Shown one piece after another: positions 1-64,000 of a DNA stretch of 64,000 nt (positions are counted from its first letter, which is position 1; every line of letters starts with the position of its first letter). This DNA comes from Psychrosphaera sp. F3M07 (lineage in GTDB: Bacteria; Pseudomonadota; Gammaproteobacteria; Enterobacterales; Alteromonadaceae), in the NCBI RefSeq assembly GCF_018860345.1, contig NZ_JAHKPJ010000020.1, forward strand, positions 292,550 to 356,549, read 5' to 3'. Position numbers and translations under genes: made by a program. Below the pieces are notes generated by a model. That model worked only from the letters and a program-made list of their open reading frames with translations. It was not told the DNA's origin and searched no databases.

Positions 1-1
1 T

Positions 2-1099
2 GCTTTAAGCGTTGCATTAAGTGACATTAGACAAGCCGTGACCATGTTAAGTAATGACAAACTGAATAAGTTGGAGATAGATCTTGGTTCCAAACTTATG
101 TTCAATTTTATCTTTAGCGCTCTGCTCACCATTTTATGTATTGCGTTATTATTATATATCTTAAACATACGCATAATCCGGCCAATTGAATACGCTATTT
201 CGGTGGTAAACCGACTTAAGAATAAAGAAGAACATGTGCGCATGAAAGCATATGGAAACAATGAATTTTCCATATATTCTGCCAGTTTTAATTCGATGTT
301 GGATTCTATTGAACTACAAAAGAAACAATTAGAAAAAAGTTCAAGACAGTTAATGGAAGCTGAAAAGCTAGCGGCATTAGGGGAGCTTGTTGCGGGTGTT
401 GCACATGAACTCAATACGCCTCTTGGCATAGGATTAACTGCGTCTACCCATGTGAATGATTCAACCAAAATCCTAAAAAAGAGTGCCGATGAAGGTAAGT
501 TAACCAAACGTCAACTTGATCAATACATAACAAACGTATTGGAAGGCACCAAAGTTATTGAAGGTAATATCTATAAAGCTAACGAGATAATTACGACTTT
601 TAAACAAGTTGCGGTTGACCAGTCTAGCGAAAATAGACGTATTTTTGATATTAAAAAATGCATTGAAGAAAATGTGTTTAATATGAATTTAAAACACAAA
701 GCTATCGACCATGAGATTAATGTAACGTCTGAATCGTATAATTTAGATAGTTTTCCCGGCCCTTTAGGCCAAGTCATTGTTAATTTAATTAATAATTCAT
801 TTATACATGGCTTTTCCGATGGTCGTTTTGGCATGATAGATATAGTGATAAAAGCCATAGATGCCAACTACATAGAAATTACTTACCAAGACAATGGTAA
901 AGGCATGACACCTGCAGTGTTAAGTAAAATGTTCGACCCTTTTTTTACTACGGCTGAGGACAATAAAGGCACAGGTTTAGGCATGCCAATTGTGTTAAAT
1001 ATCATTAAAAAAGTGTTACAAGGTAACATTCAAATTGAGAGTAGTTTAGGCAACGGCTTTAAGGCTATCATTACTATCCCAAAACAAGTAACGGAATAA
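2..1099 (+). CDS. Sensor histidine kinase, 3' part (5' end outside window)
   Basis: The reading frame is open to the left edge, so the GTG at 38 and ATG at 44 are probably internal and the sensor region is missing. What remains is a membrane segment (about nt 95-170), a HAMP-like linker, a coiled-coil stretch and a HisKA domain with the H-box VAHELNTPLG, its phospho-acceptor His at nt 404-406. A HATPase domain follows, with N-box (VIVNLINNSF), G1 (DNGKGM), F-box (FFTT) and G2 (GTGLGMPIV). These are the motifs of an active autophosphorylating inner-membrane kinase. No response regulator follows; the next gene is an unrelated lipoprotein. The stimulus cannot be inferred. Confidence 0.9.
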   Translation, partial: ALSVALSDIRQAVTMLSNDKLNKLEIDLGSKLMFNFIFSALLTILCIALLLYILNIRIIRPIEYAISVVNRLKNKEEHVRMKAYGNNEFSIYSASFNSMLDSIELQKKQLEKSSRQLMEAEKLAALGELVAGVAHELNTPLGIGLTASTHVNDSTKILKKSADEGKLTKRQLDQYITNVLEGTKVIEGNIYKANEIITTFKQVAVDQSSENRRIFDIKKCIEENVFNMNLKHKAIDHEINVTSESYNLDSFPGPLGQVIVNLINNSFIHGFSDGRFGMIDIVIKAIDANYIEITYQDNGKGMTPAVLSKMFDPFFTTAEDNKGTGLGMPIVLNIIKKVLQGNIQIESSLGNGFKAIITIPKQVTE

Positions 1100-1170
1100 T
1101 ATTAACTGGCTGGTAAAAGTTATAAACTTTAACAACCACGCCTTTTCTCCCCCTATTACAAGGAAGATAT

Positions 1171-1569
1171 ATGTATAAAATCCTAATGATATCGTTATGC
1201 TCGCTGTTGATCTTTGGCTGCACAACCAAAAATAAACAAAGTGAATTCGACTATCAAACGTCTGATCAAGGTTTAATTAACCTTTTGGTTCAACAAGGAT
1301 CCAACCCAGCAAAAATACACTACATTAGCTTTTTTATAGATTGTAAGTCTCAACAGGTGGTGACGGATATTTCACAGAAAGGGGTGTTGCTCGGGTTTGA
1401 AGATGATTACATAAACTTTTCTGACAAAGACCAGTTATGGTCTACTTCTTTAAACATGTCCATGCCATTAACATTAAATGAAGTTACAACATATAGGAAT
1501 AAGCTCATGCCAATTATACCTGCTGGCGCATGCAAACATGTAGGGTGGGGATCTGCTGTAGTGAAGTAA
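1171..1569 (+). CDS. Small hypothetical lipoprotein
   Basis: A 132-residue protein beginning with a lipoprotein signal: a hydrophobic stretch then LLIFGC, with Cys17 as the lipidation site. AAGGAAG lies just upstream of the ATG. The mature part has only two more cysteines (in FIDCKSQ and GACKHVG) and no domain I recognise. The sequence following the lipid Cys (TTKNKQ) lacks the Asp+2 retention signal, so outer-membrane sorting is expected. It stands alone between the kinase and the convergent hldE gene. Function unknown. Confidence 0.7.
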   Translation: MYKILMISLCSLLIFGCTTKNKQSEFDYQTSDQGLINLLVQQGSNPAKIHYISFFIDCKSQQVVTDISQKGVLLGFEDDYINFSDKDQLWSTSLNMSMPLTLNEVTTYRNKLMPIIPAGACKHVGWGSAVVK

Positions 1570-1612
1570 AATTAGGGGGAAGGTTATTCAAGTACCCATT
1601 CCCCTGCTTTTC

Positions 1613-3070
1613 TTATTTTTGCTGTATTTTATTGATGATCTTTGTGGTCGAACAACCATCAACAAATTTAATGACAGCGACTTGTCCACCTTGAGCTTGC
1701 ACAAAGTCAGCGCCTACTATTGTTTCGGGTGTATAGTCACCACCTTTGACCAACACATCTGGGTTAACTTGTTTAATGATGTTAAAAGGGGTGTCGTCAT
1801 ATTCATTGCCATTTAGCTCACCAAATGGGATCACCCAATCCACACTGGCTAACCCTGATATAACAGTCGCTCTTTCTTTTAATGGATTAACCGGGCGTGT
1901 AGGGCCTTTTAAGCGAGTTATAGATTCATCATTATTGAGACCAACCACTAAGCGGTCACCTAATGCTTTAGCTTGCTCTAAATAATGTACATGACCGGCG
2001 TGTAAAATATCGAAACAGCCATTAGTAAACACTATTTTCTCGCCACTTTGACGGGCAAACTCAATATGTTTTAACACTTCATCGAATGGCGTCTGATAGT
2101 GTGCTTGTTTAGAAGCAAACATATTTTTATTAACGACCCCATACAACTCTTCAGGAGAAACCGTAGCCGCACCTAATTTAGCAACGACCACACCCGCCGC
2201 TAAGTTTGCTACTTTAGCCGCGTCTGCTAACTCTAATCCTGCCGCCATCATCATAGCTAACGTGGCAATCACAGTATCACCCGCACCGGTAACGTCTGAC
2301 ACTTCCAATACTTGTGCTGGCATATCTACTTTTTCAGTACGTGTTATCGCTGACATACCTTGTTCACTACGAGTTAACAAAATTGATTCAATATTGCAGT
2401 TCGTCATAACATCTTGTGCTGACTGCCATATCACCTCTTCGTTATGAACTAGACCACCAGCGGCAATAAACTCGTCTTTGTTTGGCGTGATCACTGTTGC
2501 GCCCGCGTAATCAGATAAGTCTTTTGATTTAGGATCGATTAATACTGTCTTGCCTGCAGCTCGGGCCGTACTGATCATCTCTTTTATACACGCTAATGAT
2601 CCTTTGGCGTAATCAGAAAATAAGATGAAATCAAAGTTATCCAATTCTTGTTCAAATTTTTGCTGCAACGACTTTGCGTGAGCAATTGCAAACTGTTCTT
2701 CAAAGTCTAAGCGTACAACTTGTTGTTGGCGGCTAATGACACGCAGTTTAGTGATGGTTGGTTGTTCGGTTTGTCGAATTAATGCGGAATTAATGTTTTC
2801 ATCTGTTAATAATTGCTCTAAACGGTCGCCGTTTTCATCATCGCCAATAATACCTAATAAGGTAACTTGCCCATCTAAACGAGCTATATTTAAAGCTACG
2901 TTGGCCGCGCCACCCACTTTGTCGTCTAGACCACTAATTTTAACAACAGGAACAGGGGCTTCGGGTGAAATACGTTTAGAGTCACCAGTCCAGTATCGGT
3001 CTAACATTACGTCGCCAACGACTAAAATTTTTACATCAGAAAGGTGGTTAAAAATAGATAAATCAAACAT
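1613..3070 (-). CDS. hldE: Bifunctional heptose-7-phosphate kinase / heptose-1-phosphate adenylyltransferase
   Basis: Makes ADP-heptose for the LPS inner core. The N-terminal two thirds are a PfkB/ribokinase domain ([13 protein letters not shown] near the start, the GAGDTV anion-hole signature later). The C-terminal third is a nucleotidyltransferase with [17 protein letters not shown], containing the HxGH motif. Length (about 485 residues) fits the fused E. coli-type enzyme. I chose the ATG at 3070; a GTG at 3082 is also possible, and neither has a strong ribosome-binding site. gmhA, which supplies the substrate, lies 1 kb upstream on the same strand, so three activities of the heptose pathway are grouped here; the intermediate phosphatase gmhB is not in the window. 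Confidence 0.95.
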
Positions 3071-3184
3071 AGATAAATTCACTAAAAGCTAGATAGGGTA
3101 AGCATACATTAAATATTAATTGTCGAACAGATGGGACCGCGTTGTCTAAGGTGGCAATTGCCCTATTTGCAACAACGCTAGAGG

Positions 3185-4045
3185 TTATTCTTCCGTGGCG
3201 TTGGCCGATTGAATTCGGTCTAAACGTTCTTGCTCTTCTTCAAATGCAGCGGATATTTCTTGTAAAACAGAATCCACATCGGCAGCACCAGAAGTATCGA
3301 TATATTCGCCAGTGAGTGGGGTATCTGGTAATAAATCCCCCGCTTCATACAATGCCCACATTTCTAATGCAAAACGTGTTTTGCTTAGGCTGGGTTCATA
3401 CTGTGCATAATAATTTGTGACGTTCTCTACATCACGAATTAACATTTTTTTGGCGTTATTATTTGCTGCGGCATCAACCGCTTGCGGCAAATCAATAATC
3501 ACTGGACCGTGTTTATCAACCAAAATATTAAACTCGGATAAATCACCATGCACAATACCAGCACATAACATACGCTGAACATGGATCATTAATTCGGTGT
3601 GTTGTTTAAGCGCTTCTTCGCCAGACATAGTGATATCGTTTAAACGAGGTGCAACATCGCCATCTGCATCAACCACCAACTCCATTAATAACACACCGTC
3701 GTAACAACCATATGGTTTTGGAACACGAACACCAGCGTCAGCTAATTTAAATAAAGCATCCACTTCCGCATTGTGCCAAGACTCTTCTTGTTGGCTACGA
3801 CCAAACTTAGACCCTTTCTCCATCGCACGAGAACGACGACTATTTCGACCTTTACGGCCTTCTTGATATTGGGCCGCTTTTTTAAAACTACGCTTGTTGG
3901 CTTCTTTATAAACTTTGGCACATTGAATATGATCACCCGTGCTTACCATATAAACAGTAGCTTCTTTGCCACTCATTAATTGGCTGATCACTTCATCAAC
4001 CAAACCATCTTCGACTAAAGGTTGTAGACGCTGAGGGATCTTCAT
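3185..4045 (-). CDS. RIO-type serine protein kinase
   Basis: A 286-residue RIO1-like kinase. Visible motifs are the glycine-poor nucleotide loop SGKEATVYMV (residues 25-34), the catalytic loop VHGDLSEFN with Asp168, and the metal-binding IIDLPQ with Asp185. A basic stretch (GRKGRNSRRSRAMEKGSKFG) follows the first lobe. RIO kinases act in ribosome assembly in eukaryotes and archaea; bacterial versions are common in marine gammaproteobacteria but their substrates are poorly known. It sits between hldE and gmhA on the same strand, so it may be co-transcribed with LPS heptose genes; whether that link is functional is unknown. Confidence 0.9.
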   Translation of the reverse strand: MKIPQRLQPLVEDGLVDEVISQLMSGKEATVYMVSTGDHIQCAKVYKEANKRSFKKAAQYQEGRKGRNSRRSRAMEKGSKFGRSQQEESWHNAEVDALFKLADAGVRVPKPYGCYDGVLLMELVVDADGDVAPRLNDITMSGEEALKQHTELMIHVQRMLCAGIVHGDLSEFNILVDKHGPVIIDLPQAVDAAANNNAKKMLIRDVENVTNYYAQYEPSLSKTRFALEMWALYEAGDLLPDTPLTGEYIDTSGAADVDSVLQEISAAFEEEQERLDRIQSANATEE

Positions 4046-4083
4046 AATGAGCTGCCTGAAATAACGCTAAAAATTGAGTTCAA

Positions 4084-4659
4084 TTATTGAGTTACCAGTT
4101 CGTCAATAGCTTCACATAACCAGTGACCGATAAACATGTGAGCTTCTTGGATACGTGCCGTAATATTGTTCTCGATTATAATGGGTAACTTGGCTATGTC
4201 TTTCACTTGACCGCCATCACGACCTGTAAGAGCAACGGTATATGCACCAATGTCATTAGCCGCTTCAAGCGCTAAGTTAATATTGGCACTAGTACCAGAA
4301 GTTGTTAAACCAATAACCACATCTTCAGGCTTAACTAACGCTTCTACTTGGCGAGCAAAAACAGTATCAAAATGATAGTCATTAGCGTGAGCCGTAAGGA
4401 TTGATGTATCTGTTGTTAATGCCATAGAAGCTAATGCACGACGTTCTTTTTTGAAACGAACAACAAATTCAGCGGCTAAATGTTGGCTGTCTGCGGCGCT
4501 GCCACCGTTACCAAAAAATACGATTTTTCCGCCTTTGCCTAATGCATCAAAACATTCAATAGCTAAGGTTTCTGCAACAGGAAGGTATTTTTCCATTGCA
4601 TTAAACAATTCTAAATGTTGTTTAAGGTTGTCTGCGTAACATTGTTTTAAATCAAACAT
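4084..4659 (-). CDS. gmhA: Sedoheptulose-7-phosphate isomerase
   Basis: First committed step of ADP-heptose synthesis, converting sedoheptulose 7-phosphate to D-glycero-manno-heptose 7-phosphate in the cytoplasm. It is a single SIS domain of 191 residues with FGNGGSAADSQHLAAEFV, the ALTTDTSILTAHAND stretch, TTSGTSANI, and C-terminal ARIQEAHMFIGH. GGAG stands 6 bases before the ATG. The paralogue DiaA has a similar fold and length; proximity to hldE favours GmhA. It begins 8 bases after the TetR gene and is probably co-transcribed with it. Confidence 0.88.
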   Translation of the reverse strand: MFDLKQCYADNLKQHLELFNAMEKYLPVAETLAIECFDALGKGGKIVFFGNGGSAADSQHLAAEFVVRFKKERRALASMALTTDTSILTAHANDYHFDTVFARQVEALVKPEDVVIGLTTSGTSANINLALEAANDIGAYTVALTGRDGGQVKDIAKLPIIIENNITARIQEAHMFIGHWLCEAIDELVTQ

Positions 4660-4667
4660 GGAAACTC

Positions 4668-5321
4668 CTATTCATCAACCGTTTTGCCTTCAGCAAGGGC
4701 ACGATACTGGGCTGAGATATCATTAATGGTATCTTTGTAATCTGCGGTTACATAAGGTTTAAATAACAAAATAACTTTTAATAGACCGTTGTATATCAAT
4801 TCATCGGTCACATCAGCATTGTCTGAACTTGTTTTACAATAACTAATCCAGAAAGTAACTTGCTGTTTAATAATATTTGCCAAATCATCAATATCGTTTG
4901 TATCCATATTGATCACTTCTGCCACTTGTAAACTGACGATTAAATGATGAATTTTTTCCATCATTTTATTGTGAATTTGACCAAATTGAGTTCTTAATTC
5001 AGGGTCTCGAGCCATGATAACTGGCAGGTTGTCGTATAAAAAATTGAAGTGATATAACGCACTAAATACAGCATCAAGATAATTAGTTAATATTTTAACC
5101 GCATCTTGACTTGGTTTTACCGGCTCAAAAGAAACCGCCATATGGTCAGCGTATTTGGTAAATATATGACGAATAATTTCTTCTTTGTTTCGGAAGTGAT
5201 AATACAAATTACCAGGACTGATATTTAAGTGTGAAGCGATGTGATTGGTAGTGACATTACGTTCACCTTGGCTATTAAATAGCTCTATGCTTGCTTCTAT
5301 AATTCTATCTTTAGTTTTCAT
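4668..5321 (-). CDS. TetR-family transcriptional regulator
   Basis: A 217-residue protein with an N-terminal TetR helix-turn-helix (IIEASIELFNSQGERNVTTN then IASHLNISPGNLYYHFRNKE, residues 7-47) and a larger helical C-terminal ligand domain. It is the first gene of the minus-strand run leading into gmhA, RIO kinase and hldE. A 15-base palindrome at 5352-5366, about 31 bases before its start codon, is a likely autoregulatory operator. The ligand cannot be deduced. Confidence 0.88.
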   Translation of the reverse strand: MKTKDRIIEASIELFNSQGERNVTTNHIASHLNISPGNLYYHFRNKEEIIRHIFTKYADHMAVSFEPVKPSQDAVKILTNYLDAVFSALYHFNFLYDNLPVIMARDPELRTQFGQIHNKMMEKIHHLIVSLQVAEVINMDTNDIDDLANIIKQQVTFWISYCKTSSDNADVTDELIYNGLLKVILLFKPYVTADYKDTINDISAQYRALAEGKTVDE

Positions 5322-5774
5322 TTTTTTAACTCTGTTACTAGTACAGGAAATACTTGATCATCAAGTTCCATTTAGTGATACCGCATTGAATCAATACCAG
5401 CCCGTCACTAAGCTTTTTATTTCGGTTAACACAGCATTGTGTATGTTTAGTGAATTTAGATCAATAGCTCTATTAATATTCTTTTAATCAAAACCCGATG
5501 GTTTGTATGGAATTAATAACGAATAAAAAATAACTAATATTAATCAACGATTAAGCCCATTAAATAAAGCCTCATGGTCATTTTAACTGCGGTTTATCAT
5601 TCGGTTTATTTAACCAATAACACTGCATGTGTATGGAGGATAATCTGATTGTGTAATTCCATATCACAAATTAAACTATACATGTTATTGTTCCTCATCC
5701 TAAATTTGTTACCAATCACGGGGTGATTAGTAATCAATTTAACCTCAAATTCAGCAATGTTAAGAGCAAATATA
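5322..5774. other. Intergenic region between TetR gene and coaD
   Basis: About 450 bases without a convincing gene; the short frames here lack ribosome-binding sites and look random. It contains the 15-base palindrome at 5352-5366 and a second inverted repeat, AATCAC-GGG-GTGATT, at 5714-5728, some 45 bases before the coaD start. It must hold divergent promoters for the TetR gene and coaD, which I could not place with confidence. Confidence 0.6.
5352..5366. promoter_or_regulatory. Candidate TetR operator
   Basis: ACTTGATCATCAAGT is a perfect 7-base inverted repeat around one central base. Its place just upstream of a TetR-family gene, where such regulators usually bind to repress themselves, is the only support. 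Confidence 0.4.
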
Positions 5775-6254
5775 ATGGTAAAAGCGATTTATCCCGGTAC
5801 TTTTGATCCCATTACCAATGGGCATATCGATTTAGTTAAACGGTCGGCTAAATTATTTGAACATGTGGTATTAGCGATTGCGACTAGTTCTCGTAAAAAA
5901 CCATTATTTGATTTACAAGAAAGAGTTGAAATGGCTAAAGCGTCATTAATCGATGTACCTAATGTAACCGTGGAAGGGTTCACTGGACTACTTGCCGATT
6001 ATGCCAAAGAAAAAGACGCTAAAGTTTTGATACGAGGCGTGCGTGCGGTTGCAGATTTTGAGTACGAATATCAACTTGCCAGTGTAAACCGTACCTTATA
6101 TTCAGAATTAGAGAGTGTATTATTAACACCAAGCCACGAACATGCCCATATTTCATCAACCATAGTCAGAGATGTTGCCGCGCATCATGGTGATGTCTCC
6201 TTGTTTGTGCCGCCATTAGTTGCCGATGCATTAGTGCAAAAATTTAACAAATAA
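5775..6254 (+). CDS. coaD: Pantetheine-phosphate adenylyltransferase
   Basis: Penultimate step of coenzyme A synthesis: 4'-phosphopantetheine plus ATP gives dephospho-CoA. It is a 159-residue nucleotidyltransferase with YPGTFDPITNGHIDL (TxGH motif), the IRGVRAVADFEYE stretch, and HISSTIVRDV near the C-terminus. I chose the ATG at 5775 because AAGAG stands 8 bases before it and this gives the usual family length; an in-frame ATG at 5757 has no ribosome-binding site. The next gene follows after 49 bases. Confidence 0.96.
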   Translation: MVKAIYPGTFDPITNGHIDLVKRSAKLFEHVVLAIATSSRKKPLFDLQERVEMAKASLIDVPNVTVEGFTGLLADYAKEKDAKVLIRGVRAVADFEYEYQLASVNRTLYSELESVLLTPSHEHAHISSTIVRDVAAHHGDVSLFVPPLVADALVQKFNK

Positions 6255-6303
6255 CGTCATGCTTAAGTAAAAATCAACACAGTTGTTAACAAGGTCATCT
6301 CCA

Positions 6304-7539
6304 ATGAGTAAAACGCAATTCACTACTAATATTGTCCATGCAGATCGTAAACTTAACCCTGACAGCGGCGCAGTGCATTATCCCGTCGTTAACTCCGTTT
6401 TATTTGGTTATGAAAATCCACAAGATTTAGTGGATATATTCCAAGGTAAACAAGCTGGCCACGCATATGCACGCCAATCTACACCTACCACCGATGCATT
6501 ACAGTCAATGGTTAACGATATGGAAGGTGGAGTAGGGTGTTTAGTATTTGCTTCTGGCATGTCGGCCATCACAACCACCTTTTTCACTTTGTTAAACGCA
6601 GGGGACCACATTATTGCGAGCCAATTCTTATTTGGTAATACCCCTAGCGTATTAGGCACATTAGTACGTTTTGGTGTTGAAGTTACTCAAGTAGATGTGA
6701 CCAATGCTCAATTGGTGCAGGATGCTATTCAACCCAACACCAAAATGGTATTTACTGAAACGATTGCAAACCCGGTAACTCAAATTGCAGACTTAGATGG
6801 CATTGGTCAGTTATGCCAACAACACAACTTAGTGTATATCGTTGATAATACCATGACGCCTAGTTATCTATTTAAGGCTAAAGAGGTTGGCGCTAGTTTA
6901 ATTACGACATCGTTAACGAAATATGTCGGTGGTCACGGTACAGTGACCGCGGGCGCTGTTATCGACACAGGCAACTACGATTGGGCTAACTTTGATAACA
7001 TATTAGATAGTTTTAGGCAGCAGCCAACTCACGCTCAAGCTTTAACTCAAATTAAGAAAAAAGGGTTACGGGATTTAGGAGGATGTTTGTCTTCTGACTC
7101 AGCGCATTTGATTGCTCTTGGCGCTGAAACTATGTCATTACGCTTAGAAAGAGCCTGCGATAATGCCATGCAGTTAGCTCAATATTTAAATGATCATGAC
7201 AAAATAGCCAAGGTCTATTATCCAGGATTAGAGTCTCACCCTCAGCACCTTGATGCAAAAAAATACTTTAAGACATTTGGCGCTATCATTAGCTTTGACC
7301 CAATAGCAGGGATTGATCCTGTAAAACTTCTCACTGAATTAAACTTAGTCATTTCAGCCACCCATTTAGGCGACAATCGAACGTTAGCTTTACCTGTGGC
7401 GCAAACCATTTTTTATGAAATGGGATTAGAAAACCGTCAAAAAGCGGGGATCAGTGAAAACATGATCCGTATGTCTGTTGGGATTGAAGATATAGGTGAT
7501 CTGCTCTCAGATTTTGAACAAGCATTAATGAGTTGTTAA
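6304..7539 (+). CDS. Cys/Met-metabolism PLP enzyme (cystathionine gamma-synthase family)
   Basis: A 411-residue fold-type I PLP enzyme. Lys206 in TSLTKYVGGHG is the Schiff-base lysine; AYARQSTPTTDAL and FASGMSAITTTFF are the usual substrate- and phosphate-binding segments. The family includes cystathionine gamma-synthase, O-acetyl/O-succinylhomoserine sulfhydrylase and methionine gamma-lyase, and I cannot separate these from sequence alone. The ATG at 6304 is preferred (AAGGT 7 bases before); a TTG at 6283 has no such site. The TraB/GumN gene begins 4 bases after its stop. Confidence 0.88.
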   Translation: MSKTQFTTNIVHADRKLNPDSGAVHYPVVNSVLFGYENPQDLVDIFQGKQAGHAYARQSTPTTDALQSMVNDMEGGVGCLVFASGMSAITTTFFTLLNAGDHIIASQFLFGNTPSVLGTLVRFGVEVTQVDVTNAQLVQDAIQPNTKMVFTETIANPVTQIADLDGIGQLCQQHNLVYIVDNTMTPSYLFKAKEVGASLITTSLTKYVGGHGTVTAGAVIDTGNYDWANFDNILDSFRQQPTHAQALTQIKKKGLRDLGGCLSSDSAHLIALGAETMSLRLERACDNAMQLAQYLNDHDKIAKVYYPGLESHPQHLDAKKYFKTFGAIISFDPIAGIDPVKLLTELNLVISATHLGDNRTLALPVAQTIFYEMGLENRQKAGISENMIRMSVGIEDIGDLLSDFEQALMSC

Positions 7540-7543
7540 TTTT

Positions 7544-8431
7544 ATGAAAACTTACCAATGGATTAGGGTAACTGCCGTTTTATTACTCGGGCTTATATTA
7601 AATGTGAATGCTGAGCCTTTATGGAGTAATAAAAAGTCAGGAGGAGATGATTGGCTGTTAGGTACGATTCATTTAGGTGATGACAGTTTATCCACACTTC
7701 CTAGCAGTATTAAAACGGCAATTGATAGTGTTGATATGGTCATAATTGAAACTGACTTGTCATTGGTCTCTCCGTCAGATCAACAAAGAATATTAATGCA
7801 ATACGCTACTTTACCAGCGGGCTTCACGTTAAAACAGAGTTTGTCAGAACCAGTTTATAAACAAGCGCAACAATACTTTGCTAACTATGGTGTCAATATA
7901 GAGCAATTTTCCAACTTTAAACCATGGTTAGTGGCATTGTCTATGGTTCAAATGTCATATGCAAAATTAGGATTGAATGCTGAAAATGGTATTGATAACC
8001 AAGTTCAAAAGTATGCCTTACAGCAAGGTAAAAAAGTAGTTGGTTTAGAGACCTACCATCAACAAATTAATTTTTTCAATCAAATAATAGAGCAGTTTCC
8101 AGAAGTAACCAATGACGATTTAATTCTAGATACGTTATCGGAAATCAAACACTTTAGTGACTTACCACAAGTCATGATTACAGCTTGGCATAACGGTGAT
8201 ATGCAAGTATTTGAAAAAATTTATAGAGACACGTTAGGGACCAGTAAGTTTGACGCTGCAGCTGAGCAAATATTACTCATTAACCGTAACCATAATTGGG
8301 TCACTGAATTAGAACCGGTGTTAAATCAACAAAAAGTTTTCGTCGCGGTTGGGACTTTACATTTTGTCGGTGACAAGGGTTTACCTTTGTTATTAAAAGA
8401 TAAATTTGAATTAACGGATCTTAGTGATTAA
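7544..8431 (+). CDS. TraB/GumN family protein, secreted
   Basis: A 295-residue protein with an N-terminal signal peptide (hydrophobic to about residue 23, ANA-like cleavage at VNAEP). Two family motifs are visible: WLLGTIHLG near the N-terminus and VAVGTLHFVGDKGLPLLL near the C-terminus, which in TraB/GumN proteins form the paired Gx-(I/L)-H elements of a putative metal-dependent protease. It begins 4 bases after the PLP enzyme gene and is probably co-transcribed. The substrate is unknown. Confidence 0.85.
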   Translation: MKTYQWIRVTAVLLLGLILNVNAEPLWSNKKSGGDDWLLGTIHLGDDSLSTLPSSIKTAIDSVDMVIIETDLSLVSPSDQQRILMQYATLPAGFTLKQSLSEPVYKQAQQYFANYGVNIEQFSNFKPWLVALSMVQMSYAKLGLNAENGIDNQVQKYALQQGKKVVGLETYHQQINFFNQIIEQFPEVTNDDLILDTLSEIKHFSDLPQVMITAWHNGDMQVFEKIYRDTLGTSKFDAAAEQILLINRNHNWVTELEPVLNQQKVFVAVGTLHFVGDKGLPLLLKDKFELTDLSD

Positions 8432-8473
8432 TAACTAATAGGGTTAAACGTAATTAACTTAAGTTTGACATTA

Positions 8474-8501
8474 AAAAAGGGCATTCAACATGCCCTTTTT
8501 T
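8474..8501. terminator. Bidirectional rho-independent terminator
   Basis: AAAAAGGGCA-TTCAACA-TGCCCTTTTT is a 10-bp stem with a 7-base loop and A/T tracts on both sides. It lies between the convergent TraB/GumN gene and the minus-strand barrel gene and serves both. Confidence 0.9.
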
Positions 8502-8526
8502 ATCCGTATTTAAACCCATAGTACAA

Positions 8527-9543
8527 TTAGTCAAAGTTCCAAAATGCGGTAACACTTGCATTCCAATATTGGATTTCATTTTCTGGGATGATCGCAGATC
8601 GATTTCTTTGCAATTCATCACTGAAACCAATATCGACAGCGACTTCGTCTCTTTGTCTAAAATAGTAATCCATTTTAGCAACAACACCAAAGCTTTTAGT
8701 AAAGCGCCAACCCGCGCCTATGTAAGATTTAATGTTAAAGCCAGAAAAGCTATCCGAGAATGACAAGGTTGGATTAGATGTATTTACAACATCATAATAG
8801 GCCGGTAAACCAACAATCACACCACCTAACCAACGTAAACCGAGATCTCTTGTGGCAAACCTAGAATCATAAATATAACCTGCCTGCAACACCACGGACG
8901 TAAAGGTTTCGGTAAAATTCACGATGCTTTGTGCTGGATTTACACCATAGGTGGCAATTAACTCATCTAGTTCTAAGGTACCATTTTCATTAACGTCTAC
9001 CGCACCAGAACCGGCTATATCAAAACTACCAATAGAAGGCGTTAAGTGTGCACGGTTGAAATCATCTAAAGAACTGCCGTTATCAAAGCTATTTCTATCC
9101 ATTAAGGTGCGAGTATAACTACCACCAGCAATAATTTGATGTCCTGGTGCTATTAGATAACCTAGAAAAATATCAAGCTCATTATGGGTAGAAGATGTCG
9201 CGTTTTTTTGGTAAATCCCATCAACGCTATTGGTGATATTACCATTGGTAACGGAGCCATTGGCTGTCCAATATTCATCCGTAGTGGATGAAGATAACGT
9301 ACTGACCGTATTAATATAAAAACCAGCATGTTTATTAATTGGTGTATAGCCCCCAGAATAGTTAAATATATTAGTGGTAGTAGGCGTGGTTTCAAACTGT
9401 AATCCGCTGGACAGAGTGCCACTCTCTTTATATGACAATTCACCAACACCAAAACCTATATATGAATAAGCTCTGTTATTCACTTCTGAATGAGCTAAAA
9501 ATGAACCAACTCCCAGTCCAAGTATCAATAACTTTTTGAACAT
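8527..9543 (-). CDS. Predicted outer-membrane beta-barrel protein with an EF-hand loop
   Basis: A 338-residue exported protein with a short signal peptide (cleavage near SFLAHSE). It is built of alternating-hydrophobicity strands separated by Ser/Thr/Asn/Gly-rich loops, and ends in an aromatic-rich strand (VTAFWNFD), as barrels do. Residues 183-194 (DVNENGTLELDE, nt 8962-8997) match the EF-hand calcium loop at every liganding position: D1, N3, N5, G6, L8, E12. I prefer the ATG at 9543, which has AAGGAAA before it, over an upstream in-frame start at 9573. It is the third gene of a minus-strand cluster, separated from the second by a terminator-like hairpin. Family not recognised. Confidence 0.72.
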   Translation of the reverse strand: MFKKLLILGLGVGSFLAHSEVNNRAYSYIGFGVGELSYKESGTLSSGLQFETTPTTTNIFNYSGGYTPINKHAGFYINTVSTLSSSTTDEYWTANGSVTNGNITNSVDGIYQKNATSSTHNELDIFLGYLIAPGHQIIAGGSYTRTLMDRNSFDNGSSLDDFNRAHLTPSIGSFDIAGSGAVDVNENGTLELDELIATYGVNPAQSIVNFTETFTSVVLQAGYIYDSRFATRDLGLRWLGGVIVGLPAYYDVVNTSNPTLSFSDSFSGFNIKSYIGAGWRFTKSFGVVAKMDYYFRQRDEVAVDIGFSDELQRNRSAIIPENEIQYWNASVTAFWNFD

Positions 9544-9557
9544 ATATATTTCCTTCA

Positions 9558-9584
9558 TTAAAAAGGCTACCAAAAGGTAGCCTT
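9558..9584 (-). terminator. Intercistronic terminator-like hairpin
   Basis: On the minus strand AAGGCTACC-TTTT-GGTAGCCTT runs into a short T-tract. It lies between the lipoprotein gene and the barrel gene, ending about 15 bases before the barrel start codon, so it may reduce rather than abolish expression of the barrel gene. Confidence 0.6.
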
Positions 9585-9601
9585 GTTCTGTTCATTTGTG
9601 C

Positions 9602-11524
9602 TTAAAAGCCTAAGTTTTTATGTAATGCGTTAGGGATGCCATTAACTTCAAAACTTTCACATTGCGCTGCCGTAGTCGGAATATTAGCCGACTCAAGTAA
9701 TCCAAAGTCTCTTGTGTTTGTTGCATCTTCTACTGCCACATCAGAGAACCATATTTCTGATTTTCCATCGTTAACAAAACGTAAGTGTCCATACTTAATA
9801 TCAGGATCTGGCCCAGTGCCACTGCCTAATCCTAAATACGAATCTTGCTCTGCAACTGGAATTATAGCCTGTTTGGAAGCTTTAATTGTAAAGCTAACTA
9901 AGTCTTGATTTACTTGGACTATGCCGCGTGAGTTAAGCTCTTGCCATGTCCCTTTTAATAACACCGATGTAATATCATCATCATTATTGTTGGCGTTATA
10001 TGCGTAACAAACCGACACATCACCCTCTGTGCTACTAGTATCATCACCACCAAAGAAGAACATGACTCGACCACGTTCACCATCTTCAGACTTACCAGAC
10101 ATGGACAATACTCGTTGAGCCCAAATACCATCTTCCCCCGCTTGTGGAGCTTCTGCTAGAGTTGAGTTTGTTACTGAGTCCGTTACTGAGTTACCGTTTG
10201 CCAAATCATCAGACAGTTGCTTAACATCAATCGTTTGATTGTTACTTCCAACAGTTTTAATCGCATCAATAAACTCAGGTGTTTGCACTTGAGTTGTTAC
10301 ATTATTTACTATATTTAACGCTGTATTTTCCGAATCGCCAGTATCAGTAGATAACTGATTAGAGACTTCGTTGATTGTGGTTGCAATAGTTTGTGTACTT
10401 ATTAAGCCAGCATTAAAATCTTCGACAGTAGTAACATTACGTAAAGTATTATCCATTACACCATTTATATTCGAAATCGCAGTAGAAAAGTTAACTGATG
10501 TTCTAGGAATCAGCTCAGTTCCACTTCCAATAGAATTTCTCAAATTAAATATCGTTGTAGCAAAGATGTCTCTTATAACAATAGGCGTTATCGAAAACCA
10601 TGTAATATTATCAGCCTTTGAGTTACTGAATTGAGCTACATCACTTTCTTCATACGATGCAATATATTCATTTAATGCTTCTGACACTAAACCGGACAGT
10701 GAACCTATGCCAGTATTGCCATCTTCATCCGTAGACAAATCAATGCCTTGGTTTTCCAAATAACCTTCAAACAGTGCAGTAATAGTATCAACGTTTTTCT
10801 GATATTGAACCGCAGACGCAAAAGTATTGATATTGGTTAATGTCTGTTGTGATGCTGCGCCTTTAAGACGCGTATGAGATTTTGCACTTGCTGTTGATTC
10901 GTTATCTACTTCTTCAGTAAAGTCGGTAAAATCTAACTTTAATAAATCTTCTACATTAAATTCATCAACGTCAGTAATGCCTATTTTGGTCAATAGTTCT
11001 GCTTTTTCGGCATCTGTTAAGCTTCCAACAAGTGTGGTTAATGGTGAAATAACAGGCAAAAAGCCGGGTTTACTGTCACTGCTTGTGGTAATTTCTAATA
11101 CTTGTTGTTCCACTTCTTTGGCATCATTTGTGTTGCCTTGCAACTTCATTACACCATAAAACGGTTCGCCTGTTGATAAATCAACACCGCCCGCGATTCG
11201 AATAATAAAGTCACCTTCAACCATACCCGTTTTCAAACAGTACTGATGGTTTACATCTTCACAATAATCGGTATTGGTGAGTGGGCTATAACTAAAATAC
11301 CCATTTTGGTCGGTATAGGCGTATGGTTCATGCGTATCGATAATGCCATCATCATCGGTATCAATCCATACGAATCCCCGAGCAATTCGGCCGTCAATAA
11401 CTAAACCGGTGAAACTTGTTGCATCTTCTTGCTGTGTATCTTGGGTTGTGTTGTCGCTACAACCTGCTGCACCAAGCAACAATAAACTTATGCTGCTTGC
11501 TAATAATGTTTTAATAAATTTCAT
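9602..11524 (-). CDS. Large lipoprotein with calcium-binding loop
   Basis: A 640-residue protein with a lipobox (LLLLGAAGC, Cys22) and an acidic, Gln/Asp-rich linker after it. Residues 55-66 (DTDDDGIIDTHE) form a perfect EF-hand-type loop inside a segment reading like a carboxypeptidase-regulatory/SdrD-B-like module (GFVWIDTDDDG, then YTDQNGYFSYSPL). The long middle part is Ser/Thr/Asn-rich and probably helical; the C-terminal 150 residues contain isolated cysteines. AGGAG precedes the ATG. It lies 13 bases after the TraF_2-type gene. I do not recognise the family. Expected in the outer membrane, possibly surface exposed. Confidence 0.75.
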   Translation of the reverse strand: MKFIKTLLASSISLLLLGAAGCSDNTTQDTQQEDATSFTGLVIDGRIARGFVWIDTDDDGIIDTHEPYAYTDQNGYFSYSPLTNTDYCEDVNHQYCLKTGMVEGDFIIRIAGGVDLSTGEPFYGVMKLQGNTNDAKEVEQQVLEITTSSDSKPGFLPVISPLTTLVGSLTDAEKAELLTKIGITDVDEFNVEDLLKLDFTDFTEEVDNESTASAKSHTRLKGAASQQTLTNINTFASAVQYQKNVDTITALFEGYLENQGIDLSTDEDGNTGIGSLSGLVSEALNEYIASYEESDVAQFSNSKADNITWFSITPIVIRDIFATTIFNLRNSIGSGTELIPRTSVNFSTAISNINGVMDNTLRNVTTVEDFNAGLISTQTIATTINEVSNQLSTDTGDSENTALNIVNNVTTQVQTPEFIDAIKTVGSNNQTIDVKQLSDDLANGNSVTDSVTNSTLAEAPQAGEDGIWAQRVLSMSGKSEDGERGRVMFFFGGDDTSSTEGDVSVCYAYNANNNDDDITSVLLKGTWQELNSRGIVQVNQDLVSFTIKASKQAIIPVAEQDSYLGLGSGTGPDPDIKYGHLRFVNDGKSEIWFSDVAVEDATNTRDFGLLESANIPTTAAQCESFEVNGIPNALHKNLGF

Positions 11525-11537
11525 TTTCGACTCCTAA

Positions 11538-12854
11538 TTAAAATGAGGTTTCAATACCAAGTGATAAATATAAACTACGTGGTGCATCAGTATCGCCCAC
11601 ACTTTCTAAGCCGTAAGAAACATCAAAATTAATTCCTTTTAAGAAAGTAGCTCCAACACTTGCGTAACTTAATTCTGAGCCAACCATATTCTTGCGGTAA
11701 CCACCACGTAAACCTGAAATCAACCACCAATCAGGATGTATTTGAGCTGATACGCTACTCCATTGATACAAGTCACCTAAGGCATCATTGACTGAGTTAA
11801 CATCATACGATGCCGACACATTCCAACTTTTATTTTCGCTAAACAACGACGCTTCTACTGTAGTTTGTTGCGATAACGTATGGGTTTCATCTTTATTAAT
11901 TAAACCTTGGCTAGCAAAACTAGCAGCAGCAAAGCAGTTAATTTGCTCAACTTCATGAGCGGCATCACTCGGTATTGCAGAACAATTGGTACCCACAGAT
12001 TTATAATCAAAGGTCGGTTCATTAACATTATCAACAGAAACACCCAGTTGATAATGTGTCGCGGTCCAGATGAAACCTAAGTCAAAACTTGCTGCGGTTG
12101 TTGTATTTTGGTTGTCTTCAACTTCACCTTGAATGGCGTCATCCACTTCATCACCACTAAGAGCGGAAAGTGCTAAAACACTTTTACCTAGTGTTATTTG
12201 ATGAAAGTTAGCACGTGCTCCTGCTAAAAAAGTACCAGCATCACTTGAATAAAATTCATTACTGTAACCAATTGACGCTTTTACATCTAAAAAGTTTTTC
12301 ACATAAATGGAAGTCGCGGTATTTAATTGAAACTCTGCAGTTAATGGGTTTAAGATTAACGATGCGTTATCACTTAGTACTTGACCCGACCCCATAGTGG
12401 AAACATCAGCAGAGAAAGTAAAAGCGCCGTAATTATCCGTTTTATATATGAATGGTAATAGCGGTATATTACCGCCTGCCATTATTTTTAAAGACGCATT
12501 TTCGCCTAATTCAGCAAGTAATTCATTAAAATCATCTTGTAAATCAAGCGCATCGCTTAAGTTATCTTCAATTGAATCTAATTTATCATCCAACTCTTCA
12601 ATTTTGTCTTGAATCTCATCAACTGCGCCTAATTCATAGCCCCCCGATAAGCTAGTTAAAATCCCGAAACGCGTTTTATCGCCTTTCCCAACCATCATAA
12701 ATGCGGCTGCAGGATTGTTATTGGATGAGGATAATGACCAAACATTAGTAGCGGAACCTAATGTAGTTGAGGATCCAAGCGGCTGAGATACTGAATCCGC
12801 AGCATTGGCACTTGAGGAAATGATAGCCGCTAAAATGGCAAGGCGTAGTTTCAT
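11538..12854 (-). CDS. TraF_2-type outer-membrane protein (conjugal transfer TraF-like)
   Basis: A 438-residue exported protein with a signal peptide (AIISSSANAAD). The mature start, with SLSSSNNNPAAAFMM and GILTSLSGGYELG, resembles the family annotated as F-plasmid TraF (TraF_2), which looks like an FadL/OmpP1-style barrel. Residues about 79-115 are a short acidic coiled coil (IEELDDKLDSIEDNL). The rest reads as barrel strands ending YLSLGIETSF with a C-terminal Phe, the classic signal for BAM-dependent insertion. No other conjugation gene is present, so the family name should not be read as function. AAAGGAG precedes the start. First gene of the three-gene envelope cluster. Confidence 0.75.
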   Translation of the reverse strand: MKLRLAILAAIISSSANAADSVSQPLGSSTTLGSATNVWSLSSSNNNPAAAFMMVGKGDKTRFGILTSLSGGYELGAVDEIQDKIEELDDKLDSIEDNLSDALDLQDDFNELLAELGENASLKIMAGGNIPLLPFIYKTDNYGAFTFSADVSTMGSGQVLSDNASLILNPLTAEFQLNTATSIYVKNFLDVKASIGYSNEFYSSDAGTFLAGARANFHQITLGKSVLALSALSGDEVDDAIQGEVEDNQNTTTAASFDLGFIWTATHYQLGVSVDNVNEPTFDYKSVGTNCSAIPSDAAHEVEQINCFAAASFASQGLINKDETHTLSQQTTVEASLFSENKSWNVSASYDVNSVNDALGDLYQWSSVSAQIHPDWWLISGLRGGYRKNMVGSELSYASVGATFLKGINFDVSYGLESVGDTDAPRSLYLSLGIETSF

Positions 12855-12973
12855 TTAAAGCTCCTTTTTAACTAAATGATAGCTAGTTTAATAATTTTAA
12901 GACAGATCATATAAGTCTAAATATTTAGTTGATTGTTAGGTACAAACAATTAACAGAAAAGTGTGACTAAAAT

Positions 12974-12993
12974 ATTATATTACATAATATAAT
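12974..12993. promoter_or_regulatory. AT-only inverted repeat upstream of the envelope cluster
   Basis: ATTATATT-ACAT-AATATAAT is a perfect 8-bp inverted repeat about 120 bases upstream of the TraF_2-type start. It could be an operator or simply part of a very AT-rich promoter region. Confidence 0.25.
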
Positions 12994-13100
12994 ACTTATT
13001 ATTATATTGAGCTATGTTTTATAAGCCTATTTTTTATTCTACTTACGAATACAGGCTTTGATTTCCTTTGTTGGAAACGCATTAATATCAATAATATAGA

Positions 13101-14210
13101 TTAGTTTTTAGAAATCAGTTTCATCATTGCTGTATTGAAGTGGCCCATCCAAATTGGACAGAACAAACCGTCAGCTTCAGCATTAAGTTGTAACACGGCA
13201 CGTCTAATAGGGCGCTTAACATGTGTGCTTTGTGCGCGCTCATGCGTTAATGCTTCAAAACTATCCACGATCGCCAACAACTTCGCGCCATCACAAATCT
13301 CTTCATCTTTAAGCCCTAATGGATAACCCGAGCCATTACAACGTTCATGATGTTGCATCACTATTTTAAGTGCGTATTGCCATTGTGATAAATTCTTAAG
13401 CAGTTGAGTGCTGCCATAGACATGATCGTTAATCACCATTTTTTCTTGTGGGGTGAGCCCATCTGGTTTGTGTAATAGCTCATGATTTACGAAGGCCATA
13501 CCAAAATCATGTACGTAACAAGCTGCGATAAGTTGCTCCTCAGGAATTGGGTTACCTGCAACTTCATTAATGTATTGGCACATTTTTGCTATACGTACGC
13601 CTTTTCCCGCCCAATATCGTGAACGGCGTTCAATAGGTTGCATTACTTCTCTAAAAAAAGTTAAGTCATCTTTTAATTCAACATCAAAACGTTTGGCGAC
13701 TTCAGGTAATTCTTGAGGTTCTTCGTCCTCGTCATCTACCTCTAAAGTTGGGTCTAATAACAGTACGGCTTTAGTTAATAACTTCTCATGTTGTTGTGGG
13801 TTGTCTGGATTTACTTTTGCAACCTGAGCTCCAAGGTTTATATAAAGTACTTCGTCATATTCAACTTTACCTTGGTTAATCACTGTCTCAACGAAAACCT
13901 TAACCCTATCCATGGTTAATAACACTAAATCACTCATTATACTGGTGTAAGTAACTTTCCCTTTTCTTAGAAAATCTAAAAGGTCTTCGACGTGGGACAC
14001 AAGCGGGATAATCGGGCTAAACATCACCAAACCTAAATCACCCTTGATTGTGTGAATGGCGCGGAATAATGAACGCTGTAATTCTATATCATTAGGTTTT
14101 AATTCTAACTCAATTAAGGTGGTTTCACTTTCTTCATAGAGTTGATTAATCTCATCCATCAGATCATTTAACATATCCATTTCTAAATCGGGAAGTGTGA
14201 AGATCGCCAT
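13101..14210 (-). CDS. HPt domain fused to HD-GYP-type phosphohydrolase
   Basis: A 369-residue two-domain signalling protein. The N-terminal helical HPt domain carries AIHTIKGDLG with His53 as predicted phospho-acceptor. An acidic linker (about 158-169) leads to an HD-GYP domain: HD at 234-235, His263, HHE at 287-289, GYP at 295-297. The lysine usual in HDxGK is replaced (HDFGMA), so cyclic-di-GMP hydrolysis is likely but not certain. The ATG at 14210 is preferred because AGAG stands 10 bases before it; the ATG at 14219 would be only 1-2 bases from it. It is a single gene with no adjacent kinase, so the phosphorylating partner is elsewhere. Confidence 0.85.
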   Translation of the reverse strand: MAIFTLPDLEMDMLNDLMDEINQLYEESETTLIELELKPNDIELQRSLFRAIHTIKGDLGLVMFSPIIPLVSHVEDLLDFLRKGKVTYTSIMSDLVLLTMDRVKVFVETVINQGKVEYDEVLYINLGAQVAKVNPDNPQQHEKLLTKAVLLLDPTLEVDDEDEEPQELPEVAKRFDVELKDDLTFFREVMQPIERRSRYWAGKGVRIAKMCQYINEVAGNPIPEEQLIAACYVHDFGMAFVNHELLHKPDGLTPQEKMVINDHVYGSTQLLKNLSQWQYALKIVMQHHERCNGSGYPLGLKDEEICDGAKLLAIVDSFEALTHERAQSTHVKRPIRRAVLQLNAEADGLFCPIWMGHFNTAMMKLISKN

Positions 14211-14338
14211 TATTGTCATGCTCTGTATCGTAATTGTATTTCACTAATACTAGAGCATGTAATTGATCTCTGCTTAAATTTATCAACAAATATTGCGTAA
14301 AATCATGAAGTTGCTTTTTAATATGTTTTTTATGTCAA

Positions 14339-15220
14339 TTACGACTGATTTGCCGATAAAATAAAAGCAGAAACGATTGGATCTGTTTTTTTACTGCTTT
14401 GACAACAAATACCTAAATTAAAAGGTTCAGGGTTTATGTTTGGCCTGAGTTCGAAAATTTTACTTTTCACTGGGCTAGCATCAATCACTAATTGTGGCGC
14501 TATAGTGATACCACACCCCAAGGCCGCCATACTGACTAATGCTTCATGACCAGAAACGCTGGCGTAAATGTTAGGTTTAATGGACATGGCTTTTAACCAC
14601 TTTTCAAACTTATAACGTATCGGGCCCGACTCTGGCATTACTATTGGTAATTCATTCCAGTTAACTTCTGGATTCTGGCATAACAAAGCAAGCTCACTAT
14701 TATCATTTGGCCCTATTATTTTTAATGGCACTTCAGCAATAGATTGGAAAAAATACTTACTTGAATGACCATCTTTTAAAACGGCAATAGCGATATCTGC
14801 TTCACCACTATCAATTTCAGCAAGCGCTTTAGCGGCATCACCTGTGGTTATTTTAAGGTCAACAAATGGATGTGAGATTGAAAATGTTTCAATTAAAGAA
14901 GGTAGAAACTCATAAGCCGCCGTAACGGTACAAAAAATACGTAAGCTGCCCGTTAATTGTTCACTTTTTTGTTTTAAGCTTTGTTGCAAGTTATGCCATT
15001 CAGTAATAGTAGAAGCCGCAAATTCTCGAGTCTTCACTCCTGCCTGTGTAAGCTCCACCTTTCTATTATCTCTAATAAACAAAGGTTCACCGATCTCAAC
15101 TTCTAATCGTTGTACTAAACGACTGAGTGTCGATGGGCTTAAATACATAGCTTCAGCAGTGGTTGCAAAGTGTTTACTTTGACATAAGTGTAAAAAGGCT
15201 TTGAGTTCTTTTAAATCCAT
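14339..15220 (-). CDS. ilvY: LysR-type activator of ilvC
   Basis: A 293-residue LysR regulator: N-terminal winged helix-turn-helix (DLKELKAFLHLCQSKHFATT through SPSTLSRLVQRLE) and a C-terminal substrate-binding domain. It is transcribed divergently from ilvC with 145 bases between starts, the arrangement of E. coli ilvY-ilvC, where IlvY senses acetolactate/acetohydroxybutyrate and activates ilvC. The assignment rests on this context plus family membership. Confidence 0.92.
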   Translation of the reverse strand: MDLKELKAFLHLCQSKHFATTAEAMYLSPSTLSRLVQRLEVEIGEPLFIRDNRKVELTQAGVKTREFAASTITEWHNLQQSLKQKSEQLTGSLRIFCTVTAAYEFLPSLIETFSISHPFVDLKITTGDAAKALAEIDSGEADIAIAVLKDGHSSKYFFQSIAEVPLKIIGPNDNSELALLCQNPEVNWNELPIVMPESGPIRYKFEKWLKAMSIKPNIYASVSGHEALVSMAALGCGITIAPQLVIDASPVKSKIFELRPNINPEPFNLGICCQSSKKTDPIVSAFILSANQS

Positions 15221-15365
15221 GGCTAACGGAAATCCCTAACGTTTCATATTTCATTAATCGCAATGCTAGATTGAGTATATATCAATTTACGCAATTATTG
15301 ATAACACATATAGTCCAGTCAACAGAAAAAACTATTGCGAATAGCGCAAATATTAAGGAATACCC
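15221..15365. promoter_or_regulatory. ilvY-ilvC divergent control region
   Basis: The 145-base gap contains TTGCG-AATAG-CGCAA at 15335-15349, a perfect 5-bp inverted repeat, and a related CAATT-TACGC-AATTATTG at 15281-15299. Both fit the T-N11-A-like sites bound by LysR regulators, but the first lies only 16 bases from the ilvC start, close to the ribosome-binding site. A plausible ilvC -10 element, TATAGT, is at 15310-15315. AAGGAA precedes ilvC. Confidence 0.45.
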
Positions 15366-16847
15366 ATGGCTAATTATTTCAATACATTACCTTTACGTGA
15401 GCAACTAGCTCAATTAGGCGTTTGTCGTTTTATGGAGCGCAATGAATTTGACGCAGGATGTGATGCCCTCAAAGGTAAAAAAATTGTCATTGTTGGTTGT
15501 GGCGCACAAGGTTTAAACCAAGGTTTAAACATGCGTGATTCGGGTTTAGACGTTTCTTACGCATTACGCCAAGCTGCAATTGATGAAAAACGTGATTCAT
15601 TTGTGCGTGCATCAGAAAATGGTTTTTTTGTTGGTACGTATGAACAATTAATCCCTTCTGCAGATTTAGTTTATAACTTAACGCCAGACAAACAACATTC
15701 AGCCGTTGTTGATGCCGTCATGCCATTAATGAAAAAAGGGTCAACACTAGGTTACTCACACGGTTTTAATATCGTTGAAGAAGGCAAAGAAATCCGTGAA
15801 GACATCACCGTTGTGATGTGTGCACCAAAATGCCCAGGTACAGAAGTACGCGAAGAGTACAAACGTGGCTTTGGTGTGCCAACACTAATTGCAGTTCATG
15901 CGGCTAATGATCCTGAAGATAAAGGTTGGGATATCGCTAAAGCATTAGCGTCTGCAACTGGTGGTGATAGAGCCGGTGTACTTGAGTCTTCTTTTGTTGC
16001 TGAAGTTAAATCTGACCTTATGGGTGAGCAAACCATTTTATGTGGTATGCAACAAGCAGCAGCTGTCGTTGCTTATGAAAAAATGGTTGCAGAAGGTATT
16101 GACGAAGGTTATGCCGCTAACTTAATTCAATACGGTCTAGAAGTTATCACTGAAGCGATGAAAGTAGGTGGTGTTAGCCACATGTTAGATCGTTTATCAA
16201 ACCAAGCTAAAGTAAAAGCGTTTGGTCTTTCAGAAGAACTTAAAGAGTTAATGCGTCCTTTATTTGAAAAACATCAAGATGACATAATCAGTGGCGAGTT
16301 CTCTAGAACCATGATGGCGGATTGGGACAACAACGACGCGAACTTATTAAAATGGCGTGAAGAAACGGGACAGACTGCATTTGAGCAATCACCTCAGGTT
16401 CCTAACACCATCACAGAACAAGAGTTCTTCGACAAAGGTATTTTCTTAGTTGCATGTATCAGAGCCGGTGTTGAACTAGCGTTTGAAGTAATGGTTGAAG
16501 CGGGAATATTACCAGAATCTGCTTACTACGAGTCGTTACATGAAACGCCGTTAATCTCTAATACAATTGCACGTAAACGTTTATACGAAATGAACGTGGT
16601 TATTTCAGATACCGCTGAGTACGGTAACTACTTATTTGCTAATGCTGCTATTCCGTTATTACGTGAAAAAGTAATGCCAAGCATAGGTACTGATTTAATT
16701 GGTAAAGGCATCACTGTTATCGATAATGCAGTTGATAATAAACTGTTAGTACAAATAAATGACGCTTTAAGAAACCATCCAGTAGAATGGACGGGTCAAG
16801 AATTGCGTGGTTACATGACTGACATGAAGAAAATTCAAACAGTTTAA
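15366..16847 (+). CDS. ilvC: Ketol-acid reductoisomerase (class II)
   Basis: Second common step of Ile/Val synthesis: NADPH-dependent isomeroreduction of acetolactate and acetohydroxybutyrate. At 493 residues it is the long class II form with a duplicated C-terminal knotted domain. The Rossmann motif is [18 protein letters not shown] (residues about 43-60), and the metal-binding segment MGEQTILCG follows around 219. Start ATG at 15366 has AAGGAA upstream. Its own promoter lies in the ilvY gap; structured RNA-like sequence and the ilvG promoter follow its stop. Confidence 0.98.
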
Positions 16848-16858
16848 TAACTGAATAA

Positions 16859-16876
16859 ATTTGGTTATAACCAAAT
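16859..16876. repeat. Perfect 18-base palindrome after ilvC
   Basis: ATTTGGTTATAACCAAAT is its own reverse complement. It begins 12 bases after the ilvC stop and has no following T-tract, so it is a weak candidate terminator and a fair candidate protein-binding site upstream of the ilvL promoter. Confidence 0.6.
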
Positions 16877-16881
16877 GGACT

Positions 16882-16943
16882 AAGTGTTATTTAGCTTATT
16901 GATTGACTTGAAAAGGCACAGCAAGTATTAATAAATAACACTT
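16882..16943. repeat. 12-base inverted repeat flanking the ilvL promoter
   Basis: AAGTGTTATTTA (16882-16893) and its exact reverse complement TAAATAACACTT (16932-16943) enclose a good sigma-70 promoter. The downstream arm covers the expected transcription start. The arms could be paired operator half-sites, or form a hairpin in read-through RNA from ilvC. Confidence 0.6.
16903..16931 (+). promoter_or_regulatory. Predicted sigma-70 promoter for ilvL-ilvGME
   Basis: TTGACT at 16903-16908, a 17-base spacer, then TATTAA at 16926-16931. It would start transcription about 60 bases before the ilvL leader peptide. Confidence 0.55.
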
Positions 16944-16997
16944 TCTTCATTGTTCAGTATTGATGAACGACGAAGTAACAAACTACTAAATATTGGT

Positions 16998-17083
16998 ATT
17001 ATGAATTTAAACAAAGCTCTTCTAATTATTAACGTCGTCGTGATTATTTCACGTCGGGGTTTTTGTTGAGCTAAATTCATAAT
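16998..17083 (+). promoter_or_regulatory. Long-range stem enclosing the ilvL leader ORF
   Basis: ATTATGAATTTA (16998-17009), which contains the ilvL start codon, is an exact reverse complement of TAAATTCATAAT (17072-17083), just after the ilvL stop. Three G-T pairs could extend it outward. Folding would hide the leader start codon. Inside lies a smaller hairpin, CGTGA-TTATT-TCACG (17039-17053), over the Val/Ile control codons. Confidence 0.6.
17001..17069 (+). CDS. ilvL: ilv operon leader peptide
   Basis: A 22-codon frame, ATG to TGA, whose peptide runs MNLNKALLIINVVVII and ends SRRGFC. Of 22 codons, 10 are Leu, Ile or Val, with runs LLII, VVV and II: the regulatory codons of a ribosome-mediated attenuator for branched-chain amino acids. 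The final codons CGG GGT TTT also form the G-rich arm able to pair with CAAAACCCCG at 17087-17096, the 5' side of the terminator. Ribosome stalling at the Val/Ile codons would free this arm for antitermination. No strong ribosome-binding site is visible. Confidence 0.93.
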   Translation: MNLNKALLIINVVVIISRRGFC

Positions 17084-17086
17084 GTT

Positions 17087-17118
17087 CAAAACCCCGGATA
17101 CCAAGTTCGGGGTTTTTT
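17087..17118 (+). terminator. ilvG attenuator terminator
   Basis: AAAACCCCG, a 10-base loop, then CGGGGTTTTTT: a GC-rich stem followed by a T-run, 73 bases before ilvG. The competing antiterminator partner is CGGGGTTTTG at 17055-17065 inside ilvL. Confidence 0.92.
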
Positions 17119-17190
17119 GTTACTACGCCTGAACTTATAACCGGGTTAGACAATACCTTTTAGGTATCTAAACTAACGGTTGGAACAAAG

Positions 17191-18903
17191 ATGAAAATAG
17201 GCGCAGATTTAATTATAGATACCCTTTATAAACAAGGGGTTACTGAGGTGTTTGGCTATCCAGGTGGAACCATAATGCCAGTCTATGATGCCCTATTCCG
17301 CAGCTACGAACGTAATGTCCCTATCAAACACTATTTATGTCGCCACGAACAAGGTGCCGGATTTGCTGCCGTTGGTTTTGCTCGCTCAACTGGAAAGACT
17401 GGGGTATGTATTGCTACATCAGGTCCAGGGGCAACAAATTTAATCACAGCCCTAGCAGATGCTAAATTAGACTCAGTGCCAGTAGTTGCTATTACAGGTC
17501 AAGTTCCTCGTCCATTAATGGGCACAAATGCATTTCAAGAAGTAGACGTTTTTGGGTTGTCGTTAGCAAGTTGTAAACACAGCTTCCAAGTCATGGATCA
17601 GTCAGAATTAGAAGACACCATTAATCAAGCATTTCGTATTGCAAACGAAGGCCGTCCAGGTCCAGTATTAATCGATATCCCTAAAGATGTGCAAATGAAT
17701 AATGTGATCAAACAGATCGCCGTTAATTTGCCAGAACCGCAAGCTGCAGCAACCGCACAAGATCAATTTGAAACCGCTAAGTCGTTAATCTTGAATGCAA
17801 AAAAACCAATGTTTTATATAGGCGGTGGGGTTGATATGGCTGCCGTATCAAAACATTTAAATGCATTGTTATCACATACTCAGTTACCTGCAGTGACAAC
17901 ATTAAAAGGCATTGGTGCTATCTCATCGACCTATCCACATTTTATGGGAATGTTGGGCATGCACGGTAATGGCGCTGCAAATTTAGCGGTGCAGGAATGT
18001 GATTTACTGATTGCCTTAGGCGCGCGTTTTGATGATCGGGTAACCGGTAAGCTATCTAGCTTTGCTGCCAAAGCAAAAGTTCTACATATCGATGTTGATA
18101 ATTCAGAGTTAAATAAATTACGCCAGGTTGAATTAGCAATAACTTGTGGTTTAGAGACTGCATTACCAGCTATTGAACATCAGTTTTCATTATTAGATGC
18201 CAAAGACAAACAACAATGGCAAGGGTGGCGTGATGAATGTGCTCAATTAAAGCAGCAACATCAATGGGATTATAACTGCCCAGCTCAAGGAATATATGCC
18301 CCAGCCTTGTTAAATGAATTATCGAATATCATGCCAAGTTCTACGGTAATCACCTGCGATGTTGGACAACACCAAATGTGGGTTGCACAACATATGAAGT
18401 TTGATGATTGTAAAAATCATTTAAGTTCAGGTGGGGCTGGCACCATGGGATTTGGGTTACCGGTTGCTATCGGAGCAAAAGTCGCACGCCCCAATGATCA
18501 AGTGATTGCGGTTTGTGGAGATGGCTCAATCATGATGAATATTCAAGAGTTGGGCACGATTAAACGTTTTAATTTAGGTGTAAAAATCCTATTAGTGGAT
18601 AACGCTAAATTAGGCATGGTTAAACAGTGGCAAGAGTTATTCTTTGATCATCGTTTAAGCGAAACGGATTTATCAGACAACCCTGATTTTGTTCAATTAG
18701 CGTCTGCCTTTAATATTCCAGGTAAAACAATCTCTAAACCAAGTGAAGTATCACAGGCGTTAAAAGACTTTATTGAATTTGACGGAGCTTATATTTTACA
18801 CGTTAAAATTGATGCACAAGATAATGTATGGCCGCTAGTACCACCAGGTGCGGCAAATCAAGATATGATTGACAATCAACCAACTTCAGACATCGTGGGC
18901 TAG
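17191..18903 (+). CDS. ilvG: Acetolactate synthase II large subunit
   Basis: Condenses pyruvate with pyruvate or 2-oxobutyrate using thiamine diphosphate. It is 570 residues with the catalytic Glu in CRHEQGAGFAAVGFARSTG (about residue 52), the FAD-binding central domain (GMLGMHGNGAANLAVQECD), and the TPP motif CGDGSIMMNIQELGTI around residue 444, followed by DNAKLGMVKQWQ. The downstream ilvM encodes the small subunit, the E. coli ilvGM pairing. Expression is controlled by the ilvL attenuator. Confidence 0.97.
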   Translation: MKIGADLIIDTLYKQGVTEVFGYPGGTIMPVYDALFRSYERNVPIKHYLCRHEQGAGFAAVGFARSTGKTGVCIATSGPGATNLITALADAKLDSVPVVAITGQVPRPLMGTNAFQEVDVFGLSLASCKHSFQVMDQSELEDTINQAFRIANEGRPGPVLIDIPKDVQMNNVIKQIAVNLPEPQAAATAQDQFETAKSLILNAKKPMFYIGGGVDMAAVSKHLNALLSHTQLPAVTTLKGIGAISSTYPHFMGMLGMHGNGAANLAVQECDLLIALGARFDDRVTGKLSSFAAKAKVLHIDVDNSELNKLRQVELAITCGLETALPAIEHQFSLLDAKDKQQWQGWRDECAQLKQQHQWDYNCPAQGIYAPALLNELSNIMPSSTVITCDVGQHQMWVAQHMKFDDCKNHLSSGGAGTMGFGLPVAIGAKVARPNDQVIAVCGDGSIMMNIQELGTIKRFNLGVKILLVDNAKLGMVKQWQELFFDHRLSETDLSDNPDFVQLASAFNIPGKTISKPSEVSQALKDFIEFDGAYILHVKIDAQDNVWPLVPPGAANQDMIDNQPTSDIVG

Positions 18904-18912
18904 GAGCTAATT

Positions 18913-19260
18913 ATGACCAACAACAATCACAATGAAACACCAATAGCCCATCTATCTCTGATATGTACGGCAAATCCAATATTATTAGAACGTTTATTAC
19001 AGACCGTTCGATATCGAGGGTTTCAAGTGTTAAATATGAGTTCTAATAACTTAGAAAGTGGCGACGCTGAAGTTAACTTTTTAGTAAAAGGTCAAGCAAA
19101 GCTGACAACCTTAAAGAAAAGTTTAGAAACCATAATTGACGTGCAGCAGTGCTATTTGACCGACGATAAGGCAAAATTGGCGACTTTATTAGAAATGGGG
19201 TTTTCCAGTATGATTAACCCCTTCATAGGTAACACAGCCCAACAACAAGCAGTTGGTTAG
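18913..19260 (+). CDS. ilvM: Acetolactate synthase small subunit
   Basis: A 115-residue ACT-domain protein (LSLICTANPILLERLLQTVR then GFQVLNM), the regulatory partner of IlvG. GGAG lies just before the ATG, 9 bases after the ilvG stop, consistent with one transcript. It is longer than E. coli IlvM through a C-terminal extension of some 25 residues (LLEMGFSSMINPFIGN). Confidence 0.9.
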   Translation: MTNNNHNETPIAHLSLICTANPILLERLLQTVRYRGFQVLNMSSNNLESGDAEVNFLVKGQAKLTTLKKSLETIIDVQQCYLTDDKAKLATLLEMGFSSMINPFIGNTAQQQAVG

Positions 19261-19281
19261 GCTCGTAGAGGAAAATATAGA

Positions 19282-20214
19282 ATGGCACTTCCATCATCAG
19301 CAGAGAAAATTTGGTTTAACGGTAAATTAATTCCTTTTGCAGACGCAAAAGTTCATGTGCTTAGCCATGCAATCCATTACGGATCTTCAGTATTTGAAGG
19401 CGTGCGTGCTTATGACACACCAGATAAAGGAACGTGTATTTTTCGTTTAGACGATCACACTCGTCGTTTATTTGATTCTGCTAAAATTTACCGTATGACA
19501 ATCCCGTATACACATGAGCAACTAAACCAAGCTCAAAAAGACGTGGTTGTAGAGAACGGTTTTAAATCAGCATACTTACGTCCTGCTGCATTTTATGGCG
19601 AGATTGGTTTAGGTCTTGCGGTTCCATTTAACACTGAAACCGATGTTATGGTTGCAGCGATGGAGTGGGGTGCATACTTGGGCGAAGAAGCGCTAGAAAA
19701 AGGCGTTGACGCTGGAGTTTCTAGCTGGAATCGTTTAGCGGCTAATACAATGCCAACGGGCGCTAAAGCAGGTGGTAACTACTTATCATCACAACTAATT
19801 TCGATGGAAGCACGTCGCCACGGTTACGGTGAAGGTATCGCATTAGATATTCATGGTTATGTATCAGAAGGCGCAGGCGAAAATTTATTCGTTATTCGCG
19901 ACGGAGTGGTAACAACAACACCTATCACAGCCGCTATATTACCTGGCTTAACGCGTGACACCATTATCAAGTTATTAAAAGATATGGGTTACACAGTACA
20001 AGAACAAAACATTCCACGTGAATCATTATACCTAGCAGATGAAGTATTAATGTGTGGAACCGCTGCGGAAGTAACACCAGTTCGTAGCGTAGACGGAATA
20101 CCAGTAGGTTCAGGAACACGTGGACCTATTACTAAACAAGTTCAAGATGCATTCTTTGGCTTGTTTAACGGAACAACAGAAGATAAGTACGGCTGGTTAA
20201 CACCAGTAAAATAA
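19282..20214 (+). CDS. ilvE: Branched-chain amino acid aminotransferase
   Basis: Final transamination to Ile, Val and Leu. It is a 310-residue fold-type IV PLP enzyme: HAIHYGSSVFEGVRAY near residue 30-45, the Lys in PTGAKAGGNYLSSQL (about residue 160) as Schiff-base lysine, the GYVSEGAGENLFVI stretch, and CGTAAEVTPV. AGAGGAAA precedes the start. It lies 21 bases after ilvM and completes the ilvGME run; a structured gap then separates it from ilvD. Confidence 0.97.
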   Translation: MALPSSAEKIWFNGKLIPFADAKVHVLSHAIHYGSSVFEGVRAYDTPDKGTCIFRLDDHTRRLFDSAKIYRMTIPYTHEQLNQAQKDVVVENGFKSAYLRPAAFYGEIGLGLAVPFNTETDVMVAAMEWGAYLGEEALEKGVDAGVSSWNRLAANTMPTGAKAGGNYLSSQLISMEARRHGYGEGIALDIHGYVSEGAGENLFVIRDGVVTTTPITAAILPGLTRDTIIKLLKDMGYTVQEQNIPRESLYLADEVLMCGTAAEVTPVRSVDGIPVGSGTRGPITKQVQDAFFGLFNGTTEDKYGWLTPVK

Positions 20215-20233
20215 CTTAATTGCTCATCTCTTT

Positions 20234-20419
20234 GCTGTAGAACACCATAACTGCATCGAAAATACTCATTTGCTAAAGCAAACTCCGTGTTTTCTTTTTG
20301 TTCTGGAATTATACAGCGGCAGATCTAAGTAATTAAACGTCTTCATAAAATAGAAAGATAAAAGCTTCTGTTGTTCTTTGTGAATTATTAAAAATACAAA
20401 GAGATCAGAGGCTTTTTTT
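20234..20419 (+). promoter_or_regulatory. Structured gap before ilvD with terminator
   Basis: Between ilvE and ilvD lies a possible folded RNA: outer stem GCTGTA/TACAGC (20234-20239 with 20312-20317), inner GAAC/GTTC, and a hairpin TTTGCTAAAGCAAA (20269-20282). It is followed by a terminator, AAAAGCTTCTG paired with CAGAGGCTTTT then a T-run (20360-20419), whose inner part pairs CTTTGT with ACAAAG. The 3' arm AGAGGC can alternatively pair with GCCTCT at 20422-20427. It may terminate ilvGME or modulate ilvD. Confidence 0.55.
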
Positions 20420-20477
20420 ATGCCTCTAGAAAATAGATTAATAACGATTTTAAAAGATTAAGAAAGGAAAGTTTAGG

Positions 20478-22331
20478 ATGCCAAAGTTACGTTCAGCAAC
20501 GTCTACACAAGGTCGAAATATGGCAGGAGCACGTGCTTTATGGCGTGCAACAGGAATGACAGACGGAGATTTTGGTAAACCTATCATTGCCGTTGTTAAC
20601 TCATTTACTCAATTTGTTCCAGGTCACGTACATTTAAAAGACATGGGACAGTTAGTTGCTGGCGCCATTGAAGAAGCAGGTGGTGTCGCTAAAGAGTTTA
20701 ATACTATCGCGGTCGATGATGGCATAGCTATGGGTCACAGCGGTATGCTTTATAGCTTACCTTCTCGTGACTTAATTGCGGATTCAGTTGAATACATGGT
20801 TAATGCGCATTGTGCTGATGCCATGGTATGTATTTCTAACTGTGACAAGATTACTCCGGGTATGTTGATGGCCGCAATGCGGTTAAACATACCGGTCATT
20901 TTTGTTTCTGGTGGCCCAATGGAAGCGGGTAAAACCAAACTTTCTGATCAAATTATCAAACTTGATTTAGTCGATGCCATGATCCAAGGCGCGGATCCTA
21001 AAGTATCTAACGAACAATCTGACCAAGTAGAACGTTCTGCCTGCCCGACCTGTGGTTCATGTTCAGGTATGTTCACGGCAAACTCAATGAACTGTTTAGC
21101 CGAGGCGTTAGGTTTAGCTTTACCGGGTAACGGTTCTATGTTGGCAACCCATGCTGACCGTGAACAACTATTCTTAAAAGCCGGCAAACAAATTGTTGAG
21201 TTAACTAAACGTTATTACCAGGACAATGATGAATCTGCACTGCCGCGCAATATTGCGAATAAAGATTCGTTTTCAAATGCTATGTGTTTAGATATTGCTA
21301 TGGGTGGCTCAACCAATACCATCCTGCATTTGTTGGCAACTGCCCAAGAAGCTGAAATAGATTACACCATGGAAGACATGGATAAATTATCTCGCATCGT
21401 GCCACAGTTATGCAAAGTTGCGCCATCAACACCTAATTATCATATGGAAGATGTACATCGTGCCGGTGGTGTTATTGCTATCTTAGGCGAACTTTCGCGT
21501 GCTGGGTTATTAAAAACAAATGTACCAAACGTGTTAGGTACGACACTAGCTGACGTGATTGCCAAATACGATATCAAGGTCACTGATGATGAAGAAGTGA
21601 AAAAATTCTACCGTGCTGGCCCTGCAGGCATTCGCACCACCAAAGCGTTTAGCCAAGATTGTCGTTGGGACACTTTAGACGACGACCGTGAGAATGGCTG
21701 TATTCGTAGCCTTGAAAATGCATTCTCTACTGAAGGTGGTTTAGCAGTACTTTCAGGTAATATTGCCGTTGACGGCTGTGTCGTAAAAACCGCTGGGGTA
21801 TCAGACGACAACTTAGTATTTACCGGACCTGCTCATATTTTTGAAAGCCAAGATGCTGCGGTTGCTGGCATATTAGATGGAAAAGTAGTTGCAGGTGAAG
21901 TGGTGGTTATTCGTTATGAAGGTCCTAAAGGCGGTCCAGGTATGCAAGAAATGTTGTACCCAACTACTTACTTAAAATCCATGGGTTTAGGCAAAGCATG
22001 TGCCTTATTAACTGACGGTCGATTCTCTGGTGGTACATCTGGTTTATCTATCGGACATGTATCTCCAGAAGCTGCAAGCGGAGGTACTATTGCACTGGTT
22101 GAACAAGGGGATATCATCCATATCGACATCCCTACTCGTGAAATTACTTTGCAAGTTAGTGATGAAGCGTTAGCGGAACGTCGTGCAAAAATGGAAGCAA
22201 AAGGAAAAGATGCATGGAAACCTGCGGATCGTGTACGTCCAATTAGTTATGCACTTAAAAACTACGCTATGTTAGCAACCAGCGCAGATAAAGGCGCAGT
22301 ACGTAACAGAGAGTTATTAGATAACTTCTAA
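20478..22331 (+). CDS. ilvD: Dihydroxy-acid dehydratase
   Basis: Dehydrates the dihydroxy acids made by IlvC to 2-oxo acids. It is a 617-residue IlvD/Edd enzyme with Fe-S cysteines in [11 protein letters not shown] and [19 protein letters not shown], and the C-terminal [27 protein letters not shown] precedes the ATG. In E. coli ilvD is inside ilvGMEDA; here a terminator-containing gap precedes it, so separate or attenuated expression is likely. Confidence 0.97.
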
Positions 22332-22344
22332 TACATTAATTAGT

Positions 22345-22378
22345 GGTAAATAACCCATATCATCAAGGGTTATTTACC
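22345..22378. repeat. 12-bp hairpin between ilvD and ilvA
   Basis: GGTAAATAACCC-ATATCATCAA-GGGTTATTTACC is a perfect 12-bp stem without a following T-tract. It may protect or process the mRNA between the two genes rather than terminate it. Confidence 0.6.
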
Positions 22379-22430
22379 CTAAAAATTGTGAAATCCACAT
22401 CAATATAAATATAAGCAAAAGAGAATTACT

Positions 22431-23981
22431 ATGTCACCAACCGACCAACTGAATAAACTGAAAATAGCGCAAGGATTTGTTCACGATATTTTGTTGGCTC
22501 CTATTTATGACATTGCCGTTCAAACCAGTGTTGATAGATTAAAAAGTTTGTCCACTAGATTACAAAACGACGTTTTTGTAAAACGTGAAGACGAACAGCC
22601 AGTCCATTCATTTAAACTGCGTGGTGCTTATAACAAGCTCGCAAATCTAACAAAATCACAATTAAATTGTGGCGTCGTAGCCGCTTCAGCAGGTAATCAT
22701 GCCCAAGGTTTAGCCCTTTCTGCAAAGACATTGGGCGTAAACGCGACGATAGTGATGCCAGAAACCACACCCGACATAAAAGTCAATGCGGTACGTGGTC
22801 ATGGCGCAAATGTAGTTTTGGTGGGTAAAAGTTTTGATGAAGCAAATACCTTTGCTCTTAATTTAGCCGCTGAAAAATCCATGAGTTATATCCACCCGTT
22901 TGATGATCATCATGTCATTGCAGGGCAAGGCACAGTAGCCAAAGAGTTATTACAACAAGTTCGCGATTTAGATGTTGTTTTCATTCCGGTTGGTGGTGGT
23001 GGTTTGCTTGCAGGTATGGCGGTTTACATCAAACAACTTAAACCTGAAATCAAAGTAATCGGTGTTGAACCAGAAGGTGCCGCTTGTTTAAAAGCCGCAT
23101 TAGAAGCTGGAGAGCCTGTTGATTTAGGTCAGGTTGATATATTTGCCGACGGCGTTGCCGTTAAACGCATAGGAGAAAAAACCTTTGAGTTGGCAAAACA
23201 GTATTGTGATGACGTTGTCACTGTCAATTCTGATGAAATTTGTGCGGCTATAAAAGACTTATTTGATGATGTGCGTGCGGTTGCGGAACCCGCAGGTGCA
23301 TTAAGCCTTGCAGGGCTAAAAAAATACGTAAATGAAAATGGTATTACTGGCCAACGTCTGTCTTGTGTCCTGTCTGGCGCTAATCTTAACTTTGATAAAT
23401 TAAGATATGTAGCAGAAAGAACTGAGCTCGGTGAGAAAAAAGAGGCCGTTATCGCGGTGACTATTCCAGAACGACAGGGTGCCTTTATTGAGTTTTGTGA
23501 TGTTATCGGCGGTAAAGCTATCACTGAATTTAACTACCGTTTTCAAGATAAAAGCAAAGCTCAAATATTTGTTGGTGTTAAATTAACCAACGGTCAAAAA
23601 GAGCTTGAACAATTAATAACTCAACTAACTCAAGCCGATTATCAAGTGGTGAATTTAACTGATAATGAGTTAGCTAAATTGCATGTCCGTCATATGGTGG
23701 GTGGTAAACCAATTGAAGCCGTAAACGAACGAATATTTAGTTTTGAATTTCCAGAATACCCGGGCGCACTGTCTAAATTTTTAAATACGTTAGGCAAAAA
23801 TTGGAATATTACGTTATTCCATTATCGTAATCATGGTGCGGCCTTTGGTCAGGTATTGGCAGCGTTTGAAACAACCAACGATGAAGATGAAAACTTACGT
23901 CAACATCTAGACGAACTAGGGTTTACTTGGAAAGACGAAACAGAAAATCCAAGTTTTAAATTATTCTTAAAAAGCAGTTAA
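22431..23981 (+). CDS. ilvA: Threonine ammonia-lyase, biosynthetic
   Basis: Converts threonine to 2-oxobutyrate, the entry to isoleucine. It is 516 residues: a PLP catalytic domain with Lys62 in HSFKLRGAYNKL, the SAGNHAQGLALSA phosphate segment and glycine loop VGGGGLLAGM, then two ACT-like C-terminal domains (from about residue 340) typical of the isoleucine-inhibited biosynthetic form. It lies 99 bases after ilvD and ends the ilv cluster. Confidence 0.96.
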   Translation: MSPTDQLNKLKIAQGFVHDILLAPIYDIAVQTSVDRLKSLSTRLQNDVFVKREDEQPVHSFKLRGAYNKLANLTKSQLNCGVVAASAGNHAQGLALSAKTLGVNATIVMPETTPDIKVNAVRGHGANVVLVGKSFDEANTFALNLAAEKSMSYIHPFDDHHVIAGQGTVAKELLQQVRDLDVVFIPVGGGGLLAGMAVYIKQLKPEIKVIGVEPEGAACLKAALEAGEPVDLGQVDIFADGVAVKRIGEKTFELAKQYCDDVVTVNSDEICAAIKDLFDDVRAVAEPAGALSLAGLKKYVNENGITGQRLSCVLSGANLNFDKLRYVAERTELGEKKEAVIAVTIPERQGAFIEFCDVIGGKAITEFNYRFQDKSKAQIFVGVKLTNGQKELEQLITQLTQADYQVVNLTDNELAKLHVRHMVGGKPIEAVNERIFSFEFPEYPGALSKFLNTLGKNWNITLFHYRNHGAAFGQVLAAFETTNDEDENLRQHLDELGFTWKDETENPSFKLFLKSS

Positions 23982-24118
23982 CTCACCGTCATTGGATCTT
24001 AATATCGGCTATTTCTTGATAAATGGTCGATTTACTTTTCCCTCGCCATCCCTTTAAATTTACCGTAATCTATTCAACGCCTTAGTCACATAAATTGTCT
24101 TTTTGAGAATAGATATCC

Positions 24119-25579
24119 ATGTTAAAAAAAATAACAAACATTTTGCTGTCGTGCATATTGATCTTAATTGCCATCATTTTAGTAAGAACCATAACTTATG
24201 ATGCACCTGAACCAATCATCAGTATAAATAAAGAAAACCCTGAACTTGATATTGATCCCATGTCTTTGGCTAACAATCTATCAGCAGCCATACAGTTCAA
24301 AACTATTTCAAAAGAAGATCAGGCTCAAATTGATAAAAAAGCATTTAATCGTTTTGTAGATTGGGTGAGAAGTACTTACCCACTGGTTCATAAAAAGCTG
24401 CAATTAATAAAAATCAATCAACATACCTTAGTGTTTTATTGGCGTGGTTTACAACCTGAAAAACCCGCTATTTTAATGTCTGCTCATTATGATGTGGTTC
24501 CGGTAAACCCTGGTACAGAACAAGACTGGCAACATGCTCCATTTGATGGCGTGATTGACCAAGAATATATATGGGGTCGTGGAGCAATGGATGATAAAGG
24601 CTCAGCTATTGCCATGCTTGAAGCAATAAATGCATTAGCAAATAAAGACTTTAAACCGCAAGGTGATATCTATGTAGCATTAACTCACGACGAAGAGATC
24701 GGAAGTCAATTTGGCGCACAGGCTGTTGCTAATTGGCTTGCCAAAAAGAAAGTGGATATCGCATGGTCTCTTGATGAAGGTTCCGCCGTTATTGATGGCA
24801 TAGTGCCGGGCATAACAAAACAAATAGCCATGATAAACGTGGCTGAAAAAGGCTATTTGAATTTAGAGTTAGTCGCGAACGCTGAAGGAGGCCATAGCTC
24901 AATGCCGCCAAAAGATACAGCAGTAAGCATTCTGGCCGATGGTATTGTTAAGTTACGAGATAACCCGGTCGCAGGTGGTTTAACGGGTGTTAGTGAGATC
25001 ATGTACGACAAGTTAGGCCGACATATGTCGTTGGGTTACCGAATTTTGTTTGCCAACACTTGGTTATTTAAGCCTATTATTGAGAAAGTCATGGGTGACA
25101 TTCCAAGTGGTAACGCTATGTTAAGAACCACCACAGCCCCAACGATGTTAACCGGTAGTATTAAATCCAATGTCCTACCTATCAGTGCCACCGCAATAGT
25201 TAATTTCAGATTGCACCCAAGAGACACCATTGACGATGTTATAAATCATGTAAAAAGGGTAATTAATGATGAACGAATTGAAGTCAATACAGTCACAGCA
25301 CAGTCGGCTTCAACAATTGCCACTATGGACAGTTCTGGTTTTAATATTATTGCCGAGCAGGCATCAGCCGCTTATGGTGACGTAATCGTTACTCCAGGCA
25401 TCACCATAGCAGCAACAGATAGTCGTTTTTATTCTGAGATCACGCAAAGTTATCGCTTTAGTCCTATGATTTTAAACAAACAAGACTTAGCTCGTATGCA
25501 CGGCACTAATGAACGTATTAGTATCGACAATATGGTTAAAGCGGTACGTTTTTATGCTGGCATTATGCGACAACAGTAA
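24119..25579 (+). CDS. M20 family metallopeptidase, membrane-anchored
   Basis: A 486-residue zinc peptidase of the carboxypeptidase S-like M20 group. An N-terminal hydrophobic segment (ILLSCILILIAIILVRTI) is a signal anchor, so the enzyme probably faces the periplasm. Metal and catalytic motifs are MSAHYDVVPV, GRGAMDDKG, and HDEEIGSQFGA; a dimerisation domain follows (GYLNLELVANAEGGHSSMPP). It probably hydrolyses small peptides or N-acyl amino acids. No clear operon partner upstream; small lipoprotein genes follow. Confidence 0.88.
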   Translation: MLKKITNILLSCILILIAIILVRTITYDAPEPIISINKENPELDIDPMSLANNLSAAIQFKTISKEDQAQIDKKAFNRFVDWVRSTYPLVHKKLQLIKINQHTLVFYWRGLQPEKPAILMSAHYDVVPVNPGTEQDWQHAPFDGVIDQEYIWGRGAMDDKGSAIAMLEAINALANKDFKPQGDIYVALTHDEEIGSQFGAQAVANWLAKKKVDIAWSLDEGSAVIDGIVPGITKQIAMINVAEKGYLNLELVANAEGGHSSMPPKDTAVSILADGIVKLRDNPVAGGLTGVSEIMYDKLGRHMSLGYRILFANTWLFKPIIEKVMGDIPSGNAMLRTTTAPTMLTGSIKSNVLPISATAIVNFRLHPRDTIDDVINHVKRVINDERIEVNTVTAQSASTIATMDSSGFNIIAEQASAAYGDVIVTPGITIAATDSRFYSEITQSYRFSPMILNKQDLARMHGTNERISIDNMVKAVRFYAGIMRQQ

Positions 25580-25629
25580 ATCAAAATGTGTGTTTTACAA
25601 TTTTAGCTTATATGGAGTTTATAAAGTTT

Positions 25630-25851
25630 ATGTTTAACAACAGTTTACAGATAGCTATGGCGCTTATCGTGACATTTGTATTAGCGGCTTGCACTAGCAA
25701 AGAGTTATACAGTGAAGTGCAAAATAATAGAAAAGCGCACTGCCGTACTTTACCCCCACAAGATATTGAGGACTGCTTAAATAATCTTAACGATAAAACT
25801 TATGATGAATACGAAAAACAGAGACAAGAATTAATTAAAAACCGCAAATAA
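25630..25851 (+). CDS. Small two-cysteine lipoprotein, copy 1
   Basis: A 73-residue lipoprotein: hydrophobic start, lipobox FVLAAC, then a short charged domain with HCRTLPPQDIEDCLNN and a Lys/Glu/Gln-rich helical tail. The start at 25630 is chosen by alignment with the next gene, which has the same GGA-N-TTTATG layout; earlier in-frame ATGs exist at 25588 and 25612. Together with the following gene it is a tandem pair. Function unknown. Confidence 0.65.
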   Translation: MFNNSLQIAMALIVTFVLAACTSKELYSEVQNNRKAHCRTLPPQDIEDCLNNLNDKTYDEYEKQRQELIKNRK

Positions 25852-25949
25852 ATTTGCGAAACTTTCACTTAATTGTGGTAACTGAAAATATATGTCTCGG
25901 TCAAATTACGTGACATAAAATTGATTTTTTAAAGGAATTAAGAAACTTT

Positions 25950-26162
25950 ATGTTTAAGACCAATTCATACCTAATTTTAACGCTAACCGTTACTTTCTTA
26001 TTAGCTGCATGCAATAGCGTATCAGACAGTGAAAGAGAGGCGATTTGTCGTACTGTGCAACCTGAAGAAATTTTGTCTTGTTTAAATAATCCCAAAAGAG
26101 AAATTTATAAGGATATTGAGAGAGAGCGAAAAGAACGACAAGACACTATTTTAAATAGCTAA
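25950..26162 (+). CDS. Small two-cysteine lipoprotein, copy 2
   Basis: A 70-residue paralogue of the preceding gene: lipobox FLLAAC, then ICRTVQPEEILSCLNN and a basic/acidic tail. The spacing CRT-x8-9-CLNN is shared, so the two cysteines probably form a disulfide in the periplasm. AAAGGA lies 11 bases before the ATG. The two genes look like a local duplication that has diverged strongly. Confidence 0.68.
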   Translation: MFKTNSYLILTLTVTFLLAACNSVSDSEREAICRTVQPEEILSCLNNPKREIYKDIERERKERQDTILNS

Positions 26163-26379
26163 GTACCTTACATAACCCAAAAATGGGGGTTACAGCTCCC
26201 CCTAATAATTGTAAAAACAAGTTAGCAATAACGTCCATCAGACAAAAATAAGATAAAGGATTTTATCACCTTGCTATATTAGCAAAAACTAATATATAAT
26301 AACTACATTATTTCATTCACGTTAGTCTATTATTTGGCCATAGCGCTTAAATAATCACAGAACAAACAGAGTATTTATT

Positions 26380-27390
26380 ATGAAAATTAGTCACTTAATC
26401 ACATTAACTAGCACTTTATTGTGTTTTATATTTTCCGTACAAGCGAGTGAGAGTGTTGCGGTTAAGCGCATTCAACTTGATACTAAGGTTGTACTGAACG
26501 GACATGTTGAAGCTATTAGTGAATCGACAGTTTCTGCCCAAGTAAATGCCAAAGTAAAAAAAATACATGTCGACGTGGATGACCAAGTTGCCATCGGCAA
26601 AGTACTCATTGAACTTGATGATTCCGAGTTAAAAGCTCAGTTAGCTAAAGCTAATGCATCACTAAAAGTAGCACAAGCCAATGCGAACCAAGCCAACTCT
26701 GAATACAATCGATTAAAAGAATTAACGTCCAATAGCTTTGTTAGTGAAAACGACATGACTAAAGCCAGCAGTGCGCTGGAAGTGGCTAAGGCCAATATTA
26801 GTTTAGCCAAGGCGCAAATAGCAGAAGTTAAACAACAGCTTACTTATACTAAGGTGATTGCACCATACTCTGGTGTTGTAACAGCTCGTCATATTGAAGT
26901 GGGGGAAACCGCTAATTTTGGTCAAGCCATGTTGACGGGTTTTGCCGTAAATCAAAATAGATTGATCGTTCACGTACCTAATTCTCTGGTTTCTGATATC
27001 GATGCAAACAAATCATTATTAGCCCAAACTAGCCAAGGAAATTGGACAGAATTAACCAACTTAACCATAGCGCCAAACTTAGATAAAGATACTCACACGT
27101 TATTAGTTCGCGCCAATATCAACAAAGATAGCTTTAATCAACGCCCAGGTAGTTTTATCAAAGTTGCTGTAAAAACCGACCCTCGTTCAGCCTTAGTTGT
27201 ACCAATCAGTTCTGTGTTTAACCAAGGTGACCTTTCTGCTGTGTTTGTAAAACTAGGTGAGCACCATGTATTACGTCAGGTCGTTTTAGGTGACAGTGAT
27301 GACCAAAATATTGAAGTATTGTCAGGATTAACTGAAAAAGATTCCGTCGTTCGTTTTGGTGCTAAATTCCTAGCATCTCAAACTAAGTAG
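26380..27390 (+). CDS. RND efflux periplasmic adaptor subunit
   Basis: A 336-residue membrane-fusion protein: signal peptide (cleavage near VQASES), a lipoyl/barrel half-motif (GHVEAISESTVSAQVNAKVK), a coiled-coil hairpin (about 85-155, ANASLKVAQANANQANSEYN), the second lipoyl half (VIAPYSGVVTARHIEVGE), and beta-barrel domain. It links the inner-membrane pump to an outer-membrane channel. A TATATAAT-like -10 lies near 26289. The pump gene begins 14 bases after its stop. No TolC-type gene is present. Confidence 0.93.
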   Translation: MKISHLITLTSTLLCFIFSVQASESVAVKRIQLDTKVVLNGHVEAISESTVSAQVNAKVKKIHVDVDDQVAIGKVLIELDDSELKAQLAKANASLKVAQANANQANSEYNRLKELTSNSFVSENDMTKASSALEVAKANISLAKAQIAEVKQQLTYTKVIAPYSGVVTARHIEVGETANFGQAMLTGFAVNQNRLIVHVPNSLVSDIDANKSLLAQTSQGNWTELTNLTIAPNLDKDTHTLLVRANINKDSFNQRPGSFIKVAVKTDPRSALVVPISSVFNQGDLSAVFVKLGEHHVLRQVVLGDSDDQNIEVLSGLTEKDSVVRFGAKFLASQTK

Positions 27391-27404
27391 TTGAGGTGAT
27401 CACT

Positions 27405-30400
27405 ATGGGAATTTCAGGCCGTATCGCGAGACTATCGCAAAATAATCCAATTACCCCTTTGTTTGCAATCATGATTGTGATTTTGGGGTTAATCGCCATT
27501 TTAATTACCCCTAAAGAAGAAGATCCACAAATTAACGTCACTATGGTGGACGTATTTATCTCGGCACCTGGTTTAAGTAGTGGTGAGGTTGAGCAACAAG
27601 TTTCCATTAAAGCTGAAAATGCCATGTCCCAAATGGCAGGCGTAGAACATGTTTATAGTGTATCTATGCAAGGTCAATCAGTGGTCACTGTGCAATTTAA
27701 AGTGGGAATTAAACGTCAAGAGGCCTTAGTCAAAACTTGGAATCAAGTCATGACCGAGTTGCATTGGCCACAGCAGTATGGTGTCGGTCAAACCGCAGTA
27801 AGAGCACGGGGTATTAACGATGTCCCCATTGTCAGCCTCACCTTTTGGAGTGACGATGTTACAGTTAGCCAATCACAATTAGGCCAAGTTGCTACTTCAG
27901 TTAGCCAAGTATTACAGCGTGTAGAAGGTAGTCGTAACATTGAAGTAACAGGTTATGCTGAGCACGCAGTGAATGTAAAAATTGATCCCGTGAAAGCCGC
28001 TGCCTTTGGTGTAGATATACGTGCCGTTTTAGGTGCGATGCAGCAGTTTGGTGGTCATTCTCCTGAGTTACCAATACAAAGTGGCAATAAAGATGTGATC
28101 GTTGCGATTGGTCAGTTCTTAACAAATGAACAAGACGTAAAAGACCTAGTGATCTCGGCGCAAATAGACTCTCAGGGTTCTAAGTTAGTTTATTTACGTG
28201 ATATTGCGGATGTGAGTTTATCGAGTATTAAACCAACGAGTTATGTTCAAATGGGATTTGGTAAAGGCTCAGATCAAAACACCAAATTACACTCAGCAGT
28301 GACATTAAGTGTTGCTAAACAAGAAGGCCGGAACGCCATTGATGTGGCTAATGCCGTGTTAGACACAGCACAAACACTGAAAGGCAAAGTGATCCCAGAT
28401 AATATTCAATACAGCGTTACTCGCAACAGTGGATTAACCGCACAACAAAAAGCCAACAAGTTAATTCAAAAGTTATTATTCGCCACTATGGCTGTGGTTG
28501 TTTTAGTTTTGTTTGCTTTGGGTAAACGTGCTGCCATTATTGTTGGCTTAGCGGTTGGTTTAACGCTACTGATAACTTTGTTTTCTTCATGGGCTTGGGG
28601 TTTTACCTTAAATAGAATTTCTTTATTCGCCCTTATATTTTCAATCGGTATTTTGGTTGATGATGCCATTGTTGTCGTGGAGAACATTCACCGACGACAA
28701 CAGTCACACCCAGATGAGTCACTAACCACGTTAATACCAAAAGCTGTTGATGAAGTGGGCGGTTCAACCATATTAGCCACTTTTACGGTTATCGCAGCCT
28801 TATTACCTATGGCGTTTGTTTCTGGCTTAATGGGCCCTTACATGAGCCCAATTCCAGTCAATGCCAGTACCGGTATGCTGTTATCGCTGATCATTGCATT
28901 CACCATTACCCCTTGGTTAGCAGTACGTTTATTAAAACATCACAACACAAAACAAGATGCTAATGAAAAACCGGCTCCATCCCATGATGAATCTGATGAT
29001 GTTATTGGCAAATTTGCAGGGAAGGTTCTAAGCAGATTTATTACCTCTAAAAATGCTTTAGCAAATCAGTGGAAGTTATTTGGTGTGATTGTGTCATTGA
29101 TGGTGGCCGTTATGGTATTGCCTACTTCCGGTTTAGTGTTATTAAAAATGCTGCCGTTTGATAACAAGGCGACCATGGAAATTGCCGTTGATATGCCAGA
29201 AGGCACAACTGTTGAAACCACCTTAGCAGCATTGCAAGAGCTCTCATCTGTGTTAGCTGTACAAGAGTATGTTGTTGACTATCAACTGTATGCGGGTACT
29301 TATGCTCCTATAACCTTTAATGGTTTGGTACGTCAGTATTATATGCGTGAAATGTCTCATCAAGGTGAGATCACATTACGTATTGTTGAAAATAATGAAC
29401 GCAGCTCTCTTGGTGAAAATATGGGCAGCCATGATATAGCCAAACAAATTCGTAATTTGTTGTTACCTGTTGCCAATAAGTTAAATGCCAATTTTAAAAT
29501 GGTCGAGGAACCTTCAGGCCCTCCTACTTTGGCGCCAATAGTGGCGGAGGTGTATGGGCCAGACCAAGCCAGTCGTGAAAATACCGCAAAACAATTATTG
29601 CACGCCTTTAATAACACTAACGAAGTTGTCGATACTGACACTTCTATTGCAGCTCAACAGCTAAAATGGAAAGTGGTGATTGATGAATCCCGTGCTCAAC
29701 AACTAGGCATAGTTAAAGCCGACGCTCAAAATATGCTTTATCAGTTATTGTCAGAGCAGCCGGTAGGCTACTTACACGACCGATTAGGCAATACACCAAC
29801 ACCTATCATAATGTCTGCCAACAGCCCTTATAAAGCCGATGTAAAGGCTTGGTTAAATACTAAGATGGCTAATATTAATGGCAAATTAATCCCATTAAGT
29901 GAATTCACTCAAGTGATTAAAGCTGTACAAGATCAGCCTATTTATCACAAAAACTTACGTCCGGTTATTTATGTTGTAGCCGATATGGCTGGAAATACAG
30001 ACAGTCCGTTATATGGCATGTTTGAAGCTGGCGGCGCTTTCTCAGAACAAAACCCTGATACAGATATCTTTTACACTCAAGCGCCAGATACGCCTTACAC
30101 CAATGCAATAAAATGGGATGGAGAGTGGCAAATAACCTACGAAACATTCCGTGATATGGGTATCGCTTATGGGGTTGGTTTGTTACTTATTTACTTATTA
30201 ATTGTCGGCCAGTTTAAAAACTATCGTTTACCATTAATTATCATGGCGCCAATTCCATTAACTATTATCGGCATTTTCCCTGGTCATTGGTTATTGGATG
30301 CTAAGTTTACGGCTCCTTCTATGATAGGCATGATAGCACTGGCAGGTATTATCGTCCGGAACTCAATTTTGTTAGTCGACTTTATTGAGCAGCAATTAGC

Positions 30401-30626
30401 CCAAGGTGTGGACTTAAAAGATGCAGTTGTGGCATCTGCTCAAATGCGTGCAAGACCTATAATATTAACCGCGTTAGCTGCCATGATAGGCGCGTTGTTT
30501 ATCTTGTCAGATCCAATATTTAAGGGATTAGCCGTCTCATTAATCTTTGGTATGGCGGTATCGTCAGCACTGACCTTGTTTGTTATTCCTATTGCTTATT
30601 ACAGAAGTAAAAAAGACAAGATTTAA
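27405..30626 (+). CDS. RND efflux pump, inner-membrane permease
   Basis: About 1,073 residues, the size of AcrB-type pumps. Twelve membrane segments in the 1+6+5 layout are visible, with [24 protein letters not shown]-like TM4 carrying the paired Asp of the proton relay ([10 protein letters not shown]), and large periplasmic loops after TM1 and TM7. The sequence is of the HAE1-like group distant from AcrB (starts [20 protein letters not shown]). The ATG at 27405 has GAGGT 7 bases before it; the GTG at 27396 overlaps that site. The substrate is unknown. Confidence 0.94.
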   Translation: [1073 protein letters not shown]

Positions 30627-30707
30627 TAAGGTCACACATAACTACGGCCACTTGATATATCCATTTAGCCCCTCACCTCATTAGTATAAATATAATAGGT
30701 GGTGTAA

Positions 30708-30971
30708 ATGGATTTATTGAGTGGTGCTAAAATTGAGAGTTTTTTTAACTATTTTTTATTAGTGTGTTTTGCTGTTTTTGTCGTGCAAATTTTGTATTGG
30801 TTGGTACTCTGGAGCAAAAAAATGTCAAAAGGGGCTTTGATATTTTTGACTATCTTTCCGGTAATTTCGATTTTTCCAATACCACATCAAGAAATCAAAA
30901 AAATTGAAAACATTAAACAGGAACACATTAAGAAAAAAGAAGAAAACGCAGTGCCACTTGACGATGAATGA
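30708..30971 (+). CDS. Small hypothetical membrane protein
   Basis: An 87-residue protein with two hydrophobic segments (about residues 13-35 and 42-58) and a long, highly charged C-terminal helix (EIKKIENIKQEHIKKKEENA). A TATAAT is present 20 bases before the ATG with GGTGGTG in between. No family recognised. It follows the RND operon but has its own likely promoter. Confidence 0.55.
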   Translation: MDLLSGAKIESFFNYFLLVCFAVFVVQILYWLVLWSKKMSKGALIFLTIFPVISIFPIPHQEIKKIENIKQEHIKKKEENAVPLDDE

Positions 30972-31066
30972 TCAACAGTGTGCATTTAACTTCTATAACC
31001 CACTGGATTCTTACACCCATTTACTCATTGCTGAATTCAACTTAAATTCAGAATGAAATAAACCAA

Positions 31067-31462
31067 CTATTTAATAAAGTAACCAATAGCACGCCATTGT
31101 CCGTCAGTTTTAGTTAAGGTGAGTGTTTCTATAGCGTCTTTTTTAAATTCAAAATCTGTTTTAAATTGCAGTACCACGTATTCACCATCTTCAACACCAG
31201 GTAAAGATGTAAATGCTTTTTCTCCTAATGCCACTCTAGATTTAACATCGCCTAAAGGTGCTCGTGCATTATTCAGCGCAACTTCCCATTTACCTATCGT
31301 TAGCTGTGATTGGAATATTTTATCTGCCAATTGCCAGCTTTCTGCATAGTCGCCATTATCGATAATACTTAACCAATGCATTGATGCTTCTGGAGCCTTA
31401 ACTTGCTTGGCATTCACGACTAATGCAGTAAACAGCGCCACGATATATAAAAATGTTCTCAT
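31067..31462 (-). CDS. DUF4019-type secreted protein
   Basis: A 131-residue protein with signal peptide (LFTALVVNAKQ) and a body matching the DUF4019 pattern: WLSIIDNGDYAESWQLADKIFQ, central VALGEKAFTSLPGVEDGEYV, and C-terminal WRAIGYFI. Such proteins are small periplasmic NTF2-like domains of unknown role, often next to sigma or envelope-stress genes; no such partner is seen here. Confidence 0.75.
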   Translation of the reverse strand: MRTFLYIVALFTALVVNAKQVKAPEASMHWLSIIDNGDYAESWQLADKIFQSQLTIGKWEVALNNARAPLGDVKSRVALGEKAFTSLPGVEDGEYVVLQFKTDFEFKKDAIETLTLTKTDGQWRAIGYFIK

Positions 31463-31516
31463 TTGAATTCCTTGAAATTTAACTATCGGACTCTTTACTA
31501 AGGCTAATTAAGCTCA

Positions 31517-31756
31517 TTATCGTGAAATTATAAAACTTGTCGCGCAAGCCTGACAAATACAAGATTTGTTTTTTTCAGTATCTGGGACTTGTTGTAATAA
31601 CTCAGGTGGGAATTGTAATTTAGGGTTTTGACACCAACAGGTTTGTTTCGTTTCTGGGTCGCAAACTAGAGAGTCGTTCACTAGATTGCCACAAGCATTG
31701 TCTTTAGCGCATAAAGGGCATAATTGTGGATTAACTACCTGTACTGATTGACTCAC
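31517..31756 (-). CDS. Cysteine-rich CWC family protein
   Basis: A 79-residue cytoplasmic protein with ten cysteines: CPLCAKDNACGN near the start, a central CWC (TKQTCWCQNP), and CICQAC near the end. This is the CWC small-protein pattern; the cysteines probably bind a metal. Role unknown. It is 52 bases upstream of the peroxiredoxin gene's stop, both on the minus strand. Confidence 0.75.
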   Translation of the reverse strand: MSQSVQVVNPQLCPLCAKDNACGNLVNDSLVCDPETKQTCWCQNPKLQFPPELLQQVPDTEKNKSCICQACATSFIISR

Positions 31757-31807
31757 ACATGCCTCTTTAAACGCTAATTTATCTAATTGTTAACTGATGT
31801 TTACCTA

Positions 31808-32281
31808 TTAAAGTAAAGCTAATATCGTTTCAGCATCACTTACTTCAAACTGTTTAGGCTCTTCAACGTTAAGTACTTGCAACATGCCATCATCAACAAC
31901 CATTGCGTAACGACGAGAACGAGTTCCACCAAAAATGCCGGTTTCAGCTTCTAAGCCGATTGCTTTAGTGAAGTCTGCGCCACCATCGGCTAGCATAATA
32001 ATATTTTCTGCGTTTTGACTTTTACCCCACGCATCCATAACAAAAGCGTCGTTTACTGATAAACAAATAACAGTATCTATTCCTTTAGCGATGAACTTAT
32101 CATAATTTACCACATAACCTGGAAGGTGAGTGTTTGAACAAGTTGGTGTAAATGCACCAGGGACGGCAAACATAACCACTTTTTTACCAGCAAATAACTC
32201 TTCAGTTGTTGCGGTGATCATTTCACCCTCTGCAAAATACTGAAACTCAACACTTGGTAGCTTACTGTTTACATCTATCAT
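31808..32281 (-). CDS. Peroxiredoxin, Prx5 type
   Basis: A 157-residue thiol peroxidase with the peroxidatic Cys in GAFTPTCSNTHLPGY (about residue 48). The conserved Arg is in the RSRRYAMVVDDG segment. The length and C-terminus fit the Prx5 subfamily, which reduces hydroperoxides with glutaredoxin or thioredoxin. The glutathione reductase gene lies 5 kb away but is not linked in an operon. Confidence 0.9.
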   Translation of the reverse strand: MIDVNSKLPSVEFQYFAEGEMITATTEELFAGKKVVMFAVPGAFTPTCSNTHLPGYVVNYDKFIAKGIDTVICLSVNDAFVMDAWGKSQNAENIIMLADGGADFTKAIGLEAETGIFGGTRSRRYAMVVDDGMLQVLNVEEPKQFEVSDAETILALL

Positions 32282-32336
32282 CTAACTTCCTATATTTCTT
32301 ATTATTTTCTATATTCTTCGTTGAATAACAGCCAAT

Positions 32337-33128
32337 TTATACCATGGCTGCGTTAACATATACATCAAATCTATTCTTTTTGGTTTTAATTTGCGTGCTA
32401 GGCTGCTGTGTATTTAAGAATGGAGCGTAGTCTGGACGTTTCACTACCACTCTCTTTTTAGCCAAGGTTATTGCACTTGGCAGTAACTCATCTGCATCAT
32501 CATCTGTCCCAACAAACGTCTGAAACAGCGCCATGTCTTTTTTTACCGCCGCCGATTTTTCTCTATGTGGAAACATAGGATCTAGATACACCACATCTAC
32601 GTCTTGTTTATTCGATATAGCTTGCGTTAATGCTTGTTGTGCAGGGGCATGAATCAGACTCATACGCTCCTCAAACCAAGGTAAATGAGTTGATGTTTTC
32701 GCACGGCGAAAACCATCAACCAATAATGCATAGATAGGTTGTTGGCGTTCAACTAATGTAACTTCACAGCCTAAGGAAGCCAATACAAACGCATCTTTAC
32801 CCATACCGGCAGTAGCATCAAAGACCTTTAACGAGGACTTTGACAAATCTACTTTATTTAACCCTACCGCTTTAGCGATAGCTTGGTTTTTACCACCACC
32901 GAATTTTTGTCTATGAGCATTTGCCCCCTCAGCAAAGTCGACAAATATTTTGGTTTTACTGTCTCGGGTTAAAAACAGTTTGTCGTCGTCAAAAGCGATA
33001 TGTAATGACGGATCATTCGGGGCCTTGTTCGCCATAATCCAACCAAACTGTTCAGCTAGGTCGATTATTTCCAACGGCGCGGTACGCCAATTAACAAACT
33101 GTAAGGTGTTTGATTGATCAGCTGCCAT
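32337..33128 (-). CDS. rsmJ: 16S rRNA (guanine1516-N2)-methyltransferase
   Basis: A 263-residue SAM methyltransferase of the RsmJ (YhiQ) family. The SAM motif is [21 protein letters not shown], followed by [14 protein letters not shown] and the catalytic-type [17 protein letters not shown]. In E. coli it is next to prlC; here the DNA glycosylase gene lies between them. Its start overlaps the tag stop by 11 bases, so translation is likely coupled. Confidence 0.92.
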
Positions 33129-33837
33129 CAGTGACTACGCCTACAAAATTATCTCCCACAGAAAACGACAATACCCGGCTTAATGTTTGATAAGCATAAC
33201 CTGTTTGTTGCTGCCAAATATCAAAACATTGTTGCATGGTTTGTTGGCTTTTTTTACTGCTTACGCCACCATCAATATGTTTGTAAGCTCTGAAGTAAGC
33301 TTCATTGTCTTGGCTAATTAAAAAGGTATCAAAGCCCATTCTACGTAATGCATAAGGGCCGGTATTACCACCAAGGCGTGAACCGTGTTTTTTAAGAAAC
33401 GCCCACAACCCTATAATGTCGTGTTTTGGCCAGTTTGCAATGAACTGTCCAAATGACCCGTGTTCAGTGGCTATTTCGAATATCATTTGAGCATTGTCTT
33501 TGATGGTCATGACTTTTTTGCCATTACGAATAATGCGTTCGTCTTTGCATTTAGACTCCCACATGTCGTCAGACATCATTAACATTTTTTCAATATCAAA
33601 GTTAAAAAACACTTCTTCAAAGCCCGGCCATTTTTGTTCGACCACACGCCAAACAAAACCACTTTGGAATATTTGTTTGGTAAATGCCGCTAGCCACATA
33701 GAATCTGGGATTTGAGCGAGTTCGTCTTGGCTAAAGGTTTGCCCCGCCATATCTAACACAAAGCTTTTATCGCCTTTGCGTTCAATGGCTCGGTGTAATA
33801 TGTCAGAAAAAGGCTCTAAGTTTTTAATTTCGGTCAT
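33118..33837 (-). CDS. tag: DNA-3-methyladenine glycosylase I family protein
   Basis: A 239-residue base-excision repair glycosylase. Recognisable family segments are [20 protein letters not shown], the [15 protein letters not shown] helix, the [21 protein letters not shown] stretch (helix-hairpin-helix-like), and [19 protein letters not shown]. The usual zinc-binding ends of Tag are not obvious, so it may belong to a divergent subgroup. Overlaps rsmJ. Confidence 0.8.
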
Positions 33838-33871
33838 AGGTTTCGGTCAATTAATTAACGTATAAAATGCA

Positions 33872-33897
33872 AAACTCCCACGTTGTCATGGGAGTTT
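33872..33897 (-). terminator. Hairpin between prlC and tag
   Basis: AAACTCCCA-CGTTGTCA-TGGGAGTTT is a 9-bp stem on the minus strand after prlC, with only a weak T-tract. It may reduce read-through from prlC into tag-rsmJ. Confidence 0.5.
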
Positions 33898-33950
33898 AAT
33901 TAACAAACAATATGTGTCGCTTTAACTCTGTGTAAGCTACTTTATAGCAA

Positions 33951-36002
33951 TTAAGCCGTAATACCAGAGTGACGTAAAAGGGCGTCTATTTGCGGTTCAC
34001 GACCACGGAATGATTTAAACAATTCCATAGGTTCGGCACTGCCCCCTTTCTCTAATATACAATTTAAGAATTGCTCACCGGTATTAGGATTAAAAATACC
34101 TTCTTCTTCAAACTTAGCAAACGCATCAGCAGATAGAACTTCAGCCCATTTATAGCTGTAATATCCTGCTGCATAACCGCCTCCAAATATATGACTAAAG
34201 CCGTGCTGAAAACGATTAAACGCAGGTGGTTTAATCACTGCAACTTTATCACGTACATCATCTAAGATTTCTTGCACGTTCGCGCCGGTTTCAGGGTTAA
34301 ACTCGGCATGAATACGGAAATCAAACAAACTAAACTCTATTTGGCGTACCATCATCATGGCCGATTGGAAGTTCTTCGCCGCTAACATCTTATCTAACAT
34401 GTCTTTTGGCAAAGGTTCGTTCGTTTCAAAATGACCAGATATAAACTGTAAAGCTTCTTCTTCCCAGCACCAGTTTTCTAAGAACTGACTTGGTAATTCA
34501 ACCGCATCCCAAGCTACACCATTAATGCCCGATACCGCAGCTTCATCAACTTGTGTCAGCATATGGTGAATACCATGACCAAACTCATGGAACAAGGTGA
34601 TCACTTCGTCATGGGTAAATAACGCTGCTTGATCGCCAATAGGCTGATTAAAGTTACACGTTAAATACGCCACAGGGGTTTGCAATGAACCATCAGCTAA
34701 TAACGCACGACCTTTGCAGTCGTCCATCCAAGCACCGCCACGTTTTTTCTCACGAGCGTATAAATCTAAGTAAAAGCTACCACGGTAGTTATTTTCACTG
34801 TCGTGGATATCAAAAAAGCGTACATCTTTATGCCAAGTATCTACACCCTCTTTTTGCTCAGTTACCGTAATTCCAAACAGCTTATTGACTGTGGTAAACA
34901 AACCTGACAATACGCGGTCTTCTGGGAAATAAGGACGTAACGCTTCATCTGATATTGAGTATTTTTGTTGTTTTAGTTTTTCACTGTAAAACGCATTATC
35001 CCACGGGTTTAAACTAGAAACGCCATATTCCGTTTGGGCAAATTCGGTTAACTCGGCAAAGTCTTGTTGGGCTTGAGCATGTGATTTTTCTGCCAATTGA
35101 TCCAAAAAGCCAATCACTTGCTGAGTGTTTTCAGCCATCTTAGTTGCCAGTGATTTATCCGCATAGGTATCAAAACCAAGAAGGTTAGATACTTCATGAC
35201 GTAATGCTAATAACTGGTCAATGATCTCTGAATTATCAAACTCACCGGCATTTGGCCCTTGGTCTGATGCACGGGTAGAAAATGCAGTGTACATTTCTTG
35301 GCGTAATTCACTGTTTTCCGAATAAGTCATTACAGGCAAGTAACTTGGGAAATCCAAGGTAAACAACCAACCGTCTAATTCTTTCATTTGTGCCATTTGT
35401 TTAGCCGCGGCTATGGCTGAATCAGGTAATCCTGCTAATTCAGATTCATCTGTGATCAGCTTTTGCCAAGCACTTGTCGCATCTAATACGTTGTTACTAA
35501 AAGTTGAACTTAACTCAGAAAGTTGTGTTTGGATCTCACCATATCTTTGTTGTTTGTCAGCATCTAAATCAATGCCTGATAATTTAAAATCACGTAATGC
35601 ATTGTTAATTACTTTTTGTTGGGTGGCATTAAAAGACTCAAACGCCTCTGATTCAGATAACGTTTTATAGGCCTGATATAAGCCTTTATGCTGGCCCACC
35701 CAAGTAGAATATTCTGTTAATAACGGTAGACATGACTCATATGCTTCACGGTGTTCATCACTGCTTAATACTGAATTTAAATGCGATACTGGCGACCAAG
35801 CTTTACTCAGCTTGTCATCAACTTCATCGATTGAAAGTACTAAGTTTTCCCATGTTGGTGTCGTTTGTTCAACAGCTGTTTTGATCACTGTTTTACATTC
35901 TGCAATTAACTGCTCTATTGCAGGTTTAATATGTTCAGGTTTAATTTTTGAAAATGCAGGCAAGTTGAGGTTAGCGAGTAGCGGATTGTTTTGTTCAGAC
36001 AT
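33951..36002 (-). CDS. prlC: Oligopeptidase A (M3 family)
   Basis: A 683-residue cytoplasmic zinc endopeptidase degrading oligopeptides and cleaved signal peptides. The zinc motif HEFGHGIHHM is around residue 470, with the third ligand Glu in the following helix (AWDAVELPSQFLENW). The C-terminal FSHIFGGGYAAGYYSYKWAE is characteristic. Neighbourhood with rsmJ downstream and gor nearby mirrors E. coli. Confidence 0.96.
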   Translation of the reverse strand: MSEQNNPLLANLNLPAFSKIKPEHIKPAIEQLIAECKTVIKTAVEQTTPTWENLVLSIDEVDDKLSKAWSPVSHLNSVLSSDEHREAYESCLPLLTEYSTWVGQHKGLYQAYKTLSESEAFESFNATQQKVINNALRDFKLSGIDLDADKQQRYGEIQTQLSELSSTFSNNVLDATSAWQKLITDESELAGLPDSAIAAAKQMAQMKELDGWLFTLDFPSYLPVMTYSENSELRQEMYTAFSTRASDQGPNAGEFDNSEIIDQLLALRHEVSNLLGFDTYADKSLATKMAENTQQVIGFLDQLAEKSHAQAQQDFAELTEFAQTEYGVSSLNPWDNAFYSEKLKQQKYSISDEALRPYFPEDRVLSGLFTTVNKLFGITVTEQKEGVDTWHKDVRFFDIHDSENNYRGSFYLDLYAREKKRGGAWMDDCKGRALLADGSLQTPVAYLTCNFNQPIGDQAALFTHDEVITLFHEFGHGIHHMLTQVDEAAVSGINGVAWDAVELPSQFLENWCWEEEALQFISGHFETNEPLPKDMLDKMLAAKNFQSAMMMVRQIEFSLFDFRIHAEFNPETGANVQEILDDVRDKVAVIKPPAFNRFQHGFSHIFGGGYAAGYYSYKWAEVLSADAFAKFEEEGIFNPNTGEQFLNCILEKGGSAEPMELFKSFRGREPQIDALLRHSGITA

Positions 36003-36224
36003 GAGTTCTCAATAATTTACGATTATTTTGATAATTAACAGATTAATAGTATCACACACAAGCTTTTACAAGGGTAAGCAGCTACATACCGAGAAAAAGA
36101 TTAACTGTGTTTAGTTAATCATCAAATTTTATCAATACTTTATAGTAATTTAACTTTTACTTGAATTTTAAGTGAGTAAAACCTCTAATGAAACATCAAC
36201 CGTTATTCATGCAAAGGATCTAAT

Positions 36225-36875
36225 GTGAAATCGAAAATTGTCTTCTCATCACTCGTGTTATTAACGAGTTTTTTATTATTTAACCCAGTATTTAATATTG
36301 CTCAAGCAGCTCAATTTGAATTGGGCGAGCATTACGTAGAAGTGAAAGGCATCCAATCTACCACGCCGCAAGTGACTGAATTTTTCTCCTTTTATTGTCC
36401 ACACTGTTACAAATCTGAACCCTTTATGCATAAGGTAAAAGCGTTATTACCTGACCCTAACCAGTTTATAAAAAATCACGTTGATGGCATGCCTGGTAGA
36501 AAAATTGAAATTGAACATTTGTTAACAAAAGCGTTAATTACCGCTGATTTACTCAATGTTAAAGAGACAATTGTGCAATCTATTTTTTCGTACATTCACC
36601 AAGGCAAGGCGGACTTTTCTGAATTAAAAGATATTAAAAATTTGTTTTTATTAAAAGGCGTCGATAGTCAAGAATTTGATAAAACATTCGGTAGTTTTAA
36701 TGTCAACATGGCGGCAAATACTATGCGCAATAAAACTGACCTGTTACGAAAACAAGGATTTACTAAAGTCCCAACATTGATCATAAACGGTAAATACAAA
36801 CCTAATACTGAATCTCTCAAGTCTATGGATGAATACTTAGAATTAATTGCATTTTTATTAACTAAAACCGCTTAA
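36225..36875 (+). CDS. dsbA: DsbA-type thiol:disulfide oxidoreductase
   Basis: A 216-residue periplasmic protein: signal peptide (cleavage near IAQAAQ), thioredoxin fold with the DsbA active site CPHC (Cys58-Cys61), helical insertion, and cis-proline segment TKVPTLIINGKY. GTG start with AAGGA 6 bases before. It introduces disulfides into exported proteins such as the cysteine-pair proteins elsewhere in the window. It may be one of several DsbA copies. Confidence 0.9.
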   Translation: MKSKIVFSSLVLLTSFLLFNPVFNIAQAAQFELGEHYVEVKGIQSTTPQVTEFFSFYCPHCYKSEPFMHKVKALLPDPNQFIKNHVDGMPGRKIEIEHLLTKALITADLLNVKETIVQSIFSYIHQGKADFSELKDIKNLFLLKGVDSQEFDKTFGSFNVNMAANTMRNKTDLLRKQGFTKVPTLIINGKYKPNTESLKSMDEYLELIAFLLTKTA

Positions 36876-37029
36876 TTTGAATTTTTATTAGTAAAAGTAA
36901 GGTCTGCTGTTAACAATTATTAAATTACCGATTAACCACATCGACTTTTTTAATTTGGTTTTCTATGGGTTAACCCATACTCTTACTACATTGTCCTTAT
37001 TATTTTAATTCAAGACTGGAACTCATTAC

Positions 37030-38382
37030 ATGACACAACATTTTGATTACATTGCCATAGGTGGCGGAAGTGGCGGCATTGCATCAGCTAATAGAGCATC
37101 GATGCGCGGTGCAAAAGTAGCATTAATTGAAGCTAAACACATGGGCGGCACTTGCGTAAACGTAGGTTGTGTTCCTAAAAAAGCCATGTGGTTTGGCGCT
37201 CAAGTCGCTGAAGCTATTCATAAATACAGTGCAGATTATGGTTTCGATGTCACCGTTAATAAATTTGATTGGGCTAAATTAGTAGAAAGTCGCGAAGCTT
37301 ACATTAAACGTATTCACGGCTCTTACGACCGAGTTTTAGCCAATAATAATATTACTGTAATTAATGGTTTTGCTAAATTTGTGGACGCTAACACCGTAGA
37401 AGTGGATGGCGTGCAATACACAGCCGATCATATCACTATCGCAACAGGTGGCAGCCCTACTTGGCCAAAAATCGAAGGCGCTGAATTAGGTATCGATTCA
37501 AATGGCTTTTTTGCCTTAACTGAGCAACCTAAACGTTGTGTGGTGGTTGGTGCAGGTTATATCGCAGTTGAACTCGCTGGTGTATTACATAGCTTAGGTA
37601 CTGAAACTAAATTAGCCGTGCGTAAACACATGGCATTACGTAACTTTGACCCTATGTTGTCAGAGACGTTATCGGAAATGATGCAAGAGGAAGGTATTGA
37701 ACTTCTTGCTAATAGCACACCATCAAAAGTTGTTAAACAAGCCGACGGGAGCTTGGTTCTTCATTTTGAGAATGGAACGTTTGTTGAAACTGACTGTGTT
37801 ATATGGGCAATTGGTCGAACACCAGCCACTGACAATATTAATATTGAGTCGACGGGTGTCGAGCTTGATAGTCGTGGATATGTTCCAGTTAATGAGCATC
37901 ACGAAACTAACGTGAAAGGTATTTATGCACTTGGCGATATAATTGGTAAAATCGAATTAACCCCTGTTGCTGTGAAATCTGGCCGTATATTAGCCGAACG
38001 TTTGTTTGGTGGTATTACTAATGTCGTTATGGATTACACTAACGTACCAACCGTAGTATTTAGCCATCCAGCCATTGGTACTATGGGCTTGTCTGAACCT
38101 GAAGCGATTGCTGAATTTGGTGAAGAAAACGTAAAAGTCTATACCTCTAGTTTTGCCGCTATGTACACCGCCGTGACTGAACATCGTCAAATGACTAAAA
38201 TGAAATTAGTGTGTGCTGGAGACAATGAAAGAGTAGTGGGTATCCACGGTATTGGTCTTGGCATGGATGAAATCCTACAAGGATTTGGCGTAGCTATGAA
38301 AATGGGCGCAACCAAAGCAGACTTTGATGCTTGTGTAGCGATACACCCTACGTCAGCCGAAGAATTTGTCACTTTACGTTAA
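37030..38382 (+). CDS. gor: Glutathione-disulfide reductase
   Basis: A 450-residue FAD/NADPH oxidoreductase. Motifs: FAD fold [14 protein letters not shown], redox disulfide [13 protein letters not shown] (Cys42, Cys47), NADPH fold [14 protein letters not shown], second FAD motif YALGDI, and C-terminal catalytic [11 protein letters not shown] (His439). The arginines after the NADPH fold (AVRKHMALR) favour NADPH and Gor over lipoamide dehydrogenase. A strong terminator follows. Confidence 0.95.
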
Positions 38383-38418
38383 GTAATAGTTAACTATTTC
38401 AAAGTAACAAATTGGAAG

Positions 38419-38452
38419 CCTAATAATGCTCAAACATTATTAGGTTTTTTTT
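38419..38452 (+). terminator. Rho-independent terminator of gor
   Basis: CCTAATAATG-CTCAAA-CATTATTAGG is a perfect 10-bp stem followed by eight T. Confidence 0.93.
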
Positions 38453-38583
38453 ATGCCTATAATTCAACAAGATACTCATAATACATTATTGCCATATTAA
38501 GTTAGGTAGGGTTAGTATAGGTAAATGAAGCTCATCTGATGGCTTATCCACTAGGAATACACTCTATTTTAAGGAAGAAATAC

Positions 38584-39081
38584 ATGCGAATTACACTTTT
38601 ACTTTTGCTCACCCTTTTTCAAAACCAAGTTAGCGCAAAAGACTTTGATTTATCTTTAGGATTTGGCACCCCATATTTCCTACTTACCGAAGTTTCTACA
38701 GTTATCTCTGATGATTATAGAGCTTATGTAAATTACAAAATGGGACTAGATAATGGCGTTTCTATAGGTCTCGAAAAAGCAATCATAAATAATAGCCATT
38801 TAATTGGACTATTTGCAGGTGCAGTTGGCACTCAGGCTCCTGATTGCTATGAAAATGAGACTTACACAGACTTTGATGGTGCTCTTAGTGATGTCGTTAA
38901 ATGTGCTTTTGGTGTCATTGCCCAAAAGACCTTAAACGGTGTTGGTGTTTCATACAGTTACGCTAATAATGGGATAAATAACTCAGGCTTCATTATAAAA
39001 TTTGATGTTGGCACAGGAACCAATTCCTATACTGACGGTTATCAGTCATCTGCCGGAATTGCTTTAATGTATAGTTTCTAA
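38584..39081 (+). CDS. Small predicted outer-membrane barrel protein
   Basis: A 165-residue protein: signal peptide (LFQNQVSAKD), then alternating-hydrophobicity strands and a C-terminal Phe (GIALMYSF), as in small eight-stranded barrels. Two cysteines (PDCYEN and VKCAFG) may form a loop disulfide. AAGGAAG lies 6 bases before the ATG at 38584, which is preferred over the earlier in-frame ATG at 38539. Family not recognised. Confidence 0.7.
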   Translation: MRITLLLLLTLFQNQVSAKDFDLSLGFGTPYFLLTEVSTVISDDYRAYVNYKMGLDNGVSIGLEKAIINNSHLIGLFAGAVGTQAPDCYENETYTDFDGALSDVVKCAFGVIAQKTLNGVGVSYSYANNGINNSGFIIKFDVGTGTNSYTDGYQSSAGIALMYSF

Positions 39082-39151
39082 ATATTAAAATATAAGTACA
39101 TGTCTATAGGAAGTATTCGATTTTTATAGCCATCTAATTTACCTGAGAGCT

Positions 39152-39188
39152 AAAGCCTAATTATGAATAATCATCATTGGGCTTTTTT
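39152..39188 (+). terminator. Rho-independent terminator
   Basis: AAAGCCTAAT pairs with ATTGGGCTTT (one G-T pair) and runs into TTTTTT, 70 bases after the small barrel gene. Confidence 0.85.
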
Positions 39189-39291
39189 GTATATTTTAAT
39201 TAGTCGAATAATGAATTTCAGTTTGTATTAGGCAGTTCTTAAGTTTCATCTTTTAAATTAACCATCGTTTTTATATAGAGATTTAATAACG

Positions 39292-41280
39292 ATGTTTAAA
39301 ACTCAGTTGTATTTATTACGCCCATTCATTCTGTTTTCGTTGTTGTTGATATCTACTCTTTTGATTTCAAGAGTATGTTTAGGTTTATGGCAAATTGAGC
39401 GATTTAATGATGTCACTAGCTTTTTAACCTTACTATTTAATGGGTTGAGAATTGACTTGAGCATTTTAGGTTATGTTGTTCTTTTACCGGCATTGATTCA
39501 CCCTTGGCTTATACGTACTTCCTTTAAAATCAAATGGCTTAATATTCTCAAGTACAGCTTTGGCTTTATATTTATTAGCGTTATATTTTTTGAGTTGGCT
39601 ACACCGGCATTTATTAATGAATATGGTTTCCGACCAAACCGTTTGTTTATTGAATATCTACCTTACCCAAATGAAGTATTTAACATGTTAGTGAATGGTC
39701 ACTTATTTACTTTAGTTACGGTTTTAATTCTATTGTTAGTGTCGTGTAAGGCTTTTTTAATCCTATTTAATACATTCATTAGTAACCACTGTCGAGTCAA
39801 AACAATCTCTTTAAGTGCAGCTTCCATTTCATTTTTACTGTTGTTTATTACTTTATTTATCTCTGCGCGAGGTTCATTTGGACACCGACCTATTAATCCC
39901 GCTCTAGTTTATTTTTCCACAGACCCTTTGATCAACTCTTTGACACTAAACTCTACTTACAGTGTTGCACATGCATTTGCACAATTAGGAGATGAAAGGA
40001 ATGCGTCTAAATTATATGGAAAAATGGAAGATAAAAAAGTTATTCAATTGATTCAACAAGCAACAAGGTTAGACGCTCAATCTTTTACCTCTATAGAACA
40101 ACCTTCGTTTTCTCAACGCCAGGCCAGTTACCAAGGCAAACCCAAAAATCTTGTTATTATTTTAGAAGAAAGTCTTGGCGCTCAATTTGTTTCCTCTTTA
40201 GGTGGGCTAACACTGACACCTGAGATTGATAAACTCAATCAACAAGGTTGGATGTTTAAAAACTTGTATGCGACAGGGACTCGTTCAGTAAGGGGTATCG
40301 AGGCAGTAATTACTGGCTTTACGCCAACTCCGGCAAGAGCGGTTGTTAAACTTGATAAATCCCAACAAGGTTTCTTCACTATTGCTAGTTTATTAAAAGA
40401 TAATAACTACGCCACGCAGTTTATATATGGTGGTGAGAGTCATTTTGATAATATGAAAAGCTTTTTTCTAGGTAATGGCTTCACTGATATTGTTGATTTT
40501 AATGATATCGAAGATCCAAAGTTTGTGGCTTCTTGGGGAGCCAGCGATGAAGATTTATTCAACCAAGCTGACACTGAATTAACTAAGTTACATAAAGGAG
40601 ATAAACCGTTTTTTAGCCTTATTTTCACTTCAAGTAACCATGACCCATTTGAAATACCAGATAATGTTGTCACTCCTATTTCCTACAGCAACAAACAATA
40701 TGACCAGAAAGAGCAATTGCGCCATAAAGCAATTCAGTATGCTGACTTTGCGCTAGGGCGATTTATTACTAAAGCAAAAACACAAGACTATTGGCAAAAT
40801 ACTGTCTTTCTGATTGTGGCTGATCATGATGCTAGAGCTCAAGCAAGTGACTTAGTACCCATAAAAAACTTTCATATTCCCGGTGTTATTCTTAATTCTG
40901 GTAAAGCACCATTTATTGATAATCGTATCGTGAGTCAGATTGATTTAGCGCCAACCTTGTTGTCACTAATTGGTATTAATAATAATTCACCAATGTTAGG
41001 TCACGACCTCAATAATAAAAATGCATCAGGCCGCGCAATGATGCAATATGCCGACAATTTCGCTTATATGACAGGTGAGGAAGTGACCATCTTGCAACCC
41101 AACAAAGCGCCTCTAAACTTTGTTTACGATCAAGATCTTAAGACATTATCGCCAACGTCGATTAACCGTCATTTATCAGATACGGCGTTAGCACACGTTT
41201 TATGGGGAAGTTTGGCATACCAAAATGAATGGTATAGTTCAGATAACCTCACAAATACAAACTATGTAGTTACCCCCTAA
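39292..41280 (+). CDS. LTA synthase-like phosphoglycerol/phosphoethanolamine transferase
   Basis: A 662-residue membrane enzyme: about five membrane segments in the first 200 residues, then a periplasmic sulfatase-fold domain. The metal site opens with LVIILEESLGAQF; the nucleophile threonine lies in YATGTRSVRGIEAV (Thr328 or Thr330); VADHDARAQA is the later metal-ligand motif. In Gram-negatives such enzymes transfer glycerol-phosphate or ethanolamine-phosphate to periplasmic glucans or lipids (OpgB-like), not true teichoic acid. The substrate here is unknown. Confidence 0.88.
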   Translation: MFKTQLYLLRPFILFSLLLISTLLISRVCLGLWQIERFNDVTSFLTLLFNGLRIDLSILGYVVLLPALIHPWLIRTSFKIKWLNILKYSFGFIFISVIFFELATPAFINEYGFRPNRLFIEYLPYPNEVFNMLVNGHLFTLVTVLILLLVSCKAFLILFNTFISNHCRVKTISLSAASISFLLLFITLFISARGSFGHRPINPALVYFSTDPLINSLTLNSTYSVAHAFAQLGDERNASKLYGKMEDKKVIQLIQQATRLDAQSFTSIEQPSFSQRQASYQGKPKNLVIILEESLGAQFVSSLGGLTLTPEIDKLNQQGWMFKNLYATGTRSVRGIEAVITGFTPTPARAVVKLDKSQQGFFTIASLLKDNNYATQFIYGGESHFDNMKSFFLGNGFTDIVDFNDIEDPKFVASWGASDEDLFNQADTELTKLHKGDKPFFSLIFTSSNHDPFEIPDNVVTPISYSNKQYDQKEQLRHKAIQYADFALGRFITKAKTQDYWQNTVFLIVADHDARAQASDLVPIKNFHIPGVILNSGKAPFIDNRIVSQIDLAPTLLSLIGINNNSPMLGHDLNNKNASGRAMMQYADNFAYMTGEEVTILQPNKAPLNFVYDQDLKTLSPTSINRHLSDTALAHVLWGSLAYQNEWYSSDNLTNTNYVVTP

Positions 41281-41372
41281 ATAACTCTACCTTTGTAGTA
41301 ACTTGCTCTTTTATTAGTTTTTTCAAGTATTTATTGTTAACGTACCTGTTCAATTAATTGTTTGGAAAACCT

Positions 41373-41735
41373 ATGCTCATACTGTCAATTATTCTTGTCT
41401 CATTAGTGGCCATAGAACATGTTTACATTTTAATAATGGAGATGTTTTTATGGACAAAACCTAGAACATTAAAGGTGTTTGGACTAGAACAAGAATTTGC
41501 CGAACAAACTAAGTCGATGGCGGCAAATCAAGGTTTATACAATGGATTTTTAGCGGCCGGGTTAGCTTTTGGCTTGCTGCACACTAACAATGAGTTTGGA
41601 CTACAACTGCAAATGTTCTTTTTAACATGTGTATTAATTGCTGCCGTTTATGGTGGGTTAACGGTAAAACGTTCAATCTTATTTGTGCAAGGCGTACCTG
41701 CCTTTTTGGCATTGTTAAGTCTTCAGTTTATTTAA
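41373..41735 (+). CDS. DUF1304 membrane protein
   Basis: A 120-residue protein with four hydrophobic segments. The family pattern is clear: VAIEHVYILIMEMFLW near the start, ANQGLYNGFLAAGL in the middle, and AAVYGGLTVKRSILFVQGVPA. The ATG at 41373 gives the usual DUF1304 length; a TTG at 41358 would add five residues. No function is established. Confidence 0.85.
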   Translation: MLILSIILVSLVAIEHVYILIMEMFLWTKPRTLKVFGLEQEFAEQTKSMAANQGLYNGFLAAGLAFGLLHTNNEFGLQLQMFFLTCVLIAAVYGGLTVKRSILFVQGVPAFLALLSLQFI

Positions 41736-41752
41736 TTCACATGACATTTTAA

Positions 41753-41785
41753 AAGGCTACCTGTGAAGTGTAATTGGGTAGCCTT
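41753..41785 (-). terminator. Terminator of the small basic-protein gene
   Basis: AAGGCTACC and GGTAGCCTT form a 9-bp stem with a 15-base loop; on the minus strand it is followed by TTTT. The same stem sequence occurs at 9563-9584. Confidence 0.65.
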
Positions 41786-41804
41786 GATCAATTAACGAGC
41801 TAAA

Positions 41805-41921
41805 TTAACGGCCTAAGATATCTGTTGATTTTTCTTTTGATTTTTTAGCTGCTTTTTTCTCTTTTGCGGTTAACAGTGGTTTCTTTTTACTATTTTTCTT
41901 TGTATCTTGCCCTTTACTCAT
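41805..41921 (-). CDS. Small lysine-rich protein, 38 residues
   Basis: A short frame on the minus strand, ATG at 41921 to TAA at 41805, encoding a very basic peptide that starts MSKGQDTKKNSKKKPLL and ends KSTDILGR; about 15 of 38 residues are Lys. AAAGG lies about 8 bases before the ATG and a terminator follows the stop, so it is an independent unit. It resembles the short MSKGQDKKK-type proteins I recall from other gammaproteobacteria. Role unknown; charge suggests nucleic-acid contact. Confidence 0.7.
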   Translation of the reverse strand: MSKGQDTKKNSKKKPLLTAKEKKAAKKSKEKSTDILGR

Positions 41922-42105
41922 AACATTTACCTTTGATTATATGTAGATAAACCTAAAGTTAGTTGATCTAACTTGAGGGCGGAATGGCAATCTCAGACTA
42001 AGCTTGATGTTTGCTTTACTAGTATGGTCTTATTCCTCTATAACTGATAGTTATAGTTTTCATTGTTTTGACCAAGCAATCATAAATAAAAAACTAAGGG
42101 CCGTT

Positions 42106-42657
42106 TTGGAACGTAGACAGTTTTTAAAATCATCCGTTGTTACAGGCATTGCGATCACTGGCATAGGCAGTGCCGCGTTTTATTCCATTGATGAAATAGA
42201 TAAAAATACCCTTACTGTTTCTGCTGCAATAAAAACGTTAAACAACTTACCAATTCAGGCATTAGAAAGTTCGGGACAATGGAGTGTTTATCAAATATTT
42301 AGCCATTGTGCACAAAGCATTGAATTTTCAATGTCGGCCTTTCCACAACATAAGTCCCGTTTGTTCAAAAGAACCCTAGGTCATTTCGCTTTCAGAGCTT
42401 TTGAGTCAAAAGGACAGATGACCCACAGTTTAAATGAACCGATCCCAGGCGCACCGGTTATTACCGAAAGCTTTGATCCTATAATGGCACTTAACCGTTT
42501 AATACAATCACTGATTGATTTTGATAACTACCATCAGGATTTAGCACCTCATTTTGCCTATGGTGAACTAACAAAACGGGAGTATGAAATTGCTCATGTG
42601 ATGCATTTGAATAATCACCTACAAGAGATTAGGGTTAACCAATTAAATAGAACTTAA
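42106..42657 (+). CDS. DUF1569 family protein with Tat-type signal
   Basis: A 183-residue protein if started at the TTG at 42106, which has TAAGGG 5 bases before it and gives the N-terminus MERRQFLKSSVV, a good twin-arginine motif followed by a hydrophobic stretch (GIAITGIGSAAFY). Upstream in-frame ATGs at 42004/42007 would add a non-hydrophobic extension and lack ribosome-binding sites. The body (YQIFSHCAQSIEFSM, LTKREYEIAHVMHLNNHL) fits the DinB-like DUF1569. Expected in the periplasm or membrane attached; function unknown. Confidence 0.75.
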   Translation: MERRQFLKSSVVTGIAITGIGSAAFYSIDEIDKNTLTVSAAIKTLNNLPIQALESSGQWSVYQIFSHCAQSIEFSMSAFPQHKSRLFKRTLGHFAFRAFESKGQMTHSLNEPIPGAPVITESFDPIMALNRLIQSLIDFDNYHQDLAPHFAYGELTKREYEIAHVMHLNNHLQEIRVNQLNRT

Positions 42658-42755
42658 CTCTATAAGAGATTTAGTTAATTACAGCGGGTAAGTAAAGCGG
42701 TCTACTCTCAACAATTGTAAACTAGATACTATCGTCACTATGAAAATGGACAGCT

Positions 42756-43055
42756 ATGAGACATATTAATACGGTATTAACTTTTATCTTAATCATGTTA
42801 TTTTTTACTACATCGATACATGCATCACCAACAAAAAACGAATTCATTCCATGTAAAAAGTTGGCGGTGGCTAGTTTAGAACATTGTCTTAAAAATGATG
42901 ACCAACAGTGCTGGGCTATCTCTAAAAAGCGCTATGCATCATGTCGTAAAGACGTTATTCAATCCCACATTTCCGATTTCGATCGTATTAATGCAAAGAA
43001 AAATATAAAACCAAACATGTACAAAGCTATGACAAAAGATGGTCCCTTGAAATAA
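42756..43055 (+). CDS. Small secreted hypothetical protein with paired cysteines
   Basis: A 99-residue protein with signal peptide (LMLFFTTSIHASP) and four cysteines in the mature part (PCKKLA, HCLKN, QCWAI, SCRKD), spaced like a small disulfide-bonded helical hairpin. No family recognised. The same frame stays open for another 74 codons after its TAA, see the next entry. Confidence 0.6.
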   Translation: MRHINTVLTFILIMLFFTTSIHASPTKNEFIPCKKLAVASLEHCLKNDDQQCWAISKKRYASCRKDVIQSHISDFDRINAKKNIKPNMYKAMTKDGPLK

Positions 43056-43280
43056 CTTGAAGTTGGATTTACAACTTTTCCTGAACATTTTTTTCAAGCT
43101 GGAGTTAACATTATAAAACAAGAATCAAAAGACAATGCACTATTAGCAACTGGTTTATTAACTGAGTTTGCTTTTCTGCAATCTCTAATAAAGTCCAAAA
43201 CATTGTTCGTAATGTGTCTGATTGGGATTGTGATTTTTGGTGGTTTAGGGTTGTTTTTATATAAAATGGCTGGCGCTTAA
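43056..43280 (+). pseudogene. In-frame open extension with C-terminal membrane segment
   Basis: After the TAA at 43053-43055 the frame continues open to a TAA at 43278-43280. The 74 codons encode an amphipathic part (FTTFPEHFFQAGVNIIKQES) and a good membrane helix (VMCLIGIVIFGGLGLFLYK). There is no usable start codon with a ribosome-binding site before the late ATG at 43212. It may be the remnant of a longer gene cut by a stop, a separate gene with unusual start, or chance. Confidence 0.35.
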
Positions 43281-43316
43281 ATATATAATTACACAGGTTA
43301 TAGGATAAGATAAGGC

Positions 43317-43736
43317 ATGAATGTTTTTCTCATTGTAGCTGGTGTTTTAAATGCATTTGTCGCGCTATTGCATTTAGGTTGTATTTATTTTGGTGCGCCT
43401 TGGTATCGCTTTTTTGGTGCAGGGGAGAAGATGGCTACGTTGGCAGAACAAGGTAGTCTTCACCCTACAGTGATAACTAGCATAATTGTTATCCTACTTT
43501 CTATTTGGTCACTTTATGCATTTTCTGCCGCGGGTGTTATTTCCCGCTTACCATTTCTTCGTCTTGTGCTCAGCCTAATTACACTCATATATTTAGTCCG
43601 CGGTATCGCAGGTATATTCTTAATCAGTTCACCTATGGGACGTACACCTGAATTTTGGCTATGGAGTTCCATCATTTGTTTATTGTTTGGTATTATCCAT
43701 TTCATTGGTGTGAAGCAACTTTGGACAAGTTTATAA
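43317..43736 (+). CDS. Small four-helix membrane protein
   Basis: A 139-residue protein with four predicted membrane helices (about 2-22, 50-70, 78-98, 112-134) and conserved-looking polar residues at helix ends (LHLGCIYFGAPWYRFFGAG). No family I can name. It stands alone before the acetyltransferase gene. Confidence 0.65.
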   Translation: MNVFLIVAGVLNAFVALLHLGCIYFGAPWYRFFGAGEKMATLAEQGSLHPTVITSIIVILLSIWSLYAFSAAGVISRLPFLRLVLSLITLIYLVRGIAGIFLISSPMGRTPEFWLWSSIICLLFGIIHFIGVKQLWTSL

Positions 43737-43778
43737 TTTCCTAAGTTAAGATCATCCGTTTATTAAGGCAGTTAATAT

Positions 43779-44339
43779 ATGACAATAGAATTTAGATCAG
43801 CCACCACAGCTGATATCCATCAGATCCTCGCCCTTCATGCCCGTTACCAAGTTGACACTATAAATGAAGCAGATAAAGCCGATGGGTTTATCACAACGGC
43901 CTTTGATAAAACACAGCTGACCGAGTTAATTGAACAAGAACATGGGTTGTTTGTGGCCCTTAAAGGCAATGAGATTGTTGCCTATGCCATGGCTGCGTCA
44001 TGGGGCTTTTGGTCACACTGGCCAATGTTCGCCCATATGATAAAAGACTTACCTAATTTGCAATACAAAGGGTACGTATTAAGTACTGAAAACTCTTACC
44101 AATATGGTCCGGTATGTGTTGATAAAAGTGTGAGGGGACAAGGCGTATTTGAAGGCGTTTTTAGTTTTGCTTTACAAGAAATGTCAAAACGATATCCAGT
44201 TTTGGTCACTTTTATTAACAAAATAAATCCACGTTCTTTTGCTGCTCATACCAAAAAGGTCGGTTTAGATGTCATCCAACAATTTGAGTACAACAATAAC
44301 CAATATTATGAGTTAGCTTGTTTGACTAATAGAACGTAG
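43779..44339 (+). CDS. GNAT family N-acetyltransferase
   Basis: A 186-residue acetyltransferase: EFRSATTADIHQILALHARY at the start, the acetyl-CoA loop VDKSVRGQGVFEGVF (RxxGxG/A-like), and FAAHTKKVGLDVI near the end. Substrate unknown. Convergent with tmcA. Confidence 0.85.
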   Translation: MTIEFRSATTADIHQILALHARYQVDTINEADKADGFITTAFDKTQLTELIEQEHGLFVALKGNEIVAYAMAASWGFWSHWPMFAHMIKDLPNLQYKGYVLSTENSYQYGPVCVDKSVRGQGVFEGVFSFALQEMSKRYPVLVTFINKINPRSFAAHTKKVGLDVIQQFEYNNNQYYELACLTNRT

Positions 44340-44347
44340 CCATCACT

Positions 44348-46657
44348 TTAATTTATAAAACTTAACCATTCATTCCTTAATTGCTGAACTAACTGCTTTT
44401 CACCGGTTAATTTATAGTTTTGAATTAAGGTTTTGTTATCCACACCGTTAATCACTTTATCTAAGATTAACGGTGAAATTCTTTGCCCTTTACCTTCTTC
44501 ACTCATAAAACCTGACTTAACATATCGGTACATAGCCAATATGCAGGTATCTAATGACCTGTGGTGATGACAAAAACAAGCAATATCTTGCGCATCTTGC
44601 CCAGTGTACTGCTCAGTCAAATCAGCACTTTGCTGTAACATATTTAATAAACGCTCGGATAGCTCATGGCGCATGTTCAGCTTTTGCTCTACGAGTAACG
44701 TTTGCTGGAATCTGGTTGATACATCTTGTTCAAATGTCTTGCTTGGCAGATTTAACGCTTGAGTCATTAATAAGGAATATTCTCCAGTAGATGCTTCTGC
44801 TTTCAAGCCGAGCCTTACTGGGACATATTGGTTGGATAACCAAAACTTCACTAAGTTATCCGCCACGCCAAAACTAGTACAGATAAAGTCGAATCCCTGT
44901 TGTGTTATTGCTTGTTTTACTTTGTTTAATAACAAACTACCTAAACCTTGGTTTTGTAGTTCTGGATGAATAGCAATACGCACGATACGACCATACCGAT
45001 ATTCACCTGCTTGTTTAAAACCACTATGAGCAATTAAAGACTGTGGTAATAAATGTCCTTTGGGTCGTCTGCGACCTTGCCAAATTTGCTCAGCTAAATC
45101 AGGATCTATACAACCTTCTTCCGCCAATAACATAGCACCTATGATCTCCCCTTTATATTGCAAGCTAAAGACCTGCATATTGGGGCCATCAAGCATATTA
45201 CGTAAGTCGTTAGGGGTTGTACGGTAATGGGCATTTACCAACAAACCAAATAAAGAAGCTAATCTGTCATTCTGGTTAATTAACTCTATTGATGACAACA
45301 CACTAAATGAGACGTTTTCGGAATTAATCAACTTAATGTTTTTTCTATCAAACTCTGGTAGGTGCGTATTAATCATAAGTAACTGGTTAATATCAGCCTC
45401 TAAAAAATCATGTTCAGACCAACGAATTGGTTGGCTCAAAGACAAGTTTGTGATCTGGTTAAACGCTTTTGCTACTAACGGCTTAAACTTATATTCAAAT
45501 CCTCGCCCTGTTCCTTCATAACCATGAACGGTCGTGGCAAAAACCACAAACGCACACTGTGATTGTGCTGTTTTCGGTGACAATAAAGGCAATAACATCT
45601 GACTTGGAATGGCCGCAGCTTCATCAACTAATACAATATCTGCATCGGTAACCTTAACGGCGAGGTCATCCGGTCCGATGAAGGTTAACGAACCAAACTC
45701 TGTTTTAAGTGCATTATTATTAACACTGTAATTTATGTTTTTTTGTTTTAATACAGCTTCACAAAATTTAAATACACCAGATATCGATGCCAAGTGGGGC
45801 GCTGTTACTACTATATTTATTGATTTACTGTCATTTTGCTTTTTGCTTTCAGCTAAAAGAAGACCAGAAAATATACCTAAAGATGCGGATTTACCGCGCC
45901 CTCTGTCCGCTTGTATAATCAAGGCCTGTTGACTAGTAGAGCACTCGCTCCGCAGATCAAAGCTTTCAAATAACTGCTTTACAACCTGATATTGGTCATC
46001 TGTTTTACACTGATTATATTGTGGATGAGTCTTTATTCCTTCTACTTCCCCACGAACATCCGAGCCAATTTTAATGTCCCCAACATCTTCACGCCAGTTT
46101 TCAAATACATATTGGGGGTCATGTTTATCACTTTGACTTATGGTCAATACGGTTGAGGATAAGGTTAGCTGATTGATAAAGTACTGCAGATAATGATGAC
46201 TGATCTGTTCTGGTTGATAAGGTTCTACGCATAAACGGTTATATTCTGGATCTACATAATCTAACCACTGTGGTATCTCTGGGGAGATCAGAATACACAG
46301 ACCACCTAGTTTGACAGTACCTACCAATGCGCCCAGTGCATCTGGGTTTAATCCAGCATAACAGTCGTATATCAATACATCTGATTCTTGGCCGAGCATT
46401 TTTTTGTATTGTTTAATTCTAATATCGGTAATTTGATTTTGGGTCTGGCTTTGACTCTGTTCGTGATTTACTGTTTGTGAATGTCGAAGGATACCTGTGT
46501 TTAATTGTGGCTCACCAAACCTAGTTATTTGCAAAGACGGGTCTGTCGTTGATAACCAAGTTTGTATTTGTGCCTGAGCCCAACATTGTTCGCCTTTAAC
46601 CCAAAATAAACAGCGTTGTTTGTTTTGCGTTAAATGCTCAATTAGTTGGTTTAACAT
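44348..46657 (-). CDS. tmcA: tRNA(Met) cytidine acetyltransferase
   Basis: Makes N4-acetylcytidine at the wobble position of elongator tRNA-Met. It is 769 residues with an RNA-helicase module (Walker A QADRGRGKSASLG, Walker B VLVDEAAAIPSQML) followed by a GNAT domain (IAIHPELQNQGLGSLLLNK) and a C-terminal tRNA-binding part. The start is 4 bases after the uvrD stop, so the two genes are probably one transcript. Confidence 0.95.
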   Translation of the reverse strand: MLNQLIEHLTQNKQRCLFWVKGEQCWAQAQIQTWLSTTDPSLQITRFGEPQLNTGILRHSQTVNHEQSQSQTQNQITDIRIKQYKKMLGQESDVLIYDCYAGLNPDALGALVGTVKLGGLCILISPEIPQWLDYVDPEYNRLCVEPYQPEQISHHYLQYFINQLTLSSTVLTISQSDKHDPQYVFENWREDVGDIKIGSDVRGEVEGIKTHPQYNQCKTDDQYQVVKQLFESFDLRSECSTSQQALIIQADRGRGKSASLGIFSGLLLAESKKQNDSKSINIVVTAPHLASISGVFKFCEAVLKQKNINYSVNNNALKTEFGSLTFIGPDDLAVKVTDADIVLVDEAAAIPSQMLLPLLSPKTAQSQCAFVVFATTVHGYEGTGRGFEYKFKPLVAKAFNQITNLSLSQPIRWSEHDFLEADINQLLMINTHLPEFDRKNIKLINSENVSFSVLSSIELINQNDRLASLFGLLVNAHYRTTPNDLRNMLDGPNMQVFSLQYKGEIIGAMLLAEEGCIDPDLAEQIWQGRRRPKGHLLPQSLIAHSGFKQAGEYRYGRIVRIAIHPELQNQGLGSLLLNKVKQAITQQGFDFICTSFGVADNLVKFWLSNQYVPVRLGLKAEASTGEYSLLMTQALNLPSKTFEQDVSTRFQQTLLVEQKLNMRHELSERLLNMLQQSADLTEQYTGQDAQDIACFCHHHRSLDTCILAMYRYVKSGFMSEEGKGQRISPLILDKVINGVDNKTLIQNYKLTGEKQLVQQLRNEWLSFIN

Positions 46658-46661
46658 AGCG

Positions 46662-49076
46662 TTAGATGGCCGTTAACTTTGCATACGTAGTGACTAACCA
46701 TTTGGCACCAAATTGATCAAAGTTTACTTGAATGCGTGAGTTGTCACCATCACCTTCACAATTTAATACCGTCCCTTCACCAAACTTAGCATGACTTACA
46801 CGCTGTCCTAATGAAAATAGACTTTCACTAAATTTTAAGTGGCTTGATGCTTGCCCAAAACCAGAGCCAAAGTTATTCGATGATTTCGATTTATTTCTCT
46901 CACCTTGGTAACCACCATGTCCCGTCGAACTACCAGAACTATTGCTAGCGCTATAACCAGAGTTTTGGCTATAGGTAGACTGTTCACCATAACTGGATTT
47001 TCCACCATAACCGCCACTGTAACCAGATTGTGGTCTTGAAACTTGAGTGGATAACTTAACTTCGTAAATACATTCTTTCGGAATTTCAGCGATAAAACGT
47101 GATGGACGATGATACAACTCCTGGCCATACAATCGTCTTGTTTCTGCGTGAGTTATAAATAATCTTTCTTTAGCGCGGGTCATGCCAACATAAGCAAGGC
47201 GACGTTCTTCTTCTAATCTTTCTGGCGCATCTGAACTTTGTTGGCTTGGGAACATACCTTCTTCCACACCCGCCATAAATACCAGAGGAAACTCCAAACC
47301 TTTTGCACTGTGTAACGTCATTAACTGGACAGCATCTTCATAAGCGTCTGCTTGTGAGTCACCTGACTCTAATGAAGCATGGGATAAAAATGCCGCTAAC
47401 ATTGGCATTTCTTGCATGTTTTCATCTGGTTCATAGTCCTTACAGGCAGAAACCAATTCCTCTAAGTTTTCTACTCGTGTTTGACCTTTCTCGCCTTTTT
47501 CAGCTTGATACATGGCCATTAAACCCGAACTTTGAATTACGTGATCGGCTTGTTCATGCAGGGGTAAAGGCTCAACTGTAGTTTCAAGCTGAACAATTAA
47601 GTCCATAAAGTTTTTAACCGAGTTACTAGCGCGGCCTGATAAATGTTTTTCATCCATCAAACGTCCTGCAGCTTGCCACATGGTCATGTTCTGACTACGA
47701 GCAGCATCACGCAACATTTGTAATGTTTTTTCGCCAATGCCACGTGCAGGAGTATTGATTACACGTTCAAATGCAGCATCATCGTCACGATTTGAAACCA
47801 AACGTAAATACGCTAATGCATCTTTAATTTCTTGACGATCAAAGAAACGTAAACCGCCATATATGCGATATCTTAAACCGGCTTCGTTTAAGGCCGACTC
47901 CAATACACGAGATTGCGCATTGTTACGGTATAAAATGGCAGATTCAGATAAAGCTTCGCCTTCTTGCTGCCATTTTTTAATGTTGCCAACTATAAAACGT
48001 GCTTCATCCAATTCATTAAAAGCCGCATATAACCCTATTGGATCACCTTCTTTACCTTCTGTCCAAAGCTCTTTACCTAAGCGGTCGGTATTATTAGAGA
48101 TCACTTCATTGGCTGCTTTTAAGATATTGGCAGTTGAGCGATAATTTTGCTCTAAACGGATCACTTCCACGTCAGAAAAGTCGGTTTGAAAGCTATGAAT
48201 ATTTTCAACTTGCGCACCGCGCCAGCCATAAATGGATTGATCGTCGTCACCTACTATCATTACATGAGCAGGCGGTAAATCTTCTGCAACGTTACCAGCA
48301 TGACCACCAGCCAATAATCTAATCCAAGCGTATTGAATTTTATTAGTATCTTGAAACTCGTCCACCAAAATATGACGGAAACGTTTACGGTAATGACTTA
48401 ATACTTCTGGATGTGTGGCTAAAATTTCATGGCTACGTAACAATATTTCTGCAAAGTCCACCAAACCTGCACGGTCACATGCTTCTTGATAAGTAGTATA
48501 AACTTGTAAAAACACTTGTTCCGTTGGATCAAAAGTATCTATGTGCTTAGGTCTTAAACCATCATCTTTTTTACCATTGATGTACCACATGGCTTGTTTT
48601 GGCGGATAACGTTTTTCATCTAAATTTAGGCTTTTCATAATACGGCGGATTAATCGATGTTGATCATCCGAATCTAAAACCTGAAAACTTTCTGGTAATT
48701 TTGCTTCACGAAAATGTGTGCGTAAAAAACGATGGGCTAAACCATGGAAAGTACCAATCCACATACCACCAGCACCATATTGAGATCCCACAGAACCTTG
48801 CCCTAACAACGACTCTAAACGATGACGCATTTCCGCCGCCGCTTTATTGGTAAAGGTTACCGCTAAGATTGAAAATGGAGAGGTTTGATGTGCTTGGATT
48901 AAATAACCAATTCGGCTAATCAGTACTTTGGTTTTACCAGAGCCTGCACCTGCTAATACCAACATATTTTGTGGAGGTGCAGTTACCGCTTCATATTGAC
49001 GTTCATTTAGCTCATTCAGCTTTAATACTGCGGTAGCCGAACTTGGAATATCTTGTGAGGGAATATAAACGTCCAT
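46662..49076 (-). CDS. uvrD: DNA helicase II
   Basis: An 804-residue superfamily 1A helicase for nucleotide-excision and mismatch repair. Motifs: Q-motif LNERQYEAV, Walker A AGAGSGKT, DEFQDTN, GDDDQSIYGWRGA, LEQNYRST, and VYVGMTRAKERL-like motif VI. It is longer than E. coli UvrD because of a Gly/Ser/Tyr-rich linker of roughly 80 residues (SGYSGGYGGKSSYGEQ on) before the C-terminal Tudor-like domain (LGQRVSHAKFGEGTVLN). The ATG at 49076 is preferred to a TTG at 49085. Confidence 0.96.
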   Translation of the reverse strand: MDVYIPSQDIPSSATAVLKLNELNERQYEAVTAPPQNMLVLAGAGSGKTKVLISRIGYLIQAHQTSPFSILAVTFTNKAAAEMRHRLESLLGQGSVGSQYGAGGMWIGTFHGLAHRFLRTHFREAKLPESFQVLDSDDQHRLIRRIMKSLNLDEKRYPPKQAMWYINGKKDDGLRPKHIDTFDPTEQVFLQVYTTYQEACDRAGLVDFAEILLRSHEILATHPEVLSHYRKRFRHILVDEFQDTNKIQYAWIRLLAGGHAGNVAEDLPPAHVMIVGDDDQSIYGWRGAQVENIHSFQTDFSDVEVIRLEQNYRSTANILKAANEVISNNTDRLGKELWTEGKEGDPIGLYAAFNELDEARFIVGNIKKWQQEGEALSESAILYRNNAQSRVLESALNEAGLRYRIYGGLRFFDRQEIKDALAYLRLVSNRDDDAAFERVINTPARGIGEKTLQMLRDAARSQNMTMWQAAGRLMDEKHLSGRASNSVKNFMDLIVQLETTVEPLPLHEQADHVIQSSGLMAMYQAEKGEKGQTRVENLEELVSACKDYEPDENMQEMPMLAAFLSHASLESGDSQADAYEDAVQLMTLHSAKGLEFPLVFMAGVEEGMFPSQQSSDAPERLEEERRLAYVGMTRAKERLFITHAETRRLYGQELYHRPSRFIAEIPKECIYEVKLSTQVSRPQSGYSGGYGGKSSYGEQSTYSQNSGYSASNSSGSSTGHGGYQGERNKSKSSNNFGSGFGQASSHLKFSESLFSLGQRVSHAKFGEGTVLNCEGDGDNSRIQVNFDQFGAKWLVTTYAKLTAI

Positions 49077-49194
49077 AAGAGACAAAACCTATTAAATTGA
49101 GTAACCGTTAAATTTTAGTGTTGTTACATAAAAGCTTGTATTTAAGCCCGATAACATCGAGTGACAAGAGCTGTATATATAAACAGGATTTTTA

Positions 49195-49914
49195 TTATAA
49201 CAGGTGTAGCAGATCATCCAAGTCCGAATATTCACCATTTGCCAAAGTAAAACCTGTTGGATAGGTATTATTATCCGGGTTAAACCATAAAGAAGGGCAA
49301 TTGGCGTTTAACGCAGCTTGAATATCTGACGGTGCACTGTCACCAAGGTGCAAGATATTTTCACAACGAATGTTCAAGTCTTTGGACGCATCTTTTAACA
49401 TATCAGGATAAGGCTTCATTCTAGTGCCATTTTCTCCCGCACGGTAATAACCAACAAAATACGGTGCCAGACCAATTCGCTGATAATCGGCATTGCCATT
49501 CGTGACGGCTACTAATGGGTATTTTTCGCTTAATTTACCCAGAACATCAAAAGTTTGTTGCGGCACAGTAAAGTCTGATCGGGCATCATAAAAGGCATTA
49601 TATATCTGCTTGCTCATCTGCTTTTTTAATGGCTGCTCAATACCAAAACTCGCTAACCCCAAGTCGAGCACGTGATGTCGCCACAAATTCACGTCATGGC
49701 AAACTTCTGGCTTCGTTTTAGCAACTTGCCATTTAAGCGCCTCCCAAAATTCAGGTCCTTTTGTTTTTGCACTAGGAATGAGTTGGCATATTGTATCAAA
49801 CTGAACTTGAATAGCGTTGCGGATCACATCTCCGTTATAATAGAGGGTATCGTCTAAATCAAAACTGAGCGCTTTAATTGGATCGCTAAATGGGCGGTTA
49901 AATCTAAGAGACAC
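49195..49914 (-). CDS. yigB: HAD phosphatase YigB
   Basis: A 239-residue HAD hydrolase: nucleophile motif LSFDLDDTLYYNGD, the VAVTNGNADYQRIG motif II, and HLGDSAPSDIQAALNA motif IV. E. coli YigB dephosphorylates the riboflavin intermediate 5-amino-6-(5-phosphoribitylamino)uracil, and there too yigB is just upstream of uvrD. GTG start with AGGAT before it. Confidence 0.9.
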   Translation of the reverse strand: MSLRFNRPFSDPIKALSFDLDDTLYYNGDVIRNAIQVQFDTICQLIPSAKTKGPEFWEALKWQVAKTKPEVCHDVNLWRHHVLDLGLASFGIEQPLKKQMSKQIYNAFYDARSDFTVPQQTFDVLGKLSEKYPLVAVTNGNADYQRIGLAPYFVGYYRAGENGTRMKPYPDMLKDASKDLNIRCENILHLGDSAPSDIQAALNANCPSLWFNPDNNTYPTGFTLANGEYSDLDDLLHLL

Positions 49915-50003
49915 AAGACATCCTATAAATTAAGTAAGTTGGACAATATTAACATAATGAACGGTGGTAATGTGGTCCGCTGCGTATATTGCAATTGTCA
50001 TTG

Positions 50004-50243
50004 CTAAAGAGAATCAAACTGTTCAATCTCAGCAAACACATCTTCTATTTTTGCTGTTAACAAACTTTGGGCATCATATAGAGCTTGGTTATAAATCGAG
50101 GATCCAATCTCTTTCATGATAAATTCCAACAAAAACTCAGCTTCAAATTGACCTAACTCCTTATCTAATTCTTCCTCAAAATACCCTTGTAACTTCACAA
50201 CTGCCGCAGCTTGTTGCTCTTTAGTAAGTTTTATTTCTGACAC
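50004..50243 (-). CDS. DUF2164 family protein
   Basis: A 79-residue protein beginning MSEIKLTKEQQAAAVVKLQGY and containing the family segment EEELDKELGQFEAEFLLEFI. The GTG at 50243 has AAGGA about 8 bases before it and gives the usual length; an upstream in-frame start at 50297 would add an unrelated tail. Cytoplasmic, function unknown. Divergent from the glucosylglycerate operon. Confidence 0.82.
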   Translation of the reverse strand: MSEIKLTKEQQAAAVVKLQGYFEEELDKELGQFEAEFLLEFIMKEIGSSIYNQALYDAQSLLTAKIEDVFAEIEQFDSL

Positions 50244-50301
50244 TAAATCATTCCTTTTTAACCTGTATATAAGTATGGCTGTGTGGGTAATACACATCCC
50301 A

Positions 50302-50329
50302 TTGGCACACTAGTTGTAATCGTTATATT
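50302..50329 (+). promoter_or_regulatory. Predicted sigma-70 promoter of the glucosylglycerate operon
   Basis: TTGGCA at 50302-50307, a 16-base spacer and TATATT at 50324-50329, about 40 bases before the first start codon. Each hexamer differs from consensus by one base. Confidence 0.6.
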
Positions 50330-50368
50330 ACTAAAATGAATAATTTTAACATAAATCAGCCAATATAA

Positions 50369-51304
50369 ATGACTACAGACCAGTTAATACAAGCCTTTAA
50401 AGCACAACACAAACTAACCAGTGTTATAGAAGTTGATGCACCAAAATGGTACACACCTATTGCTGAAATAATAAACACTCACCAAAAAAGGGCGGGTAAA
50501 ACTTTGTTTGTCGGTTTAAACGGCAGTCAAGGGTCGGGTAAATCAACGCTCGCCGATTACATCAAACTGTATCTTGAAACTCAATGTCAGTTATCGGTTG
50601 CCGTCGTTTCATTGGATGATTTTTACTTAAACCAGCAACAGCGTCAGCATTTAGCGGAAACGGTACACCCACTGTTACGATCTCGAGGCGTACCAGGTAC
50701 TCATGATATCCAATTAATGTCTTCCACTTTACTTGCATTAGCGTCCCCCCAACCTAATTGTCGTTTACCGCGTTTTAATAAAGCAATAGATAATCCTCAT
50801 CCACAAGAAAACTGGCCGCTAATTACCGAAAAAGTAGATGTGGTGATCATGGAAGGTTGGTGTTGGGGAACATCAGCACAAACCGTTGAGGAATTAACCA
50901 ATCCTATTAATGAATTAGAAAAGCATGAAGACAAAAACGGAACTTGGCGCACTTTTGTTAATGATTCACTTAAATCTGATTATTTAGCCTTATACCAATT
51001 AATGGATTTTTGGGTGATGTTAAAAGCCCCTTCTTTTGACTGTATAGCCAATTGGCGTAAAGAACAGGAACATAAATTAAGACAAGCCCATAATGCATCA
51101 TCAAACGATGATAAAGCGACCGCTATTATGTCTGATGAGCAAGTAGAGCGATTTATACAACACTTTCAACGTTTAACTGAACATGGTTTTAAGCATGCTC
51201 AGAAACAATACAATGTCGTCCTCAATTTAGACGCACAACGTCAACCTATCTCGATTGACGGTAGTTCAGTTTCAGAATTCAATCACTTAAGAGGTAGTTC
51301 ATAA
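50369..51304 (+). CDS. D-glycerate 3-kinase-like kinase
   Basis: A 311-residue P-loop kinase with Walker A LNGSQGSGKSTLADY (residues 50-64), the SLDDFYLNQQQRQHLAE segment, VHPLLRSRGVPGTHD, and VIMEGWCWG. This is the plant-type glycerate kinase (GLYK/COG4240) pattern rather than the GlxK/GarK type. It would phosphorylate D-glycerate, the product of glucosylglycerate phosphorolysis by a downstream gene. First gene of the operon; the next starts 1 base after its stop. Confidence 0.85.
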   Translation: MTTDQLIQAFKAQHKLTSVIEVDAPKWYTPIAEIINTHQKRAGKTLFVGLNGSQGSGKSTLADYIKLYLETQCQLSVAVVSLDDFYLNQQQRQHLAETVHPLLRSRGVPGTHDIQLMSSTLLALASPQPNCRLPRFNKAIDNPHPQENWPLITEKVDVVIMEGWCWGTSAQTVEELTNPINELEKHEDKNGTWRTFVNDSLKSDYLALYQLMDFWVMLKAPSFDCIANWRKEQEHKLRQAHNASSNDDKATAIMSDEQVERFIQHFQRLTEHGFKHAQKQYNVVLNLDAQRQPISIDGSSVSEFNHLRGSS

Positions 51305-51305
51305 T

Positions 51306-52127
51306 ATGGGTCAGCAGTATTTAATCTTTACCGACTTAGATGGCACTTTATTAGATCATAACACTTATAGTTTTCAACCTGCTGTAGAGATGTTGGCTAA
51401 GCTAAAACAGTCAAACATCCACGTTATCCCTAACACCAGTAAAACGTATGCGGAACTCATCTTCTTTAGACAACAAACTAAGCTCGATACCCCATTTATC
51501 GTAGAGAACGGTGCTGCTGTATTTATTCCTATTGGATTTTTTGCGGAGCAACCACCAGAGACAGAAGTCTTTGAACGTTTTTGGGTGAAAAGTTTTTCTA
51601 AACCACGCTCACACTGGTTGACGTTATTAAACACTTTACCCACCGAACTTCAGCAGTGTTATCTCGGCTTTTCCGCCATGAACAATGAACAACTGTGTAA
51701 CGAAACGGGCCTTACTGCGCCTGCGGCGTTGAATGCCAATAGCCGTTTATATAGTGAACCATTGAAGTGGCTAGGCACTGATGTACAAAAACAAATATTT
51801 AAAAAACACTTAACGGATGCAGGTGCTCATGTATTGCAAGGGGGGCGTTTTTTACATATCAGCGGCAACTCTGACAAAGGTAATGCAATGGTTTGGCTTA
51901 CGCAACTAATGGCAAGCCTCGATACCAGTACCTCGTTTTCTACCGTTGCCTTAGGTGACAGTTATAACGACAACGAAATGTTAGAAGTGGCTGACATAGC
52001 AGTTCAAATTAAATCACATAAACATGACTACCCAGCGTTACAACGTAAAGACAATATTATGCAAAGTACTCTTTATGGGCCTTCTGGCTGGACTGAATGT
52101 TTACAACAAATCATAGACTTACCATAG
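51306..52127 (+). CDS. Mannosyl/glucosyl-3-phosphoglycerate phosphatase
   Basis: A 273-residue HAD-family phosphatase of the MpgP/YedP group: nucleophile motif FTDLDGTLLDHNTY (Asp10, Asp12), motif II NTSKTY, and motif IV ALGDSYNDNEMLEVAD. A cap domain lies between. Next to a GT81 synthase it should remove phosphate from glucosyl-3-phosphoglycerate to give glucosylglycerate. Family members are usually annotated as mannosyl enzymes; the neighbouring synthase favours glucosyl. Confidence 0.88.
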   Translation: MGQQYLIFTDLDGTLLDHNTYSFQPAVEMLAKLKQSNIHVIPNTSKTYAELIFFRQQTKLDTPFIVENGAAVFIPIGFFAEQPPETEVFERFWVKSFSKPRSHWLTLLNTLPTELQQCYLGFSAMNNEQLCNETGLTAPAALNANSRLYSEPLKWLGTDVQKQIFKKHLTDAGAHVLQGGRFLHISGNSDKGNAMVWLTQLMASLDTSTSFSTVALGDSYNDNEMLEVADIAVQIKSHKHDYPALQRKDNIMQSTLYGPSGWTECLQQIIDLP

Positions 52128-52137
52128 GAGCTTCATC

Positions 52138-53397
52138 ATGGCTGATTTTTATCAAAATGGGGTTGTTACAACCTTACATAATTTAACAAATCGTAGTACC
52201 GAAGAGCTAGAAGCTGAGCTATTAACTTTTTCTAAAAGTCGACCGCTAGGGTTAATACTGCCTTCACTATTTTCTGAACTAGAAGGCAAAGCATTACCAG
52301 ATATCGTTAACAAGATTGCCGAAGTTCCGTATTTATCTGAAATCGTTATTGGATTAGATAGAGCCGATGTCGACCAATATAAACACGCCATCGACTTTTT
52401 CAGTAAGTTACCGCAACACCATAGAATTTTATGGAATGACGGACCTCGTTTAAAAGCGTTAGATGCAAAATTACAAAAGCTCGGCTTGGCTCCAACCGAA
52501 ATGGGCAAAGGACGTAACGTTTGGTATTGCATGGGTTATATATTAGCGTCTGGTAAAGCGGAATCCGTTGCTTTACATGATTGCGACATTCTAACCTATG
52601 ACCGTAGTTTATTAGCTAGACTTATTTACCCTGTGGCAAACCCGCATTTTAACTATGAATTTGGTAAAGGCTTTTATGCTCGTGTTGCCCACGGCAAATT
52701 AAATGGCCGCGTTGCACGTTTATTGGTAACGCCATTATTAAAAGCGCTTAAACGAGTATTAGGCACCAATGAGTATTTGGAATACATGGACAGTTTCCGT
52801 TACTCATTATCTGGTGAGTTCTCTTTCCGCAGAGATGTGTTAACTGACTTACGTATTCCAAGTGATTGGGGATTAGAGATTGGTGTGTTGTCAGAAATGC
52901 ACAGAAACTTTGCCTCCAACCGAATTTGCCAAGTAGATATTGCCAATAATTACGATCATAAACATCAAGATTTATCACTGGATTCAACTGACGGTGGTTT
53001 ATCTAAAATGTCGATTGATATAACTAAAGCACTGTTCCGTAAATTAGCCACCCAAGGTTACATCATTAATGCTGAAAATATGCGTACCATCAAAGCAACT
53101 TACTTCCGTATTGCCTTAGATTATATAGAAACTTACCGCAATGACGCTATGATCAATGGCTTAACATTAGATATTCATACCGAAGAAAAATCGGTAGAAA
53201 TGTTCGCCAAAAACATTATAGAAGCGGGTGATAATTTCCTAGCGAATCCAATGGAAACGCCATTTATTCCGTCTTGGAACCGTGTAATCAGTGCTATGCC
53301 TGAAGTATTAACCGAATTAAAACAAGCCGTTGAATTAGACTATGAAGAATTTGCTAATACTGTGAAATCAGATTCTATAAAAACCACCGCAGCGTAA
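52138..53397 (+). CDS. Glucosyl-3-phosphoglycerate synthase-like GT81 transferase
   Basis: A 419-residue glycosyltransferase. It has a GT-A core with the DxD motif HDCDILTYDR (Asp148, Asp150), preceded by LGLILPSLFSELEG and MGKGRNVWYCMGYILASG, typical of GpgS. It would transfer glucose from a nucleotide sugar to 3-phosphoglycerate. GGAG precedes the start. The later GalU gene supplies UDP-glucose, supporting that donor. Substrate choice is inferred from family and context. Confidence 0.85.
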   Translation: MADFYQNGVVTTLHNLTNRSTEELEAELLTFSKSRPLGLILPSLFSELEGKALPDIVNKIAEVPYLSEIVIGLDRADVDQYKHAIDFFSKLPQHHRILWNDGPRLKALDAKLQKLGLAPTEMGKGRNVWYCMGYILASGKAESVALHDCDILTYDRSLLARLIYPVANPHFNYEFGKGFYARVAHGKLNGRVARLLVTPLLKALKRVLGTNEYLEYMDSFRYSLSGEFSFRRDVLTDLRIPSDWGLEIGVLSEMHRNFASNRICQVDIANNYDHKHQDLSLDSTDGGLSKMSIDITKALFRKLATQGYIINAENMRTIKATYFRIALDYIETYRNDAMINGLTLDIHTEEKSVEMFAKNIIEAGDNFLANPMETPFIPSWNRVISAMPEVLTELKQAVELDYEEFANTVKSDSIKTTAA

Positions 53398-53412
53398 TCG
53401 GAGTACTCCCCT

Positions 53413-55170
53413 ATGCCAGCAAGTTTAGACGAGTTAAAACATAAGGTTGAGCTGCAACTGAATGTGATATATCAGGATATTGAGTTACCAATGCCAATAA
53501 CTGAACTCAGCCAGTTATTGCTTGATGAAATGAATATACCTGACACCTTTGTTGAGCCTGTACCATATGCAAATCATTGGTCTGAAAAAGACATGATTTT
53601 GATCACTTATGGCGATAGCATAATTGAGGCAGATAAAAAGCCGTTAAAAACCTTAGCGTCCTTTATGGATAACTACTTAGATGACAAAATAAACTCAGTT
53701 CATATTTTGCCATTTTTCCCATATAGCTCGGACGATGGATTTTCGGTAATTGATTATTCCAGTGTTAATGAGTCTTTAGGTGATTGGCAAGATATTGAAG
53801 ATATCGCTGATAAATACAAGCTCATGTCTGATTTAGTGATCAATCATTGTTCGAGTCGAAGTGCTTGGTTTCAAAACTTCATCAAAGGCTCAGGTGTTGG
53901 CAAAGATTACTTTTTTACCGCCGACCCCAGTGACGATTTATCCCAAGTCGTTCGCCCAAGAACCAGTCCGCTATTACGTGAAACAGAAACCGCTGAAGGC
54001 ACCAAACACGTATGGTGTACTTTTAGTCACGACCAAGTAGATTTAGACTTTAGGAACCCACAAGTCTTGCTCGCCTTTGTTTCAATTATTAGACAATACC
54101 TTGATTCCGGAGTGAAAATATTTAGGTTAGATGCGGTGGCTTTTTTATGGAAAATTATCGGTAGTCCATCAATTAATTTACCTCATACCCATGAAGTCAT
54201 TCGTTTATTACGAACCTTAATAGAGCACACTAAACCTGAAACAGTGATCATCACTGAAACCAATATACCAAATACGCAAAACCTTACTTATTTTGGTAAC
54301 GCTAACGAAGCCCATTGCATTTATAACTTTTCATTACCACCACTGTTAGTGAATAGCTTAATAACCGGTAATTGTACTTATTTAAAACGTTGGTTAATGA
54401 GTATGCCTCCGGCTCAAAATGGCACGAGTTACTTTAATTTTATTGCCTCACACGATGGCATTGGCTTAAGACCAGCAGAAGGTTTATTGTCTGATTTAGA
54501 GCTCAATACGTTAGTTAACACCATGCAAACGTTTGGTGGTCGTGTGTCTTGGCGAACGTCAGATACAGGGGAGCAAAAAGCCTATGAAATTAACATTGCA
54601 TTATACGATGCACTAAAAGGCACCACCAAGGGCGAAGACAAATGGGGGCTAGAACGTTTTATCTGTGCCCACGCGGTAATGTTTGGATTGGAAGGTATTC
54701 CGGGTATATATATTCATAGCTTTTTAGCCACTCAAAATGACTATGAAAAATTAAAAAACACCCATCATAACCGTGCAATTAACCGCCATCGTTGGGATTA
54801 TCAATTACTTCAAGAGCAATTAGATTCTAACTTTAGTACACACAGTAAAGTATTGAATCGTATGTTAGCGTTAATTGACATCCGTACAAAACAGCCTGCA
54901 TTTCATCCTAATGCAACACAATATGTGTTACATCTGGGTTTACAATTATTCGGTTTCTGGCGTCAAAGCTTAAACCGTAAACAAAGTATTTTTTGTATTA
55001 GTAATATAAGCGATGAAAAAGTAGAGTTACGCTTAAATGAATTAAACCTAATAGTGACTGACAATTGGTTTGATCTTATCTCTGGTACCCATATTGAAGA
55101 TACCGCCACTGAACTTGAGTTAATGCCATACCAAACGGTTTGGTTAACCAACTTCAGAAACGAGGAATAG
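53413..55170 (+). CDS. GH13 phosphorylase, probable glucosylglycerate phosphorylase
   Basis: A 585-residue GH13 subfamily 18 enzyme related to sucrose phosphorylase and E. coli YcjM. The nucleophile is Asp240 in [16 protein letters not shown] and the acid/base Glu282 in [11 protein letters not shown]; a third acid is in [13 protein letters not shown]. Near [15 protein letters not shown] the family substrate loops occur. In this operon the likely substrate is glucosylglycerate, giving glucose-1-phosphate and D-glycerate. Sucrose phosphorylase is the alternative, but no sucrose gene is present. Its stop is 11 bases before the galU start. Confidence 0.85.
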
Positions 55171-55181
55171 AAGGAAACGAC

Positions 55182-56096
55182 ATGACCCAAAAAGTAACCA
55201 AAGCCGTAATACCTGTAGCGGGTCTTGGCACACGTATGTTGCCTGCAACAAAGGCAATACCAAAAGAAATGTTAACCTTAGTTGACCGTCCACTGATCCA
55301 ATATGTAGTAGAAGAAGCTGCTGCAGCGGGAATTAGAGAAATAGTATTAGTTACGCACGCTAGTAAAAACTCAATAGAAAACCATTTTGATTCTAGTTTT
55401 GAATTAGAAGCACAACTAGAGTCACGGGTTAAGCGTTCTTTATTAGAAGAAGTACGCTCTATTAATCCTAAAGACGTCACCATGATCTCAGTACGCCAAG
55501 CTGAAGCAAAAGGACTAGGCCACGCGATTAATTGTGCCAGACCGGTACTGGGCAACAATCCATTTGTTATCATGCTGCCAGACGTGATTATTGACAGATA
55601 CTACTCTGATTTAGGCGTAGAAAATCTAGCTGGCATGTTAAAACAATACGAATTAACTGGGGATAATCAAATTATGGTTAACCCGGTTCCGGAAAAAGAC
55701 GTTGGTAGTTATGGCGTTGTTGATATCAACGGTGAAACACTTATTGCGGGAGGTTCTGCACCAATCAAAACTATGGTTGAAAAACCAGAGGATGGTTGCG
55801 CACCGTCGAATTTAGCCATTACTGGACGTTACGTTGTTTCAGAAAAAATTTGGGACTTATTAGCGAAAACGTTACCTGGAGCTGGTGGTGAAATTCAATT
55901 AACGGATGCATTACACCAACTCAATAAAATTGAAAATATGTCTGCTTATCACATCGTTGGCAAAACCCACGATTGCGGCAGTAAACTCGGTTTTATCAAA
56001 GCAAATTTAGAGTATTCTTTACAACGTCCTGAATTTAAAGACGATTTAAAACAAGCAATCACTGACTTAATTGCTGATCCAAACTTTGAATTTTAA
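55182..56096 (+). CDS. galU: UTP-glucose-1-phosphate uridylyltransferase
   Basis: A 304-residue nucleotidyltransferase making UDP-glucose. The signature is [22 protein letters not shown] and the active [20 protein letters not shown] follow. AAGGAAA lies 6 bases before the ATG at 55182; an upstream in-frame ATG inside the previous gene is less likely. As last gene of the operon it can convert glucose-1-phosphate from the phosphorylase back to UDP-glucose for the synthase. A strong terminator follows. Confidence 0.95.
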
Positions 56097-56113
56097 CTAT
56101 CAAATCACCCAAC

Positions 56114-56160
56114 TCAAAACGTGTACCGCTTTGACTTTACGGCACACGTTTTGAATTTTA
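56114..56160 (+). terminator. Terminator of the glucosylglycerate operon
   Basis: TCAAAACGTGT pairs with ACACGTTTTGA (perfect 11 bp), extended inward by CCG/CGG, then ATTTTATT follows. Confidence 0.85.
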
Positions 56161-56241
56161 TTATACAACTTACCTGTTAAAAGATGACGCATTACATCTT
56201 TGTACAAATTTTTACATTATCCCAATTCCACATCGAGTACA

Positions 56242-56258
56242 TTCAATATCATATTGAA
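56242..56258. promoter_or_regulatory. 17-base palindrome upstream of the CsgG-type operon
   Basis: TTCAATAT-C-ATATTGAA is a perfect 8-bp inverted repeat around one base, about 125 bases before the first gene. A second imperfect inverted repeat (ACTTAAGG...CCTAAGT) follows near 56270. Candidate regulator site. Confidence 0.35.
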
Positions 56259-56381
56259 CCACTTGGAAACTTAAGGTCTCCAACCTAAGTGTTTTAATCG
56301 TCTAAATGCATATAGATTTATTAGCTATTAGCGCATAAATCTAATGGCATTTTTTACTTTTATTTAGCAAGGAACGTAGTA

Positions 56382-57329
56382 ATGAAAAAATATTTATTCG
56401 TCTTACTTACTTTATCCTCAACCGTATTACTTTCGGCTTGTACCACATCAACCAAAGAAAAATTAAATGCACCGTTAATTTCACAATCACAGATAGCGCC
56501 TAATTCAATGGCGACTGAGTTTAATGGGTTAAAACGACTGGTGGCTATCGGTCGTTTTTCAGATGAAACCAAACGAGGTAATAGCTTTCTTGTCGATCAA
56601 AACAATAACCGACTAGGAAAACAAGCTTCTGATATCTTAAGCTCTCGGTTAACCGCCAGTGGAAAGTTCATCATGTTAGAACGTCCAGATGTTCAACTAT
56701 TACGTTCAGAGTCAAACCAATTTGAGAGTTCAAAAATAGGCGCTGACTATTTAATCGTTGGTTCTGTGTCTGAGTTTGGCCGACGTACAGAAAGTGATAT
56801 CGCCATTTTTTCTCGTAATAAAATTCAAATTGCCAACGCCACCGTCAATGTACGGTTAATTGAAGTTAAAACTGGCCGTATTGTGTATACAGAAGAAGCT
56901 TCTGGTGAAGCACGTGCTGAAGCCAACCAAGTACTAGGTGTTGGGAAAACAGCCGCTTACGATACTTCCTTGGATGACAAAGCAGTTTCTGCGGCCATAT
57001 CAAAACTGGTTTCCAATATTATGAATAACCTTATGGACTCGCCATGGCAGGCTTATTTAATTGATAATAACGGATCTTTATTTATGACTGGTGGTAAGTC
57101 ACAAGGCATCAAATTAGGTCATACCTTTGCCGTGATTGAGGAAGGTAACAAAGTGAAAAACCCACAAACAGGCTTTTTAATCGCTTTGCCAGGGGAAGAA
57201 GTTGCAAGAGTAAAAGTTACAGGGTTTGTTGGTCAAGGTGATGATGAACTAAGCATAGTTTCAATACAGTCAGGCAAAATAGATACCGCTAAAATCCCTC
57301 AATATGTAATCAGAGAAATTAAGGATTAA
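56382..57329 (+). CDS. CsgG/HfaB family lipoprotein
   Basis: A 315-residue lipoprotein (lipobox VLLSAC, Cys20) with a CsgG-like domain: KRLVAIGRFSDETKRGNSFL, LSSRLTASGKFIMLERPD, and ATVNVRLIEVKTGRIVYTEE. CsgG forms the outer-membrane curli pore; many CsgG-like proteins instead work in envelope maintenance. The C-terminal 100 residues (ALIDNNGSLF-like to VARVKVTGFVG) are an extra domain beyond E. coli CsgG. No curli subunit genes are present. It starts a four-gene operon. Confidence 0.88.
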   Translation: MKKYLFVLLTLSSTVLLSACTTSTKEKLNAPLISQSQIAPNSMATEFNGLKRLVAIGRFSDETKRGNSFLVDQNNNRLGKQASDILSSRLTASGKFIMLERPDVQLLRSESNQFESSKIGADYLIVGSVSEFGRRTESDIAIFSRNKIQIANATVNVRLIEVKTGRIVYTEEASGEARAEANQVLGVGKTAAYDTSLDDKAVSAAISKLVSNIMNNLMDSPWQAYLIDNNGSLFMTGGKSQGIKLGHTFAVIEEGNKVKNPQTGFLIALPGEEVARVKVTGFVGQGDDELSIVSIQSGKIDTAKIPQYVIREIKD

Positions 57330-57333
57330 GATC

Positions 57334-57663
57334 ATGAATAAAATCATTACAGCTATTATATTTTCAATATTTATTTCTTCATTAGCAGGGTGTACGACGA
57401 ATTATTCTAGCGCCACACAAGTCGAAGACTCAGGTTATATCTTATTAAAAGGCAACTTTAGCAATACCGTTTTACATATAGACGATACATCAACCACAAT
57501 CGACGAGACAATCGCTCGATTCAAACTAAACGGGCATTTGGTTTCCAAGTTTCCAGTGAGTGTGGGTACTCATTCTGTAAAAGTAGAAAGAAACGGTATT
57601 ACATTAATTAATAAAAAAGTCTTACTGTCTAACGCACAAACTGTAGAGTTGATAATACCGTGA
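57334..57663 (+). CDS. Small hypothetical lipoprotein
   Basis: A 109-residue protein with lipobox SSLAGC and a beta-rich mature part (GYILLKGNFSNTVLHIDD then FPVSVGTHSVKVERNG), reminiscent of PEGA-type modules but not assigned. It starts 4 bases after the CsgG-type gene and its TGA overlaps the next gene's GTG, so it is co-translated with its neighbours. Confidence 0.75.
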   Translation: MNKIITAIIFSIFISSLAGCTTNYSSATQVEDSGYILLKGNFSNTVLHIDDTSTTIDETIARFKLNGHLVSKFPVSVGTHSVKVERNGITLINKKVLLSNAQTVELIIP

Positions 57664-58010
57664 TCATTAGAAACACTATCCTTGTTGTTTTATTGCTGTT
57701 TGTCACTGCATGTGCACAAAATAAAAATATTTATTACTGGGCTGATTATTCAAATACGCTGTATGAAGCGAATAAAGAAAAATCCGTGAAGAGTGATGAA
57801 CGTCATTATGCTGAGCTAATAAAAATTATTAGCTTAGCCGATCATTATGGCAAGAAGATCCCACCAGGTATTTATTTTGAATTGAGCATGTATGAAAGCA
57901 AAAAGGGCAATCACGACAAAGCGAATATGCTACTTAGTAAGGAATATGCGCTTTACCCTGAAGCCAAAATATACATAGACAATATGAAAGCAGGGAATCA
58001 AAATGAATAA
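57660..58010 (+). CDS. DUF4810 lipoprotein
   Basis: A 116-residue lipoprotein with lipobox FVTAC and the DUF4810 pattern IYYWADYSNTLYEANKE, then IPPGIYFELSMYESKKGNHD, a tetratricopeptide-like helical pair. It starts at a GTG overlapping the previous stop and overlaps the next gene by 8 bases. In other bacteria DUF4810 proteins are encoded between a CsgG-like protein and a GNA1162-like protein, as here. Confidence 0.85.
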   Translation: MIIRNTILVVLLLFVTACAQNKNIYYWADYSNTLYEANKEKSVKSDERHYAELIKIISLADHYGKKIPPGIYFELSMYESKKGNHDKANMLLSKEYALYPEAKIYIDNMKAGNQNE

Positions 58011-58671
58011 ATACATCATTGTAACTACATTTATCCTGTTTCTATCAGGCTGTGTCACCACAGAAAACATTGGGAAAATGGAAGCTTATCCTAAAATGTA
58101 TGAAGAGAAGCCAATCAGCATTGTGGTTTTACCTGCAATTAATAAAACAACCGCAGCGGATGCGACGGATTTATTTTCAACTACGGTGGCTCAACCTTTA
58201 GCGGAAGCTGGTTTTTATGTTGTATCCATTCCTTATGTTAATCATGTTTTGGCGTTAGAAGGGATACAAGATGGTGCTCAAGTAAGAGATATTCCAATGG
58301 AACGGTTTAATTATTTATTTGGTGCTGATGCAGTGTTATTTGTGACGATTGACCAATGGGATACAACCTATTTATTAACGGTTGCAGACGTTACAGTTGG
58401 TCTTAAATTTGAACTCATTTCAACTAAAACCAGTGAAGTTTTATGGCAACAACAACGTGTTATTGTGCATGAAACAACCAGCAATGATTCGGGTAGTATA
58501 CTGTTTGATATTATCGCAACCGCAGTCACTACAGCCACGACGGACTACGTACCAATTGCTAGACAAGTAAACAGTCAAATACTGAATACCATTCCACTAG
58601 GTAAATACCACCCTCGTTATGAGTTAGACGCTAATGACAGTTCGGGTCATACCAAAAAAGTGAAACATTAA
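58003..58671 (+). CDS. GNA1162-like (DUF799) lipoprotein
   Basis: A 222-residue lipoprotein (lipobox FLSGC) with the DUF799 pattern: KPISIVVLPAINKTTAADAT, LAEAGFYVVSIPYVNHVL, and LFGADAVLFVTIDQWDTTY. GNA1162 of Neisseria is a surface lipoprotein whose fold resembles TolB/CsgG-type modules and lies with DUF4810 and CsgG-like partners. Last gene of the operon; a hairpin follows. Confidence 0.88.
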   Translation: MNKYIIVTTFILFLSGCVTTENIGKMEAYPKMYEEKPISIVVLPAINKTTAADATDLFSTTVAQPLAEAGFYVVSIPYVNHVLALEGIQDGAQVRDIPMERFNYLFGADAVLFVTIDQWDTTYLLTVADVTVGLKFELISTKTSEVLWQQQRVIVHETTSNDSGSILFDIIATAVTTATTDYVPIARQVNSQILNTIPLGKYHPRYELDANDSSGHTKKVKH

Positions 58672-58673
58672 TA

Positions 58674-58704
58674 ATAGGTGAGGTGTGAATAACACCTCGC
58701 CTAT
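58674..58704. terminator. Hairpin between convergent genes
   Basis: ATAGGTGAGGTGT-GAATA-ACACCTCGCCTAT forms a 13-bp stem with one G-T pair. The T-tract after it is poor, but its place between the convergent lipoprotein operon and methyltransferase gene supports termination. Confidence 0.6.
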
Positions 58705-58724
58705 CTTAATCCATCCCATTACCC

Positions 58725-59309
58725 CTAAGCGGGTTTGATCCCATGTGCGATATACACATCCATAACTTCTTCTTTTGCTTTCATTGAGAAATCAACATCC
58801 AGAGCTCGTTTATTTAATCCAGATATAATCAATGCCTGCTCAATTGACTGTTTGGTTAAGCCAAAATCACTTTCATTTTTTGCAGCCCAATCCCATTGAA
58901 CCCAATGACCATTAGGTGTCAACAATGAAGTTAATAAACTTAATGTCTTGGGGTAATTAGGTAAAAATGAACAGACTGAACTGGCAACAATTAAATCAAA
59001 TGACTGCTGTAATTCAACATGTTGTTGAATACTTTCAGGAGTTAAATAATCTGCCACCACTTTCACGTTAGTTAAGTGTTTTTGCGATAATATTTCGGCC
59101 ATTTTTGCAGAGGGGTCTATCGCGACAATCTGGTTACATACCGTCGATAACTTTTCTGTTAATAATCCAGTCCCACAGCCAAAATCCAGAACGTTTAGTC
59201 CCTTGCAATTTACTTTTTGAATTAAACTGTTAAATGCTAATTGCGCGTACTTTTGTACGTCCTTATTATCATCCCAGCCATCGGCATAATCATCCCAAGA
59301 ATCAGACAT
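58725..59309 (-). CDS. Class I SAM-dependent methyltransferase
   Basis: A 194-residue methyltransferase with motif I LNVLDFGCGTGLLTEKLS, an acidic motif II (IVAIDPSAKM), and FDLIVASSVCSFLPNYP. The N-terminus DSWDDYADGWDDN is typical of ubiquinone/menaquinone-type small-molecule methyltransferases. Substrate unknown. Its start overlaps the stop of the HD-domain gene by 8 bases. Confidence 0.85.
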   Translation of the reverse strand: MSDSWDDYADGWDDNKDVQKYAQLAFNSLIQKVNCKGLNVLDFGCGTGLLTEKLSTVCNQIVAIDPSAKMAEILSQKHLTNVKVVADYLTPESIQQHVELQQSFDLIVASSVCSFLPNYPKTLSLLTSLLTPNGHWVQWDWAAKNESDFGLTKQSIEQALIISGLNKRALDVDFSMKAKEEVMDVYIAHGIKPA

Positions 59310-59955
59310 TTAAGTATTCCTTATCGCCAATCTCAGCAGCTAGTTGTGCTAAAAATCCTTGCATAAACTCAACTCGTTTTTGTGCTTCTTGTAATCCGGC
59401 TTGGGTTGTCATGGTTTTTGCGGTTTTAAACAGCTTTTCATAAAAATGATCAACCGCAGCAACTTTGCTATCTGGGGTTCGTTGCTGACAAAAAGGGTCT
59501 TCTGGGTTATACAGTTTACTGCCTAGTTTGCCCGCGACTAACATACAACGACTCACACCTATAGCGCCCAATCCATCTAACCTATCGGCATCTTGTACTA
59601 TTTTCGCTTCTACTGTTTCTGGCGTGATGTTAGCACTATAACTATGGGTTTTTATCGCATGATGAATGGCATCTAAGTACTGAACTGGATAATCAATCGA
59701 TGTTAAAAACTCAACCGCTTTGTCACCAGCCAATACTGAGGCACGTTTATTATCTGGGTGATTTTTTGGAAAAGAAACACAATCGTGTAACCAAGCGGCC
59801 GGCAAAACTATGTTTAAGTCAGCATGTTCGGTCACACATAACTTTTTAGCGGTCGCTACTACACGTTTTATATGATTAATGTCGTGTGCTGCATCATGAA
59901 TTTGTTGCTGCAAAATAAACTCTGCGCAGTGTACTTCTAATTGTTCTAAATTCAT
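59302..59955 (-). CDS. HD-domain phosphohydrolase
   Basis: A 217-residue HD protein: HDINHIKRVVATAKKL with the first metal His, LPAAWLHDCVSF (HD pair), HHAIKTHSYS, and VQDADRLDGLGAIGVSR (later Asp). This is the YpgQ/YedJ-like group, which hydrolyses nucleotides or phosphate esters. Translationally coupled to the methyltransferase gene. Confidence 0.86.
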   Translation of the reverse strand: MNLEQLEVHCAEFILQQQIHDAAHDINHIKRVVATAKKLCVTEHADLNIVLPAAWLHDCVSFPKNHPDNKRASVLAGDKAVEFLTSIDYPVQYLDAIHHAIKTHSYSANITPETVEAKIVQDADRLDGLGAIGVSRCMLVAGKLGSKLYNPEDPFCQQRTPDSKVAAVDHFYEKLFKTAKTMTTQAGLQEAQKRVEFMQGFLAQLAAEIGDKEYLNV

Positions 59956-60081
59956 TGTTTATCTTAGCGTTAAATTGGAATAACCCAATATTGGATAAAT
60001 TGAATAATATGATAACAATAAATTACCTTGGTGCATCTATCGCAAAAGCTTTATCTGGTGATGTTGCGAACACGATAAGTA

Positions 60082-60825
60082 TTAATTGGGGTCATCAAGG
60101 CCATAACTTTGCCAAATTAACCTTAATGCGCCTTTTGTTTTCATGTTATCAATTAAGGTATTTATGTATTGAACGGTAAGTCTGTTATCACGACGAACTA
60201 ACATAGTGTGTTGATAAATTTGATCAAACTTGTCGGATATTAACAGTTTATTTTTATCATCTGGATAGTGAGTGAAGTGATAGTACAAATACTCCATAGA
60301 TAAAACCGTAATATCACCACGGTCGTTTAATATTAAACCTAGGCTATTTTTTTGACTATTGGTCAGAAAAACATTCAACTTATCTTCATTCTGCGCCTGC
60401 ATCCCAGTAAATTGGTAATGGTAACCTAATACCCCAATCATCGCCTTATCGCTAAAATTTGAAAAAAACGCCTGGGTTTTACCCGTTTCAGCTTTAGTTA
60501 CATATACCTCATAACTACTTCCAAAAACTTGGGATGCAACAACAGGGTATGATTGCCACCCCCATTGTTTATTTTCAAACAGAATTAAATCAAATTTGTT
60601 TTTTTCAAAATCGCTATAACGACGTTTTGCCGTTGTTGGCACAGCCACAAATTCATACTCATCTTGAATTCGGTTCATCTCATTTATTATATCGATGGCA
60701 ATACCTGTGGTTTCTTCACCCGTAAAAACATATGGAGGAAAGTCATATACACCAACATTAACCACCTCAACCGCCCATGTTTGCATGGTAAAAATAACAG
60801 TAATCAATAATGTATAAAACTTCAC
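60082..60825 (-). CDS. Periplasmic solute-binding protein, family 3
   Basis: A 247-residue secreted protein: signal peptide (cleavage near MQTWAVEV), then VNVGVYDFPPYVFTGEETTG and IDIINEMNRIQ, the start of a bacterial type 3 solute-binding fold. No ABC permease is next to it; such orphan proteins are common in Alteromonadales and may act in sensing. Its ATG overlaps the deaminase stop by 4 bases. Confidence 0.82.
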   Translation of the reverse strand: MKFYTLLITVIFTMQTWAVEVVNVGVYDFPPYVFTGEETTGIAIDIINEMNRIQDEYEFVAVPTTAKRRYSDFEKNKFDLILFENKQWGWQSYPVVASQVFGSSYEVYVTKAETGKTQAFFSNFSDKAMIGVLGYHYQFTGMQAQNEDKLNVFLTNSQKNSLGLILNDRGDITVLSMEYLYYHFTHYPDDKNKLLISDKFDQIYQHTMLVRRDNRLTVQYINTLIDNMKTKGALRLIWQSYGLDDPN

Positions 60826-61259
60826 TCTCCTATGTCCTCATTCCACAGGTCAGGCTTATTTGTTATAAATTCATTCATCATTTGTTTACATTCGGCTGAA
60901 TTAACTAATTGAATATCAACGCCTTTGGACTTAAGGAGTTCTTCTTCCCCCATAAAGCTGTGATTTTCTCCAATCACTACTTTAGGTATGCCATATAGCA
61001 AAATAGCACCGGTACACATAGAGCAAGGTGACAATGTGGTATAGATAACACTTTGACGATAAACACGAGCTGGCTGACGCCCTGCGTTTTCTAAGGCATC
61101 CATTTCACCATGTAAAGTAGGACTGCCGGTTTGCACTCTACGATTGTGACCCCGACCGATAATTTTCCCATCATGAACTAATACCGACCCGATAGGTATA
61201 CCACCTTCAGCCAAGCCTAATTTGGCTTCATCAATTGCTGCTTGCATAAATTTATCCAC
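60822..61259 (-). CDS. Cytosine deaminase, yeast Fcy1-like
   Basis: A 145-residue zinc deaminase. Zinc and catalytic residues are His50 and Glu52 in TLHGEMDALENAGR and Cys79/Cys82 in TTLSPCSMCTGAI. From memory, the whole length, including GIPKVVIGENHSF and the C-terminal KPDLWNEDIGE, closely matches S. cerevisiae cytosine deaminase Fcy1, rather than bacterial CodA (a different fold) or TadA. It would convert cytosine to uracil. I chose the GTG at 61259, with AAGG 8 bases before it, over other upstream starts. Confidence 0.85.
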   Translation of the reverse strand: MDKFMQAAIDEAKLGLAEGGIPIGSVLVHDGKIIGRGHNRRVQTGSPTLHGEMDALENAGRQPARVYRQSVIYTTLSPCSMCTGAILLYGIPKVVIGENHSFMGEEELLKSKGVDIQLVNSAECKQMMNEFITNKPDLWNEDIGE

Positions 61260-61301
61260 CAGCAACACCTTATATAAGTTAAATTCATTTATAAATTTAG
61301 C

Positions 61302-61331
61302 AAAAAATAGGCGTCTGTCGAGACGCCTATT
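61302..61331 (-). terminator. Rho-independent terminator after the S9 peptidase gene
   Basis: AATAGGCGTCT-GTCG-AGACGCCTATT is a perfect 11-bp stem; on the minus strand it is followed by a T-run. It ends the S9 peptidase transcript before the deaminase gene. Confidence 0.93.
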
Positions 61332-61360
61332 GTTTAAACTAATTTTAGTTCTAGTTGGCG

Positions 61361-63538
61361 CTATCTATTAATACCAATTAAGTCCATAAAGAAAGCATAT
61401 TCTAATGCGCGTTCTTTATAACGACGGAAACGTCCTGAAGAACCACCGTGACCTGCATCCATATTGGTCTGGAAGTACAGTTTGTTATCATTAGTTTTTA
61501 ATTCGCGTAACTTAGCGACCCATTTCATTGGTTCAAAATATTGAACTTGTGAATCATGCAAACCAGTTGTTACTAATAAATTAGGATAGTCCTGTGCTTT
61601 TACTTGATCATAAGGCGAATAAGACAACATATATTCGTAAGAGTCTTTGTTCGCTGGGTTACCCCACTCATCATATTCATTGGTTGTTAATGGAATACTA
61701 GGGTCAGACATAGTGGTCACTACATCAACAAATGGTACATGTGCCGCTACTCCGCGATATAACTCAGGCTCCATATTTATAATGGCGCCCATTAATAAAC
61801 CACCTGCGCTGCCACCAATGGCAAAAACCTTATCTTCAGCCCCATACTTCTGCTCAGTTAATGACTTAGTTACATCAATAAAGTCAGTATATGTATTAAT
61901 TTTATTAAACATTTTTCCGTCTTCATACCATGACCGACCTAACATTTGTCCACCACGTATATGTGCTAGAGCGAACACAAACCCGCGGTCTAACAATGAT
62001 AATCTAGATGCTGAAAAGTAAGGTTCTATTGTTGCGCCATATGAACCATATGCATATTGATAAACAGGGTTTGTACCGTCTTTATTAAATTTGTCTTTAC
62101 GATAAACAATCGATACAGGGACTTTTTTACCATCGCGGGCAGTTACAAAAACACGTTCACTTTGATACCAGTTTGAATCAAATTCACCCAGCACTTCATC
62201 TTGTTTTAACGTTTTACTACTAAAAGTATTTAAATCCACTTCCATCACCGCACCCGGTGTTGTTAATGAACTGTAATAATAACGAAGTTTGTCACTGTCT
62301 GACGTTGGATTGGTATCAAATGTTGCAACATAAGCCGCATCATTAAATGGTAACGCCGTCACTTGATTGGTGCTGAGGTTAATAATTCGAATATTTGTAT
62401 TGCCGTTCTCTTTTTCTTCTAATACCAAATGATTATCAAATACTAAAAAGTCTTCAAAATACACACTCTCTCGGTGTGGGATAACTTCTTGCCATTTACT
62501 CATATCAGCACTGTCATCACGTTTTACTTTTACCAGTTTAAAGTTTTTGGCGTCTTTATTGGTACGTATGTAATACCAGTCATTATGTTGATCAAAGTCA
62601 TACTCATGACCTTGCGTAATTGGAGTTATCATTTTGAATTCTGCATTTGGTGTGTCTGCAGCAACAACAGATATACCCGTCGACAACGTTGAGTCATGGT
62701 ATATATAGATTGTTTGGCTATCTCGAGTTTTACCTATATAGGTATAAAACGTAGTGTCATCTTCTTGATAAACTAACTTGTCTTGATCTTGGCTTGTTCC
62801 CAACGTATGACGGAATACTTGGTAACCTAATAACGTTTGTACGTCCTTTTTAATATAAAAAACGGTTTTATTGTCATTTGCCCAAACAATGCTGCCCGAG
62901 GTGTTAACCAGTTTATCTTGGTATAATTCACCGGTTGTTAAATCTTTAAATTCAATGGTGTATAAACGTCTGCTTTCTGTGTCTGTAGAATAAGCCAGAA
63001 TATTGTTATTGGTACTTACCGCAACACTCGACAAACTAAAATACTCATGACCTTCAGCTAACACGTTGGCATCTAAAAAAACATCTTCTGGATTATCGAG
63101 GGATGACTTTTTACGTGCATAAATAGCGTACTCATTGTCACCTTCATAACGGGTATACCACCAATAACCACGTTTTAGATATGGAACACTGGCATCGTCT
63201 TTTTTAAGACGACCTGTCATTTCGGTGAATAAGGTATCTTGCAGTGGTTGAGTATGGGCCATTTGCGCGTCGACATAATTGTTTTCCGCTGCTAAGTGCG
63301 CCAATATTTCTTTGTCTTCACGTGTGTCGTCACGCATCCAGTAGTAGTTATCTATTCGTTTATGTCCATGTTGGATCATTTCATACGGGACTTTCTTTGC
63401 TACTGGAGCTTTAATTGTTTCCGATGTCATATTTTCTGTCGCTTTATTTGATGGGGTACAACCTGAGATAACTAGAGAGATAAACGAAACCATCATCCCA
63501 CTTTTTGCAAATCTAAATGCGTAGTTCAACTTAGCCAT
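61361..63538 (-). CDS. Prolyl oligopeptidase family (S9) peptidase, lipoprotein
   Basis: A 725-residue protein resembling oligopeptidase B. N-terminal propeller domain (VPYEMIQHGHKRIDNYYWMRDD start) and C-terminal alpha/beta-hydrolase domain with nucleophile Ser in AIGGSAGGLLMGA (around residue 565), Asp in TTGLHDSQVQY, and His in DAGHGGSSGR. Unlike cytoplasmic OpdB it carries a lipobox (LVISGC, Cys27), so it should be attached in the periplasm. The ATG at 63538 has AGGA 8 bases before it. Confidence 0.92.
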   Translation of the reverse strand: MAKLNYAFRFAKSGMMVSFISLVISGCTPSNKATENMTSETIKAPVAKKVPYEMIQHGHKRIDNYYWMRDDTREDKEILAHLAAENNYVDAQMAHTQPLQDTLFTEMTGRLKKDDASVPYLKRGYWWYTRYEGDNEYAIYARKKSSLDNPEDVFLDANVLAEGHEYFSLSSVAVSTNNNILAYSTDTESRRLYTIEFKDLTTGELYQDKLVNTSGSIVWANDNKTVFYIKKDVQTLLGYQVFRHTLGTSQDQDKLVYQEDDTTFYTYIGKTRDSQTIYIYHDSTLSTGISVVAADTPNAEFKMITPITQGHEYDFDQHNDWYYIRTNKDAKNFKLVKVKRDDSADMSKWQEVIPHRESVYFEDFLVFDNHLVLEEKENGNTNIRIINLSTNQVTALPFNDAAYVATFDTNPTSDSDKLRYYYSSLTTPGAVMEVDLNTFSSKTLKQDEVLGEFDSNWYQSERVFVTARDGKKVPVSIVYRKDKFNKDGTNPVYQYAYGSYGATIEPYFSASRLSLLDRGFVFALAHIRGGQMLGRSWYEDGKMFNKINTYTDFIDVTKSLTEQKYGAEDKVFAIGGSAGGLLMGAIINMEPELYRGVAAHVPFVDVVTTMSDPSIPLTTNEYDEWGNPANKDSYEYMLSYSPYDQVKAQDYPNLLVTTGLHDSQVQYFEPMKWVAKLRELKTNDNKLYFQTNMDAGHGGSSGRFRRYKERALEYAFFMDLIGINR

Positions 63539-63797
63539 TGCTAACATCCTTTTACTATAAAAAATTAAATACTGTCATTTACTCCTTAAAAAACGGCCTA
63601 AATTAAACATGAGTTATAGGTAACTAATGTTTGAAACAATGTCAGCCGATGGAGCTTATAGGTATAAATTACGCTATTTTTGCAATTTTGAATAATAAAT
63701 AACGAAAAGAATCTAGGTTTTAACAATTAGAGCTTGCACTCCATTTCTATGAATGTTAAAAATTAGGGTAAGTCAATCAGAATAATTATTTATATAA
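63539..63797. other. Intergenic region upstream of leuL
   Basis: About 260 bases without a gene. A weak promoter candidate is TTGCAC (63734-63739), 17 bases, TAAAAA (63757-63762), which would start transcription some 30 bases before leuL. The divergent promoter of the S9 peptidase gene must also lie here. Nothing else is evident. Confidence 0.4.
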
Positions 63798-63881
63798 ATG
63801 GCAAATTTATTCACCACAACAATCGTTTTATTACTCAACCTGCTGCTTTTATCTGTGCGCGGGTTTGTTTTGGTTGACTAA
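63798..63881 (+). CDS. leuL: leu operon leader peptide
   Basis: A 27-codon frame from ATG to TAA. The peptide begins MANLFTTTIVLLLNLLLL and ends SVRGFVLVD; nine of 27 residues are Leu, seven of them in the block LLLNLLLL, using TTA, CTC, CTG and CTT codons. It stands just before a strong terminator and the start of a 2-isopropylmalate-synthase-like gene. The segment GCGGGTTT at 63859-63866, encoding R-G-F, can pair with the 5' arm of the terminator (AAACCCCGC, one bulge), giving the antiterminator. Confidence 0.9.
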   Translation: MANLFTTTIVLLLNLLLLSVRGFVLVD

Positions 63882-63899
63882 AATTTAATTAGTATCAAT

Positions 63900-63931
63900 A
63901 AAACCCCGCTCAACTAGCGGGGTTTTTTTTT
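63900..63931 (+). terminator. leuA attenuator terminator
   Basis: AAACCCCGCT-CAACT-AGCGGGGTTT (10-bp stem, 5-base loop) followed by an eight-base T-run, 40 bases before the next start codon. Confidence 0.93.
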
Positions 63932-63970
63932 ACCCTGTTGGCTTATGTTTGGGTTACAGGAGAAAGGAAT

Positions 63971-64000
63971 ATGCAAAATATGAATCAAGATAACGTTGTC
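63971..64000 (+). CDS. leuA: Probable 2-isopropylmalate synthase, first codons only
   Basis: Ten codons reach the window end: MQNMNQDNVV. AGGAG lies 8 bases before the ATG at 63971; a second ATG at 63980 is possible. The residues fit the LeuA N-terminus just before its usual IFDTTLRDGEQ segment, and a Leu-rich leader and attenuator precede it. Too short to prove by sequence alone. Confidence 0.65.
   Translation, partial: MQNMNQDNVV

Follow-up and report, generated by a model that had tools for sequence, protein, structure and literature searches.

A gene cluster for the synthesis and salvage of glucosylglycerate, probably organised as one operon, very likely lies in the window (the whole 64-kb stretch of DNA analysed), which comes from a Psychrosphaera species. 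Its conserved unit consists of four genes in the order GLYK-GpgP-GpgS-GGaP, encoding a plant-type glycerate kinase, a phosphatase, a synthase and a phosphorylase. The galU gene behind them appears to be a lineage-specific fifth member added locally to this unit (Table 1).

Table 1 Features of the cluster and its flanks (positions in the window)
Feature	Position	Strand	Details
GLYK-like (plant-type) D-glycerate 3-kinase gene	50369..51304	+	ORF, 311 aa
GpgP/MpgP-family glucosyl-3-phosphoglycerate phosphatase gene (HAD-IIB)	51306..52127	+	ORF, 273 aa
Methanogen-type glucosyl-3-phosphoglycerate synthase GpgS gene (putative)	52138..53397	+	ORF, 419 aa
GH13_18 glucosylglycerate phosphorylase (GGaP) gene (by published marks)	53413..55170	+	ORF, 585 aa
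Second galU (UTP-glucose-1-phosphate uridylyltransferase)	55182..56096	+	304 aa, ORF + profile match
Terminator-like hairpin	56114..56154	+	11 + 3 pairs around one-base mismatch, loop 11, then T-rich stretch
Weak possible sigma-70-like promoter, TTGGCA-16-TATATT	50302..50329	+	10/12 match, region's best

Gene organisation

All five genes are encoded on the plus strand, separated in order by 1, 10, 15 and 11 bases. Open reading frames and family matches agree with the sequence-only reading, which had described five tightly spaced genes with these enzyme identities. The likely start of galU is the ATG at 55182, preceded by GAAGGAAACGAC; the ORF list gives an earlier TTG at 55140. Directly 3' of galU lies a terminator-like hairpin (-17.8 kcal/mol, z -5.43; 0 of 200 shuffles equally stable) that is absent from the sites of a scan permitting loops of 3-8. 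Given the short gaps (1-15 bases) and this hairpin behind galU, a single transcript would fit, and the five genes probably form one operon. The promoter candidate is no evidence by itself, as the scan returned 13 matches in the region against a mean of 21.2 in shuffles. No RNA family scored above its gathering score within the window, and the five neighbouring genes checked there encode YigB-like, DUF2164, CsgG, DUF4810 and GNA1162-like proteins.

Enzyme identities

The best PDB matches of the kinase, 6ckg (E 1.1e-17) and 7xpc (E 1.4e-14), are both named D-glycerate 3-kinase, and the alignment with 7xpc spans query residues 45-294, giving homology over the kinase fold. Its P-loop residues G52, G55, G57, K58 and T60 are each kept in at least 97% of aligned rows (32 of 38 rows used, six long rows excluded). 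While both E. coli kinases yield 2-phosphoglycerate, the product of Arabidopsis GLYK is 3-phosphoglycerate (PMC4378991), and by kinase class the same product would be expected here. The phosphatase belongs to the MpgP/GpgP family, with 205.1 bits against TIGR01486 (cut-off 164.75), although it remains slightly below the cut-off of NF001218 (356.6 versus 362 bits); its PDB matches are 1xvi, 1wzc and 3ztw.

Family assignment is looser for the synthase, which we take to be a GT81 enzyme. It aligns with model positions 2-401 of 402 in GpgS_Meth at 364.2 bits, missing the cut-off of 700, matches no Pfam family and is only weakly matched to a solved GpgS structure (E 5.5e-5), while its DxD motif, D148-C149-D150, is invariant across 11 aligned GpgS rows. 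By this motif and its full-length homology it would be a GpgS homologue in the wide sense rather than a certified equivalog, and because the score falls far under the curated cut-off, donor and acceptor of this GpgS clade are not assured.

The phosphorylase is a GH13 enzyme; among chains of solved structure it comes closest to glucosylglycerol and sucrose phosphorylases, with the glucosylglycerol phosphorylase 7xdq as best match. Its catalytic residues are D240 in FRLDAVAF and E282 in ITETN, with D348 placed by position in an ASHDG segment. These residues, the DxD of the synthase, the HAD motif DLDGT of the phosphatase and the Walker A motif GLNGSQGSGKST of the kinase are all present as the sequence-only reading had named them. 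Published marks of GGaP are (T/S)ETN at the tip of beta strand 5 and a Glu in loop A (PMC7178133); both occur in the window phosphorylase and in 41 of 41 sequences from relatives. Comparison with E. coli YcjM, a named GGaP, held for TETN but not for the loop-A Glu, which is replaced by an aligned Arg in YcjM and thus is not a universal mark of GGaP. Taken by the published marks, a GGaP rather than a sucrose phosphorylase is supported.

Conservation of the cluster and its kinase

The four-gene order on one strand was found in 34 of 43 relatives' loci (L074, where GpgS is split, among them) and in 57 of 80 named loci, which are the best 80 of 589 confirmed and therefore favour close relatives. 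No other gene family near the cluster reaches more than 22 of these best 80; with the four genes found together repeatedly in a constant order, the cluster is more than chance. What had been presented as a five-gene unit thus stands for four genes recurrent in relatives, but not for GalU, which is only a local addition. Across 98 genomes (GLYK called at E <=1e-30, GGaP at E <=1e-60), GpgS is present in 44 and GGaP in 43, all of them with GpgS; G075 carries GpgS and no GGaP at that threshold.

A glycerate kinase accompanies GpgS throughout. The 44 GpgS-positive genomes have either GLYK (39) or the type I glycerate kinase PF02595 (five: G066, G068, G075, G087 and G090), never both, a new detail of these clusters. 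One or the other occurs in 44/44 genomes with GpgS versus 23/54 without (Fisher p 4.5e-11, a statistic that ignores kinship). In the genome studied here, profile searches matched neither of the other glycerate kinase families, PF02595 and PF05161, which were matched in 5/14 and 4/14 control genomes, respectively. GLYK is not exclusive to the glucosylglycerate pathway, since it does not adjoin the cluster in 23 of the best 80 named loci and occurs without GpgS in 13 of the 98 genomes. The five neighbour proteins checked, from five of the 23 named loci lacking GLYK, include no kinase: an O-acetylhomoserine sulfhydrylase (L138), an MFS protein (L165), a weak Omp85 match (L166), an ABC ATPase (L102) and a solute-binding protein (L136).

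Of 91 loci from relatives, 14 have GLYK and GpgP joined in a single open frame (15 of 94 with repeated genomes included). The fusion survey covered 123 loci, of which L094, L110, L115 and L123 repeat genomes of the first survey and were dropped from later counts. On the tree, the fusion state requires at least nine gains or losses. These recurrent fusions are a further new detail; a literature search for a glycerate kinase fused to a phosphoglycerate phosphatase yielded a plant review and, among the matches listed, no report of such a fusion.

GalU as an added gene

With 343.7 bits against TIGR01099 (cut-off 326.8), the fifth protein is a member of the GalU family. Another galU is located in the same genome at G000:C28:393-1265, 62% identical to that of the cluster. 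GalU lies beside the cluster in two of 43 relatives' loci and in G006 (distant copies of L076 and L078 left aside), and in 8 of the best 80 of 589 confirmed loci, once inverted. GalUs found with other clusters either differ greatly in type, sharing about 42-43% identity with that of the window, or lie upstream of the cluster. Counting the G006 and Oleiphilus copies as outside the cluster, the GalU tree has three forced changes; counting both as cluster copies, two changes are needed and well-supported branches force only one. With all cluster copies counted, the tree thus does not compel the two or more recruitments that the first count would suggest. The addition of a gene for UDP-glucose is new as well; a literature search for GalU with glucosylglycerate yielded work on glycogen and trehalose in M. 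tuberculosis and, among the matches listed, no report of such a cluster.

A possible make-and-break cycle and its alternatives

In the cell, GalU would supply UDP-glucose, which GpgS would join to 3-phosphoglycerate; dephosphorylation by GpgP would then yield glucosylglycerate, an organic anion that would accumulate as a compatible solute, presumably under osmotic control. When the pool shrinks, GGaP and phosphate could cleave glucosylglycerate to glucose-1-phosphate and D-glycerate, the latter being returned to 3-phosphoglycerate by GLYK and the former reloaded by GalU. The logic of the sequence-only reading, that both phosphorolysis products re-enter synthesis, is supported by the enzyme identities and the kinase class. 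Its suggestion that one transcript could set the pool size fares worse, as simultaneous operation of both halves would merely burn ATP and UTP. A shared transcript would therefore be insufficient, and control at the enzyme level would be needed. Roles in salt or cold adjustment or under nitrogen-poor conditions, which it also suggested, are hypothetical here. One full turn would cost ATP and UTP, giving ADP, UDP and PPi, and for this reason the two halves are most likely kept from running together by regulation of the enzymes themselves. Inhibition of the phosphorylase by salt would be one such means; it has been measured in a related glucosylglycerol phosphorylase (PMC10873239). A literature search on Psychrosphaera and compatible solutes found no expression, enzyme or metabolite report. 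Ectoine synthase had no match in this genome, but the control matched nowhere either; one BCCT transporter is encoded in the genome.

Perhaps GLYK serves synthesis too, by phosphorylating external glycerate, or glycerate that other pathways supply, for use by GpgS and then GpgP, with the phosphorylase as a minor outlet or a scavenger of neighbours' glucosylglycerate. Its position next to GpgP, a synthesis enzyme, the one-frame fusions and the 13 genomes with GLYK and without GpgS, which point to other glycerate sources, give this some weight. Against it, GGaP is tightly tied to GpgS (43/44), and the kinase carried by the five GpgS genomes lacking GLYK belongs to the E. coli family. In E. coli this family makes 2-phosphoglycerate (PMC4378991), so that it would be better suited to disposing of glycerate than to direct synthesis; we regard a role of GLYK in synthesis as possible but doubtful. 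Somewhat less probable, and in our view unlikely, is that GalU is a chance downstream neighbour outside the unit, serving the envelope or other needs for UDP-glucose. Most relatives lack it beside the cluster and the tree forces no more than one joining event with all cluster copies counted, but the gap of 11 bases, the terminator-like hairpin only after galU, the other galU in the genome and the very different type or upstream position of the GalUs in other clusters argue for its inclusion. Reading the recurrent kinase-phosphatase fusion and the dedicated second GalU as its traces, GLYK, GpgP and GpgS (with GalU where present) might even form a physical assembly that passes on 3-phosphoglycerate and glucosyl-3-phosphoglycerate without release, so that the pool could turn over without draining glycolysis; this is a speculative idea to which we give little credence.

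Two other alternatives concern the solute itself and carry very little probability. A sucrose, sucrose-6-phosphate or glucosylglycerol phosphorylase, located here incidentally, would agree with 7xdq as best solved chain and with TIGR03852, the sucrose phosphorylase model, as best NCBIfam match. At 219.5 bits, however, the protein is below the cut-off of that model (334.4), a motif search of it found none of the loop-A motifs that mark the three remaining GH13_18 specificities, including N(L/V)D(I/L/V)YQ of sucrose phosphorylase (PMC7178133), and TETN and the Glu are present; by this cut-off and these motifs a sucrose or glucosylglycerol phosphorylase was rejected. The enzyme is, in addition, confined to GpgS-positive genomes among the 98 surveyed. 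It is just as improbable that the product is mannosylglycerate, in line with the naming of the phosphatase family for mannosyl-3-phosphoglycerate, or that glucosylglycerate is no more than a stage on the way to a larger glycan, as in mycobacteria, where methylglucose lipopolysaccharide synthesis passes through it early (PMC4555173). The cluster has GalU and a synthase of GpgS type, the marks of the phosphorylase fit the glucoside, and no glycan polymerase or acyltransferase is among the five window neighbours checked.

Comparison with known systems

The glucosylglycerate cluster with salvage favoured here points to salvage being an integral part of the synthesis cluster in many Gammaproteobacteria, mostly from marine genera, with a glycerate kinase accompanying it. 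Glucosylglycerate would then probably be a recyclable pool of carbon and anion, not a dead end. How futile cycling is avoided in a make-and-break osmolyte cluster could be studied on the test cases offered by GLYK and the type I kinase occurring as alternatives, by the naturally fused kinase and phosphatase and by the GalU addition.

The cluster type itself is already known (PMC7178133, PMC11631117). The specificity of GGaP was derived from neighbouring genes for glycerate kinase, GpgS and GpgP (Franceus, Pinel and Desmet 2017, reviewed in PMC7178133), and GGaP is frequently found with one or another of them. The present cluster differs in its plant-type GLYK, fixed order and added GalU; kinase class and order are not named where that review treats these clusters. 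In Prochlorococcus NATL2A, compatible-solute genes are similarly co-located in a glucosylglycerate operon, and synthesis and recycling to glucose-1-phosphate and 3-phosphoglycerate are followed there, but a putative transporter gene adjoins it, and the passage on that operon neither lists its genes nor names GalU (PMC11631117). In Synechococcus sp. PCC 7002, GPGS (A2021), GGAP (A2022) and GPGP (A2023) have neighbouring locus tags in a different gene order, with kinase and GalU unnamed in the passage on these genes (PMC10873239). Marinobacter provides a parallel in which a GH13_18 glucosylglycerol phosphorylase adjoins the synthase of its osmolyte and is inhibited by high salt, although the solute there is built on glycerol and here on glycerate (PMC10873239).

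Layout and conservation of the cluster

The sequence-only reading had claimed a five-gene operon with a closed glucosylglycerate cycle at 50369-56096, and the ORF listing agrees on the five genes, all on the plus strand: plant-type D-glycerate 3-kinase (GLYK), phosphatase (GpgP), synthase (GpgS), GH13_18 phosphorylase (GGaP) and GalU. The GalU start in that listing, TTG 55140, falls within the phosphorylase gene and the ATG at 55182 is the likely start; counted from this ATG, the intergenic gaps are 1, 10, 15 and 11 bases. The hairpin 3' of galU folds at -17.8 kcal/mol (z -5.43), a stability equalled by 0 of 200 shuffles.

Features of the cluster and its flanks in the window
Feature	Position	Strand	Basis or remark
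Kinase (GLYK)	50369-51304	+	ORF listing
Phosphatase (GpgP)	51306-52127	+	ORF listing
Synthase (GpgS)	52138-53397	+	ORF listing
Phosphorylase (GGaP)	53413-55170	+	ORF listing
GalU	likely ATG 55182 to 56096	+	ORF listing begins at TTG 55140
Hairpin, 41 bases, 14 pairs, T-rich tail	directly 3' of galU		folding vs shuffles
DUF2164 protein gene	50004-50297	divergent from cluster	upstream neighbour
CsgG-like, DUF4810 and GNA1162-like genes	56382-58671		behind cluster, consecutive, one small ORF in between

In a survey of 98 genomes, most from the family and order of the window, GpgS is present in 44, own genome included. The order GLYK-GpgP-GpgS-GGaP on one strand is kept at 34 of the 43 loci of the other GpgS-positive genomes, while at the remaining nine GLYK is not adjoining, GGaP is inverted or elsewhere, or a contig end is near. 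At one of these 34 loci (L074, genome G009) GpgS lies in two pieces that break around codons 57-60, the cluster being normal in other respects; this reflects either a sequencing error or a broken gene. Among 80 named loci, the best of 589, with the count limited to the five cluster gene families, 49 show the four genes without GalU and 23 show GpgP-GpgS-GGaP; GalU is added behind in 5, in front in 2 and inverted in 1. The most frequent family outside the five occurs in 22 of these 80. By record title the named loci are mostly Gammaproteobacteria, with many marine genera. A Desulfobulbaceae MAG contig (L147) carries GpgP-GpgS-GGaP with a GpgS 75% identical to that of the window, which points either to inter-phylum transfer or to misbinning of the contig.

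Assignment of the enzymes

No NCBIfam model matched the kinase above cut-off, and its sole Pfam match was a weak one to MeaB (25.6 bits against a cut-off of 23.1), which covers the P-loop region. Three PDB sequences matched the kinase at E < 1e-10: two carry the name D-glycerate 3-kinase (6ckg and 7xpc) and one, 1odf, is a hypothetical protein. The phosphatase exceeds the TIGR01486 cut-off, its top PDB matches being putative or named mannosyl-3-phosphoglycerate phosphatases, and GalU exceeds that of TIGR01099. The synthase aligned to GpgS_Meth over its full length with 364 bits where the cut-off asks 700, matched no Pfam family and weakly resembles solved GpgS structures in the PDB sequence search.

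The phosphorylase belongs to GH13 by profile search and scored below the cut-off of the sucrose phosphorylase model TIGR03852. Sections of the review PMC7178133 name two marks of glucosylglycerate phosphorylases, a (T/S)ETN motif on the tip of strand 5 and, in loop A, a Glu. The window phosphorylase carries ITETN, which includes E282, and a ten-residue segment with the loop-A Glu; both marks are kept in all 41 aligned phosphorylases of relatives. Loop-A motifs of sucrose, sucrose-6-phosphate and glucosylglycerol phosphorylases were all absent from it. In the comparison with E. coli YcjM proposed by the sequence-only reading, this annotated glucosylglycerate phosphorylase (38% identical) shares TETN but has Arg at the column of the Glu, so the loop-A mark is not universal. 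Divergent GGaP copies, 39-46% identical to that of the window and on the strand opposite GpgS, occur at four loci (L076, L077, where the copy is partial, L078 and L080); at L076 and L078 a distant GalU adjoins them.

Glycerate kinases and their fusion to the phosphatase

GLYK (E up to 1e-30) is found in 39 of the 44 GpgS-positive genomes, and the other five all carry the type I kinase PF02595. The two occur together in none of the 98 genomes, setting aside G069 and G093, where PF02595 accompanies a very weak match to the GLYK query. Either kinase is present in 23 of 54 GpgS-negative genomes (Fisher p 4.5e-11 for GpgS against kinase, uncorrected for kinship). The type II kinase PF05161 occurs in seven of the 98, of which only G056 is GpgS-positive. 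Thirteen genomes have GLYK without GpgS (G012, G020, G021, G024, G025, G027, G037, G042, G046, G048, G051, G054, G057) and would draw on some other glycerate source. According to parts of PMC4378991, Arabidopsis GLYK yields 3-phosphoglycerate and both E. coli enzymes yield 2-phosphoglycerate; if these products apply to the present families, the cycle would close directly in GLYK genomes only.

GLYK and GpgP share one open frame (580-628 codons between stops, with the alignment covering most of each half) at 15 of the 94 loci having both genes (L044, L049, L050, L051, L052, L080, L107, L137, L150-L153, L158, L172 and L110) and are separate at 79, the pair being missing from 29 further loci. Without repeated genomes (L110 is from the same genome as L044) the count is 14 of 91. 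In the window they are unfused, one base apart. On a GpgS tree of 92 rows (91 loci plus the window) the fused state needs nine changes (each a gain or a loss), and well-supported branches force every one of them, although single placements are unsure because some branches are long.

GalU as an added gene

Six Psychrosphaera genomes have the cluster. GalU follows GGaP in four, directly in the own genome, G001 and G003, and in G006, where two contigs have 121 identical bases in common over the GGaP-GalU junction; G002 and G007 lack GalU behind GGaP and have one galU each. The other galU of the window genome is 62% identical and groups with the remaining copies of the genus in the GalU tree. As cluster GalUs form two widely separated types, that of the window and a second with about 42-43% identity to the first (seen in Methylophaga, a Zetaproteobacterium, G066 and G077), the sequences suggest that GalU likely entered such clusters more than once. 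With all counted as cluster copies, the tree needs two changes, only one of them forced, the second type being represented by cluster members and one nearby Oleiphilus copy as the only non-cluster one.

Proposed working and comparison with known systems

Summed, the five reactions convert ATP + UTP + H2O to ADP + UDP + PPi and leave carbon unchanged. Both halves acting simultaneously in this cell would therefore be futile. Since a relative for glucosylglycerol is salt-inhibited (in passages of PMC10873239), and given this futility, the cluster most likely provides standing capacity for synthesis and breakdown, and salt or phosphate would set which way net flux runs.

Literature searches found no report on GalU with glucosylglycerate or on a kinase-phosphatase fusion and, for glucosylglycerate with glycerate kinase, nothing beyond a mention in the sections of PMC7178133. 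According to those sections, GGaP specificity was itself derived from gene neighbourhood, and parts of PMC11631117 describe a Prochlorococcus operon for glucosylglycerate synthesis and recycling. Because both are in print, this kind of cluster is already known, and the details added here are the GalU addition, the kinase exchange and the fusions.
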